38,820 bases of DNA from a virus. A model generated the notes under the pieces. It did not search any database. It saw nothing but the letters and a program-made list of their open reading frames with translations, and had not been told where the DNA came from. This document shows positions 1-38,820 of the stretch, one piece after another. The translations under genes were made by a program, and so were the position numbers. The stretch lies in IMG/VR virus record IMGVR_UViG_3300036945_000079, positions 1 to 38,820 of that record; one strand, written 5' to 3'. The first letter of the stretch is position 1, and the number at the start of each line of letters is the position of its first letter.

Positions 1-127
1 TGTCGTTCTGATGCAGCGTATCGCCAAGGTTCAGTATGATTGCCCTGTCGGTATATGGCGCAGCACTGATCAGCATTGCAGATGCCTCTGAGAGGCGCTG
101 TGCGGCGATTTCAACGCTATACTCTGC
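1..127. repeat. Terminal direct repeat, copy 1 (contig circularisation overlap)
   Basis: Bases 1-127 are identical to bases 38694-38820. The length of exactly 127 equals a k-mer size commonly used by short-read assemblers, so this is best read as the overlap of a circular contig rather than a biological terminal repeat. The metallophosphoesterase reading frame runs straight through the join, which supports circularity. The non-redundant length is 38,693 bp. The physical ends of the virion DNA cannot be inferred from this. Confidence 0.95.
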
Positions 128-556
128 ACCCGTCTCGTCAGCCCATGCTTTCATGCCGAAGTGTACGTCAGCGATGATGTAGCGTGGCAGGAGATCGTGT
201 GACACGTTGTCGGGGATCGGTGCAGGCAGAGGCGGGGGAACATCACCCAAAGCTTCCCGAAGCAGATCCGCCCACGGCGTCACGTCGTCTTGGGAAACGT
301 CAGCCTTCCAGAAGACGCTATCCCAAGATCCTGTCTCTTTGTTTTGGACGCGTCGCCAGCCGTGCTTTCCTGTCTCAGTAGATAGGCCGGTGCTTTCGAG
401 TGCAGACAAAATGCCTTCGTCAGCGTTTAGCCAAGCCTCTGCTGCTGCGTAGGATCTGCGGACAGATTTTGGATCAACGTTTAATTCCCTAGCGGCGGCA
501 CGCTTGCTGCCGAGGCGCTTAACTGCATCGTAGATCTGTCTTTGTTTAGGTGTCAT
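1..556 (-). CDS. Metallophosphoesterase with N-terminal HTH, 5' part (continues at 38820..38128)
   Basis: This is the N-terminal part of a 373-aa protein cut by the contig ends; joined through the 127-base overlap the frame is continuous. Residues 5-36 look like a helix-turn-helix ('AVKRLGSKRAAARELN', then 'SVRRSY'), followed by a linker rich in acidic residues and prolines. The calcineurin-like phosphoesterase domain starts near residue 125 with the first metal motif D130-V-H132 ('IIADVHFG') and the second, G178-D179 ('NLGDT'); the other motifs lie in the other part. Such proteins are metal-dependent nucleases or phosphatases; the HTH suggests action on DNA. The ATG at 556 overlaps the end of the endolysin gene by 11 bases. 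There is no strong ribosome binding site, so coupling is likely. Exact substrate unknown. Confidence 0.88.
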   Translation of the reverse strand, partial: MTPKQRQIYDAVKRLGSKRAAARELNVDPKSVRRSYAAAEAWLNADEGILSALESTGLSTETGKHGWRRVQNKETGSWDSVFWKADVSQDDVTPWADLLREALGDVPPPLPAPIPDNVSHDLLPRYIIADVHFGMKAWADETGAEYSVEIAAQRLSEASAMLISAAPYTDRAIILNLGDTLHQND

Positions 557-1166
557 TTAGAACAGCCAAGGCTTGTTCGTAATGCTTCTTGCGGTCATCT
601 AGGCCAATCGTGCCGCCATTGATCTGACGGGTCATTTTTGTGATGTCATTGGCATCACAGGCCGCATTGATGTTGCGGCTTTTCCAATACCAGCAAGCTG
701 ATTCCAACGCGCCTTTCTTAGTGGTCACATAGTCGATGACTTGTTCAGCAGTCTTGCCAATGGTCTTGCCGAAGTTTGTGTAATTTTCACGGCCGGTTAA
801 TTGGATGGCCCCGCGACCGCGAAACTTGTAACCGTCGCCGCTGGCCGTGTCGCCATTTCCCATGCGTGAGGCGTAGATGACATTGGCAATCTTTTCAGGC
901 TGCTTGGCATAGTCGGCGGCATTGCGGCCAGCGTTCTTAAAGTATTTTGGAAAAATCTTATCAAGCGTCTCAGCCCGGTAGAACAGGTTTTCTTCAAGCA
1001 CCTTTAGACCTGCACTCTCATGGCCAATTTGAGCGAAGAAGCCGGCGATGCGGTTAGCCGTCGTGATCTCATACTTCGGCAGGATATTCAGCGCGGCATC
1101 TGCCCACGCAGCGGCATCAGGGTTACCATGCAGGATACGGATGATGTGGTCTTTGGTCAGGATCAT
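546..1166 (-). CDS. Endolysin, glycoside hydrolase family 19 (chitinase-like muramidase)
   Basis: This 206-aa protein probably degrades peptidoglycan at the end of infection. GH19 features are visible: the first catalytic Glu in 'GHES' (H49-E50), the 'ENLFY' segment with the likely second catalytic Glu at 58/59, the substrate-cleft motif 'FRGRGAIQLTG' near residues 115-125, and 'INGG' towards the C-terminus. There is no signal peptide, so export would depend on the holin-like proteins encoded just upstream. The ATG at 1166 overlaps the preceding stop as ATGA, with a G-rich, rather weak Shine-Dalgarno. Length fits single-domain phage GH19 endolysins. Confidence 0.93.
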   Translation of the reverse strand: MILTKDHIIRILHGNPDAAAWADAALNILPKYEITTANRIAGFFAQIGHESAGLKVLEENLFYRAETLDKIFPKYFKNAGRNAADYAKQPEKIANVIYASRMGNGDTASGDGYKFRGRGAIQLTGRENYTNFGKTIGKTAEQVIDYVTTKKGALESACWYWKSRNINAACDANDITKMTRQINGGTIGLDDRKKHYEQALAVLNDT

Positions 1167-1615
1167 TTTTTCCCCATAAACTTGGCGACGGCACGATTGC
1201 CAAACCAGAACGAAACGATGGCAGAAAAGAGAGCCTTGGTTTCGTCGTCAAACATCAGGTCAACGCCAGACATCCAATCGCCGCCCTGATCCATCACCTT
1301 TACCATGATCACGACCTTGGTGGCCATGAATAGAGCAAAAAACATATAGGTAATAACAGGACGGACAGACGCGGCCAATCCCGCAGCAAATCCAGCAGAA
1401 GGGTTAGCGTAAGCATATATTGCCTTCGTTTCTTCAATCTCGGCCTGCTTGTCCATGACCTGCATTTGAAGCTGCACGCCTTGGGCGGCCATTTCACCCT
1501 GCAAGCGCATGGTTTCTATCTTGTTCTTATGCTCCTGCTTCTGCTGAAAGAAGCCGAGGATCTGCGGCAGGAATGATGTGCCGAAGCCAAGCAGACTGCC
1601 GAGAAGTGCAATCAC
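1163..1615 (-). CDS. Holin-like membrane protein (three hydrophobic segments)
   Basis: This 150-aa protein has a hydrophobic N-terminus (residues 1-23), a charged Lys/Glu/Gln-rich coiled-coil-like stretch (about 24-65), a long hydrophobic region with 'ASVRPVITYMFFALFMA' (about 75-105), and a third segment near the C-terminus containing 'FWFGNRA'. The layout resembles the three-TM holins of gene transfer agents and marine phages. Position directly before the endolysin supports a role in releasing it through the inner membrane. The start is GTG, overlapping the previous stop as GTGA, so it probably relies on coupled translation. The holin call is by topology and context. Confidence 0.7.
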   Translation of the reverse strand: MIALLGSLLGFGTSFLPQILGFFQQKQEHKNKIETMRLQGEMAAQGVQLQMQVMDKQAEIEETKAIYAYANPSAGFAAGLAASVRPVITYMFFALFMATKVVIMVKVMDQGGDWMSGVDLMFDDETKALFSAIVSFWFGNRAVAKFMGKK

Positions 1616-1884
1616 TTTGGGTCACCGTCATCTTGCGGCGGCTGTGACTTGCGGTTGTTGCCGGCGGCCATCACTCCGCCCAGCGCACCAAGGATAAACG
1701 TGCTGATCGAGGTCAAAAGCGCAAAAAATTGCTTATCGTTTTCTGAACTCGGCCCCATCGGCTGTGTTACGAAAATCAGGCTATAAAGCACAACCAGTAT
1801 GGTGGCGGCCAGAACGGATGTCAGGACCACACCCACGAAATACCGCAGGCGGCTTTCCATGATTTCTGGATCATTTTTATTCAT
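1612..1884 (-). CDS. Small two-TM membrane protein of the lysis cassette
   Basis: This 90-aa protein has two hydrophobic segments, about residues 14-40 ('FVGVVLTSVLAATILVVLYS') and 53-74 ('FALLTSISTFILGALGGVMA'), and a charged, proline-rich C-terminus. It has the size and topology of a class II holin. It is preceded by a strong AGGAGG six bases before the ATG. Because the next gene is also holin-like, one of the two may be the holin and the other an antiholin or spanin-like partner; the sequence does not decide which. Confidence 0.65.
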   Translation of the reverse strand: MNKNDPEIMESRLRYFVGVVLTSVLAATILVVLYSLIFVTQPMGPSSENDKQFFALLTSISTFILGALGGVMAAGNNRKSQPPQDDGDPK

Positions 1885-2065
1885 TGGCGCCTCCTACCAA
1901 ATCTTCGGGGCAGTTTTTGCGGGCCGTGCATAGCGGTGGTTGACATTCTTCATCAAGCCACTGGGCCGGATCCTGACACGGATACCGAAAAAATCCATCT
2001 CCTGACAAAATGAAGATTGTGGCAAGCCCAATGACCAGAAACGCAAAAAGAATTTTCTCTTTCAT
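1877..2065 (-). CDS. Small Cys-rich membrane-anchored protein
   Basis: This 62-aa protein has an N-terminal hydrophobic segment (residues 5-21) followed by a short periplasmic part with four cysteines in the arrangement PCQDP...EECQPPLC...NCPEDL. I recall similar small 'PCQDP/CPEDL' proteins in other marine phages, without a known function. There is no convincing lipobox, so an outer-membrane spanin lipoprotein is not supported. The four Cys suggest disulfides after export. GAGGTG lies just before the ATG, which overlaps the previous stop as ATGA. Lies in the lysis set, so a role at lysis is plausible but unproven. Confidence 0.65.
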   Translation of the reverse strand: MKEKILFAFLVIGLATIFILSGDGFFRYPCQDPAQWLDEECQPPLCTARKNCPEDLVGGANE

Positions 2066-2322
2066 GTGTCACCTCTGGCTCGGCTCACGGATTTCTGGAT
2101 TGCATCAAGCTTGTCCAAGACGTTTTTCAGGCTCTCCTTAACGTCTTTGAACTCACGGTCATGGTGTTCTTTAACCAAAGCATGTTCAGACTTTATGACA
2201 GCGATCTCGCGGTCGTGTCGTTGTGTTGTGGTGTAATGACCCCACATGAACGCAGCCAGAGGCAGGACCGCAAATTGCAGCAGGAGTTGCACAAGTTCCA
2301 TAAAGTCCATCTCCTGCTGCAT
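2062..2322 (-). CDS. Membrane-anchored coiled-coil protein (XhlA- or i-spanin-like)
   Basis: This 86-aa protein has one N-terminal transmembrane segment (about residues 8-30) and then a charged helix (about 35-75, 'HDREIAVIKSEHALVKEH...') likely to form a coiled coil. The form is that of hemolysin XhlA-like proteins or inner-membrane spanins that accompany phage holins. ATG at 2322 is used; in-frame ATGs at residues 5 and 8 are also possible, the latter with an AGGAG nine bases upstream. Assignment is by architecture and position only. Confidence 0.6.
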   Translation of the reverse strand: MQQEMDFMELVQLLLQFAVLPLAAFMWGHYTTTQRHDREIAVIKSEHALVKEHHDREFKDVKESLKNVLDKLDAIQKSVSRARGDT

Positions 2323-2331
2323 GGTCTTACC

Positions 2332-2970
2332 TTATCGCAAAACGCCTACGCCCATATAGCAACCAAGGCCGTTGGCTGTGCCTATGGATGCTGTAGCTGT
2401 GTATGATTGACCAGAAGTAAACGCATTGGCATGGCCGCTCGCATAGCCACGGCTTGCGCCATTATTTCCATCTACGTCACTTGTTATGGGAGACGAGAAG
2501 GTGACAGTCTGGTTGTCGTTGTCTGCCTGAACGGGGACAAACACCAAGCCCTTCTCAGGCACAGTCAGCGTGACAGAAGCGGCGTTTCCAGCATTGAAAC
2601 CGACTGCCATCCAGATTGGGCTTTCCAAGTCGTAGGCCACATACACGGCGCTTGTGTACGCCGTCGAAGTTCCAGCGCCAGATGCGTAGGTCGGGGTTAT
2701 GACGATGCTCGTTCCAGTTGGAACCAAGGCACAGGCAAAAGACGCATTGCCAGAACTGGCAACCGATGCGGCAACGCCAGCGATAGTGCAGGATGTGAGT
2801 GAAACGGAACCTGTCTGGTTTGTAGTCACATAGACAATAAACCTGTTGGCAGATGTCGGGGACGGCACAGTGAACGTGCCGCCTTGGTTTGTAGCAGAGA
2901 AGCTGACATATGCGGTAGTCGGTATAACGGGCGACTGCGGCATGATGTTTGGCATCAGGGGAAAACTCAT
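2332..2970 (-). CDS. Predicted virion or tail-fibre accessory protein
   Basis: This 212-aa protein is rich in Ser, Thr, Ala, Gly and Val with almost no long charged stretches, as expected of a beta-sandwich structural protein. The start '[11 protein letters not shown]' overlaps the stop of the preceding fibre gene as ATGA. It lies last in the fibre block and before the lysis genes, so it may be a fibre tip, decoration or chaperone-type protein. I do not recognise a named family. Confidence 0.6.
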
Positions 2971-4073
2971 TGCAGCGCCACCACGTTTACAGCGGTGAAG
3001 GAATTGAGTTTTGTGATGTAGACGAAGAAGTCGTCCCCCACTGTCGTGGTTAACGGAGACCCTGTGGATTTAGAGAACCCAGTCAGCGTAATCGCCCCTG
3101 CCCCTGTGGCATTGGTGATCTGGATGACCATCGTGTAGTCACCAGAGGCGCTGGGAGCGGCTAGGGTGAACGCACCAGCATTCGAGATGTACTTCATGTT
3201 GCCGCCAACAGGCGTTGGCGTGTACGTTCCTGTTGACTTCGTGCCGTCATTAACTGCTGTCGTGGTTACACCCGCCGGAACAGTCGTAGAACCTCCAAGG
3301 TTTGTCGTACCAGATACGTCCAATTTCGCTGTAGGAGAAGTCGTTCCAATCCCCACGTTGCCGGAGGCGTCGATACGCATACGTTCGGCGGTTGAGCCAC
3401 CATTTCTTGTGTGGAACGCCAAATTGCCATCGTTAGAAGAAGAGTTTGAGTCAGGGGCAGCTTGGATAATGCCCATTGCCTGATATGTAACGCCCTCAAG
3501 CTTACCAAGCAGTATTCTTGATAGCTGATTACCGCTTCCGTATGAAGAAGAGTTCCACAACCCAAAAGTGATGTTGTCAGTGTCTCCCCCAACAACTGCT
3601 AATTTAGAAGCTGGCGAAGTCGTCCCAATCCCCACGTTGCCAGAGGCGTCAACGCGGACACGAGTACCAACCCCGTTTTGGATCAGATCAAAAACTGAGT
3701 TTGATCCACCAGTAGCCCCGTTATTCTGGATGTAGTAGCTGTTCGTATTGTCGCTATTAACGAGAATGACTGCGCCAGCGGAGCGGATATTGACGTTGCC
3801 AGAGGCGTCAGCAGTCAGCGCCTTAGAGGCTTGAGACGCGCCTAATGTAGTGATGTCGAGGTAATTCAATTCAGCAGCAGACGAAGTTACCGCCGTGCCG
3901 TCGATCTTCCATGCTCCGCCTTCAAGATTCGGTTTTGCCTTCTGCGCACCCGTGCCACCGAGCAGGGCGTCAACCGCATCCAGATCGGTGTTGATCTTGG
4001 TCCCCCAAGTGTCGCCGCTGGTCCCAACTTCTGGCTTTGTTAAGGCGAAATTGGTGGTTGTGGTATCTGCCAT
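2967..4073 (-). CDS. Tail fibre protein with '[13 protein letters not shown]' repeats
   Basis: This 368-aa protein begins with '[26 protein letters not shown]', a segment common at the start of phage fibre proteins, and then carries a repeated module ending '[15 protein letters not shown]' and '[15 protein letters not shown]'. The repeats predict a trimeric beta-rich shaft. The C-terminal third is a separate beta-rich domain. A GAGGG lies eight bases before the ATG. A second fibre gene at 25030-25743 carries related modules, so exchange between the two is possible. Likely contacts the host surface. Confidence 0.8.
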
Positions 4074-4083
4074 TTGTCTACCC

Positions 4084-5610
4084 TCATGTCACAATTGACG
4101 GAACCCAAATTACTGCCGCTCCGGGAGTTTGCGGATTATAGCCCGAAGTGCCTGATGGATCAACGGGAGTGTAGGTTGTAGTCTGCGTAGGCGACACGCT
4201 CCATGTTCGAACAGAGACAAGTCCAACAGATCCAGTTCCATATACACCAGAAATCGAAAGTAAAACAGATGCAGTTCCAACTGCGCCCGTGCCACTCACG
4301 CCGGTCACGTTGACGTTGGTCACGGTACTGACAGTTGCTGAACCAACTTCGGCTAGAGCTTCCACCCCGGTCAAAGATACAGGCGCAGATCCACTAATAA
4401 AAATGTCGCCAACCGCACCAGTGCCGGTGACGCCAGTTGCAGTGATTGGCGAGATGATCGTGACATCACCAACGCTGCCAGTAGCCTCGACACCAGTGAC
4501 AGACAGGACAGCTTTGGCGCTGACTTCGACTGTGCCAACGGCGCCAGTTGCGGCCAGCCCGGTCAGCGTAACGCTCGAGCCGCCGACAAAGGAGACTGTG
4601 CCGACCGCACCAGTGCCTTCACTGCCAGTTGCGGTTAGATTGGATGCGCCAGAGACAGAGACAGTATCGGTGCTGCCTGTGGCAGATACGCCAGTTAGAG
4701 TTACAGATACGTCACCTAGTGTAGCATAACGGATAATTATTATGCCGTCAGAACCCGGACTAGAAGTAGCGGTTGTCGATGGCGCACTATATAGAGAGAT
4801 GCCACCAGAGCCAGCGCCATAATTCCCACCAGCCGCACCAGTGGTGTTCCCTGTGCCTGATCTAACTGTAGCACCGCCGCCGCCGCCGGAGCCGTATAAG
4901 TCAAATTCAAGACCATTTCCGCCATTAGAGCCGGGAGCGCCAGCAGCACCTCCAGCACCACCAAGTCCAGCGTCACCAGAACCGCCCGCACTTCTGCCAA
5001 GACTTACAGTTACAGCTAAACTAGCATTTCCATTACCAAATCTGCCAGCAGCACCGCCGCCACCAGTAGACCCTGCGACCATATTAGCAGTGCTAACTTG
5101 GCCTGAAGCACCACCAGAGTATTTTACAAGACCTACGCCAGCCGCAGCAGAGCCACCCGCAGCAGCCGCCGCTGCCGTACCAGTTGACGCAGTGTTAGTT
5201 GCTCTACCACCTCCACCACCTTTTGCAAGCAATGTGCTAGTATTAACAAAATAAGTGTCAGAGCCGTTATTACCTAAAGCTAGTCCATACGTTATACTAG
5301 CAGAAGCACCACCAGCACCAATGGAGTAGCTTACAGATGAATTTGGAGTCAGTGTTAAATTTCTAATGGCTGAAAATGCGCCTCCGCCGCCGCCACTAGA
5401 TTTTGACGTTGGGTTTTGCGTTCCAGCATTGATACTAGTCGCACCACCAGAACCACCGCCCCCAATAGCTTCGATACTATTAGCAGAGTCATTCCAATCA
5501 CTTGGAACAGTCCAAGATGTGCCAGAGGTTAGTACGACTGTAATAATGTTAAGGGCTGATCCCCCATCATCCGCTATGGGGAGAGCGGCTAATGGGAATG
5601 AGCCAAGCAT
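4084..5610 (-). CDS. Glycine-rich tail fibre or adhesin with tandem beta repeats
   Basis: This 508-aa protein has three parts. The N-terminal part begins with a '[13 protein letters not shown]...[10 protein letters not shown]' module typical of glycine-rich phage fibre domains, and continues with many poly-Gly runs to about residue 300. A middle part (about 305-465) carries around eight tandem units of about 22 residues with the core '[15 protein letters not shown]'. A short Pro/Thr-rich tail ends the protein. Poly-Gly loops are known in receptor-binding tips of other phages, so a role in host recognition is plausible. A GGAG lies nine bases before the ATG. Confidence 0.7.
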
Positions 5611-5616
5611 ATGTTA

Positions 5617-5799
5617 TCACTCCATAGGAGGTGTGAACGTGCTACCATCGTAGAGCCAGCCGGGGCCAACCTCAGTCGGAGCAGTCAGCCAGTCAGATAA
5701 GTCAGCGCGATATACATCGTTGGGAAAAGGGATGTCCGCAATCAAGAAAGCCTCGACCACCACACCATTTTCGATCCGTGCTTTGACTATTTCCATCAT
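5617..5799 (-). CDS. Small fibre-assembly-like protein
   Basis: This 60-aa protein ('[16 protein letters not shown]...VGPGWLYDGSTFTPP') belongs by appearance to the small phage proteins that begin with 'xxxARVENGVVVE' and end 'GWxYDGxxFxPP', often found beside fibre genes and thought to help fibre assembly. An upstream in-frame methionine at 5853 exists, but the ATG at 5799 shares a base with the upstream TAA (TAATG) and has GGAG at correct spacing, so it is preferred. Confidence 0.72.
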   Translation of the reverse strand: MMEIVKARIENGVVVEAFLIADIPFPNDVYRADLSDWLTAPTEVGPGWLYDGSTFTPPME

Positions 5800-6593
5800 T
5801 AACTCCACGGGCCATAGGTGGTCGCTGTTGCGCTGGTGCTGATACGGCGGCACATGAAATAACTGTCTATGTTTACAACAGCAGCGGCGGCTGTAAGAAG
5901 TGTGACTGATGGAATGATGGTTCCAGCGGCTGAAATCCTAAACGTGCCGCGAACAGAAGTACCCAGAGCAACACCAGTGGTTGCTGTGACCAATGACGCG
6001 CCAGATGTTGCTGTGGTCCAATAACTACCACCGATATTCGCGCCAACAGCATTAGCCGAAGCGTCCTGACCAGTAGCCTGTGCGAGCGAACTTGCGATGG
6101 TAGCAGTTCCAGCCCCAAGCACACCAAATGCTGCGTTGCCAGCCGTTGCAGACATAGATGACAAATACAGAAGCGCCTCATACCGATACGTTCCAATAGG
6201 CAAGGTCAATGTGCCGTTGGTGGAAGCATTAAACAGCTTTTGCGCTGCCGTGCTGCTTGTTAGTGTATAGGTAGCGTTCTGCTGTATCCAAAATTTTTCT
6301 TGGATGTCCTCCGCAGCCAGCGTGACATAGACAACCGCAGAGCCTGTCAACGACAGCAGCGACCCAGTGCTAGACGATGTGAGAGTGCGCGATAGGGTCG
6401 TGCCAGATGACGTATAGACACCTGTACCAATTTCCCAATCCAGCCCATCCTCAATCGTGTAGCGTACTGTCTCACCATCAAGCAAGCCAGCCGCAGCGAA
6501 TGACTGGAAATTACTCGACACAGAGCCAAGCGTAATCGTGCCTGTCCCCGTGGTGGCAGTTGTCATCTTGGCGCGGTTGAGAAATCTGGGCAT
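5799..6593 (-). CDS. Predicted virion protein (tail or fibre-base, beta-rich)
   Basis: This 264-aa protein starts '[23 protein letters not shown]' and continues with '[26 protein letters not shown]', an N-terminal module often seen in virion proteins of marine and proteobacterial phages. The rest is Ser/Thr/Ala/Gly-rich and beta-like. It is translationally linked at both ends through TAATG overlaps. Location between head-tail proteins and fibre genes suggests a place at the distal tail. Precise role unknown. Confidence 0.68.
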
Positions 6594-7039
6594 TACGCGA
6601 TCCGAATGATGGCCGTCGATGCAGCGGCTGCGGGGAACACGATGCTGAAGTCGCCAGCGGTCGAGGTCTTGGCCGAGCCGAAGTCCAAGATGACGACAGA
6701 CGGGTTGGTGTAAGTATGGGCCGGCGTCGTGTTATAGATCATCGCGCCGTAGGCCGTGATGGTAGCACTGGTGAACGTCAGATCAGCAAAATCAGTGAAG
6801 GCTGTTGTGCCGCTGGTGGTAGGGGTGACGTTGGTCAAAGCGCCGCCGCCAGCGGCATAGGAGCCGGATGCGCCCACCTCGTTGGTGGCCGTGTAGGCCG
6901 TGGTCGTTGCGTCAAATGCGGCGCTGTTGCTGTACAGAGCAAGCTTGAAGGTATCGCCGCCAGAAGTACGGAAGTCATGCACACCCTCAAGAAGTTCGTC
7001 CTTGAACGAGGTAGTCATAAAGTTGCCAGAGAATGCCAT
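6593..7039 (-). CDS. Predicted virion structural protein
   Basis: This 148-aa protein contains '[25 protein letters not shown]' and '[11 protein letters not shown]', a pattern repeated in many phage virion proteins next to head-tail adaptors. It is beta-rich with few charged residues. AGGAGG precedes the ATG by six bases and the ATG overlaps the preceding stop as TGATG. It could be a tail or decoration protein; function is not established. Confidence 0.7.
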
Positions 7040-7341
7040 CAGAGCCTCCTGATAAGTTCAGCTAGGTCAGGGCGACCAGCATCGTTGAGCGCATTATACA
7101 CAGTTGTGCGGTCGCTGGCGATAGCCTCGCGGATGTAGGCCTCCACAAGCTTTTCGATCTGATCCTTGAATGCCAAAGCCTGATCCCTGATTGCTGGCGG
7201 TGCAGATCCTGCAACGTACATCAGCTTATCAGCGCACCGGGCCGCAATCTCTTCCGGGGTAAACCCACGGCCGTGGCTCGTATGCACGGTCACGATCGGC
7301 GTCAACGGCAAATCCATAGACATCGCGGCAGGAAAACTCAT
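7039..7341 (-). CDS. Conserved small phage protein of the head-tail block
   Basis: This 100-aa, mostly alpha-helical protein has the segments 'HGRGFTPEEIAARCADKL', 'SAPPAIRDQALAF' and 'SDRTTVYNALNDAGRPDLAELIRRL'. I recall very similar proteins in podoviruses of marine bacteria, always near tail or adaptor genes, without a proven role. GGGGAG lies before an ATG that overlaps the adaptor stop as ATGA. It may be an internal or connector-associated virion protein. Confidence 0.72.
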   Translation of the reverse strand: MSFPAAMSMDLPLTPIVTVHTSHGRGFTPEEIAARCADKLMYVAGSAPPAIRDQALAFKDQIEKLVEAYIREAIASDRTTVYNALNDAGRPDLAELIRRL

Positions 7342-7964
7342 GGCGCTCCCCGTCTCAGTTTCAGCTTTAACCCGGAGCCGCCGTATTTGGCATCATCTGA
7401 TGTGGAGTTCAGGTTGTCCATCGCAGCCTTATACAGGCCGTCCCACAGGGCCGTCTTGGCCTCGTCCTTTAGGTAGGGTGCTGAATGAACCAAGGCGCCG
7501 TACAGGTAAGCGTCGGGGGCCTCCGTAAGCAGCCAGTTCGTCGTGTTGCTGGTCGACAGGGCGGCGATGCGGCCGTAGTAAACCAGCGACGCGTTGTAAG
7601 ACATGTCTGGCGTGGGATACAACTCAATGCCGCCGGCCGTCAGTGCGTAATGCGTCGGCCGCCCCGTCTGGTCATATGTGTCGCCACGAAGCTGCAACAT
7701 CTGCGCCGTGCTGATCGGTTCCACTGCGCTGGTCGATCCGTCCAATATCTGCAACCTGATCGGGCGCAAGTAATCCGTCGGGATGATGCTGTATTGCGTG
7801 CTGAATATCGTCGTACTGCGTTTTTCCTGCCGCCAATGCCGCAGATCTCGGTCAATGCGGCTTTCGGCCAGACGGATGAACGTTGGAATGATCGACGTGA
7901 GGTCATCCCGGTTCAGGAAGTCCGCCATCGCAGTTTGCAGTTCGGCATATGTGGCTACGGTCAT
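7338..7964 (-). CDS. Head-tail adaptor protein (SU10-type)
   Basis: This 208-aa protein has the pattern of the adaptor proteins that bind beneath the portal: an N-terminal helix with 'LNRDDLTSIIPTFIRLAESRIDRDLR', a central beta part with 'IPTDYLRPIRLQI' and 'YYGRIAAL', and a C-terminal helical part 'APDAYLYGALVHSAPYLKDE'. In SU10-like podoviruses a ring of such subunits joins the portal to the nozzle. The ATG overlaps the preceding stop as ATGA. Its position far from portal but next to other tail genes is unusual. Confidence 0.82.
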   Translation of the reverse strand: MTVATYAELQTAMADFLNRDDLTSIIPTFIRLAESRIDRDLRHWRQEKRSTTIFSTQYSIIPTDYLRPIRLQILDGSTSAVEPISTAQMLQLRGDTYDQTGRPTHYALTAGGIELYPTPDMSYNASLVYYGRIAALSTSNTTNWLLTEAPDAYLYGALVHSAPYLKDEAKTALWDGLYKAAMDNLNSTSDDAKYGGSGLKLKLRRGAP

Positions 7965-8332
7965 TCCTCGTCGCCCTCATAATCTTTGCGCTCAAAAGCC
8001 ATGCACGACCGCAAATTGTGGCAGATGAAATCAAACTTGTGGCAATAGCCTCGACCACCGCCGTCCGCATCCAAAGCGTTAAACGGGATCTTCTCCATGG
8101 CCCGCATCATCTCTGGCGTGTTCTCAAAGTATTCGCAATTGGCGCACAATTGCCGGCGTGCCTCTTGCGAAGAGATGCCCCAGATCTCGGCCAAGCTATC
8201 CCAGAACTCAGGGTTCGCACCCGGCTTCGGGCTGGCCTTGTCCGGGCCTAAGTGCCAGTTGTCCAAGACACGCTGCAAGTTAACCTTGTTCTCTGACGGG
8301 CTGACGATCTCCGGCGTGACGATCCGGCCCAT
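7961..8332 (-). CDS. Conserved Cys-rich phage protein
   Basis: This protein of about 123 aa carries 'CANCEYF', then 'GYCHKFDFICHNLRSC', giving five cysteines and two histidines that could bind zinc or an iron-sulfur cluster. The N-terminal part contains 'IVSPSENKVNLQRVLDNW...EFWDSLAEIWGIS'. Similar proteins occur next to adaptor genes in other phages of marine proteobacteria. I use ATG 8332, which has AAGGAA five bases upstream; ATG 8347, overlapping the preceding stop as TGATG, is an alternative. Function unknown. Confidence 0.68.
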   Translation of the reverse strand: MGRIVTPEIVSPSENKVNLQRVLDNWHLGPDKASPKPGANPEFWDSLAEIWGISSQEARRQLCANCEYFENTPEMMRAMEKIPFNALDADGGGRGYCHKFDFICHNLRSCMAFERKDYEGDEE

Positions 8333-8346
8333 GGTTTCCTTTTCCA

Positions 8347-8529
8347 TCACATCTTGCCCTTCTTAGCCTTGCCGGCCTGCGACAACGCGATGGCAATGGC
8401 CTGTTTGCGGCTGGTAACCGTGGCGGCCTTCTTCGGACCCTTGGGGTCGACGCCGGCGTGCAGTGTGCCAGCCTTGTATTCGCCCATCACCTTGGCGATC
8501 TTGGCTGCGGATTTAGTTGGCTTTTTCAT
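8347..8529 (-). CDS. Small basic protein (DUF6496-like)
   Basis: This 60-aa, strongly basic protein has a Lys/Ala-rich start and the segment 'SRKQAIAIALSQAGKAKKGK', which matches what I recall of the DUF6496 family, found in many bacteria and phages. The charge suggests nucleic-acid contact, perhaps inside the head. Its ATG overlaps the stop of the preceding large gene as ATGA. Role unknown. Confidence 0.72.
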   Translation of the reverse strand: MKKPTKSAAKIAKVMGEYKAGTLHAGVDPKGPKKAATVTSRKQAIAIALSQAGKAKKGKM

Positions 8530-10481
8530 TGGCGGGATCCCTTCTTCTTCTGTTCAGCATTTTGTTCTTTTGCAGATGCAAGACCTGTTGCACCGACAAG
8601 ACCAAGAAGACCTGCACCACCGCCTGCAATTGACCGACGAGGCCCAGTATAACCAACCCATGATGGCATTCCACCACCGCCTGCCTTCTCTGCTTCACTA
8701 ATGATAGCAGCACGCGCCTGATCAGCAGTTATATCACCCGCATCTTTCATAGCCCAAATGCTGCGTGCCTTGGCAACAAAAGGATTATTTCCGCGAATAG
8801 TTGATGGCATCAGTGCGCGGATTTGCTCCCATGTGATTGACTGCATCTGCCGGGGAAGCCATCCAAATTCTTCCGCAGCACCTTTTGTTGCATCAAAATG
8901 CAAACCATATGCGCCCGTCGTTCCAGTTACATCGCCACCAGTGTTGGACCATGGCATTCCTTGCTTTGGAGCTGTTGCCCCTGCAAGGCCGTGTCCGACT
9001 TCAGGCGCACTAGATCCATGAGGCATCAACAGCCCACCAGCTATCTGGTGGGTATCCATTGTGGCGTCATAAGGGCTGCTCGGCGTCAGAATATTGTTAA
9101 AGAAGTTTCGAACCTTATGTTCAGATCCAAGTTCATCTGACACAGATTTAAGACTGCCGTCGCCTTCCAAAATTCGGATTGCCTTTGCCATATTGTCCCA
9201 GCTTTGTGGTACAACAACACGTCGATTTCCGTTGTTTGTCGTCGCATAATCTAAAATATCACCACCCGGTGAAACCTCACGATAGAACCGCCCATTTTGC
9301 GCTTCGTCGTATGCACGCAGCCACATTGCCTTTTCGCGTGGTGTTTCCATTGCACCGTAAGGTTGATTGCGAACCTTTTGCTCAAATTCCTTACTACGGG
9401 TCCACGCCGTCGTGCCGTCTTTATCAATGCCGCTGGTCAGTGAAACGTTGTCCATTTCTGGTGTCCAACGCATTTGCGGGTTGACCTCGGCATGCGACTT
9501 TATGATACGCTCACCCAAAGCCACGTTTTGATACCAATCTTTTTGCGGTGACAAAACTGCCAAAACTCCAGAGGTTTTTTCTGGTGTATATTGGAACCGC
9601 TGCGATAGTTCATTCGCAATGCGATTTGCGCCATCGTACCATTTTGCACTTTCCTGCGTGATGCCTTTCTTGGCCGCGAGATCATACAAGCTAATGATGT
9701 TACCCTTCATATGCTCAATGATGTTTTGTGCAGTCTGCTTGGGATCCTCGGAAAGCAAACCCTTCAGGCCCGGATAGGTTTCCGTCATCATTGCCATATT
9801 TTTTTCGGCAGATGGGGTGCGCAAGAATGCGTTAGTATCAGCGACCAAAGATCCAATAGGAGCATTGGCCTCTTCGCCTTTTGTCGGCGTGCGAGTAGAA
9901 ACACGCGGAAAACTTTCTATTCCGGCCTGACCGACGCTTGCCATGTCATTCGATGTTAGGCCACCGCCCATGTCAAATGGCGCACGCATAATTGGATTGC
10001 TATACATCACCGGCACAGGTCCGCGCTGGTTGGCACGTTCGGCGACGGTGCGGGCGATGGATTTAGCTGTATCCTTTGCCGCCGCTGATGTTGGCGACCA
10101 ACCCAGCAATCCTTCCATCAAGGCCATGGCGGCAGGCGTGCCAGCGCGGGCTGCAGCAGCCACAGGGGCGGCAACACCAGCAACCCCTGACAGCATGTCA
10201 CCCAAAGCAGCCATACGGTCCCAGCCTGCCGTATCGGGGGCCAACATGCGGCGAGACGCAGCCATCGACTGACCGATACCCTCGACCGGGTTAAGCATCT
10301 GGTTGACGTTGCCCAACCCCGTCAGCATGCGGTTGATCTCAGGGAAACCCGTGGCGGATCCTTGACCTTCGGTTGGCGCTGATAGCAAACCACCGGCGAC
10401 ACGGCGAACAGGATACAACTTGCCGTCAGGCCGACGCTCATACAACACGTCGCCGATAACGCGAAGATCCTCTATCCCCAT
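8526..10481 (-). CDS. Large conserved phage protein, central enzyme-like domain with DTH motif
   Basis: This 651-aa protein sits between TerL and the adaptor. Residues 1-220 are Ala/Gly-rich with hydrophobic stretches (about 95-125) like an internal virion protein. The central part has 'KWYDGANRIANELS' (281-294), 'VLAVLSPQKDWYQN' (307-320), 'HKVRNFFNNI' (456-465), 'DATMDTHQIA' (473-482) and 'LPRQMQSITWEQIRAL' (543-558). This set of motifs resembles a phage family I recall as DUF7178; the helix-rich pattern with a late 'DTH' also recalls HhH-GPD glycosylases, which use an Asp in 'DTH', but that link is speculative. The upstream in-frame TTG at 10484 is less likely than ATG 10481, which overlaps the TerL stop (TGATG). 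Confidence 0.7.
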   Translation of the reverse strand: MGIEDLRVIGDVLYERRPDGKLYPVRRVAGGLLSAPTEGQGSATGFPEINRMLTGLGNVNQMLNPVEGIGQSMAASRRMLAPDTAGWDRMAALGDMLSGVAGVAAPVAAAARAGTPAAMALMEGLLGWSPTSAAAKDTAKSIARTVAERANQRGPVPVMYSNPIMRAPFDMGGGLTSNDMASVGQAGIESFPRVSTRTPTKGEEANAPIGSLVADTNAFLRTPSAEKNMAMMTETYPGLKGLLSEDPKQTAQNIIEHMKGNIISLYDLAAKKGITQESAKWYDGANRIANELSQRFQYTPEKTSGVLAVLSPQKDWYQNVALGERIIKSHAEVNPQMRWTPEMDNVSLTSGIDKDGTTAWTRSKEFEQKVRNQPYGAMETPREKAMWLRAYDEAQNGRFYREVSPGGDILDYATTNNGNRRVVVPQSWDNMAKAIRILEGDGSLKSVSDELGSEHKVRNFFNNILTPSSPYDATMDTHQIAGGLLMPHGSSAPEVGHGLAGATAPKQGMPWSNTGGDVTGTTGAYGLHFDATKGAAEEFGWLPRQMQSITWEQIRALMPSTIRGNNPFVAKARSIWAMKDAGDITADQARAAIISEAEKAGGGGMPSWVGYTGPRRSIAGGGAGLLGLVGATGLASAKEQNAEQKKKGSRQ

Positions 10482-11890
10482 CAAGCTATCCCCTTCAAAT
10501 TCCGCCGTATCGGCTTAGACCAGTTACCCGTCGGCGAACCCAACGACGTCGCGGCGTCACCGGCGAAAGTAAGGAACACCGCGTCGGCCTTGTCGGGTGA
10601 ACGCAACCCACGCCGCCTCATGTCGTCCTTGCTCTCGGCCTTCATCTTGCCGCTGCTGCCAAAAGAATACCTGATCGAGGTCAATTCCGCAATAAGTTCG
10701 CCGTCGGCGGGCAAACGGCTGCCCCGCGCCTCAAGCCAACCCCGAAACCGAAAGATCAACTCTGTGCGCAAATTGTTGTACGTCGCCCCAAACGCAGGAG
10801 CCTCGGACACGTTCACAGCACGCACAGGAAGGCCCAATTCGCGCAGACGGTCGTGGACACCAGACCCAAGGCCAATGACGTCCACAAGGATCTCCGACGG
10901 CCTGTCAGACGACATCAAGCCATCGTACTGAGCCTTGACCCTGCCGACGGTCTGCATGAGATCCAAACCCTTCCACGTCTCCACCTCGGTAACAACCGGG
11001 CCGACACGCTTGGCCAAGGCCGACCGGTCGCTGCCGAAGCGAGCCACGTCCAAACCCCAGACAGCCTTCGTGGTGGGCGATGCCACAACATCCCGCCCCT
11101 TGGCAGCCTCGGCCAGATACAGCGGGATGATCGTGTCATCATCACCCATGGGGAACTCACCCAGCACGCGGATCCGATACGCGTTGCTGTCCTCCCCGTA
11201 GCGGGTCTTCATCTCCTCGACAAATTCATCCGACACCCGGCTGCTCTCGACGCACGACCAATGCAAAGTATGCCAGTGATCCGAAAGCCGGTTGTGCGTC
11301 TCGTAAAACGTGCCGGACGAACGTGTCGGGTTGCCGGCGAGGATGGTTATCGCGTTGTGGCCCGACATCGAGCCGCTGGCAGCCTCAAATACCTGCTCCG
11401 GCACGCCGCTGGCCTCGTCAACCACCAGCATCACGTTATCACTATGCACCCCAGCCAACGCTTCTGGCTGCTCGGCCCGCGATGTCCTCGCCGAGATAAA
11501 CGCCTCCGACGGCGCGGCCACCAACTCGACCCGGTCGGTCTTCACCTCGATCAACCCCTGCAACGCCGGCGGCAGTTCGTTAATCCACCGCTTCAATTCC
11601 GCGAACAAGGCGTCGTACAACTGCGCACTGGTCGGCGCCGTCACCACAACCTTGCACGGATACCGAAACAGCAAAAACCACAGCATGCTCCAACTCAAGC
11701 TGGTCGACTTCCCCGTGCCGTGCCCCGACCGCACAGAAACCTTACGCTCGCCGCCGCCGACCGCACGCAGCAAATCATCCTGATAAGCTTCCGGCACAGC
11801 ACCGAGGATCTCGCGCACAAACAAACCCGGCCCCTCCGGCGTCATACCGTACCGGGCGATCATCTCTAAAAACGGGTTGTCCTTGCTCAA
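10481..11890 (-). CDS. terL: Terminase large subunit
   Basis: This 469-aa protein is the packaging motor ATPase and nuclease. The Walker A motif is 'SGHGTGKST' (55-63) and Walker B is 'VMLVVDEAS' (153-161). The RNase H-like nuclease domain shows 'WGLDVARFGSDRSA' with the first acidic residue D281, 'ILVDVIGLGSGV' with D337, and 'KADAVFLTF' near the C-terminus. The order ATPase then nuclease is standard. The start is TTG, sharing bases with the preceding stop (TTGA), with GGGGGA upstream; an ATG ten codons later is the alternative. It works with TerS encoded just upstream and with the portal far downstream. Confidence 0.95.
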   Translation of the reverse strand: MSKDNPFLEMIARYGMTPEGPGLFVREILGAVPEAYQDDLLRAVGGGERKVSVRSGHGTGKSTSLSWSMLWFLLFRYPCKVVVTAPTSAQLYDALFAELKRWINELPPALQGLIEVKTDRVELVAAPSEAFISARTSRAEQPEALAGVHSDNVMLVVDEASGVPEQVFEAASGSMSGHNAITILAGNPTRSSGTFYETHNRLSDHWHTLHWSCVESSRVSDEFVEEMKTRYGEDSNAYRIRVLGEFPMGDDDTIIPLYLAEAAKGRDVVASPTTKAVWGLDVARFGSDRSALAKRVGPVVTEVETWKGLDLMQTVGRVKAQYDGLMSSDRPSEILVDVIGLGSGVHDRLRELGLPVRAVNVSEAPAFGATYNNLRTELIFRFRGWLEARGSRLPADGELIAELTSIRYSFGSSGKMKAESKDDMRRRGLRSPDKADAVFLTFAGDAATSLGSPTGNWSKPIRRNLKGIA

Positions 11891-12108
11891 TCGTCATCCC
11901 CCAATATGGCATGGATCTTGGACATCTCGATCAGCCACAACGCATCCTTGCGCGATACATCCCCAGACGATGCCACATACAACGTGCCGTTGGACGTCTC
12001 GCCCAATATAAGCACACTCTCCAAACCCTTGTCGGCCGCCGCTGCCAATACCTCGCCGACCGAAATATCAGGCTCAAACAAATTCACCACGTTGCCGCCG
12101 TCAGTCAT
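11887..12108 (-). CDS. Conserved small protein between terminase subunits
   Basis: This 73-aa acidic protein has the pattern 'VGEVLAAAADKGLESVLILGETSNGTLYVASS' followed by 'DALWLIEMSKIHAIL'. Proteins of this type lie next to terminase genes in many phages and prophages; their function is unknown to me. GGAGG lies seven bases before the ATG, which overlaps the TerS gene by eight bases, so it is translated with the terminase genes. Confidence 0.75.
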   Translation of the reverse strand: MTDGGNVVNLFEPDISVGEVLAAAADKGLESVLILGETSNGTLYVASSGDVSRKDALWLIEMSKIHAILGDDD

Positions 12109-12577
12109 CCTGTGCCTCCGATACCACCGACGCGTCTATCACAATGCCGCCGTCCCGACGCTTCTTCAAAGCATCCAAATGCAACTGGCCGATGTTAATC
12201 GTCACGTTCGGCCCGTTCGGATTGTGCCTGAATCGGTCAGGATTATTCACCGACGCCATCCACTTGCGAACGTCGATCCGCTCCTTTCCGACCGCCACCT
12301 GCTCCCGGCTAATCCCGTCAACCGTCGCCATATCATCCGCGATCTTCAAGGCTTCCTCGGCCAACTGGTCAGCATGCTCACGCCGACCCTCGTCAATCAC
12401 GGCACGATACTCAGGGTGCGCGTTGATGTGCCGGCTCAAATAACTGCGAGAGCAACCCAGCTTCGTCGCCAGATCCAAAATCGTGCCGCCCTCGGCAATA
12501 TAATCCTGCAACCACTCGACGCCGCCCATAGCCTCGATTTCGCCAAACAAACGCTTCTTCAACGCACGGCCAGCCAT
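12101..12577 (-). CDS. terS: Terminase small subunit
   Basis: This 158-aa protein has an N-terminal helix-turn-helix ('DLATKLGCSRSYLSRHINAHPEYR', about residues 34-58), a helical oligomerisation region with 'EEALKIADD', 'KERIDVRKWMASVNNPDRF', and a C-terminal tail. This is the usual plan of small terminase subunits, which recognise the packaging site and activate TerL. GGGAGG lies five bases before the ATG. A candidate late promoter and two 14-base direct repeats lie just upstream. Confidence 0.88.
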   Translation of the reverse strand: MAGRALKKRLFGEIEAMGGVEWLQDYIAEGGTILDLATKLGCSRSYLSRHINAHPEYRAVIDEGRREHADQLAEEALKIADDMATVDGISREQVAVGKERIDVRKWMASVNNPDRFRHNPNGPNVTINIGQLHLDALKKRRDGGIVIDASVVSEAQDD

Positions 12578-12590
12578 CGTGTCCTCCCAT

Positions 12591-12664
12591 GTTGGCGCGG
12601 GTTATCCCCAGCAACATATAGGCGGCTTGGGTTTTCCACGCAACAATTAGGTTAGCGCGGGTTA
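12591..12664. repeat. Pair of 14-base direct repeats upstream of terS
   Basis: GTTGGCGCGGGTTA at 12591-12604 and GTTAGCGCGGGTTA at 12651-12664 differ at one base and are exactly 60 bases apart, centre to centre. One copy sits beside the terS start and the other covers the stop codon of the HNH gene. Sites next to terS are common binding sites for the small terminase subunit, so a packaging role is possible. They could also bind a regulator of the late promoter lying between them. Confidence 0.6.
12615..12643 (-). promoter_or_regulatory. Candidate sigma-70 promoter for terS and late genes
   Basis: On the minus strand, TTGCGT (12643-12638) and TATATG (12620-12615) are separated by 17 bases. 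The start of transcription would fall about 40 bases before the terS ATG. The hexamers match the consensus only moderately. It would give the late genes a start independent of the early promoter at 21.1 kb. Confidence 0.5.
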
Positions 12665-13384
12665 GATATACATCCAGCCGGGTTTGCTCGTGTCTTCACC
12701 GCCGCGATGATATTCGCCGCTAAAGCTGCCCATCTGGCAGTATCGGGAAACCGAATGTGCGCCTAAGCCCAAGGCTTCCGCTGCCAATGTGGCGCTAGGA
12801 AAATTTCCATACGGCGTTTGCACCGGCTTAGCACATGGATGCGTCGCCCGATTTTTCAAATGCCGACCCAGTTGCTCGCCCTTAGCGCCGCGACCCTTAG
12901 CCCGCATGTCAGCCATGTTTTCCATGTAGGTTCCAGATTTCAAATGAGCCGGATTGACGCAGGCCGGATTATCGCAGGTGTGCATGACAACCTCAGCCGT
13001 TATGTCGCCGGTTGCCAGCGCGTGTGCCATCCGATGCGCCAACACCGTATGCCCACCCAACGAGATCATACCGTATTTGCCATTGGTGCGCGAACCAATC
13101 CAAATGTGGCAAGCATCCTTGCCGCCGCTGGCATCAATCTTACGGCGAAACTTATCGTTCAATTCGCTCGACCAATTCGGCAACAGCAACATAACCCCAG
13201 CGCCAACAGAAAGCGCGTTCCTAGCACGGGTTGTCACGCCCTTAACCTGTGCGGCCACGTTGGCATCATACTTCCGCTGATACTCTTGCCGCAGCTTTGC
13301 CCGACGTTCGCGCATGTAGCAGGCTTGGCACATGCCACGCACGATGGCGTCCCGGTCAGGATGATTTTTGCAGGAAGTGTCCAT
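12662..13384 (-). CDS. HNH homing-type endonuclease with N-terminal zinc finger
   Basis: This 240-aa protein has an N-terminal Cys/His cluster 'CKNHPDRDAIVRGMCQACYM' (likely a zinc finger), a central HNH nuclease core 'AHRMAHALATG...VMHTCDNPACVNPAHL', and a C-terminal 'YGNFPSATLAAEALGLGAHSVSRYC' that resembles a NUMOD-type DNA-binding helix. It probably makes a site-specific break and spreads as a free-standing homing gene. It interrupts the early region and terS, with its own promoter upstream and an AGGAG seven bases before the ATG. It may alternatively have been recruited for packaging, as in phages whose HNH proteins aid terminase. Confidence 0.88.
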   Translation of the reverse strand: MDTSCKNHPDRDAIVRGMCQACYMRERRAKLRQEYQRKYDANVAAQVKGVTTRARNALSVGAGVMLLLPNWSSELNDKFRRKIDASGGKDACHIWIGSRTNGKYGMISLGGHTVLAHRMAHALATGDITAEVVMHTCDNPACVNPAHLKSGTYMENMADMRAKGRGAKGEQLGRHLKNRATHPCAKPVQTPYGNFPSATLAAEALGLGAHSVSRYCQMGSFSGEYHRGGEDTSKPGWMYI

Positions 13385-13817
13385 GATGCTCTCCTATGTT
13401 GTTCGCGTTATATATATAGCTTGCGTTATACTGGCAATTGGTTTGCGGATAATTTTACAAAATTTTTATCGGGTATGCAGATGTGTGTGAGGGAGCAGCA
13501 GCAGCCGCCCCGCCTTAACCCCCTATACCGGGGGGGCCTCGGCCTGATGGCAGGCTACCGATGCGGTCAATATAACGCGCTAAAGGCGATAGTAGGTGGT
13601 ATGTCAAATCTCGGTTCTAATGATATCAATGACTTAGCCAATCATCTGCATTATGCTCGATTTCCGTTTACCAACAGTGAACAGCAGGTCGGCATTTGCG
13701 GTAACCTATTACCACCAAAGGACGATCGAGGCGACCCGGCTCGCCCACGCCCACGCGAGGCGGCGTGTCTTAGGGCTTGGTCTAACCTCACCGCTAACCT
13801 CCCGCCGACCTCCCCTC
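13385..13817. other. 433-base region without a convincing gene
   Basis: No reading frame here has a ribosome binding site or a recognisable product. The region holds: a promoter for the HNH gene; an AT-rich block (13445-13471); a C5/G5 inverted repeat around 'TATACC' near 13519-13536; an 11-base GATGCGGTCAA at 13560-13570 that also occurs in the early leftward promoter (21090-21100); a TTGACA on the minus strand at 13607-13602 without a good -10; and 12-base tandem repeats at its right end. It is one of the two largest non-coding gaps and could contain an origin, packaging site or regulatory region. Confidence 0.55.
13409..13437 (-). promoter_or_regulatory. Candidate promoter of the HNH gene at 12662-13384
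   Basis: On the minus strand, TTGCCA (13437-13432) and TATATA (13414-13409) are 17 bases apart, with an AT-rich -10 area. The predicted start lies about 18 bases before the ATG at 13384. Homing endonuclease genes in phages often bring their own promoter. Confidence 0.6.
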
Positions 13818-13829
13818 TCACCTCTTGAC
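13782..13829. repeat. Tandem 12-base repeats
   Basis: Four consecutive 12-base units share an ACCTC core at the same phase: CTAACCTCACCG, CTAACCTCCCGC, CGACCTCCCCTC and TCACCTCTTGAC. The first two differ at only three positions. The last unit overlaps the 3' end of the adjacent gene. Spacing of about one helical turn is typical of iterons or operator arrays. A binding protein has not been identified. Confidence 0.55.
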
Positions 13830-14042
13830 CGCCATGTATGCGAACATGCCGTCATCCAAGCTTAACCGCTTCATCACCAGCAAACACAGGCCAGCATCGC
13901 TTGCCTCTTTGGCATCGCGTCGATGCGGGCCACCACAATGCTGGCCGACGTGATAGATCAGGCGATCCCCTTTGCCTGCATCTTCCAGCCTGTGGCCGAA
14001 GACGCCTTCACGTTCCTTTGTGATGTCGATCATCTTGCTCAT
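13818..14042 (-). CDS. Conserved small phage protein
   Basis: This 74-aa protein contains 'DRLIYHVGQHCGGPHRRDAKEASDAGLCLLVMKR'. I recall this 'IYHxGxxCxGPHRRDA' pattern in small proteins of many phages infecting alpha- and gammaproteobacteria, function unknown. Two Cys and three His could bind metal. The ATG overlaps the preceding stop as ATGA; an ATG at codon 4 is also possible. Confidence 0.72.
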   Translation of the reverse strand: MSKMIDITKEREGVFGHRLEDAGKGDRLIYHVGQHCGGPHRRDAKEASDAGLCLLVMKRLSLDDGMFAYMAVKR

Positions 14043-14611
14043 TCGAACACATCCCCCAAGTCGTCATCCATGCTGTCGTTCTTCGGCTTCCTGATGGCCG
14101 TGATCTGCGCACCGGGGAAACCTTCTTTGACCTGCCGCACCAGATCGTTGCGATAGGCTTCCAGTGCGATTGCCACTTCGCGCATGTTGTACATCAGCAG
14201 CCCCTTGCGCTTTGCGTAGGCTGCCGGCCACTGGCGGCCATCCTCGATGATGCCGATGGTCACTCCGTCCAGTTCATACTCCCAGATGTGCGGATCCGCT
14301 GGCCTATGGCCCGCTGCGGTTGCTTCGGCGTCCATCATGGCCAACCCACGCACACACACCTCTGCCCAGCCAGCGACCTTGCCAGCATCCTTTGTGTCTT
14401 CTGCGGCATACAGGCCCGCCATCGCTTTACCCCACTTGGCGAGCGTCTCTGGGCCTGTCAGCCCCATCAGGCAGCCGATGCCCCACTTCTTGTCCATCTG
14501 CTCCATGGCACGCGTAAATCCGGCCAGCGCGATGTCGCACTTGATGTCATCTTGGCTGGCCTCTGGATGGATGACGCGATCCGTCTTCTTGCTGTACTTT
14601 GGCGGCTTCAT
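14039..14611 (-). CDS. Hypothetical protein in replication block
   Basis: This 190-aa protein is probably soluble and largely helical, with two Cys in the N-terminal half ('KWGIGCLMGL', 'WAEVCVRGLAMMDAEA'), a Trp-rich middle ('PHIWEYELDGVTIGIIEDGRQWPA') and an acidic C-terminus ('MDDDLGDVFE'). I do not recognise the family. The start overlaps the dCTP deaminase stop as ATGA. Neighbours suggest a role in nucleotide or DNA metabolism, but nothing in the sequence proves it. Confidence 0.65.
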   Translation of the reverse strand: MKPPKYSKKTDRVIHPEASQDDIKCDIALAGFTRAMEQMDKKWGIGCLMGLTGPETLAKWGKAMAGLYAAEDTKDAGKVAGWAEVCVRGLAMMDAEATAAGHRPADPHIWEYELDGVTIGIIEDGRQWPAAYAKRKGLLMYNMREVAIALEAYRNDLVRQVKEGFPGAQITAIRKPKNDSMDDDLGDVFE

Positions 14612-15090
14612 GCTTTCTCATCCTTGGCTTCGACCGGGCCACGGGATTGATCCTGATACTTGCCGCTGTACGCCGCAGGTTCTGCCAGTTGGCTAAAGAT
14701 CACCTGCGCTATGCCTGACCCCGCCTTGATGTGCAGCGGCTTTAGCCCGTGATGCACCAGTTCGAGGGTCAGGAACCCGCGCCAACCCGGCTCGATCACC
14801 GTGTTGAATACCGCCAGCCCGCGCCTTGCCCATGTGGACTTGTCGTGGACAACGCCGACCAGATCGTAGGGCATGTCAAACTCTTCTACCGCCGACGCGA
14901 GGGTGAAGCGGCCTTGCTTCCATTCGCCGTCGACCGACACGCCATGCTCACCGAAAAAAATATCTTCGGCTATTCTTATATCGTAGCCTGCCAGCGATAA
15001 TCCGTGGCTGACCCCGTTTAATATATGCTTGCTGGTCAGCATATCTTTAATCGGCTCGGCTTTAATTAGTTCTCTGCCATTTATGATCAT
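14608..15090 (-). CDS. dcd: dCTP deaminase / dUTPase-like protein
   Basis: This 160-aa protein belongs to the dCTP deaminase/dUTP diphosphatase fold. Diagnostic segments are 'LSLAGYDIRI' (31-40), 'VHDKSTWARRGLAVFN' (81-96, with the conserved Ser85 and Arg89/90), 'IEPGWRGFLTLEL' (99-111, with Glu110 at the place of the deaminase catalytic Glu) and 'YQDQSRG' (145-151) near the C-terminus. The Glu and the 'GYDIRI' favour dCTP deaminase over pure dUTPase. It would supply dUMP/dTTP or limit dUTP during phage DNA synthesis. GGGAG lies six bases before the ATG. Confidence 0.85.
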   Translation of the reverse strand: MIINGRELIKAEPIKDMLTSKHILNGVSHGLSLAGYDIRIAEDIFFGEHGVSVDGEWKQGRFTLASAVEEFDMPYDLVGVVHDKSTWARRGLAVFNTVIEPGWRGFLTLELVHHGLKPLHIKAGSGIAQVIFSQLAEPAAYSGKYQDQSRGPVEAKDEKA

Positions 15091-15223
15091 GTCGAACTCC
15101 CGTTTGATTGTGCCATCGTGCTGCTCGCCTGCTCTGACCGACGTACTCTGCGGCCCTTACTTACTGTTAACCATCGTCCGAGATCGTCTCCATTTGCCGG
15201 CGTTATCATGCTGCTGTTTGCTA

Positions 15224-15325
15224 GGATTTCCCCTATTGCAAACTACCGGCTTGCTGCGAATGCGCCACAGGCGGCATGCAGTGGCGGACTCGTCCGCCGC
15301 AGGTAGTTTACTATAGGGGAAATCC
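15224..15325 (-). ncRNA. Predicted three-way-junction structured RNA
   Basis: Long stem P1 joins 15224-15247 with 15302-15325: 22 of 24 positions are Watson-Crick pairs. Of the two mismatches, one becomes a G-U pair only in minus-strand RNA, favouring the operon direction. Inside P1, P2 (15254-15281) is CTGC/GCAG, a two-base bulge, ATGC/GCAT, a one-base bulge, GCC/GGC with a triloop; P3 (15283-15298) is GGCGGA/TCCGCC with a tetraloop. Junction strands are 6, 1 and 3 bases. No family was recognised. It lies in the leader between two replication genes, so it could be a cis-acting element (antitermination, processing, or protection) or a released small RNA. Confidence 0.65.
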
Positions 15326-15394
15326 AGCAGCGGAAGATTTGTTTTTGCATGTTTTCCGCCACTGGTCCGCCACTGAAAAACCCCACTGGCGGAC
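15280..15394. repeat. Cluster of TCCGCCACTG direct and inverted repeats
   Basis: TCCGCCACTG occurs at 15355-15364 and 15366-15375; its complement CAGTGGCGGA is at 15280-15289; a related TGGCGGAC at 15387-15394 forms an 8-base inverted repeat with GTCCGCCA at 15365-15372. A partial TCCGCCGC lies at 15293-15300. Such iteron-like clusters beside a primase-helicase gene are typical of replication origins, though they could also be protein-binding sites or RNA hairpins. Confidence 0.5.
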
Positions 15395-15395
15395 A

Positions 15396-17717
15396 TCAAA
15401 ACTGCTCTCCCACACGGCTGGTTGAACGCAGGCCCTTGCGGTCTTTGTACTGCCCGGCCGACCTGTATGTGAATTCTTCCAGCAGGCCTGTTTCGAGCCA
15501 GTGCTTGATGATGCGCTTGGCTTGCGCATCGTTTTTCGTGTGCTTGGCGCTGTCGAATTGGTAGTTCGTTATAACACTTCCCGCGAACCGTTCTTTGTCT
15601 TGCGGTCGGCTGCTATAATGCTCCACGCCGCCGTCCGTTAAAATACCGGCGTTGATTAAGCTTAGGATCCTGTTGACGGTCTTTTCGTCCATTCCCTCCC
15701 ATTCGTCTGGGAGTGTGAACGGCACGCAGACGCCGACGTATTCCCCGTTGCCGATTTTGACACCGACCATCTGCCTGTAGACTGACGCGGCGGCCGGCGG
15801 TGCGAGGTTGGCTTTGCCGTCGTCGACCCTGAATATGCCTCTGGCGTCGTCCAGTGGTATGCCCAGCTTGACCGCGTCGTCCTCGCTGATCTTGTTTATG
15901 ACGCGGGCTGCTCGGACGGCCCCTATGACTGCGGATGCCCCACGCACGCTGTCGATGCCGGCGTCTTCACCGTTGCCTTTGCGGATGTGGTGGACGAGGG
16001 CTATGCCGCAGTTGGCCTCGTCGGCCACGCGTCGGATCTCGGCCACGACGGCGTTGACCGCGCCGTTATCGTTCTCAGATACGTTATGGGCTGCAACCAG
16101 CGGATCTATGAAAATCATGCCGATGTCCCACTCCTTTATCTTGCGCACCATGTAGTCGACGAGGGCTATGTTCGGGATGACACCGTCGCGGGTTTGCGTG
16201 CCGAATTTCATGCTGAAGTCTCGGCCCGCGCTGACGAAAAGCTTGCCCTCGACCTCTTCCGGCGTAAGCCCGTAACGTTGCATCGCTGCGGTGATACGCC
16301 GGTCGATTTCCTCTAACGTGTCCTCTAAATTTATGATCCAGACGTTACAGCGTTCGTAGACCTTTTCGAGCAGCAGTTCGCGCCCGGTGCAGATGCACAG
16401 CCCCTCGACGATCTGCAGGCTTGTCTTGCCGATGCCACCGGCGGATGCCAGCAGGCTGACGAAGGACCGCAGGTAATGGTTGCCGTAGATCCACCTGCGC
16501 GGCGGTATGTTGATCCCCAGCTTGACCTTGTACGGCACGGGCCACTCGGCCGTCGGGGCTGGTGGCTCCGCGCTGCCCATGGGTATGTCGATGTAATCTT
16601 TTGTTGCAGGCTGATCCAATTGCTTGGGCTGGACGTAGTCGAAGTCGTCCAGCGGGCTGACGGGTATGTCGGACGGCGGCGATGTTGCTACATTCGGCTT
16701 GATCTCCGCGCCGTAGGCTCGCACGGCCGCCTTGAAATCTCCGCCATGTTCGAAATGTGCAAATAAGTCGAACGCGTCGCCGTAGCAGTAAGCGTTGTCG
16801 CCCATTGATTTGGATCTACCGATGGCGGCGGCTGCATCAGATCCAGACAGGCTGACCCAGTGCGTGCCGAAGTTCTGCGTGGCGTAAGATCCGCTGGATT
16901 GGTATCTCGATTTGTAATGGTCGGACGATCCGCGACGCTCGTATCCGTACTTTAGCAGCAGGTCGGCGATGCTGTGCGCCTCGTTGAATGCGTCGACCGG
17001 GTTGGCTTCGGTCGGGTTGTTTAGCCTCCGCTCGGCCCGTTGCTTTTCCCTCTCACGGCGGCCAGCCTCGGCTTGCTCGAATGCGAACCGGCGCTGCTCG
17101 GCACGCCTGTCAACTTCCTGCATGATCGGGCTGTCACTGGTCAGTGCCACGTTGTTCGACCGCACGATGGCATGATCGTAGAACAGCGGCTTGAGATCCG
17201 GCCCACGCTTGGCCAGCGGGATGTTCGGCAGGTAGATCGGCTGACCGCATCGAGCCAGTGCGCCGTCAGGGATAATCCCGTGCTGCCGGAGTAGGTCGAA
17301 AAATGCGGATTGGATCTCCTCGTATGATGCCCCGTCGACAGGGGACGCCAGAGGCAGCAGGACGCGCCATTTGAGGCGATCCGGGCTTGCCCCAGACGAC
17401 GAGTAGACGATCATGCTGACATCGCCCAGCACGTCTCTGACGGCCTGTATGACGTCGGCCTTGCCGGGGTTTCCTTGGTCTATGTCGATGGCCAGCATGC
17501 GGAATGTACCACGTTCGCGCTGGGCGTCGTGGGATCGGCCGTCGTGGGCTGTGTAGGTCGACGGTATGAAGAAATCTGCGTCGGCTTTGTCTTTGGCCTG
17601 CGGTTCCTTGACCATCTTCACGATGTCGGCCCAGCTTATGCTTGGGTATGTCTGGTCTGGCCTGTCGATCAGCGTGAAGTAGCTGCCGTGCGCCATGAGG
17701 AAGCGAATGTCAGCCAT
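15396..17717 (-). CDS. Bifunctional primase-helicase (AEP-like N-terminus, RepA-type ATPase)
   Basis: This 773-aa protein probably starts replication. The N-terminal region (about 1-185) has 'MLAIDIDQGN' (D78, D80), 'YSSSGAS' (105-111) and 'KWRVLLPL', as in archaeo-eukaryotic primase-like domains. A charged coiled coil (about 200-235) follows, then 'GDAFDLFAHFEHGGDFKAAV' (313-332). The RecA-like ATPase has Walker A 'ASAGGIGKTS' (424-433) and Walker B within 'GMIFIDPLVAAHN', then 'GIALVHHIRKG'. This layout matches RepA-like helicases with AAA_25 domains. The start ATG 17717 lacks a clear Shine-Dalgarno; the in-frame TTG at 17822 lies in the terminator hairpin of an opposing RNA and is unlikely. 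Confidence 0.88.
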   Translation of the reverse strand: MADIRFLMAHGSYFTLIDRPDQTYPSISWADIVKMVKEPQAKDKADADFFIPSTYTAHDGRSHDAQRERGTFRMLAIDIDQGNPGKADVIQAVRDVLGDVSMIVYSSSGASPDRLKWRVLLPLASPVDGASYEEIQSAFFDLLRQHGIIPDGALARCGQPIYLPNIPLAKRGPDLKPLFYDHAIVRSNNVALTSDSPIMQEVDRRAEQRRFAFEQAEAGRREREKQRAERRLNNPTEANPVDAFNEAHSIADLLLKYGYERRGSSDHYKSRYQSSGSYATQNFGTHWVSLSGSDAAAAIGRSKSMGDNAYCYGDAFDLFAHFEHGGDFKAAVRAYGAEIKPNVATSPPSDIPVSPLDDFDYVQPKQLDQPATKDYIDIPMGSAEPPAPTAEWPVPYKVKLGINIPPRRWIYGNHYLRSFVSLLASAGGIGKTSLQIVEGLCICTGRELLLEKVYERCNVWIINLEDTLEEIDRRITAAMQRYGLTPEEVEGKLFVSAGRDFSMKFGTQTRDGVIPNIALVDYMVRKIKEWDIGMIFIDPLVAAHNVSENDNGAVNAVVAEIRRVADEANCGIALVHHIRKGNGEDAGIDSVRGASAVIGAVRAARVINKISEDDAVKLGIPLDDARGIFRVDDGKANLAPPAAASVYRQMVGVKIGNGEYVGVCVPFTLPDEWEGMDEKTVNRILSLINAGILTDGGVEHYSSRPQDKERFAGSVITNYQFDSAKHTKNDAQAKRIIKHWLETGLLEEFTYRSAGQYKDRKGLRSTSRVGEQF

Positions 17718-17731
17718 AGATGCACAGGCAG

Positions 17732-17760
17732 TTGCATGGTGTGATGAGGTGATATATAAA
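17732..17760 (+). promoter_or_regulatory. Sigma-70-like promoter of a rightward small RNA
   Basis: TTGCAT (17732-17737) and TATAAA (17755-17760) are separated by exactly 17 bases on the plus strand, opposite to all genes around it. Transcription would start near 17767 and meet a strong terminator about 60 bases on. No protein frame of useful size lies between. Confidence 0.7.
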
Positions 17761-17766
17761 CATGGT

Positions 17767-17837
17767 GCGAGGCGTTCTCCCTGCGTTGCATTGTGCTTAG
17801 GCCCGGTTGGATCCTCCCCCAACCGGGCCTCTTTTTA
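17767..17837 (+). ncRNA. Candidate small RNA, antisense to primase leader, with C-rich loops
   Basis: The predicted transcript of about 70 bases begins after the promoter at 17732-17760 and ends in a rho-independent terminator. Two hairpins can form: a weaker one (about 17766-17790) with loop TTCTCCCTG, and the terminator hairpin with loop ATCCTCCC. Both loops carry anti-Shine-Dalgarno-like C-rich sequence. This plan resembles the CcsR/'cuckoo' small RNAs of alphaproteobacteria, which expose CCUCC motifs in loops. It is also fully complementary to the leader of the primase-helicase mRNA, so cis control of replication is a second possibility. Confidence 0.65.
17799..17837 (+). terminator. Rho-independent terminator of the rightward small RNA
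   Basis: A perfect stem of 12 pairs joins 17799-17810 (AGGCCCGGTTGG) with 17819-17830 (CCAACCGGGCCT) around an 8-base loop, followed by CTTTTTATT on the plus strand. The minus-strand copy is not followed by a T run, so it ends only rightward transcription. Confidence 0.88.
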
Positions 17838-18263
17838 TTGTCTCGCCAGCTTACCTTTGATGCCGGGGCTGTTTTCGCCAGTGCGAGATTTGCAGTATTC
17901 TATGAACTTTGGCATGTTCAAGTTCTCCTTTTGTGTTCCCCACTTAAGGTTGTTAGCATTATTGTTCATTGCATCCTCATCAATATGGATGACAACATCC
18001 ATCCCGTCAGGTGCTGGACCGTGAAACGCTTCGCACACAAGCCTATGAACTTTCATGTTTCCGTAGAACTTTGCACATATGTTCATAAACTCATGCCTAG
18101 CTGTTTTAGATGCGCGAGTAATGTAACCAAACGTAGGCTTTGGCTCATACTTTCTTAATCCACCATGAGGCATTTTTGCCCATCTTTCTGGCAGCAAAAT
18201 CCTGCCAATTGAACTTGCCATGATTCCCGGCTTCGACGGGACTGGCTTCCAGATTTCTTCCAT
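17835..18263 (-). CDS. HNH endonuclease with NUMOD4-like N-terminus
   Basis: This 142-aa protein begins 'MEEIWKPVPSKPGIMASSIGRIL', close to the NUMOD4 motif of homing endonucleases, then has the HNH_3-type core 'KVHRLVCEAFHGPAPDGMDVVIHIDEDAMNNNANNLKWGTQKENL'. It contains the expected H-N-N residues ('VIHIDEDAMNNNANNL'), although the usual 'HIDGNKxNN' is altered to 'HIDEDAMNN'. It is likely a free-standing homing endonuclease inserted between ssb and the primase-helicase. Its ribosome binding site is partly hidden in a hairpin (18272-18304). Confidence 0.88.
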   Translation of the reverse strand: MEEIWKPVPSKPGIMASSIGRILLPERWAKMPHGGLRKYEPKPTFGYITRASKTARHEFMNICAKFYGNMKVHRLVCEAFHGPAPDGMDVVIHIDEDAMNNNANNLKWGTQKENLNMPKFIEYCKSRTGENSPGIKGKLARQ

Positions 18264-18269
18264 TCAGAT

Positions 18270-18304
18270 CTCCTTTAGACTTGATGCGTTATCAAGCCTA
18301 AAGG
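18270..18304 (-). promoter_or_regulatory. Hairpin sequestering the ribosome binding site of the HNH gene
   Basis: On the minus strand, CCTTTAG-G-CTTGAT (18304-18291) pairs with ATCAAG-T-CTAAAGG (18285-18272) around a 5-base loop, the G and T forming a wobble. The 3' arm contains AAAGG of the AAAGGAG Shine-Dalgarno (18276-18270) for the ATG at 18263. In a long read-through transcript the site would be closed; a transcript starting inside the hairpin would leave it open. This matches the logic known for T4 I-TevI. Confidence 0.7.
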
Positions 18305-18323
18305 ATTTGTTGTGGCCATGCAA
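18295..18323 (-). promoter_or_regulatory. Candidate internal promoter overlapping the RBS hairpin
   Basis: On the minus strand, TTGCAT (18323-18318) lies 17 bases before TAGGCT (18300-18295). The -10 is weak against consensus but close to the TAGGTT of the early leftward promoter. Its start site would fall in the 5' arm of the hairpin, so transcripts from it could not close the ribosome binding site. Confidence 0.4.
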
Positions 18324-18344
18324 GCTAGACTTGCCAACATGGCC
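18314..18344 (-). other. Stem-loop directly after the ssb stop codon
   Basis: GGCCATG (18314-18320) pairs with CATGGCC (18338-18344), and an inner CAAG/CTTG (18321-18324 with 18330-18333) extends it. There is no T run on either strand, so it is more likely an mRNA-stabilising or processing structure than a terminator. Confidence 0.5.
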
Positions 18345-19007
18345 TTAATCAAAAGGGATTTCGTCATCCAGATCGGCAAGCTTCGGTTTAGCCTGCGCGG
18401 TGGTAGACTTCACCTCAAGTTCAAACGGATCTTCCGCCGGCTTCTTGACCTCGACCTCGTCGAAGTCATCCATGCCATTGTCGCCGTACTTGGCTTCTGT
18501 GACTTGGACTGCATCGAGCAGTAGGCTGATGCCACCGTTTCCGTCTGGGTCAACCACAGCGACGGCCCATGCACGCACAGTGCCGACCGAGCCACCCCAG
18601 AAGTCCAGCTTTTCCATGGGCTGCTTTGCGCCGTCGATCACGGTCGGTGCTTCGTTGCGGTCACCGTTCTTCTTCGTGCCGTTACGCTTGGCCGAAAACT
18701 GCATGAAGCCTGTCGGGTTGCCGTTGCTGTCTTTCAGCCGCTTTGCGCCGAAGACAGTTTTGAACTCAGGCATCTTGGTATTGCGGGTGCGGCACTCGGC
18801 GTAGTGCGCTTTCAGATCGGCGACCAAGGCTTTGGCCTCGGCTTCGGGCATGTCGAATGTGACCGACCATGCAGCGTTGCTGGCCGTGGGTGCGCAGGGT
18901 TCGCTGCGCTGCGTGGCCGTGTTGAAGCGGTGCGTCTGGTGCAGCTTTGGGAACTGGAGCGTGACGTTTTTCGCCAACACTTTCTTGAAGTCTGAATTGT
19001 CTGCCAT
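18345..19007 (-). CDS. ssb: Single-stranded DNA-binding protein (DUF2815-like)
   Basis: This 220-aa protein has the pattern of phage SSBs of the DUF2815 type: 'FKKVLAKNVTLQFPKLHQTHRFN', 'AWSVTFDMPEAEAKALVADLKAHY', 'WGGSVGTVRAWAVAVVDPDGNGGISLLLDAVQVTE', then an acidic tail. The last residues 'DLDDEIPFD' closely match the C-terminal tip of bacterial SSBs ('DDDIPF'), which recruits partner enzymes. It would coat single-stranded DNA during replication and recombination. AAAGGAGA lies before ATG 19007; an upstream in-frame start at 19067 has no such signal and is rejected. Confidence 0.85.
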   Translation of the reverse strand: MADNSDFKKVLAKNVTLQFPKLHQTHRFNTATQRSEPCAPTASNAAWSVTFDMPEAEAKALVADLKAHYAECRTRNTKMPEFKTVFGAKRLKDSNGNPTGFMQFSAKRNGTKKNGDRNEAPTVIDGAKQPMEKLDFWGGSVGTVRAWAVAVVDPDGNGGISLLLDAVQVTEAKYGDNGMDDFDEVEVKKPAEDPFELEVKSTTAQAKPKLADLDDEIPFD

Positions 19008-19029
19008 GGTGTTCTCCTTTGAAGCAGAT

Positions 19030-19833
19030 TTAGAAATCCGAAAAGACATCCTCTTCGGGCAGTTCAACTTGCCAACGCGGCAGGTCGATCACGTTAACCA
19101 AATCCCAACCTGTCCGATAGTCGTTGGACGCTTCGGCGTTGGCGATCTGGTATAGGGTCTGCGTCACCTTCATGTCGGCTTGCAGGATGTATTCGTCGGA
19201 CAGCGTGTGTGCGCACACTGCATACGGCGCTTCCTTCTCGACGCACAAGAAGTAAAATTCCAAGCCGCCGGCGCCGTGCTGCTGCATGCAGCGACGGTAG
19301 AATGCCGCCTGCAAATCGTAACCGTACCGGCGCAGATCACGCGGGAATCCGTTCGGGCTGGCATCCTGCGTTGTCTTGATGTCGAACATCAGGTTCATGC
19401 TGGGGATGTATCCATCGGGCCGGCATTTGATCTTCACGCCGGTTTGTGCGTCCTCTGCGAAGAAGCTGCCTTCGGCTACCAGATCGGCGGCTTCAAGCCA
19501 CATCTTGCCAGCCGGGTGCGCTCGGACGGCTTCGGCCATGCGTTCGGCCAGATCATAGTCGGCTTCCGTGAGCAGTAGCTTGCCGTCCAGATCGGCGGCC
19601 AGCTTGAGATCCTTCCACTTGTTGCCCCGGCGATCTTCGGGGCCGCGCACGATCAGATCCTTTTCCGGCTCGAGGCAAAGCGCATGCACGGCCGTGCCGA
19701 GGTCGAACGCCGCGCTGGATTTGTAAACTTTGTTCTTCCAGTGCAGCAATGATTTCAACGCAACGGCTTTGACATCGCTGCTGCTGATCTCCGGCCGTGC
19801 GTGGTAGGCTTCGTTGGTTAGGTCAAGTTGCAT
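19030..19833 (-). CDS. PD-(D/E)XK exonuclease, RecE/Cas4-like
   Basis: This 267-aa protein has the order of motifs of phage PDDEXK nucleases (DUF3799-like): 'FDLGTAVHALCLEP', 'GVKIKCRPDGYI' (metal Asp), 'LMFDIKTTQDASP' (D-x-K), and 'YGYDLQAAFYRR' (the QxxxY motif). The protein opens with 'EAYHARPEISSSDVK', a common opening for RecE-like nucleases. With SSB and the RuvC-like protein it forms a recombination set. A GTG four codons upstream is possible; ATG 19833 is used. Its 5' end overlaps the next gene by 16 bases. Confidence 0.85.
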   Translation of the reverse strand: MQLDLTNEAYHARPEISSSDVKAVALKSLLHWKNKVYKSSAAFDLGTAVHALCLEPEKDLIVRGPEDRRGNKWKDLKLAADLDGKLLLTEADYDLAERMAEAVRAHPAGKMWLEAADLVAEGSFFAEDAQTGVKIKCRPDGYIPSMNLMFDIKTTQDASPNGFPRDLRRYGYDLQAAFYRRCMQQHGAGGLEFYFLCVEKEAPYAVCAHTLSDEYILQADMKVTQTLYQIANAEASNDYRTGWDLVNVIDLPRWQVELPEEDVFSDF

Positions 19834-20171
19834 GTGATCACCCACTGTTCCCGTTTAAACTTGCGATGGTAGGTTTTGTAAATTTCCCTAATTCTACCGG
19901 CTGAGACATTCATGCCCGCGCCGATGGCCTTGAATGTCATGCCGCCATCATACATCCTCACGATTTCCTCACGTCTCGCCTCCGCGATTTCGATAGAACG
20001 TATCTTGTCTCCGGAGCATCTCACCAACATGGGCAGCAACTCTTCGCAGTAAATCCTGCTGACATTGATGCCGTCCACTTTGATTGACGCATTTCGAATT
20101 GATACTTCTGCATCAGGTCCAAACTTATTTTTGATCAAACTCATTTGGTCGATCACGTCGGTTACCTTCAT
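19818..20171 (-). CDS. HTH-containing hypothetical protein
   Basis: This 117-aa protein ends with a basic helix-turn-helix-like region 'ARREEIVRMYDGGMTFKAIGAGMNVSAGRIREIYKTYHRKFKRE' (read in pieces: 'MTFKAIGAGMNVSAGRIREI'), similar to sigma region 4 or recombination directionality-type folds. The N-terminal half has no recognised family. GGAGG lies five bases before ATG 20171, which overlaps the ruvC-like stop as ATGA, so the upstream ATG at 20183 is rejected. Likely a DNA-binding regulator; target unknown. Confidence 0.68.
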   Translation of the reverse strand: MKVTDVIDQMSLIKNKFGPDAEVSIRNASIKVDGINVSRIYCEELLPMLVRCSGDKIRSIEIAEARREEIVRMYDGGMTFKAIGAGMNVSAGRIREIYKTYHRKFKREQWVITCNLT

Positions 20172-20611
20172 TTCTTCCTCCATCCATAGTAGGCGATCAA
20201 TGCACTTTCGGCTCGTCCGTCATCCTTAACCCTAGCCCACTGATCGGCGGCGTCGGGGAAGTATTGGCTGGCCAGCGCACGGCTGGCATTCTTGTCGGTG
20301 GTCAGGTGCATGGATTTCTTCCACGCACTTGGGTCAACCTCAAACGTCGGCACGCCGGCGAAGAACAGGCACGCCTTGAGTTCGCCGTATGCCACCGCGA
20401 TGGTTACGGCGTTTTTGATGCCAATCATACGCGGATAGAACGGGCGTTCGAGCCACGCGCACTTGACGACGCCGATGTCGCTAATAAGTTGACGCTTGCC
20501 GTCGATCGTTCCCGGCATGTCGTAGGTTGTGACCGACAGTGCGCCCTCGTAATCGTCCATGACCGCGAAGGCGCCCTGCTTACCCGGGTCGATGCCGATG
20601 ATGCGGGTCAT
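20168..20611 (-). CDS. RuvC-like Holliday junction resolvase
   Basis: This 147-aa protein opens with 'MTRIIGIDPGKQGAFAVMDD', the first RuvC motif with catalytic D8. It continues with 'CAWLERPFY' (probable acidic residue), 'NAVTIAVAYGELKACLFFAGVPTFEVDPSAWKK' in pieces typical of RuvC-fold proteins, and a C-terminal 'DDGRAESALIAYYG', with the last acidic residues. It would resolve branched DNA before packaging. ATG 20611 has GGGGGAGG upstream and overlaps the preceding stop as ATGA; an upstream start at 20641 is rejected. Confidence 0.85.
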   Translation of the reverse strand: MTRIIGIDPGKQGAFAVMDDYEGALSVTTYDMPGTIDGKRQLISDIGVVKCAWLERPFYPRMIGIKNAVTIAVAYGELKACLFFAGVPTFEVDPSAWKKSMHLTTDKNASRALASQYFPDAADQWARVKDDGRAESALIAYYGWRKK

Positions 20612-20877
20612 GCCTCCCCCGCCGCAATCTCGCCACCGCAAGCCAGATAGCCGCAGCCGTCAACCCAGTTGTCCATGTTGTCATGGTTCGACTTGATGCG
20701 GGCCAGCTTGAGCAGCGTCATCATCACGGCCACGTCGGCGGCCGATACGTTGACGTCAAGGTGTGCAGACCAGTAGGCCGCGATCAGGCCGAAGTTGCGT
20801 TCGGCGTCGCCATGCGTGGCCGCCCTGTCTTGGGTGACATACGTTTTAGCTAAGTCAAGGATTTCACTTCGGGTCAT
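20608..20877 (-). CDS. DUF6378-like protein
   Basis: This 89-aa protein contains 'DRAATHGDAERNFGLIAAYWSAHL', 'SAADVAVMMTLLKLARIKSNHDNMDNWVDGCGYLACGGEI', a pattern I recall as DUF6378, frequent in phages of proteobacteria. The conserved His/Asp/Glu residues recall all-alpha NTP pyrophosphohydrolases of the MazG type, but this is inference. GGAG lies seven bases before the ATG. It overlaps the HTH gene by 14 bases. Confidence 0.8.
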   Translation of the reverse strand: MTRSEILDLAKTYVTQDRAATHGDAERNFGLIAAYWSAHLDVNVSAADVAVMMTLLKLARIKSNHDNMDNWVDGCGYLACGGEIAAGEA

Positions 20878-21046
20878 AGATCATCTCCACATAGCTTTTC
20901 AGGATCTTTAACGTGCCTTCGCGGGGTTCCTGCTTGCCCTGCCAGATCCTCCAGAGTGACGAATAACTCATGCCGCAGAAACGGGCGGCGTCGGCGATCT
21001 CGTTCTTCGGGATCAGCCGCTTTAGTTCATCTACGGTGTAGACCAT
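20864..21046 (-). CDS. Small HTH regulator (Cro-like), first leftward gene
   Basis: This 60-aa protein holds a helix-turn-helix 'EIADAARFCGMSYSSLWRIWQGKQEP' (about residues 14-39), in the size range of Cro-like repressors. It is the first gene of the leftward operon, next to the divergent promoters, so it probably binds the repeats there and controls one or both operons. AGGAG lies before ATG 21046; the in-frame start at 21100 would overlap the promoter and is rejected. No partner CI-like repressor was found. Confidence 0.72.
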   Translation of the reverse strand: MVYTVDELKRLIPKNEIADAARFCGMSYSSLWRIWQGKQEPREGTLKILKSYVEMIYDPK

Positions 21047-21071
21047 GGGATTACTCCTGTCGTGTCCGGCG

Positions 21072-21100
21072 AACCTATGCGGATGCGCAGATGCGGTCAA
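21072..21100 (-). promoter_or_regulatory. Early leftward promoter
   Basis: On the minus strand, TTGACC (21100-21095) and TAGGTT (21077-21072) are 17 bases apart. The spacer holds three ATGCG units (plus strand 21077-21096), possible operator half-sites. It lies about 25 bases before the HTH gene's start codon and drives the long leftward operon. Confidence 0.65.
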
Positions 21101-21111
21101 GCGAAATTATT

Positions 21112-21123
21112 TGCGTTGACGCA
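21112..21123. promoter_or_regulatory. Candidate operator between divergent promoters
   Basis: TGCGTTGACGCA is an inverted repeat of TGCGT and ACGCA with a two-base centre, placed between the two -35 boxes. TGCGCAT also occurs in both promoter spacers. These are likely sites for the nearby HTH protein. Confidence 0.5.
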
Positions 21124-21134
21124 TCATTTTGTTG

Positions 21135-21163
21135 TTGACGTGGCTTGCGTGTGCGCATAAGTT
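21135..21163 (+). promoter_or_regulatory. Early rightward promoter
   Basis: TTGACG (21135-21140) and TAAGTT (21158-21163) are separated by 17 bases; a CATAAG two bases left is an alternative -10. The start would lie about 25 bases before the first rightward gene. It faces away from the leftward promoter. Confidence 0.65.
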
Positions 21164-21195
21164 GGTATCACGAACAAGCAAACAAGGAACCTGCC

Positions 21196-21471
21196 ATGAC
21201 AAAGATCGCCATCAGCACCAACGAATACGGATCTAAGCACCTGAACGTGAACGGGCGGTTTGTCGCCGTCAACAGTCGCATCACCGAGATCAACATGGTG
21301 TCGACTGCGCGCTGGGAAGGCGTCGCCGGCGGGGCCGCGTTCTGCATCTTTGGCGGCAAGGAAGCCGGAGGCGCAAGGAACGATTGGTTTGTGCAATGGG
21401 ACGCCCACGGCGAGCATACGTTTAAGGTCGATAGCGCGACCGCCGCCTGCAACATCATTGAGCGCGCTTGA
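21196..21471 (+). CDS. Hypothetical protein, first rightward gene
   Basis: This 91-aa protein ('MTKIAISTNEYGSKHLNVNGRF...') looks like a small soluble beta-rich protein with Trp residues and a Gly-rich middle ('GVAGGAAFCIFGGKEAGG'). No family recognised. AAGGAA lies seven bases before ATG 21196; the upstream in-frame start at 21145 would lie within the promoter. As the first gene after the rightward promoter it is probably made immediately after infection. Confidence 0.72.
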   Translation: MTKIAISTNEYGSKHLNVNGRFVAVNSRITEINMVSTARWEGVAGGAAFCIFGGKEAGGARNDWFVQWDAHGEHTFKVDSATAACNIIERA

Positions 21472-21480
21472 TCCAAAAAC

Positions 21481-21496
21481 GGGGGCTTCGGCCCCC
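21481..21496 (+). other. Stem-loop GGGGGC-TTCG-GCCCCC
   Basis: A perfect six-pair GC stem with a TTCG tetraloop lies between the first and second rightward genes. It is the stem form common in bacterial terminators, but no T run follows, so it may be an attenuator, a stabilising element, or a weak terminator that separates the first gene from the rest. Confidence 0.6.
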
Positions 21497-21523
21497 ACCA
21501 ACCCCCAACAAAAGGAAACCAAA

Positions 21524-21619
21524 ATGCGTGAATTTCTTGAAGACCTGATCGGCTGCTTGTGCCTTTTCGCCCTCATCCCCGCCATCTTCTTTGTGCTGTA
21601 CGGGCTGGGGTGGCAGTGA
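21524..21619 (+). CDS. 31-aa single-TM small protein
   Basis: The tiny protein has a short acidic start ('MREFLEDLIG') and a hydrophobic helix (about residues 10-28, 'CLCLFALIPAIFFVLYGL'). AGGAAA lies eight bases before the ATG and the TGA stop shares a base with the next ATG (TGATG), so it is likely translated. Such small membrane proteins are common in early phage operons; function unknown. Confidence 0.68.
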   Translation: MREFLEDLIGCLCLFALIPAIFFVLYGLGWQ

Positions 21620-21798
21620 TGGCGATCAAGCTTAACTCGAAGGACACACGGCTCGTTTTGATTGGCCTAAAGGTCTACCGCCTTTACGTTGCCGACGAAC
21701 CAGACACGCCAGCCAAGGCGACTGAGTTGGCAGACATTGACCGCCTGTGCGCGACTTATTTGCGGTCGGGCAGGGCGTTGGTAAGGGTGGGGAAATGA
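21619..21798 (+). CDS. Small hypothetical protein
   Basis: This 59-aa basic protein ('MAIKLNSKDTRLVLIGLKVYRLYVADEP...') is not recognised. The ATG shares a base with the preceding TGA and its own stop overlaps the methyltransferase start as ATGA, so it belongs to a tightly coupled chain. Confidence 0.65.
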   Translation: MAIKLNSKDTRLVLIGLKVYRLYVADEPDTPAKATELADIDRLCATYLRSGRALVRVGK

Positions 21799-23042
21799 CA
21801 GCTTATTACAACGAATATGACCCCAAGGCTGCGGCTTGGCTGCGGGAGTTAATCAAACAAGGTCACATCGCTGATGGTGTGGTTGACGATAGGAGCATCG
21901 AAGATGTCAGACCAGATGAACTTGCTGGATTTACTCAGTGCCACTTCTTCGCCGGCATTGGTGTCTGGTCCTACGCTCTCCGCCGCGCCGGATGGGCCGA
22001 CGACCGACCAGTATGGACAGGATCATGTCCGTGCCAGCCTTTCAGCGCGGCAGGCAAAGGAGCAGGGTTTGATGACGAGCGGCATTTGTGGCCAGCTTTC
22101 CACCACCTCATCAGCCAGTGCCGACCTGACGTTGTCCTTGGTGAGCAAGTTGCAAGCAAAGACGGCCTTGGTTGGCTCGACCTTGTACACGCTGACTTGG
22201 AAGCAACGGGCTACGCCAGCGGGGCGGTCGATCTCTGCGCTGCGGGCATCGGTGCGCCGCACATCCGCCAGCGGCTCTGGTGGGTTGGAACACGGCTGGC
22301 CGACACCGACAACACAAGACGACAATTGCTCACGGATGCAAAACCCGCAGGAGTATGCGGAGAAGCGTCTGGCAAGAGACAACAAGTGCAGCAACCTAGC
22401 ACAAACGGCACAAGCGATGGCAGCATGGCCGACACCAGCATCACGGGATTACAAGGGCGAGAGTGGAGCGGGCCGACAGGAACGCAAGGATCATCCAGCG
22501 GATACAGTTCCGAATGCGGCGGCATTGGCGGGCTGGACAACTCCAATTGTGCAGGACAGCAAGCAGAGCGGCCTAGCCCCATCTGGAACGGGTCACAGCA
22601 TGAAGTTGTCATTCGAGGTGCAGCAATCGGGATGGCCGACACCACGATCCTCGGACGGGGAGAAGGGGTCACGCACGATGGATGGCTGCGAGGCGGAGAT
22701 AGCACGGAAGGGTCGGCTGGACGATCTGCCGTCGATGGCGACTTGGGCAGCGGGTTGGCCGACACCAGCAGCATCAGACGGGGAGAGAGCGGGGTCTGGG
22801 ATAACAGCGGGAATGACGGGAACCAGCCTGACGCAGATGTCAAAAATGATCGGCCCAGCCCGACTAACGGCCACTGGCGAGATGCTGATTGGCTCTTCTG
22901 CCGCGATGGAAAGTGGAGGCCAGTTGAACCCGGCACATCCCCGTTGGCTCATGGGTCTGCCGCCAGAGTGGGACGACTGCGCGGTTACGGCAATGCAATC
23001 GTTGCCCAAGCAGCGCAAGCCTTCATCGAAAGCGTGATGTGA
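21795..23042 (+). CDS. dcm: DNA cytosine C5 methyltransferase
   Basis: This 415-aa protein has the conserved motifs in order: motif I '[12 protein letters not shown]' (51-62), motif IV 'PCQPFS' (catalytic C80), motif VI 'GEQV' (E117; EQV replaces the usual ENV), motif VIII 'IRQRLWWV' (157-164), and C-terminal 'GYGNAIVAQ' (motif X). The N-terminal '[17 protein letters not shown]' is typical of phage members. The part between motif VIII and the C-terminal motifs (about 165-365), where the target recognition domain sits, is low in complexity with repeated 'ADT'-like units, because another gene is encoded there in a second frame. Probably protects phage DNA from host restriction. Confidence 0.92.
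21904..23037 (+). CDS. Nested 'WPTP' protein overlapping the methyltransferase in the +1 frame
   Basis: This 377-aa frame lies wholly inside dcm. ATG 21904 has AGGAG eight bases upstream; an earlier in-frame ATG (21874) has none. The sequence reads '[18 protein letters not shown]', '[12 protein letters not shown]', '[14 protein letters not shown]', then five WPTP-type units ([40 protein letters not shown]) and ends '[20 protein letters not shown]'. I recall stand-alone phage and bacterial proteins with these same features, commonly beside Dcm genes, of unknown function. A chance frame would not reproduce a known family, so the overlap appears genuine. Partner or modulator of the methyltransferase is a reasonable guess. 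Confidence 0.78.
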
Positions 23043-23275
23043 TGGAAACCACATACAAAGCCATGCTGGACCGCTACACGGTGGCCGATTGGAACGCTGT
23101 CATCACCTTGCACCGCAACGACATTCAGCGCCTACAGGCCCGCTACGGGGCGCAGGCTAACATCGCTTGGGTTGGCGAAGAGATTGATATGCTGCGGCTC
23201 AGAATACAACAGGCAGAAACCCGCAAAGCCGCGCTTATCGCGGCGGCAAATGGAGACTTAAATGCAAACCTCTGA
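23042..23275 (+). CDS. Small coiled-coil protein
   Basis: This 77-aa protein is mostly alpha-helical with a heptad-like stretch ('WVGEEIDMLRLRIQQAETRKAALIAAA'). It starts at ATG 23042, which shares its first base with the dcm stop (TGATG); a GTG one codon earlier is an alternative. Not recognised. Confidence 0.66.
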   Translation: METTYKAMLDRYTVADWNAVITLHRNDIQRLQARYGAQANIAWVGEEIDMLRLRIQQAETRKAALIAAANGDLNANL

Positions 23276-23696
23276 AATCATGGTTATCAATCGACTTGAT
23301 ACCAGCACAGCTTTTGCCGCCACAATTGACAGCAATGAAGGCGTGTTCATCCCGGCAAAGGTGGCTGCATCTTTGGACGTACAGGTCGGAGAACGCTTCA
23401 CGGCGATCTTGATCGAAAACACGGCCCACCCTAATAAAACGCGATGGATGGCAATCAGGATCGTGCGGATTGACCCAGACAAAAACGTGCAGGCATTGGA
23501 TGACTTGGCCCGCATGATTTTGTCTGATCTTGGCGATTGTGGCAGTGCCACCGTCGAGGAAGTCGCGGCCAGCATCAATTATCCCGTGGCCAGCGTGGTG
23601 TCCAAGATGCAGGAAATGGCTCGCGGCGGCATGATCAAACGCAAGACGTTTTATGCCCTCGACGAAGCTGATTTTTACGATGGTGATCAGGAATGA
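23262..23696 (+). CDS. Two-domain regulator: OB-fold-like N-terminus and winged helix
   Basis: In this 144-aa protein, residues about 5-70 ('AFAATIDSNEGVFIPAKVA...VGERFTAILIENTAHPNKTRWMAIRI') have the strand pattern of a cold-shock/OB domain. Residues about 90-135 ('TVEEVAASINYPVASVVSKMQEMARGGMIKRK') form a winged helix. I recall similar small proteins in phages of Rhodobacterales. It probably binds nucleic acid and may regulate host or phage transcription. It overlaps the previous gene by 14 bases. Confidence 0.72.
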   Translation: MQTSEIMVINRLDTSTAFAATIDSNEGVFIPAKVAASLDVQVGERFTAILIENTAHPNKTRWMAIRIVRIDPDKNVQALDDLARMILSDLGDCGSATVEEVAASINYPVASVVSKMQEMARGGMIKRKTFYALDEADFYDGDQE

Positions 23697-23917
23697 GCAT
23701 CCAGCCAACGACAAGGCAAGAGGACGAAGAGGTGCTGCGCGTTCTGAGCCTGCGCATGAAGCATCAGGCTGGAACGGTGGCAAAGATGCTTGGCCTGAAA
23801 AGCGAACGTGTGCGCAGCATATGCAACCGGGTTCTGGACGATGATCTGCGAACCAGTTGCGGGTTGAACGGCGCCGAAACACCGAAGCAAGTGTTCGCTG
23901 GCTACTGGAGACGATAG
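23693..23917 (+). CDS. Small HTH protein
   Basis: This 74-aa protein has a helix-turn-helix 'QAGTVAKMLGLKSERVRSICNRVLDDDL' (about 25-52) and ends 'AGYWRR'. The ATG overlaps the previous stop as ATGA. Likely DNA-binding regulator of the early stage; target unknown. Confidence 0.72.
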   Translation: MSIQPTTRQEDEEVLRVLSLRMKHQAGTVAKMLGLKSERVRSICNRVLDDDLRTSCGLNGAETPKQVFAGYWRR

Positions 23918-23918
23918 T

Positions 23919-24092
23919 TTGACCGACCGATACGGGCAGCGAACCATCGTCAAGATGTTCAATCAGGTTAACGCCTTGCGCAAAGCGATCCGCAGCGAAG
24001 GCACACCTAAAATCCAAGAAGCGTGGGATAAGGTTGAGGAGCATATCGACTACATCTACGCAAAGCAAAAGGACGGCAACGATGTTGATTAA
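23919..24092 (+). CDS. 57-aa helical protein with TTG start
   Basis: Beginning at TTG 23919, eight bases after GGAG and one base after the previous stop, the frame reads 'TDRYGQRTIVKMFNQVNALRK', then 'EAWDKVEEHIDYIYAKQKDGNDVD'. It is helical and charged. It overlaps the next gene by 11 bases. The tight packing and the Shine-Dalgarno support a real gene; no family recognised. Confidence 0.65.
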   Translation: MTDRYGQRTIVKMFNQVNALRKAIRSEGTPKIQEAWDKVEEHIDYIYAKQKDGNDVD

Positions 24093-24384
24093 AATTCGCG
24101 GGGTTACATACGCTTCCGTCAAGGCAGCGGCAGAGGCAATGGGCGTCAAGAAAGACGCCATATATTCAGCCTTGGCGCGGGGAAGCATTGACACAGTAGG
24201 CTTGGGTAAAAGCCAGCCACAGCCTATCACCTTAGACGGGATCACCTTTTCGTCTATCAGATCGGCCAGCTTGGCGCTTGGCTTCGGGCGCACATACCTT
24301 GGCAAGGTGCTTACTAAGGGTGGCGACAAGGCTTACGCGAAGCTACTGGCCGCGTTGACGGCGTATAAGGAGGGGATGAAATGA
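24082..24384 (+). CDS. Stand-alone double NUMOD1-like DNA-binding protein
   Basis: This 100-aa protein has two NUMOD1-like motifs, 'YASVKAAAEAMGVKKDAIYSAL' (about 10-31) and 'FSSIRSASLALGFGRTYLGKVL' (about 57-78). NUMOD1 motifs are normally the DNA-binding tails of HNH or GIY-YIG homing endonucleases. Here no nuclease domain is present. ATG 24082 lies inside the end of the previous gene. It may be a regulator derived from a homing endonuclease. Confidence 0.75.
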   Translation: MLIKIRGVTYASVKAAAEAMGVKKDAIYSALARGSIDTVGLGKSQPQPITLDGITFSSIRSASLALGFGRTYLGKVLTKGGDKAYAKLLAALTAYKEGMK

Positions 24385-24446
24385 CCTGTCCACCCTGCAA
24401 CAATAACTGCAACCAAGGGCGCGATTGCCCGGCGAGGAAAAAATGA
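24381..24446 (+). CDS. 21-aa Cys-rich microprotein
   Basis: The frame reads 'MTCPPCNNNCNQGRDCPARK' plus one more Lys. Four Cys in a CxxC...C...C arrangement could bind zinc. AGGAGG lies upstream at good spacing and both ends overlap neighbours as ATGA, so it is likely translated. I recall similar 'CNQGRDCP' microproteins in other phages. Role unknown. Confidence 0.68.
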   Translation: MTCPPCNNNCNQGRDCPARKK

Positions 24447-24658
24447 AAGCTGTTGTCCTATCCTACCTGTTGATCTCATGGGTTGACGGATCGTTGTCTG
24501 GCTTTGAAGTGCCAGCCGACATGAAATGCGGCGATCTGATGGACGAATACATCGCGCTGGCAAATAAGCATGATATGGGTTTTGATATGATGCAGTGCAT
24601 TTACACTGATCATCTGCTGACCTCGCCTAGACCGAAGCCGCGTCCGGCGGATCTGTAA
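24443..24658 (+). CDS. Small, possibly exported protein, last rightward gene
   Basis: This 71-aa protein has a hydrophobic N-terminus ('MKAVVLSYLLISWV'), two Cys (in 'MKCGDL' and 'MMQCIY') that may form a disulfide, and a Pro/Arg-rich tail ('SPRPKPRPADL'). The ATG overlaps the preceding stop as ATGA with GAGG six bases upstream. The plan suggests a small secreted or membrane-attached protein; function unknown. Confidence 0.65.
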   Translation: MKAVVLSYLLISWVDGSLSGFEVPADMKCGDLMDEYIALANKHDMGFDMMQCIYTDHLLTSPRPKPRPADL

Positions 24659-24660
24659 AC

Positions 24661-24689
24661 GAAAAGGCCGAAGGGTTAACCTTCGGCCT
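24661..24689 (-). terminator. Terminator of the leftward (structural) operon, maybe bidirectional
   Basis: AGGCCGAAGG (24665-24674) pairs perfectly with CCTTCGGCCT (24680-24689) around GTTAA. On the minus strand the stem is followed by TTTTCGTTT, so it ends leftward transcription 30 bases past the last gene. On the plus strand it follows the last rightward gene by a few bases but lacks a T run. Confidence 0.82.
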
Positions 24690-24717
24690 GCCTCATGTTA
24701 GTGGATCGGCGGATCTG

Positions 24718-25017
24718 TTACCAAGGCAAACCGGTGGCGCTGACCGGGTTCTTCTGTGCTTCGATCTGCGCTGCCAAAGATGCCTCGGTTACATCCTTGT
24801 CAACACCGCTCGCCCAGACCCAACCCAGCACGTCGGCCTCGGTCAAGTCAGCGTATGGCACAAAGTCAGGCGAGGCAGGATCTGGCGTGAATGATGCCGT
24901 GCTGTAGGCCGACGCGCTGTAGTCGCCGTCAACGGCAGTGACCCGCCAGTGGGCCGTGTAGACAGCGCCATCAGGTAGGCTGCGGTCAAGTTGCGAGATG
25001 GTCCAAGTAGTGGTCAT
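24718..25017 (-). CDS. DUF7936-like conserved phage protein, last leftward gene
   Basis: This 99-aa protein reads 'TWTISQLDRSLPDGAVYTAHWRVTAVDGDYSASAY', then 'FVPYADLTEADVLGWVWASGVDKD...AAQIEAQKNPVSATGLPW'. The pattern of a tryptophan-rich beta domain followed by 'YADLTExxVLGWV' and ending 'GLPW' is common to small virion-associated proteins of marine phages, which I recall as DUF7936. GGGGGC precedes the ATG. It follows a tail fibre gene, so fibre attachment or assembly is plausible. Confidence 0.78.
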   Translation of the reverse strand: MTTTWTISQLDRSLPDGAVYTAHWRVTAVDGDYSASAYSTASFTPDPASPDFVPYADLTEADVLGWVWASGVDKDVTEASLAAQIEAQKNPVSATGLPW

Positions 25018-25029
25018 GTTTTAGCCCCC

Positions 25030-25743
25030 TTATACGGATGTGATGGTCTGCCAAGCAGAGCCAGTGTTGACGCAAAGTTTGCCCAGCGTGGTGTCAAACA
25101 CAACGTTGCCCGCCACGTTGGCAATGGCTGCCTTTTGGGTGGTTGTCATGTTCGGGAAGCGCACGCCCTTGGTTGTGCTTTGGGCGTCGACGATGGAGGC
25201 TGCGTTGGGCGAACTCGTCCCAATGCCCACGTTGCCGGAGGCGTCAATACGCATACGCTCCGTGCCAGCCGTCATGGAAATCAACGGGCCAGCATCAGAG
25301 CTAATAGTGATGCCACCAGCCGCACCTGTATTTGCGTAGACAGTTCCGCCGCCCGTGGCTCCTGTGTTCAACAGGCGAAGCCCAGCGTTGTCACTGCCAG
25401 ATACAAATCCATTGGTACTTTGGACTTTGATTGTGCTGGCGAAGGGTGAAGTTGCCCCAACTATTAGAATGCCAGAGGCATCAATACGCATACGTTCGGT
25501 GCTATTGGTATTGAACGCAAGCGTAGTTCCCAGACCCCAAATGCCAGCACCAGTAACGCTTGACGCATTTGTAACTTGGAAGTTGTTAGCAAGTACCCCC
25601 CCAACCACTTCAAGTTTTTCCGTGGGCGTCCCTCCAATGCCCACATTAGCGCTGCTGACTGTAAACGCATCAGTCACAGCGAGAGATGAGTTCAGCTTGG
25701 AGCGGACAGTGCTGCCAAGTTCACCGTTTGCGATACTCGTCAT
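25030..25743 (-). CDS. Second tail fibre protein with 'DASGNVGIG' repeats
   Basis: This 237-aa protein carries two '[15 protein letters not shown]' modules, one ending 'NVGIGTSSP', and a C-terminal 'GVRFPNMTTTQKAAIANVAGNVVFDTTLGKLCVNTGSAW', often seen at the end of fibre or tip proteins. It shares modules with the fibre at 2967-4073. GGAG lies eight bases before the ATG. The combination suggests a short fibre bearing an interchangeable tip. Host range role is inferred. Confidence 0.78.
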   Translation of the reverse strand: MTSIANGELGSTVRSKLNSSLAVTDAFTVSSANVGIGGTPTEKLEVVGGVLANNFQVTNASSVTGAGIWGLGTTLAFNTNSTERMRIDASGILIVGATSPFASTIKVQSTNGFVSGSDNAGLRLLNTGATGGGTVYANTGAAGGITISSDAGPLISMTAGTERMRIDASGNVGIGTSSPNAASIVDAQSTTKGVRFPNMTTTQKAAIANVAGNVVFDTTLGKLCVNTGSAWQTITSV

Positions 25744-25746
25744 TGT

Positions 25747-25968
25747 TTATACTCCATCATTCCATGCTGCGGTGTCGGCCCAATTTGCCGTATCAACCCA
25801 AACTCCAGTCCCGATACAGCCGGGGCCGTCCCTGCTTGCGATGTAGGCGTCAATCTTGGTGATCCCGCTCGCATAGATGTACTGCTTGCCCATGTCGGTA
25901 GGGGCCAGCAAAATGTTATTCTTCGGCTGGTAGTAACGATGCGTTGGGATGTTGAGTTCGTCGGCCAT
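25747..25968 (-). CDS. Small hypothetical virion-region protein
   Basis: This 73-aa protein ('MADELNIPTHRYYQPKNNILLAPTDMG...') ends in a Trp/Asp-rich part ('VWVDTANWADTAAWNDGV'). The two-base gap to the preceding gene and GGGG before the ATG support translation. Located between head accessory genes and the second fibre. Not recognised. Confidence 0.6.
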   Translation of the reverse strand: MADELNIPTHRYYQPKNNILLAPTDMGKQYIYASGITKIDAYIASRDGPGCIGTGVWVDTANWADTAAWNDGV

Positions 25969-25969
25969 G

Positions 25970-26257
25970 TCAGAACCCCTTCACACGCAGCTTGGCAAAG
26001 TCGCCGTCCAGCAGCTTCTTCTTAACATATACAGCAAAACCCTGCGTGCCGATAGCCTCGCCGCATTCGGCTGACCATTGCTCGGCCACAACTAACGGAA
26101 TGCGGCCGGCGAGGCGAAACTTGGCATCACCGTGTGCGCTGGGCGCGACCGATGCCAACCGGGCGTTGTCGTCGAGCAGGCTTTGGACATCCTGATGGCG
26201 GTTGATGATGACCTTGCCATCCTGCTCGATGATCGTCTGCTTGATGTCGTATGTCAT
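25970..26257 (-). CDS. Head-region hypothetical protein
   Basis: This 95-aa protein ('MTYDIKQTIIEQDGKVIINRHQDVQSLLDDNARLAS...') has a helical N-terminal half and a basic C-terminus. Proteins like this lie downstream of SU10-type major capsid genes in other podoviruses. Its ATG shares a base with the preceding TGA. Perhaps a head-completion or decoration protein; not proven. Confidence 0.65.
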   Translation of the reverse strand: MTYDIKQTIIEQDGKVIINRHQDVQSLLDDNARLASVAPSAHGDAKFRLAGRIPLVVAEQWSAECGEAIGTQGFAVYVKKKLLDGDFAKLRVKGF

Positions 26258-26442
26258 CAGACAGCCTCTGCAGCCTCAGTGGCCTCAGAACGCGCACGGC
26301 GACGCGGTGCATCAACGGCAACGGCAAAGCCAGCGGATATCATAGCTTGGCCTTCCTCGTCGCTGGTTTCGACCTCTGCGCCCATGTCTTGCGGCTGGCC
26401 GTTGACCCAAGGCTGACGGGCGGTGGTGATCTTAATCTTCAT
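26257..26442 (-). CDS. Small protein downstream of major capsid gene
   Basis: This 61-aa protein ('MKIKITTARQPWVNGQPQDMGAEVETSDEEGQAMISAGFAVAV') ends in an Arg/Ala/Glu-rich tail. The 'GQPxDxGxEVExxxEEGxxMIxxGFA' pattern is common in small phage head proteins. ATG 26442 lies six bases after AGGGGA; the ATG at 26448 is too close to it. Likely head accessory. Confidence 0.68.
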   Translation of the reverse strand: MKIKITTARQPWVNGQPQDMGAEVETSDEEGQAMISAGFAVAVDAPRRRARSEATEAAEAV

Positions 26443-26465
26443 GTGCATTCCCCTGTGCAAGTGGT

Positions 26466-26491
26466 GGTGACGCCACCGTAGCAGCGTCACC
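26466..26491 (-). other. Stem-loop after the major capsid gene
   Basis: GGTGACGC (26466-26473) pairs perfectly with GCGTCACC (26484-26491) around ten bases, ten bases past the capsid stop codon. No T run follows on either strand. It may stabilise the abundant capsid mRNA or lower expression of the genes after it. Confidence 0.55.
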
Positions 26492-26501
26492 AGATGTTAG
26501 A

Positions 26502-27488
26502 TTAGAGTGCGCCGTTGATGTCTGCAATGACGCCGTGGGCCTTCTGGGTGTCAACCTGCAGGCCGTATTCGACAGCGATCAGGCGACGCTCGGAGTGGCC
26601 GGTGCGGGCCAGCGGCTTCTGCGACACGTTCGACAGGTAGGCAACGCGGGCGTAGTTCGGATCCAGAACGAACACGTCGCGTGCAGCCACGGTGCGGGTT
26701 TCCAAGAAGCGGGTCGGAACGATTTGCAGCGTGCCGAAATCCGAAACGTAGATGTCGATGGCAGCCGACAAGGTCTTCGTTGCGGTCATGTCTTGGTACT
26801 TGGTGGCCGAGCCGGTGAAGGTCGAAGAGATCTTCTGCTTCACGGCCGAGCCGCACAGCACGATCGAAGGTTCTGCGCCGTTGTTCCAGCACGATGCGAT
26901 GACCGTCTTCAGCATGTCTTCGGTCAAGGCACGGGCAGTGCCGTCGGTGGCGGCAGCGTTGGGGTAGCCAGCGGTTGTGCCAGACAGCGTGCCGTTTGCG
27001 CCCGAAGAGCCACGCGACACGTTGGAGGTCAAGAACGCAGGCAGACCAGCGGTTGCACGGGCGGCCGAGGTCGAGCCAGCCGACGCTGCGATGTTCGACA
27101 GCAGCATCAGTTCCATGTCGCGCTTCAGTTCCTTCAGCTTGTAGGCGACCTGCTTGGCCAGCGTCTGGGCGTCGGCTGCACCGTTCACGGCGTCGGCCGT
27201 GTCGGAAACTTCGACCACCTTGTCCGAGATCTGGGTGTAGTTCGACAGACGGACGGCGTTGGTGGGCGCGTCGTTGCCGGGGGATGCTTCACCTTCAACC
27301 ACACGGTTGGCGGCGGGCGATGCCAGATCGACGACGGGCCATTCAAAGTAGGTGTTGGACACCGACTTGCGGCCGATAGCTGACATGAACGGAGTGTCCA
27401 TGGGCGAGATGGAGATCATTGCGTCTTGCAGATCTTCGCGGATCGTGGTGACGCCATAGGTCTGTTGGGTATTCGAGTTGACGGCCAT
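26502..27488 (-). CDS. Major capsid protein, SU10/DUF5309 type
   Basis: This 328-aa HK97-fold protein opens 'MAVNSNTQQTYGVTTIREDLQDAMISISPMDTPFMSAIG' in pieces characteristic of DUF5309 capsids, has the long helix 'AYKLKELKRDMELMLLSN' (about 112-130), the beta segment 'DIYVSDFGTLQIVPTRF', 'VFVLDP' and the C-terminal 'YGLQVDTQKAHGVIADI'. AAGGAG lies seven bases before the ATG. It follows the scaffold gene and works with portal and scaffold to form the procapsid. Confidence 0.93.
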   Translation of the reverse strand: MAVNSNTQQTYGVTTIREDLQDAMISISPMDTPFMSAIGRKSVSNTYFEWPVVDLASPAANRVVEGEASPGNDAPTNAVRLSNYTQISDKVVEVSDTADAVNGAADAQTLAKQVAYKLKELKRDMELMLLSNIAASAGSTSAARATAGLPAFLTSNVSRGSSGANGTLSGTTAGYPNAAATDGTARALTEDMLKTVIASCWNNGAEPSIVLCGSAVKQKISSTFTGSATKYQDMTATKTLSAAIDIYVSDFGTLQIVPTRFLETRTVAARDVFVLDPNYARVAYLSNVSQKPLARTGHSERRLIAVEYGLQVDTQKAHGVIADINGAL

Positions 27489-27511
27489 TTTGGCTGCTCC
27501 TTAGATTGGGT

Positions 27512-28498
27512 TTAACTCAGGAGGAAACGTGCGACATCGTCGACGCTCCCAGTGCGCTTCATCTGAACCTTGGCCTTATCGGCTGTCACATTCTTTGATG
27601 CCTGTGCCGCAGGTCGAGCGCCCGGTTTTACCGTCGGGGTCCGCTGTTGCTGCTGTGCCTGCTTTTCGACGGCTGCCTTTCCCGAAACAATGCGGCGATA
27701 TTGTGCGGCATCGTGCAAGACACGGAGCAGGCGGTGATCGGACACCTGCTCTAACTCGTCGATGGCAAACCCGTAAACCTCGGTGCCGGCCTTGATCAAA
27801 TCCTGCTTCACCTTTGCCGCCGTCTCTGGCTTGGCTAGGGCTGGAATGGCGCGAGCGAGTTGCTGTTGCTGTTCCTGTAGGAAGGATCGGTGGGCTTGCA
27901 TTCTGGTTTCGGCGTCTTGGGCTTCCAGTTGCTGCCGCAAAGCTTGGGCATTCTGGTAGCTTGCCAGTTCCTTGTCATATCTGACGCGGTCCTGAATGTA
28001 GCCGATTGGGTCTGTGGTAAGCAGGCTTTCGTCTGGCATCGCCGGCGGCCGCATTGGGATTTGCCCAGATTGAGCCGCCTGAAAGACTTGTGCCAACTGT
28101 TGGCGTTCGGTTTGCAGGGCTTCGTAAACTGCCGTCGTCTCTTGGCGAGCCGATGCAACTTCCTTCATGCCCTTTTGGATGTATGCCTGTCCCGAATAGC
28201 CCCGGAGTAACTCGTTCAAGGGAACCTGCTGGTCGCGGCCGTCAACCTTTACGGTGAACAGTTGCTCGGCAGGTGCATCCTCTTCGGTGTCCGTTTCGCT
28301 TTCGTCTGTGCCTTCATCCGAATCCGCTTCAACCTCTTCGGCTTCCGCGTCGTCACCGTCGTCTTGGTTTTGTGCGTGGTCCTCTTCGGACTGCTCCAAT
28401 TCTACGGTTTCTTCCTCTTCGACCTTTTCGACCGGCATCTCAATGAGGCTGGCCGCTACGGCGTCGATGCTTCCGTCATTTGCAGTCGTGTTATCCAC
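27512..28498 (-). CDS. Scaffolding protein
   Basis: This 328-aa protein has an extremely acidic N-terminus (about residues 20-80, Glu/Asp-rich), then 'LNELLRGYSGQAYIQKGMKEV', a Gln-rich helical coiled-coil middle (about 115-220), and a basic C-terminal part ('QASKNVTADKAKVQMKRTGSVDDVARFLLS'). Acidic body with basic capsid-binding end, placed just before the major capsid gene, is the standard form of phage scaffolds. The start is GTG 28498, overlapping the previous gene by eight bases. Confidence 0.85.
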   Translation of the reverse strand: MDNTTANDGSIDAVAASLIEMPVEKVEEEETVELEQSEEDHAQNQDDGDDAEAEEVEADSDEGTDESETDTEEDAPAEQLFTVKVDGRDQQVPLNELLRGYSGQAYIQKGMKEVASARQETTAVYEALQTERQQLAQVFQAAQSGQIPMRPPAMPDESLLTTDPIGYIQDRVRYDKELASYQNAQALRQQLEAQDAETRMQAHRSFLQEQQQQLARAIPALAKPETAAKVKQDLIKAGTEVYGFAIDELEQVSDHRLLRVLHDAAQYRRIVSGKAAVEKQAQQQQRTPTVKPGARPAAQASKNVTADKAKVQMKRTGSVDDVARFLLS

Positions 28499-28739
28499 GG
28501 TGCTGCCCTTTCCCTGTGCGGTGGTCGAACATCTTGCCGTCGATCACGATAGAGGCAAGCTGCACTCTCAGCGCGTTCAACGCACGGACCATCCTATGCG
28601 CTTCCGTCAGTTGTTCGTGGCTGCACACATCACTGGTGAAAACCGCGATCTGTGCATCTTGTAACACATCAAAAGCCTCTTTGAGAAGGGGATCTTCCAA
28701 AAGTGCCTTTGCACGCTGTGCGCGTTGCGTCACGTCCAT
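28491..28739 (-). CDS. Small helical protein between portal and scaffold
   Basis: This 82-aa protein ('MDVTQRAQRAKALLEDPLLKEAFDVLQD...') is helical, with 'LTEAHRMVRALNALRVQLASIV' in the middle. Proteins with 'RAxxLLxDPxLxEAFxxL' occur between portal and scaffold genes in several podovirus groups. ATG 28739 shares a base with the portal stop (TGATG). Possibly a head-assembly factor. Confidence 0.68.
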   Translation of the reverse strand: MDVTQRAQRAKALLEDPLLKEAFDVLQDAQIAVFTSDVCSHEQLTEAHRMVRALNALRVQLASIVIDGKMFDHRTGKGQHRG

Positions 28740-31030
28740 CACATGCCACCCATCATGTTAGGTTGCTGCATCTGCTGCACCTGCTCTTGTGCTGCTGGCA
28801 TGGCCACGGTGGCGTCCTGCTGTGCTTTGATGGCAGCCGTGTCAATCGCAATGCCGTACTTGCCGGCGATCTGTGCCATGGCGATCTCCATGTCCTGAAC
28901 CATTCGATCACGCTGCAAGTCGTCGGCCATCTTTGCCTTGTAGAAATCAAGCTGGATGCGCTGCTGGTCCGACGCGATCTTAGCCTGCGCCTTGATCGTC
29001 TCGGCCTGCACCATGGCCTGTGCCGGATCACCTTGCTGCGGTTGCTGCGGGCCAGCCTGCTCTGGCTGTGGGGCTGCCGCAGGCTGCTGTGGCAGGAAGT
29101 AGCGGTCAATGTTGCGGATGCCGTTGACTGCCGTAATGTCGGCCAGCGTGTTGCGCAACTGGGGCAACCCGGCCAGCGGATTGGCGGGTCCGTAGGTTTG
29201 GATCGTCTGCATTTGAAGTTGCAGGATCTGGCCAAGCATAGCCGTCTTCTGATCCTCGCGGCCCGTCCCCAGCCCGACGTTCACTTCGCAGTCCAGATCG
29301 GCATCCCAAACGCGGGGATCCATCGGCACATAGCTGCCATTGATCCGCAGCATCTCTGCCTTGGTCGAATGCGTTGCCATCAGGCGCAGGATCTGGCCGA
29401 ATAGGCGGCGCATGCCGGTGTAGGCAAGGTTGGCCACCATGACCTCAACCTGCCCCGCAGCGGCGCTTACAGTGGCCGTCACGGCTGCCTTGGTGGTCGA
29501 CTGCAAGGCATCAGGATCCAGACCCATGCTGGCCCGCGTGACGCCTGTCTTCATCTCCACCATCTGGTCGACATACTGCAGCGCCGGCAGGGTTTGGCCA
29601 GCGACGAACGGAACCGACAGATCACGCAGCATGCCGGGTTGACTGACCCGCACGATGCCGCCGATTTCGTTGTTCAACAGGTCGTCGATCTCAACCTGAC
29701 CTTTGACCGCCTCAATCCGGGGATTGTTGGTCATCTGGACGTTGTCGAGGATGCCACGGATGATTGCCGTTGCCGCGTCTTGATCCTGCTCAATGATCTC
29801 CACCAAGCTGCGGCCAAAGTAGGTGTGCGGCTCTGGATCAATGTGCCAGCCGGCGAACGGGTGATCGTCCACGGGTTCATAGGTCAGCATCTTGTAGGCC
29901 GAGCCGCCGAGGATGAACTTGTGCAGGATCGGCGTGCCTGTGCCGTCGGCGTCGATCCGCATGTAAGCCTCGGTGATCGTCACCTGCTTCATGGCCGGAT
30001 CGGCGGCATTCTCTGTTTCGTCGCGGTTGATCGGATACCGACGGCGTTCTTGGTCTTCCTCGTCGCGGGTGTCGATGGCAGAGACGCTGTCCAGATCCAT
30101 CACCAAGTCTTCGTCGATGCCCATGGCGATCACATCGCCGGCCCGAAGTTCGGTGCGGTGGCCGATGACGTAGTAATCGGTATCAGAGCGAGCGTTGCGG
30201 TCGATGAAGAAATCTTCCGGCGGCACAGTATCAATGCACATCTTGCCGAGAGGGTTGCGGCGGATGATCCGCACGTCGTGCAGTTGCGGCAATGGGTCAG
30301 GCATCTGCGGCAGTTGCGACGGGTCGATCTGCTGGCCGGCGGCTGCGGCCTGCTGTGCCATCTGCTGGCCGGCGTCCACTTGCTGCTGGATGATCTCAAT
30401 CGTGGCATCGTCGGGCCGCATTTCTTCCGACAAAACTTCAACACCCGGCGAAGACACGATGGCCTGATATTGCGCGTCGTCCAGATCGGTGAACGAGAAT
30501 ATCTTGGCCTGATCGTATTCTGCCCAGTACGCCTTGGTAAAGCCGGTGATGTTCACCAACGCGTCGTGAGTAACATCGCGCAAGATCTGGAATCCGTTGC
30601 TCTGGCGGAATTTGGCGGCCGCATATGTGCTTGCCTGCTCCATTGAGGCCACGTCTTCCGGCCCCTGCGGGATAAATTCAACAGGGCGATCTGATGTCAT
30701 AAACACGCGCTGGATCGACGGCTTGACCGCACGCACGGTATCCCGGCATTTGGTCGCAACCATCGTGCTGCGGCCTTCTTCCTCGCCGATGTCGACTTCA
30801 CCGTTGAAGTAACGTTGCGACTTCATCCGACGCTCGGCAATCTCGCTGCCGATAAAGCCGATGGCATCGTCAACCGCCGCGCCGACAATGGCGCCGATTT
30901 CGTCTTCGGTCAGCGGCTTGAAGGCCGTGTCAACTTCGGGAAGTTCCGCCTCCCCGTTGAAGTCGGCCATGATCATGCTGATCTCAACGTCGGTGACAAG
31001 TTGCGGTTCGCTCATGTTGTTGACTGCCAT
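28739..31030 (-). CDS. Portal protein (P22/SU10-like)
   Basis: This 763-aa protein is the dodecameric DNA channel of the head. It has 'AERRMKSQRYFNGEVDIGEEEGRSTMVATKCRDTVRAVKPSIQRVF' in pieces typical of podovirus portals, 'SNGFQILRDVTHDALVNITGFTKAYW', 'PPEDFFIDRNARS' and 'GWHIDPEPHTYFGRSLVEI', then 'GVTRASMGLDPDALQSTTKAAV'. A Gln-rich helical C-terminus ('QQPQQGDPAQ...') would form the barrel. GGAG precedes the ATG. It lies over 19 kb from terL along the leftward transcript, an unusual arrangement. Confidence 0.93.
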   Translation of the reverse strand: MAVNNMSEPQLVTDVEISMIMADFNGEAELPEVDTAFKPLTEDEIGAIVGAAVDDAIGFIGSEIAERRMKSQRYFNGEVDIGEEEGRSTMVATKCRDTVRAVKPSIQRVFMTSDRPVEFIPQGPEDVASMEQASTYAAAKFRQSNGFQILRDVTHDALVNITGFTKAYWAEYDQAKIFSFTDLDDAQYQAIVSSPGVEVLSEEMRPDDATIEIIQQQVDAGQQMAQQAAAAGQQIDPSQLPQMPDPLPQLHDVRIIRRNPLGKMCIDTVPPEDFFIDRNARSDTDYYVIGHRTELRAGDVIAMGIDEDLVMDLDSVSAIDTRDEEDQERRRYPINRDETENAADPAMKQVTITEAYMRIDADGTGTPILHKFILGGSAYKMLTYEPVDDHPFAGWHIDPEPHTYFGRSLVEIIEQDQDAATAIIRGILDNVQMTNNPRIEAVKGQVEIDDLLNNEIGGIVRVSQPGMLRDLSVPFVAGQTLPALQYVDQMVEMKTGVTRASMGLDPDALQSTTKAAVTATVSAAAGQVEVMVANLAYTGMRRLFGQILRLMATHSTKAEMLRINGSYVPMDPRVWDADLDCEVNVGLGTGREDQKTAMLGQILQLQMQTIQTYGPANPLAGLPQLRNTLADITAVNGIRNIDRYFLPQQPAAAPQPEQAGPQQPQQGDPAQAMVQAETIKAQAKIASDQQRIQLDFYKAKMADDLQRDRMVQDMEIAMAQIAGKYGIAIDTAAIKAQQDATVAMPAAQEQVQQMQQPNMMGGM

Positions 31031-31035
31031 GTCCG

Positions 31036-32703
31036 TTATCTCCGACCTTCTGGTGCGTTACGTTGTGCCTGCGAGCCGGTAACCATACCCTGAGACAATC
31101 GTTGTGCAGCTTCTGCCAGCATTCGGAATGACGCTGGATCTGTGTCCATAAGTTCTCTAGCCCGACCAGATGCCACCAGTGCTTGCAGCAACTTGGCCCG
31201 GCCTTCAATGGTCATCTCGCTGATGCGTCGTGCCATCGTCCCGGTAGCCAAAGCTGTGGCGGCGCCGACACCTGCACCAATAGCGCCGCCCATTGGGCCG
31301 ATGCCCATTGCTGAACCGATGCCAGCGCCAAGGGATGATCCAAGGCCCATGCCCGTCATTGCGCCAAGTCCGCTTGAACCACCGCTGACAGCCAAACCCA
31401 TTTTGCCAAGCTGAGAAACGGCATTACCGAGTGGCGTGCCGTTTACGATTTCCTTCATCAGCTTAACTTCTGCTTCGTTAAATCCCCGCATTCTTTTTGG
31501 GGTTCGAAGCATTGTAGACATGTATTGTTTCAGGCCATTTTCGAAGCCGCTTTTATATGTGGATGCGTAGTCAATGGCAGTTTGGATTGCCTCGCTGCGG
31601 CGCATTCTTCCCCACAATTCGCGGGCGTTAGAGAATTGCTCCCCTACGTTATCTGCTGTCCCAGATGACAGTTGCTGCGGGGTCAAACTTTCAATAAAAT
31701 CGTCAATTGATCCAACCATGCCAGAACCAAGCATCTGCTCTTTTGGTTCAGTCATCTTCCCCATGGGGATTGCGGCTTTTTCACGCAGCAACGAGAGTTC
31801 ATCTATACCGACGTTCTGGCCTACCTTTTCTTGCAGTCGTCTTGCAGCAGTTGCAGCGGCAGGCGTTAGGTCAGGGTCCATGCCTTTTTGGGTGGCCTGT
31901 GCAATAATGTTGCTAACAAGGTTTTCATAATCTGCCGCATTGATTACAGCACCACTGGCGCGTGCCGCCGCGTAGGCATCATCAGCCTCTTTGCGTAGGG
32001 CTTCAATTGCCGGCGCACCCACAGCAGCGGCAGCGCGTGCCTTGCGGTCCAGAACCCTTGCAAAGCCGGCGGCAACTTTATCAAAGCCAAATTTGAGAGC
32101 AGGCGTTGCCAATGCGCCAACTAGGGTTCCTTCGAAAGTACCCTGCGCCCTTTCACCCGGACGAGCAGACAGGTAACCAGTTGTGCCACCGTAGGCAGCA
32201 CCAAGTCCCAATGCCTCTTTATATGTTTTTGCTGCGCCAAGCGGTGTTAGGAGAGATCCGCCAATTTCCAATCCGTAAGTCGTCAATGGCTCATTCTGCC
32301 GTGCCGCATCTATCTTACCCTGCTCTTGCATTTGATAATTGCGGTATTTGTCGGCCAGTGACATTTCGGGATTACGACCCAACAATGTATCAGCAAGCGC
32401 CGCACCACCGGCGACGATCTCATCACCTGCACCCATAGTGATGCCGCCGAGCAGTGACCGAGCCTTATACCCTTCTGGAACATAATCTGTTGCAATGCTG
32501 CGGGACGTTGGCTCGTATCCACTTTTCTTTGCCGCATCAACCATTCCAGCAAACGAGCCTTGGTCAATGCCGGCGCGGCTGGCAAATTCTCCCATAGGAA
32601 TTTTGCCTTTGTAAAACTCGTTCCAAATAGAAAACGCCAACTCCCCGTCTGAGAGAGCCGAGTATTCTGGAAAACTTTGCCGAATTTTGTCAATGCCAGC
32701 CAT
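31036..32703 (-). CDS. Internal virion / ejection protein, glycine-rich
   Basis: This 555-aa protein starts 'MAGIDKIRQSFPEYSALSDGELAFSIWNEFYKG' (in pieces), a module seen at the start of phage internal or transglycosylase-associated proteins. A helical middle part (about 200-400) follows, then a long Gly/Ala/Met hydrophobic region (about 435-490, 'GAMTGMGLGSSLGAGIG', 'GGAIGAGVGAATALATG') able to insert in membranes. This suits a protein ejected with the DNA to help form a channel. Lies beside the lytic transglycosylase and portal genes. Confidence 0.75.
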   Translation of the reverse strand: MAGIDKIRQSFPEYSALSDGELAFSIWNEFYKGKIPMGEFASRAGIDQGSFAGMVDAAKKSGYEPTSRSIATDYVPEGYKARSLLGGITMGAGDEIVAGGAALADTLLGRNPEMSLADKYRNYQMQEQGKIDAARQNEPLTTYGLEIGGSLLTPLGAAKTYKEALGLGAAYGGTTGYLSARPGERAQGTFEGTLVGALATPALKFGFDKVAAGFARVLDRKARAAAAVGAPAIEALRKEADDAYAAARASGAVINAADYENLVSNIIAQATQKGMDPDLTPAAATAARRLQEKVGQNVGIDELSLLREKAAIPMGKMTEPKEQMLGSGMVGSIDDFIESLTPQQLSSGTADNVGEQFSNARELWGRMRRSEAIQTAIDYASTYKSGFENGLKQYMSTMLRTPKRMRGFNEAEVKLMKEIVNGTPLGNAVSQLGKMGLAVSGGSSGLGAMTGMGLGSSLGAGIGSAMGIGPMGGAIGAGVGAATALATGTMARRISEMTIEGRAKLLQALVASGRARELMDTDPASFRMLAEAAQRLSQGMVTGSQAQRNAPEGRR

Positions 32704-32706
32704 CTT

Positions 32707-34206
32707 TTAGTTCCCCAAAATGCCAAGTGGATCTGAACTCGTTGCAACGCCTGCGCCAGTTCCAGCGCCAGTTCCAGTACCTGCGGCAGTCTGTGCGCCA
32801 ATCTTGCGGTAATAGTCTTCTTGCGACCCACCAGATGCAAAGTGAATGGCAGCATCTTGAAGTGCGGCAAGCATTTTTGTTTGCGCGTCACGCTTACGGC
32901 GAAGCCAAGTTTTCAACTCTTCCGGCGGCAGTCCAGACGGGACTGCAGTATCCATTGCGAGTTGCATTTCGCCGGCAGATAGAGCGCCAAACGTGACTGA
33001 ACCAATCACGTCCAAGCCAAGCCGTTGTTTTGCGTTTTGCAGTTCTGCCGATGCAACCGTAATGTTCGGGATCATGTCGTAAACGATGCCAGACTGCGCA
33101 CCTTCATTTAGCGCCTGAATAGCTGCATCCATGTTGCGAACCGAAGATGCAACCGTCTCGGCTTGTTTGAAGTATGCTGCCGCAGTTTCTGGAGCCAGTT
33201 GGCCTTCCCTAACAGCGCGAGCCGCTTCGCCACCCATTTCAACATCAGCGCCAAGCGTTCCTTCACGTCGAGCGCCATAAATGCTGCGCTGATTGGCTGT
33301 ATAACTTTCCTGTGCAGTTTTCACGAAATCTACGGCAGCTTGACCTCTCAGAACCTCACCGCCAATAGTGGTGACTTTTACGCTACCGTCCCGCATCGTA
33401 GCTATTACACCAGACTGATCTGGCAACGGAGCAGATGACTGAACGTTGGGGTCCATGTCAGATTGTGCTTTTAGCTTTTGCAGCGTGATTTTCGCCGTTT
33501 CAAGTTGCAGTTTTGCCAGTGGATCTTCTGCCTGCATCACGGTGGCAATGGCATCCTTCGGCGACAACATGCCACCGGCGACGGCCTGAGCCAAATCCTC
33601 ACGACCCTTAGATACCAGCCATTGGGCCGTCTTATTCTGTGTCCGCGTGTCCTCAAACCCAGCGATCTTGTTGGTCAGCATCTGCTGGACGCCGGCATTC
33701 GGTGTTGATGCAAGGCTGCTTAGGACCAACCCAAGCTTGGCACGCTTTTCGGGATCTGTAATATAGCTAAGAATGCCGTTTTGCTGCGGTTGTTGTGCTG
33801 ATTGGTCCACTGCTGGCCCTCCTTGCTGTGTGTTGACCGGCTGCGATCCAAGAATGCGGCTCACATAGTTTTGCGTTTCGGCGAATGGCGGGATGCCACC
33901 GTGTTTGTCCACATTGCCCATGCCAGCGTTGTAGGCGGCCAATGCCAGCCGATAGTCGCCATTGTAGCGATCTAGCAGCATCCGCATGTACTTCGCGCCG
34001 CCTTCAAGGTTTTGCATGGGATCAACACGCATTACACCCATATCCAAAGCCGTTCCGGGCATAAGTTGAGCCAACCCCAACGCGCCCTTCGGGCTTTTCG
34101 CTTCAGGATTAAACCCGCTTTCCTGCTGGATTTGCCGGACAAATATATTTGGGTCCAGCCCATAACTCTGGGCGATCCTTGCAGCCTCTGCGCGGTAGTC
34201 GACCAT
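32707..34206 (-). CDS. Ejection protein with lytic transglycosylase domain
   Basis: This 499-aa protein has an SLT domain at its N-terminus: 'NIFVRQIQQESGFNP' with catalytic E29, 'KGALGLAQLMPGTA' (40-53), 'LDRYNGDYRLALAAYNAGMG' and 'NYVSRIL'. The rest (about 135-499) is mostly helical and Gln/Ala-rich with no named domain, and probably packs inside the head. It would open the peptidoglycan locally at infection. GGGGA lies before the ATG. Pairs with the neighbouring glycine-rich protein. Confidence 0.88.
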   Translation of the reverse strand: MVDYRAEAARIAQSYGLDPNIFVRQIQQESGFNPEAKSPKGALGLAQLMPGTALDMGVMRVDPMQNLEGGAKYMRMLLDRYNGDYRLALAAYNAGMGNVDKHGGIPPFAETQNYVSRILGSQPVNTQQGGPAVDQSAQQPQQNGILSYITDPEKRAKLGLVLSSLASTPNAGVQQMLTNKIAGFEDTRTQNKTAQWLVSKGREDLAQAVAGGMLSPKDAIATVMQAEDPLAKLQLETAKITLQKLKAQSDMDPNVQSSAPLPDQSGVIATMRDGSVKVTTIGGEVLRGQAAVDFVKTAQESYTANQRSIYGARREGTLGADVEMGGEAARAVREGQLAPETAAAYFKQAETVASSVRNMDAAIQALNEGAQSGIVYDMIPNITVASAELQNAKQRLGLDVIGSVTFGALSAGEMQLAMDTAVPSGLPPEELKTWLRRKRDAQTKMLAALQDAAIHFASGGSQEDYYRKIGAQTAAGTGTGAGTGAGVATSSDPLGILGN

Positions 34207-34219
34207 TTACGTCCCCAGA

Positions 34220-34939
34220 TTAAAGACCAGCAAGAGCGCCAAGAATGTTCAGCAAGCCAGGATTGTTTTTCTGCGTTTGGGTTGTTGTTCCCTGACCAGC
34301 GCCGACTTGTCCAGCAACGTTAAACAAGTTGCTTACTGCGGTATTTGGCGAACCAGTAAAGCCAGTGTATTGCGCCTTGATGGCGTCAATCAGGGCTTGG
34401 TTTTGCGCCCGCTGCGCTTCACCTTGCTGCCACTGCTGCTGGCCGATGGCTTGACCAAACCCAAACCCTTGTCCGGCCAGATTGGATTGTATGCCCTGCT
34501 GACCTTGTGCCGCATTCAACGCCGTGTTGAACCCTTGCTGGTTCAGGTTGGCAAACGTGTTAGCCCCCTGCCGGGCGAAGGCTTCGTTGGTCAAAGCCTC
34601 GGCCACACCCTGCCGAGATCCGCCGAATGCGTTGGCACGCGTGGCCTGTGCGCCGATGTCGTTCATCTGCATCTGACGCTGACGTTCCAGATCTTGCATC
34701 GTGGTGGCCGTCACCATGCCGGTGTAGGGGTTCATAAATTGGCCAATGTTCGGGCCGGCGGCCGCTTGATTGTATAGATTACTGGCCGTGTTGTAGACGT
34801 TTGGCATTTGGCCGCCGGTGCTGGCCGGTGCAGTTACAGGCGTTGCGCCCGTTGGGAATGTCGGCATCGAGGTTGGGGCTGGAGTGTATCCACCGAAAGC
34901 CGGTTGAACTGTGCCACTTGGATTTGCTGAACCTGCCAT
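34220..34939 (-). CDS. Internal virion protein, Gln/Ala-rich
   Basis: This 239-aa protein has the pattern 'MNPYTGMVTATTMQDLERQRQMQMNDIGAQATRANAFGGSRQGVAEALTNE' (in pieces), which I recall in virion proteins of many podoviruses, followed by Gln/Asn/Gly-rich helical sequence. The N-terminus is Pro/Thr-rich. GGGAG precedes the ATG. Likely ejected with the DNA or part of an internal core. Confidence 0.76.
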   Translation of the reverse strand: MAGSANPSGTVQPAFGGYTPAPTSMPTFPTGATPVTAPASTGGQMPNVYNTASNLYNQAAAGPNIGQFMNPYTGMVTATTMQDLERQRQMQMNDIGAQATRANAFGGSRQGVAEALTNEAFARQGANTFANLNQQGFNTALNAAQGQQGIQSNLAGQGFGFGQAIGQQQWQQGEAQRAQNQALIDAIKAQYTGFTGSPNTAVSNLFNVAGQVGAGQGTTTQTQKNNPGLLNILGALAGL

Positions 34940-34941
34940 GA

Positions 34942-35598
34942 TTATCTCCCAGACTGACGAGTGACAGTCGATTTTTGCGACGACTTCATTGGCGAAAACC
35001 CAGCCTTATTTGCCTTGCCTGAAAGCAAGCCGCCTGAAAATGTTGATCCGCTTCGGCCCTGTCCGCCGCCGTCAAACATGTCGCGGAAACTTGTGTAACC
35101 CGTCCCACTTATTTTGGCGGATGAGCTATCATTGCCGCCCGTGTATCCACCGCTGCTGCGATCTTGAATAGGCGAAGCGGGGGCCTGCACAGGCATTCCC
35201 ATTTGCGTTTGGCTATATCCAGCCGGCATAGCGCCAGTAACAGGATTAACAAACTGCGCCATGATTGCATCAAACTGTCCGGGGAACCGCGCTTTTAGTT
35301 CAGCCAATGCCGCATCGTAACCAGCGCCGGACGAATACGCATTCATGCCGCCGTAGTTTGTAGCCGTAGGCATGCCCGCAGTCACATCAACGGTCGGTTG
35401 GCCAAACGCGGATGCCGCCATGTTTGTGCCTTGCATAGCCGCCGTCTGCGATGGCGTCATGGCAGCCACGTCAGGCCCATAGTAGCCCACGTTGCCAATG
35501 TGTGATGCCGATTGCGCCCGCGCCAATGCGTCCTGCTGGGCCTGTGAAACCCACGCCGGAACCGTGCTGGCCGAAGTAGTCTTGCTGCTACCGCCCAT
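34942..35598 (-). CDS. Predicted virion protein, Ser/Gly-rich
   Basis: This 218-aa protein starts 'MGGSSKTTSASTVPAWVSQAQQDALARAQ' in pieces, has a repetitive Gln/Ala/Met-rich middle, and a Ser/Gly/Lys-rich tail. Small proteins with 'GGSSKTTxxxxxPxW' openings often lie next to the internal virion gene downstream. ATG shares bases with the preceding TAA (TAATG). Exact place in the virion unknown. Confidence 0.68.
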   Translation of the reverse strand: MGGSSKTTSASTVPAWVSQAQQDALARAQSASHIGNVGYYGPDVAAMTPSQTAAMQGTNMAASAFGQPTVDVTAGMPTATNYGGMNAYSSGAGYDAALAELKARFPGQFDAIMAQFVNPVTGAMPAGYSQTQMGMPVQAPASPIQDRSSGGYTGGNDSSSAKISGTGYTSFRDMFDGGGQGRSGSTFSGGLLSGKANKAGFSPMKSSQKSTVTRQSGR

Positions 35599-35954
35599 TA
35601 TATCGCCCTTTCCAAGACAACCATCACAGGCTTAAACCCGTGACTGTCCAAAACCCGTTCCCACCCCTTGCGGCCATACAGCGTCATGCTGTCGCATCCC
35701 AGCGACTTGGCCCACTCGGCTAGGCTTTCTATTCTGCAGGTGATTTCATCAAGGTCACCACCGGCTAGAAAGACGTTGCACACCTTCTTTCTAGCATACT
35801 GGATGATCTCTGTCACGGCGGCAGAGTTAGATGCTGGCCATAGCTGCATGTTGCCTTCGTTTATGGCCTTTTCAACATCTTCAAAATTATGCGTGCCGCC
35901 GCTGTATTCCAGTGCCGCCTCGATGTGCTTGCGGTTTGCTTCTATGACGCTCAT
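35598..35954 (-). CDS. GNAT-like protein of the virion operon
   Basis: This 118-aa protein has 'FEDVEKAINEGNMQLWPASNSAAVTEIIQYARKKVCNVFLAGGDLDEI' and 'GCDSMTLYGRKGWERVLDSHGFKPV', the strand-helix pattern of small GNAT-like proteins found in many podovirus virion operons. The canonical acetyl-CoA loop (RxxGxG/A) is reduced to 'GRKGWERV', so catalytic activity is uncertain. It may modify host or virion proteins, or be structural. Confidence 0.72.
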   Translation of the reverse strand: MSVIEANRKHIEAALEYSGGTHNFEDVEKAINEGNMQLWPASNSAAVTEIIQYARKKVCNVFLAGGDLDEITCRIESLAEWAKSLGCDSMTLYGRKGWERVLDSHGFKPVMVVLERAI

Positions 35955-36610
35955 GCCCTGACCCTTGTGATTGCCAGCGTGACAGACGGAGATGCCGGTG
36001 CGTAGGCGGTGGCAGCGTGAGCCTCCAAAAACCCGTTTGTGCTATCAGTTGCCCACATCACATTCAAAACATCGTTGGCATCAAGATCAAAGATTGCAGA
36101 CCGCGACACAACAGTGGTCGCCCCGTTGTTGTGTAGGCTGGCAACTATGGTTGACCCAGACACGTCAGTCCCATTCAGTCGCGGCCAGAACCTGAGTTCA
36201 ACTGCGCTGCCTGATGTGCTGGTAATCTGGGCCGTGAACAAAACCAGATAAAGGCCACCTTCTTGGAACGTGATTTCAGTCGCAGGCGAACCAGTAAGCG
36301 TGATTGCGTTTGCAGTCACAAGATCAAATGCAATCTTGTATGCCGTGTTAGCCGCCGCCGCCGTGATGTTTACGTCTTGATTAAAAATGGCAGTCCCGTC
36401 ACCCAATACAATTTGATGCCAAATATTGTTTTTGCTCACGACAGGATAACCACCGGCCGGATCCCACAGCAAAACACCGTCCTCGGTGGCCGACGATGTC
36501 GTTGACTTGAACTGCAAGCGCGACGCCGTCCGCCGCAAATAGGTCACAACATTCTGCGCCCAAAATTGCAGGTCTTTCGTAACCGGCGGCGGTGTGAAAC
36601 CTAAACTCAA
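35951..36610 (-). CDS. Predicted virion protein with C-terminal jelly-roll-like domain
   Basis: This 219-aa protein starts at TTG 36610, sharing bases with the nozzle stop (TTGA). The N-terminal part ('DLQFWAQNVVTYLRRTASRLQFK') is followed by 'DGVLLWDPAGGYPVVSKNNIWHQIV' and a beta-rich C-terminal domain ('GGLYLVLFTAQITSTSGSAVELRFWPRLNG') resembling C1q/TNF-like folds of fibre or decoration proteins. Likely outer virion protein. Confidence 0.65.
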   Translation of the reverse strand: MSLGFTPPPVTKDLQFWAQNVVTYLRRTASRLQFKSTTSSATEDGVLLWDPAGGYPVVSKNNIWHQIVLGDGTAIFNQDVNITAAAANTAYKIAFDLVTANAITLTGSPATEITFQEGGLYLVLFTAQITSTSGSAVELRFWPRLNGTDVSGSTIVASLHNNGATTVVSRSAIFDLDANDVLNVMWATDSTNGFLEAHAATAYAPASPSVTLAITRVRA

Positions 36611-38082
36611 CGCAGGCCCCCCGCAGTTCCATCAACCCGCATGATGCCGACGCGCCAATCAGCTAGGCGTGCGCCGTCCACCCGCATCTTGATCTGCCGA
36701 CCGGTGAACCGCACGCTGGTCGGGTTTGACATCGTGTACGGGCCGTAACTGCGTTCGACATCGTTGGGGTAAAACTTCGTCTTGAATGTCGCCGTCACGT
36801 CGCCTTGGGTTTGCTCGTCCGGGATCAGCTTGGTGGCAGAGATAACCTGATCACCGTTGCCCAAACTGATCGGCCCACTTTCAACAAAAATATCAGCGCC
36901 ATCAACAGACAAGCCAGTTTCGTGATCATACGACTTGCCATCCGACGCAAGCCAGATCGGGTTGCGGAATACGCCACCGTCTACGCCAGCCGTCCGCACG
37001 ATGCTGCCAATTGTCCAATGACGTTCGGCATAGTTAAAAGCGACATAGCTGTCGTTTTCGTTTGACGCTTCCGATGGGTAGAACCACCAGATCTCATTGT
37101 ATTTTTGGTTTGACACGCCGAAGATCTTAGACACCTGTGCGGTATTCATGTTGTTGAAGACGTAATCTGCAACGTCGCTAGGGACATCTTGAACCGCGCC
37201 GCCGGCGTACAGATGGATGCCGCGCTTGCCCATCCAGAACACACCCTCATCCACAGCCACCGCAGCTTTGCGCGAGATAACCCCGCAGGCAGATCCGACG
37301 CGCTCGAAGCCGTAGACATACGGCGGCCCCTGATATGTAGCTGAGTGAGCATCCTGATCGGTCAAGATCAGCGTTTGCCCGCGTGTCTTGATCCCCAGCA
37401 TAATTTGGCCTGACGTTTGCAACTCAATGTCGCCAGCCTCATTTGTGGTTGACGGCGTCCAGACTGTGTTGTCCTCTCGGTCGCACCATTGCACCTTGCG
37501 AGGATTGCCGCCTGCACCCAGCGCAAACAGAAAACGCTCGCCGGTGACAACCAAAGACTTGTTGCTGGTCGGGGCATTCGTAATGGCAACCGCATCGTTG
37601 GCCGGGTTAAGCGCCCACTCCAAAAGTCTGCCGTCTGCATTCGAACATGCAACTAGGTTCTGCCCCCAGTTGTCCAATGCCCATGTCGTGGCTTCCGAGT
37701 AGTTGCCCTTGTCAGCACGCGGCGTGCCGTATGTATCAAGGCCATAATATCCGCCGCCGTAGCCAACATTTACGACGGCAGAAAGATTTCCAGTGACCAA
37801 TGCCGTGGGGGTGATGTCAGTCACTGTACCCGACGCGCTGACGGCCTTTAGGGCATTGTGAAAGCCGACTGCATACCGTTGATCCCCTGCCAAATCCTGC
37901 CACGCCAAGGCCGCCCTAGGCGCAGTTGTGCTGACAGTGTCACGCAGACGCCAACCACCGACCGGCCGCATCGTGCCATCAATCCAGCGCACCAGATTGG
38001 CATCATACCAGCGATTGCTGGCCTGAAATTCGGTCCCATTGCGGTAAACGCCCGGAGGCAACTGGATTGGAATTAGTGGCAT
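36607..38082 (-). CDS. Tail nozzle / P22 gp10-like tail protein
   Basis: This 491-aa protein opens 'MPLIPIQLPPGVYRNGTEFQASNRWYDANLVRWIDGTMRPVGGW' in pieces, a diagnostic start for P22 gp10-type tail proteins, continues with repeating beta-strand blades ('GERFLFALGAGGNPRKVQWCDRED', 'YVYGFERVGSACG', 'GVFWMGKRGIHLY') as in a beta-propeller, then 'YNEIWWFYPS' and a C-terminal beta part. In SU10-like and P22-like phages it closes the tail tube below the adaptor. AGGAGG lies six bases before the ATG. Confidence 0.88.
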   Translation of the reverse strand: MPLIPIQLPPGVYRNGTEFQASNRWYDANLVRWIDGTMRPVGGWRLRDTVSTTAPRAALAWQDLAGDQRYAVGFHNALKAVSASGTVTDITPTALVTGNLSAVVNVGYGGGYYGLDTYGTPRADKGNYSEATTWALDNWGQNLVACSNADGRLLEWALNPANDAVAITNAPTSNKSLVVTGERFLFALGAGGNPRKVQWCDREDNTVWTPSTTNEAGDIELQTSGQIMLGIKTRGQTLILTDQDAHSATYQGPPYVYGFERVGSACGVISRKAAVAVDEGVFWMGKRGIHLYAGGAVQDVPSDVADYVFNNMNTAQVSKIFGVSNQKYNEIWWFYPSEASNENDSYVAFNYAERHWTIGSIVRTAGVDGGVFRNPIWLASDGKSYDHETGLSVDGADIFVESGPISLGNGDQVISATKLIPDEQTQGDVTATFKTKFYPNDVERSYGPYTMSNPTSVRFTGRQIKMRVDGARLADWRVGIMRVDGTAGGLR

Positions 38083-38127
38083 GTGGGCCTCCTGTCGGCC
38101 AGACTATACGACACTTTCAGCATGGTG

Positions 38128-38820
38128 TCATCCTATGGACGCCGTATGCCGCATTACCTCGCCACGTTCACGATGCACCGTGATGCACTTCATAGTTGAC
38201 CTGCCGGTGTACCCAAAGGCCGAAGCCGCAGCGTCACGAGTTGTGATGGCTCGATGGCTTTCCCAGAACATGCCGCCAAGGTCTTTACTGCTGTCCTGAT
38301 GGATGTGACCAGTATCTAGATACCGCCAGTATGTACGTCCCCAGATCGGCGCATGAGCGTCGGCGGCCTGCATCACAATGCGATCTGGCTTTGTTTTGTC
38401 GCCGTGGTGCGCTGTCAGCATATTGCGGCCAAATTCCCAGACCCACAGCTTCGCCGGGTTAAAGTGAACTGTCACGCGGTCGTCGGCTTCGTATTTAAAC
38501 ACCAGCGCGATGGCCAGCATCTGGGTAAAGTCCGGGTCATGATTGCCGGCCAATATCACAACGTCGATGTTTTTATGTTTGGCTTTAGCCGCCTCAATTA
38601 TATTGACGTGCGCCTTGACTGCAGCCATCGCCGCCTGTGCAAAACGGCCGTCAACATCAAGGATGTGGCCGCTGGTCGGCGTCATGTTTTTACTGTCGTT
38701 CTGATGCAGCGTATCGCCAAGGTTCAGTATGATTGCCCTGTCGGTATATGGCGCAGCACTGATCAGCATTGCAGATGCCTCTGAGAGGCGCTGTGCGGCG
38801 ATTTCAACGCTATACTCTGC
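38128..38820 (-). CDS. Metallophosphoesterase with N-terminal HTH, 3' part (5' part at 556..1)
   Basis: This end of the window holds the C-terminal part of the 373-aa protein; the first 127 bases overlap the copy at 1-127. Metal-binding motifs seen here are 'LNLGDTLH' (G178-D179), 'LAGNHD' (235-238), 'LTAHHGD' and 'DTGHIHQD', which with D130-V-H132 in the other part complete the calcineurin-like set. The product may cleave DNA or cyclic nucleotides; phage members with an HTH are probably nucleases for DNA processing or host DNA degradation. The gene is followed by 45 bases and then the nozzle gene. Confidence 0.88.
   Translation of the reverse strand, partial: AEYSVEIAAQRLSEASAMLISAAPYTDRAIILNLGDTLHQNDSKNMTPTSGHILDVDGRFAQAAMAAVKAHVNIIEAAKAKHKNIDVVILAGNHDPDFTQMLAIALVFKYEADDRVTVHFNPAKLWVWEFGRNMLTAHHGDKTKPDRIVMQAADAHAPIWGRTYWRYLDTGHIHQDSSKDLGGMFWESHRAITTRDAAASAFGYTGRSTMKCITVHRERGEVMRHTASIG
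38694..38820. repeat. Terminal direct repeat, copy 2 (contig circularisation overlap)
   Basis: Identical to bases 1-127 over all 127 positions. See copy 1: assembly overlap of a circular contig is the simplest reading. Confidence 0.95.

Follow-up and report, generated by a model that had tools for sequence, protein, structure and literature searches.

The primase-helicase gene of the virus record IMGVR_UViG_3300036945_000079 is probably controlled by a short cis-encoded antisense RNA, a countertranscript that would block translation of a leader open reading frame (ORF) and hence of the coupled primase-helicase, in the manner of the plasmid RNAs CopA and IncB RNAI. The complete 38,820-base record is referred to here as the window. 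In plasmids, copy number is controlled by antisense RNAs, and plasmid-like antisense control of the primase-helicase was one of two uses proposed for this element in an initial annotation of the sequence. It is the predicted best fit, since the 5' loop of the RNA complements the Shine-Dalgarno (SD) sequence of a leader ORF whose end overlaps the primase start, and since this layout is conserved across divergent clades. The antisense element is a sequence-based prediction, and its reading as a cis-antisense RNA is supported by a promoter, a terminator, stem-loops and a leader ORF, together with their positions and conservation.

The antisense unit and its neighbours

The initial annotation described a rightward TTGCAT-17-TATAAA promoter followed by a perfect 12-pair terminator with a T run, and both are found in the + strand sequence (Table 1). 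The hairpin occupies positions 17799-17830 (+), is followed by CTTTTTATTG, and is the top terminator-like site in a 20-kb scan of the window. The distance of 60-70 bases originally given between promoter and terminator is corrected slightly: measured from the -10 element, the stem begins after 38 nt and ends after 70 nt. Because the promoter matches the consensus at just 8 of 12 positions (3 of 6 in the -35 element), it is absent from the list produced by the 20-kb scan; taken alone, it would be unconvincing. The unit as a whole folds far below dinucleotide shuffles (z = -3.4). The two C-rich loops noted earlier are both present in the predicted fold, one being TTCTCCC (17775-17781) and the other the terminator loop, ATCCTCCC.

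Table 1. Features of the predicted antisense unit and of the adjoining genes in the window
Feature	Position	Strand	Description	Basis
Antisense promoter	17732..17760	+	-35 TTGCAT (17732-17737), 17-nt spacer, -10 TATAAA (17755-17760)	Sequence; position and spacer kept in relatives
Predicted antisense RNA, ~72 nt	17767..17838	+	Start set 7 nt after the -10 element	Deduced from promoter and terminator
Predicted 5' stem-loop	17767..17789	+	UUCUCCC (17775-17781) exposed, complements SD of leader ORF	Predicted fold
Intrinsic terminator of antisense RNA	17799..17836	+	12-bp stem, 8-nt loop, T run	Sequence; equivalent hairpin in nearly all readable relatives
Leader ORF	17710..17763	-	Peptide MFIYHLITPCNCLCIYG, then stop, which overlaps the primase start codon	Same layout in relatives
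SD-like GGGAGAA of leader ORF	17775..17781	-	Putative antisense target	Sequence; SD conserved in relatives
Primase-helicase, 773 aa	15396..17717	-	Putative regulated gene	C-terminal RepA-type AAA_25 helicase
HNH homing endonuclease	17835..18263	-	Between ssb and antisense unit, outside the unit	Pfam HNH_3
Gp2.5-like ssDNA-binding protein (ssb)	18345..19067	-	Conserved upstream neighbour	phrog_112; annotated ssDNA-binding protein in CRP phages

The genes surrounding the unit lie on the - strand, as had been claimed; the nearest + strand gene found, a DNA methyltransferase (21874-23037), is the sole clear counter-direction gene among those scanned. The primase-helicase matches Pfam AAA_25 (E 5.8e-33) and PHROG primase/helicase families, and its C-terminal part resembles the RepA hexameric helicase 1g8y (profile match, E 1.6e-14). 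As a correction to the initial annotation, the gene directly upstream of the primase in the window is the HNH homing endonuclease gene. In the relatives read, this gene is absent and the hairpin directly follows the ssb stop codon; the simplest interpretation is therefore that a mobile element inserted here without disrupting the RNA unit. The DNA of the HNH gene resembles (73.5% over 209 bases) that of a homing endonuclease gene in MW202640 (Manatee Spring).

Several other features of the window were recorded. A second HNH endonuclease gene (12662-13384) adjoins the terminase small subunit gene. Two adjacent ORFs (26502-27488 and 27512-28498) have the same length of 328 aa and dissimilar sequences; the first encodes a major head protein, and a third ORF (31036-32703) also matches a major head family. 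A tRNA search found no tRNA genes.

Conservation of the terminator and promoter

Approximately 90 primase leaders, including those of four isolated Roseobacter phages (CRP-811, CRP-821, CRP-823 and CRP-831), were collected by protein searches of viral contigs, genome contigs and annotated phages, and were cut to 37 non-redundant leaders at 90% identity. A search of viral contigs for the exact hairpin returned four contigs (L040-L043), two of which (L042 and L043) were already in the collection as L014 and L002; the other two (L040 and L041) carry hairpins without the leader sequence. Of the approximately 90 relatives, nearly all that have a readable upstream region contain an 11-14-bp hairpin, 73-148 nt ahead of the primase ATG. 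The first 9 nt after the hairpin contain 5-8 T in the antisense direction, compared with 0-3 (5 in one case) in the coding direction, and the hairpin sequence varies between clades with its pairing preserved. The T-rich tail on the antisense strand and the pairing kept across clades indicate that the hairpin is a conserved terminator for antisense transcription. A table of terminator pairs mixes registers and was excluded from the counts. One relative, L123, has no hairpin, and its upstream region differs too.

The antisense promoter follows the same pattern. In the 37 leaders, the mean score of the best sigma70-like match within the region is 9.9 for the antisense and 5.2 for the sense strand. 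The best antisense promoter nearly always has the form TTG...-17-TA..., with a 17-nt spacer in 34 of the 37. Its -10 element is located at -40 to -47 relative to the primase ATG in the main clades, and its -35 element varies by clade (TTGCAT, TTGTAA, TTGAAA, TTGATA, TTGCCA or TTGACA) at constant position and spacing; the four CRP phages keep the hairpin and have the TTGACA version. In 31/37 leaders, the promoter outscores every sampled window of the same size on the same strand of the primase coding sequence. Because part of the promoter lies inside the short leader ORF, a null was also built by resampling the leader-ORF codons with the peptide unchanged. The promoter exceeds this synonymous-codon null in the window (p 0.01) and, at p < 0.04, in 21 of 28 leaders; the exceptions are mostly leaders of a long class, whose -10 element sits outside the ORF. 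Moreover, when 649 kb were scanned on both strands for a strict promoter and a terminator 25-80 nt apart, 22 of the 25 units detected were at the primase-leader spot. As the relatives are not independent, combined p-values overstate the evidence, and counts are the more honest measure.

According to the initial annotation, the proposal would have had to be abandoned if relatives that keep the primase had lost the unit; both promoter and terminator are kept in nearly all of the approximately 90. The comparison thus confirms the promoter-terminator observation and makes it stronger than is visible in the window alone. A conserved terminator at a gene boundary, facing the antisense direction, would also suit a pure transcription insulator that keeps stray antisense transcription out of ssb and involves no regulatory RNA. 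However, this explanation is very unlikely, as the promoter itself is conserved in fixed position and spacing, and as it would not account for what lies between promoter and terminator, an anti-SD stem-loop whose arms co-change.

RNA fold and the leader ORF

The predicted antisense RNA is 70-75 nt long in one class and approx. 103 nt in the long class; in the CRP phages, it would measure approx. 90-96 nt. A linker joins its anti-SD stem-loop to the terminator. Long-class RNAs (L004-type leaders) have an extra hairpin at the 5' end; the mRNA leaders of this type contain a second SD-like stretch. The arms of the 5' stem co-change between leaders (GGAAC/GUUCC, GGAAG/CUUCC, AGAAC/GUUCU and GUAACC/GGUUAC) around a CUCC-type loop, a co-variation that was assessed by hand from folds; MAFFT aligned the 5' stem poorly. 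Of 34 leaders, 19 have a stem around the CUCC loop that exceeds shuffled sequences in strength (p < 0.05); the window clade is not among them, its stem being no better than chance (p 0.29).

The 5' loop is complementary to the SD of the leader ORF, which reads GGGAGAA in the window and mostly AGGAG in the other leaders. In 28/37 leaders, the leader ORF comprises 13-17 codons, with its ATG at -46, -40 or -34 (-53 in one) and its stop at approx. +5; the leader peptides are very divergent, though the start and stop positions are constant. In most relatives, the conserved SD is separated from the primase ATG by in-frame stops and hence serves the leader ORF and not a longer primase. On account of these stops, the idea that the region, whose frame is open to 17822 in the window, encodes an extended primase was rejected. 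In many relatives, no good SD directly precedes the primase. Leader coupling would not extend to all relatives, because the CRP phages, which have their own SD, and the L012 clade, in which an upstream ATG is fused in frame, are without an overlapping leader ORF. In one clade (L003, L056, L057 and L079), an 8-bp hairpin, kept through G-U changes, holds the primase AUG in its loop; its 5' arm is formed by leader-ORF sequence and its 3' arm by primase codons. This start-codon hairpin found no support as a general feature; it is clear in that clade and broken in others.

The C-rich loops also bear on the other use proposed in the initial annotation, namely that the RNA acts in trans as an anti-SD RNA, like the cuckoo/CcsR RNAs of alphaproteobacteria, by binding where ribosomes attach on numerous mRNAs of host or phage, its position beside the primase being secondary. 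RNAs of the alpha-r14 family form three hairpins, each with CCUCCUCCC in an unpaired part (PMC10746234). The alpha-r14/cuckoo RNAs (NfeR1, CcsR) and the predicted phage RNA are alike in their C-rich anti-SD loops and terminal hairpin, and show a weak covariance-model similarity. In addition to the CUCC-type 5' loops, such trans action is favoured by the score of the alpha-r14 model on the window stretch (31 bits, E 1.5e-4 in a 151-base search) and by scores of approx. 30 bits in two relatives (L064 and L090). However, every alpha-r14 score is well under the gathering cut-off of 58.8 bits, and the model aligns its first hairpin with the promoter. The RNA predicted in the window has two hairpins (three in long-class relatives) and is without the CCUCCUCCC repeat; the motif is shortened and is absent from the terminator loops of many clades, in which the coding-strand loop is AGACCAA or CGAGCAA. 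The phage RNA is also cis-antisense in position, and its exact complementarity to the leader SD accounts for the 5' loop with no need for trans targets. Comparison with the cuckoo/CcsR model, by which the initial annotation proposed to check the relationship, gave 31.0 bits against the cut-off of 58.8 and a different hairpin count, and membership of alpha-r14/cuckoo (Rfam RF02344) was rejected. Trans action as the main function is unlikely.

A model for cis-antisense control

The features described above lead us to infer transcription of the antisense RNA, duplex formation, translational coupling and copy-number feedback, all as parts of one scheme. The antisense RNA would start just upstream of the leader ORF, run against the genes and stop at its own terminator without reaching ssb. 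The corresponding part of the primase mRNA is predicted to fold into a hairpin whose loop displays the leader SD. Pairing of the anti-SD loop of the antisense RNA with this hairpin would prevent ribosomes from loading on the leader ORF. In many relatives a good SD is missing directly in front of the primase, whose ATG overlaps the stop codon of the leader; translation of the primase would thus depend mainly on ribosomes that have completed the leader, and a block of the leader would be a block of the primase as well. In the clade with the start-codon hairpin, a ribosome translating the leader would open the 8-bp hairpin that holds the primase AUG. As the antisense RNA would be made from every genome copy, its level would climb with the number of copies and damp the synthesis of the replication protein.

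Comparison with known antisense RNAs

R1 CopA and IncB/IncI RNAI are described as countertranscripts that act by blocking a leader ORF to which a replication gene is coupled (works listed in PMC10724649). The predicted unit has the anatomy of this group, that is, a location on the strand opposite a replication-gene leader with its own promoter and terminator, and its predicted recognition loop, the stem of which is weak in the window clade, is likewise complementary to the target mRNA leader. In particular, CopA (R1/IncFII) and the RNAI/Inc RNAs (IncB, IncI-alpha and IncK) share with it a small size, an antisense position across from a replication-gene leader, an own promoter and terminator, stem-loops with a loop complementary to the mRNA, and a short leader ORF whose stop overlaps the replication gene. 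They differ in that the plasmid RNAs target an initiator, whereas the predicted RNA occurs in phages, in part presumably lytic ones, and would target a primase-helicase. Rfam searches point to no sequence relation; the likeness concerns anatomy and not the kissing or pseudoknot steps. A weak match to the R1162 antisense RNA was discarded, as it lay on the wrong strand. RNAII of pMV158 has one hairpin and binds by its 5' tail (PMC4485353). It is alike in its very small size and in acting as an antisense block on the translation of a replication gene; its single hairpin and its origin from a rolling-circle plasmid set it apart from the predicted phage RNA.

The best-known phage parallel is OOP of phage lambda, which pairs with the 3' end of cII and not with the start of a replication gene. 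A primer or origin role was reportedly once proposed for OOP, and the antisense transcript described here could similarly exert its main effect on DNA, either by priming replication or through origin transcription beside the primase. OOP is a 77-nt self-terminating phage antisense RNA that lies beside replication genes and opposes cII (PMC3349717). The likeness to the predicted RNA is one of layout only: both are phage-encoded, short, self-terminating and antisense, beside and opposite replication genes. However, OOP overlaps the 3' end of cII, while the predicted RNA overlaps the SD of an ORF leading into the primase-helicase; its neighbours are ssb (or the HNH gene) and the primase-helicase, and it covers the primase leader in place of the 3' end of cII, the target of OOP. 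A role at the DNA level would agree with the location of the unit beside ssb and the primase-helicase and with the lambda oop/pO region, which adjoins replication genes and influences replication (PMC3349717). It is nevertheless improbable, since translation is the step suggested by the SD-loop structure and by the leader ORF, and the cumulative GC skew has no clear turning point exactly at the unit.

Significance for the phage family

At gathering level, Rfam 15 gave no match in the window or in 11 relatives; the predicted RNA, lacking an Rfam family at this cut-off, would be a new family to annotate. In the literature, which was covered in part, no earlier description was found of a phage primase leader opposed by an antisense RNA. 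Phages of the CRP-822-type group lack an integrase almost throughout and are probably lytic (PMC12629253). For this reason, an RNA resembling those of plasmid copy control is unexpected in this group, and such control would be new there. It is conceivable, though we advance this tentatively, that an apparently lytic phage family, comprising the CRP-822-type phages and their environmental relatives, sets its primase-helicase level by a plasmid-style countertranscript RNA, mostly with leader-ORF coupling, that gene-dosage feedback thereby controls replication timing or burst, and that co-infecting phages with matching loops could inhibit each other. If the recognition loops differ between clades, they may create incompatibility between co-infecting phages, similar to that between plasmids. 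With isolated phages and cultured hosts available, the metering of lytic-phage replication by gene-dosage feedback becomes testable.

Follow-up and report, generated by a model that had tools for sequence, protein, structure and literature searches.

How is a putative homing endonuclease gene expressed when it lies within another transcription unit, and why does it lie at that place? The window analyzed here, which is the whole 38,820-base stretch of an IMG/VR virus record, raises both questions. Its minus strand carries, in this order, a gene for a single-stranded DNA-binding protein (ssb), an HNH gene and a primase-helicase gene (Table 1). The translated ssb product ends in ...DLDDEIPFD*, an SSB-like acidic tip. 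The HNH gene, whose ATG is at 18263 (minus strand), encodes the nuclease domain found in free-standing homing endonucleases (PF13392), and the profile of its family matches an HNH homing endonuclease of known structure (PDB 1u3e, E = 1.7e-5). Its cutting activity is predicted.

Table 1. Features of the ssb-HNH junction in the window.
Feature	Position	Strand	Basis
gp2.5-like ssDNA-binding protein gene	18345..19007	-	phrog_112, E 1.5e-12
HNH homing endonuclease gene, 142 aa	17835..18263	-	HNH_3 PF13392, E 7.5e-13; phrog_959
Hairpin 1, right behind the ssb stop	18314..18344	-	Fold
Candidate -35, TTGCAT (3/6)	18318..18323	-	Consensus comparison
Candidate -10, TAGGCT (3/6), within the 5' arm of hairpin 2	18295..18300	-	Consensus comparison
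Hairpin 2, 15 pairs, 5-nt loop, covers the Shine-Dalgarno sequence	18271..18305	-	Fold and covariation
29-nt core, TTTAG-nnn-TGAT-n5-ATCA-nnn-CTAAA	18274..18302	-	Family comparison
Shine-Dalgarno AAAGGAG, last base alone outside the 3' arm of hairpin 2	18270..18276	-	

The presence of a hairpin over the ribosome-binding site (RBS) of the window HNH gene was confirmed. Hairpin 2 is formed on the minus strand by TCCTTTAGGCTTGAT (18305-18291), the loop AACGC and ATCAAGTCTAAAGGA (18285-18271), with AAAGGA of the Shine-Dalgarno (SD) sequence in the 3' arm. The original prediction of a stem with one G-U pair that buries the SD therefore holds, except that the stem has 15 pairs and not 13. As had also been proposed, the wobble exists only in the coding orientation; on the plus strand the G-U turns into A-C and the stem is interrupted. 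The region has a folding energy of −20.8 kcal/mol for 58 nt (z = −5.7), which none of 200 shuffles equalled. When the stems overlapping the ribosome sites of 49 window genes were compared, hairpin 2 was the longest (15 pairs; next 9, median 5). The same comparison found no RBS hairpin at the second window HNH gene (12662-13384, minus strand; 240 aa, phrog_1872), which has an AT-rich leader upstream. A search of the window and five relatives against Rfam 15 gave no match at the gathering threshold. The coding strand has no U tract, and hairpin 2 was thus ruled out as a terminator.

It had been suggested that hairpins be sought at other HNH genes of related phages. Protein searches yielded one family of 79 distinct HNH loci, 55 of which contain the 29-nt core in a hairpin. 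We also investigated related ssb genes that lack the HNH gene. In four close relatives of the window (ssb 82-86% identical), the primase leader follows ssb directly, and the HNH gene and hairpins 1 and 2 are all missing. A second ssb group, gathered with one single ssb protein as query, contained the core in 7/7 ssb genes with HNH and in 0/67 without it; six related borderline core scores in this group reflected a shifted chance match of 8/13 pairs. Sequence homology picks up again on both flanks of the HNH insert. From the empty-site relatives, the second ssb group and the flanking homology, it follows that hairpin 2 and the HNH gene form a cassette, inserted sporadically beside a conserved gene, with empty alleles, in the manner of a free-standing homing endonuclease. 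The possibility that hairpin 2 is part of ssb was ruled out by the ssb genes without HNH, which lack it. A genome-collection search with the HNH alignment found 24 loci, mostly alphaproteobacterial; among these, the hairpin was absent from the loci of the window HNH family. A scan of the collection with the window HNH protein alone gave no matches.

Hairpin 1 is doubtful as part of the cassette, because locus L188 has a similar structure (6959-7209) behind an ssb gene ending in PFD* without HNH; a MazG-like gene stands there in the place of HNH. Hairpin 1 probably belongs to the ssb 3' end. The PFD* end and hairpin 1 of the window are unlike those of its empty-site relatives, a difference that would fit co-conversion of flanking DNA. 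On the other side of the insert, a strong hairpin lies downstream of the HNH stop (17799-17830, minus strand; GGGGGAGG in the loop). We assign it to the primase leader, because the empty-site relatives have it as well, one of them (L079) with a compensatory change. A conserved 17-codon leader peptide, MFIYHLITPCNCLCIYG (17710-17763, minus strand), is unchanged in length in L077-L080. Its stop codon overlaps the primase-helicase start (ATGGCTGA), which suggests translational coupling.

The leaders of the family occur in two forms. Form A, with 38 loci, has the ssb stop codon inside the 5' arm of the hairpin, and this codon is TAG in all 36 loci with a readable simple pattern. An SD is often absent from form A, and the HNH ATG often lies exactly 23 nt past the ssb stop, abutting the 3' arm without an SD. 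In form B (17 loci, including the window), the ssb stop is upstream of the hairpin and the arms reach over the SD. These arms covary, with UA, CG, GC and AU found at one same pair. The covariation score of form B was 0.394, compared with 0.165 ± 0.021 after shuffling (0/500), and slid versions reached at most 0.103. The structural pairs included 13 G-U and one A-C, counts that carry no strict probability because the sequences are related. This ratio generalises the wobble argument first made for a single stem. The idea that the RBS-sequestering hairpin is specific to the HNH gene is thus borne out by the covariation in 17 relatives, the excess of G-U over A-C and the co-occurrence with HNH. 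Judging from these comparisons, hairpin 2 is a selected RNA element, because it travels with HNH, its SD arms covary and its wobbles are G-U and not A-C. A chance inverted repeat, for which nothing speaks beyond the weak promoter of the window, has a negligible probability; both sets of shuffles and the outstanding stem length stand against it, and the covariation refutes it.

Additional structures were observed in a few leaders upstream of HNH. L155 and L160 have an extra hairpin whose loop contains GGAGG and whose 3' arm contains the ATG; the two loci differ by compensatory changes. In L008, L124 and L151, a downstream sequence could compete with the 5' arm for pairing with the core 3' arm, and the resulting hairpins, which exclude each other, are a possible switch.

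The core itself is conserved in sequence and length. Its length is 29 in 49/49 loci, and invariance reaches 92-100% at its TTAG/CTAA and GA/TC positions, outside the ssb coding sequence as well. At core position 7, many loci have a mismatch and keep A or T on both sides instead of pairing. In the comparisons of the family and the ssb groups, the core was found solely alongside this HNH family. Such invariance is not required by SD hiding alone; it may reflect protein binding, perhaps by the HNH protein, or promoter elements in the core. All four of these properties would be expected if the 29-nt dyad were primarily a DNA operator or an RNA site for a protein, most simply an autorepressing, I-TevI-like HNH protein, with the hairpin as a second function or by-product. 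We consider this rather unlikely, because the outer arms covary as RNA pairs with the SD, and a DNA dyad does not predict the preference of G-U over A-C.

We then return to the selected RNA hairpin and its effect on the SD. In the folding model, the unpaired probability of the window SD was 0.11 on the full RNA; it rose to 0.25 when a ribosome occupied the ssb stop and to 0.63 on the 5'-truncated RNA. The truncated mRNA is therefore predicted to offer the open site that had been claimed for it. An alternative pairing between hairpin 1 and the 5' arm upon ribosome arrival was rejected, because the change is merely from 0.11 to 0.25 in the model. For the other 16 form B loci, the probability on the full RNA was 0.00-0.14 in 15 and 0.51 in L154. 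On RNA starting in the loop, the SD is predicted to open in most form B loci, and it stays closed when a ribosome is parked on the ssb stop. We used as a held-out set ten loci that were found later and had no part in the discovery analysis. The SD was present with an unpaired probability ≤0.30 in 8/10, and one more locus had 0.34 without a recognisable SD; two cases were borderline in all. By fold, accessibility and covariation, the SD on read-through RNA is predicted to lie in a hairpin, as in leaders of the T4 type.

RNA without the 5' arm needs a source, and an internal promoter had been proposed for the window. The pair TTGCAT-17-TAGGCT matches the consensus at 3+3 of 12 positions. In the 180 nt around the hairpin, 29 pairs were as good, compared with 29.9 in shuffles, and a consensus scan of 15000-22000 detected no promoter-like site with at least 9/12 matches. 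The predicted start (~18288) falls in the loop of hairpin 2 and not within the 5' arm, where it had been placed. The relatives gave a different picture. We tested a frame with the -10 at core positions 2-7, a spacer of 16-18 nt and a cut-off of ≥9/12. In this frame, 8/17 form B loci reached the cut-off, compared with 0.27 expected when the upstream DNA was shuffled (0/3000), and the candidate -35 is TTGACA or TTGACC in 8/17. Several loci share a hairpin 1 whose 3' arm contains the -35 match, and many matches of the discovery set are of this kind, so they are not all independent. In the six form B loci without this common type of hairpin 1, the promoter signal remained (16/3000). The held-out loci gave 62/3000 in the original -10 frame; when the -10 was allowed anywhere in core positions 2-16, the mean was 8.1, compared with 7.19 ± 0.22 (1/3000). 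A very good candidate promoter, TTGACA-16-TATGAT (11/12), leads into the hairpin upstream of HNH in L324, a held-out locus. The promoter proposal is thus partly right: the signal is enriched at the level of the family, in both discovery and held-out sets, whereas the copy in the window is at chance level and appears weak or degenerate. RNA from the family promoters would begin in or past the loop and so would not contain the 5' arm.

Form A showed no promoter enrichment in the same frame. In 12/12 form A loci with a core-abutting ATG, TATCAT or TATTAT precedes the ATG by 6 nt, a candidate leaderless promoter, for which -35 enrichment was absent. The hairpin might also be a permanent brake, with no relevant internal promoter and a low output by stem breathing or by re-initiation after ssb. 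The chance-level promoter of the window is in keeping with such a brake, and the position of the form A stop and ATG, together with the missing promoter enrichment, suggests coupling. This explanation is nevertheless doubtful, because the form B SD is predicted to stay shut with a ribosome at the ssb stop and because form B is enriched in promoters.

The explanation that we favor, and to which we give a fair degree of probability, is an inserted HNH gene with a hairpin-hidden SD that is translated from RNAs starting inside the hairpin. A free-standing HNH gene, accompanied by its leader, has inserted downstream of ssb and ahead of the primase-helicase gene. When part of the long ssb-operon mRNA, this leader would fold into hairpin 2, hiding the SD, and the endonuclease would barely be translated. 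RNAs starting within the hairpin would have no 5' arm and an exposed SD, and would be translated. In relatives, such RNAs could come from a sigma-70-like promoter whose -35 immediately precedes the hairpin and whose -10 is part of the 5' arm; for the window, the same promoter would be weak, or RNA processing would substitute for it. As a result, endonuclease output would be uncoupled from the strong transcription of the ssb operon. The insertion, hairpin, covariation, SD sequestration, opening on truncated RNA and family promoter enrichment were all obtained in silico, and from them we infer the transcription start, the translation effect and the purpose. A T4-like late switch is without support, because none of the scanned window proteins was recognised as a phage RNA polymerase, and insulation from ssb-operon read-through would be a simpler purpose. 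It could also be that the hairpins are signals for RNA processing, for example by RNase III, between the ssb and primase messages, and that SD hiding is incidental. Two to three stable hairpins do stand consecutively at the junction, and cleavage would likewise free the SD. This explanation is very improbable, because hairpin 2 is linked to HNH and not to the ssb-primase junction, and its outer arms track the SD.

The location of the HNH genes is more surprising than the hairpin control. Each of the 79 HNH genes immediately follows a gene whose product ends in acidic-Pro-Phe (or Pro-Trp), -DDxPF-like and sometimes with a short extension; this ending is the tip of bacterial SSB. Among the ORFs of 80 aa or more at the HNH loci, 65/2,623 have it, most of them presumably the HNH-upstream genes themselves. 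Distant HNH relatives were behind an SSB-tip gene in 0/22 cases. At least eight unrelated families are represented among the upstream genes: gp2.5-like, canonical OB-fold SSB (PF00436), Erf annealing protein (PF04404), phrog_9002 SSB, DUF736-like SSB, Pam3_Gp34 (PF23977), phrog_862 and phrog_18187, besides others without a match. The HNH tree, which is poorly resolved, requires 32 changes of upstream cluster, and L101 and L102 have HNH proteins that are 89% identical behind unrelated genes. The tip Phe codon is TTT in 59/61 at HNH loci, compared with 42% elsewhere. As a constraint of the homing site, this codon is weakened by the fact that 55/67 ssb genes without HNH also have TTT. Homing of the cassette to tip-coding DNA seems to explain the location best; alternatively, HNH and SSB might work as partners. 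It is slightly better than an even chance, in our estimate, that one HNH lineage recognises the DNA coding for the SSB C-terminal tip, a short motif for protein docking that unrelated ssDNA-binding genes have in common, and so jumps between non-homologous genes with a portable leader of two modes, coupling through the ssb stop in form A and an SD hairpin with its own promoter in form B.

RBS hairpins with internal promoters are known to control I-TevI, I-TevII, I-TevIII and segB of T4 (PMC2988022); the passages on mobE of Aeh1 in the same paper describe this control too and discuss translational coupling. The leaders studied here are similar to those of T4 and Aeh1 in that a homing gene lies within another transcription unit, its SD is in a stable read-through hairpin, and a promoter, here a family-level candidate, is sited so that its RNA omits the 5' arm. 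They differ in that the enzyme lineage and phages are unrelated, a conserved 29-nt core is common to dozens of phages, the candidate promoter looks sigma-70-like and not T4 late, and there is a second leader form in which the hairpin contains the ssb stop codon. The locus looks like a T4-type control that arose in an unrelated family; the window promoter is at chance. According to the passages on mobE, this gene is also a free-standing HNH gene with a hairpin over its RBS, but it lies in ribonucleotide-reductase genes, whereas the window family is always behind SSB-tip genes. The T4 segG enzyme targets gene 32, the T4 ssDNA-binding protein gene (PMC2988022), and is likewise a free-standing homing gene aimed at ssb; however, it is a GIY-YIG enzyme with one target gene family, whereas HNH genes are found here behind many unrelated ssb families. 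In N4-like Achromobacter phages, ssb is followed by two NUMOD4/HNH_3 genes (PMC3915230), which are thus also HNH_3 homing genes right behind a phage ssb; the passages on this locus give gene order only and describe no hairpin or generality.

In the literature searched, which takes in few subscription papers, we found neither this leader nor the SSB-tip rule described. Hairpin control looks like a variant of the known T4-type gating, and the SSB-tip targeting rule may be new. A second unrelated hairpin-gated family, of conserved structure, would make such gating a recurrent solution for parasitic genes in essential operons. The location rule (79/79 vs. 0/22) suggests that a homing enzyme can track a short protein motif from one unrelated gene to another through the DNA that encodes it. 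The rule also offers a marker with which unknown phage ssDNA-binding proteins could be spotted.
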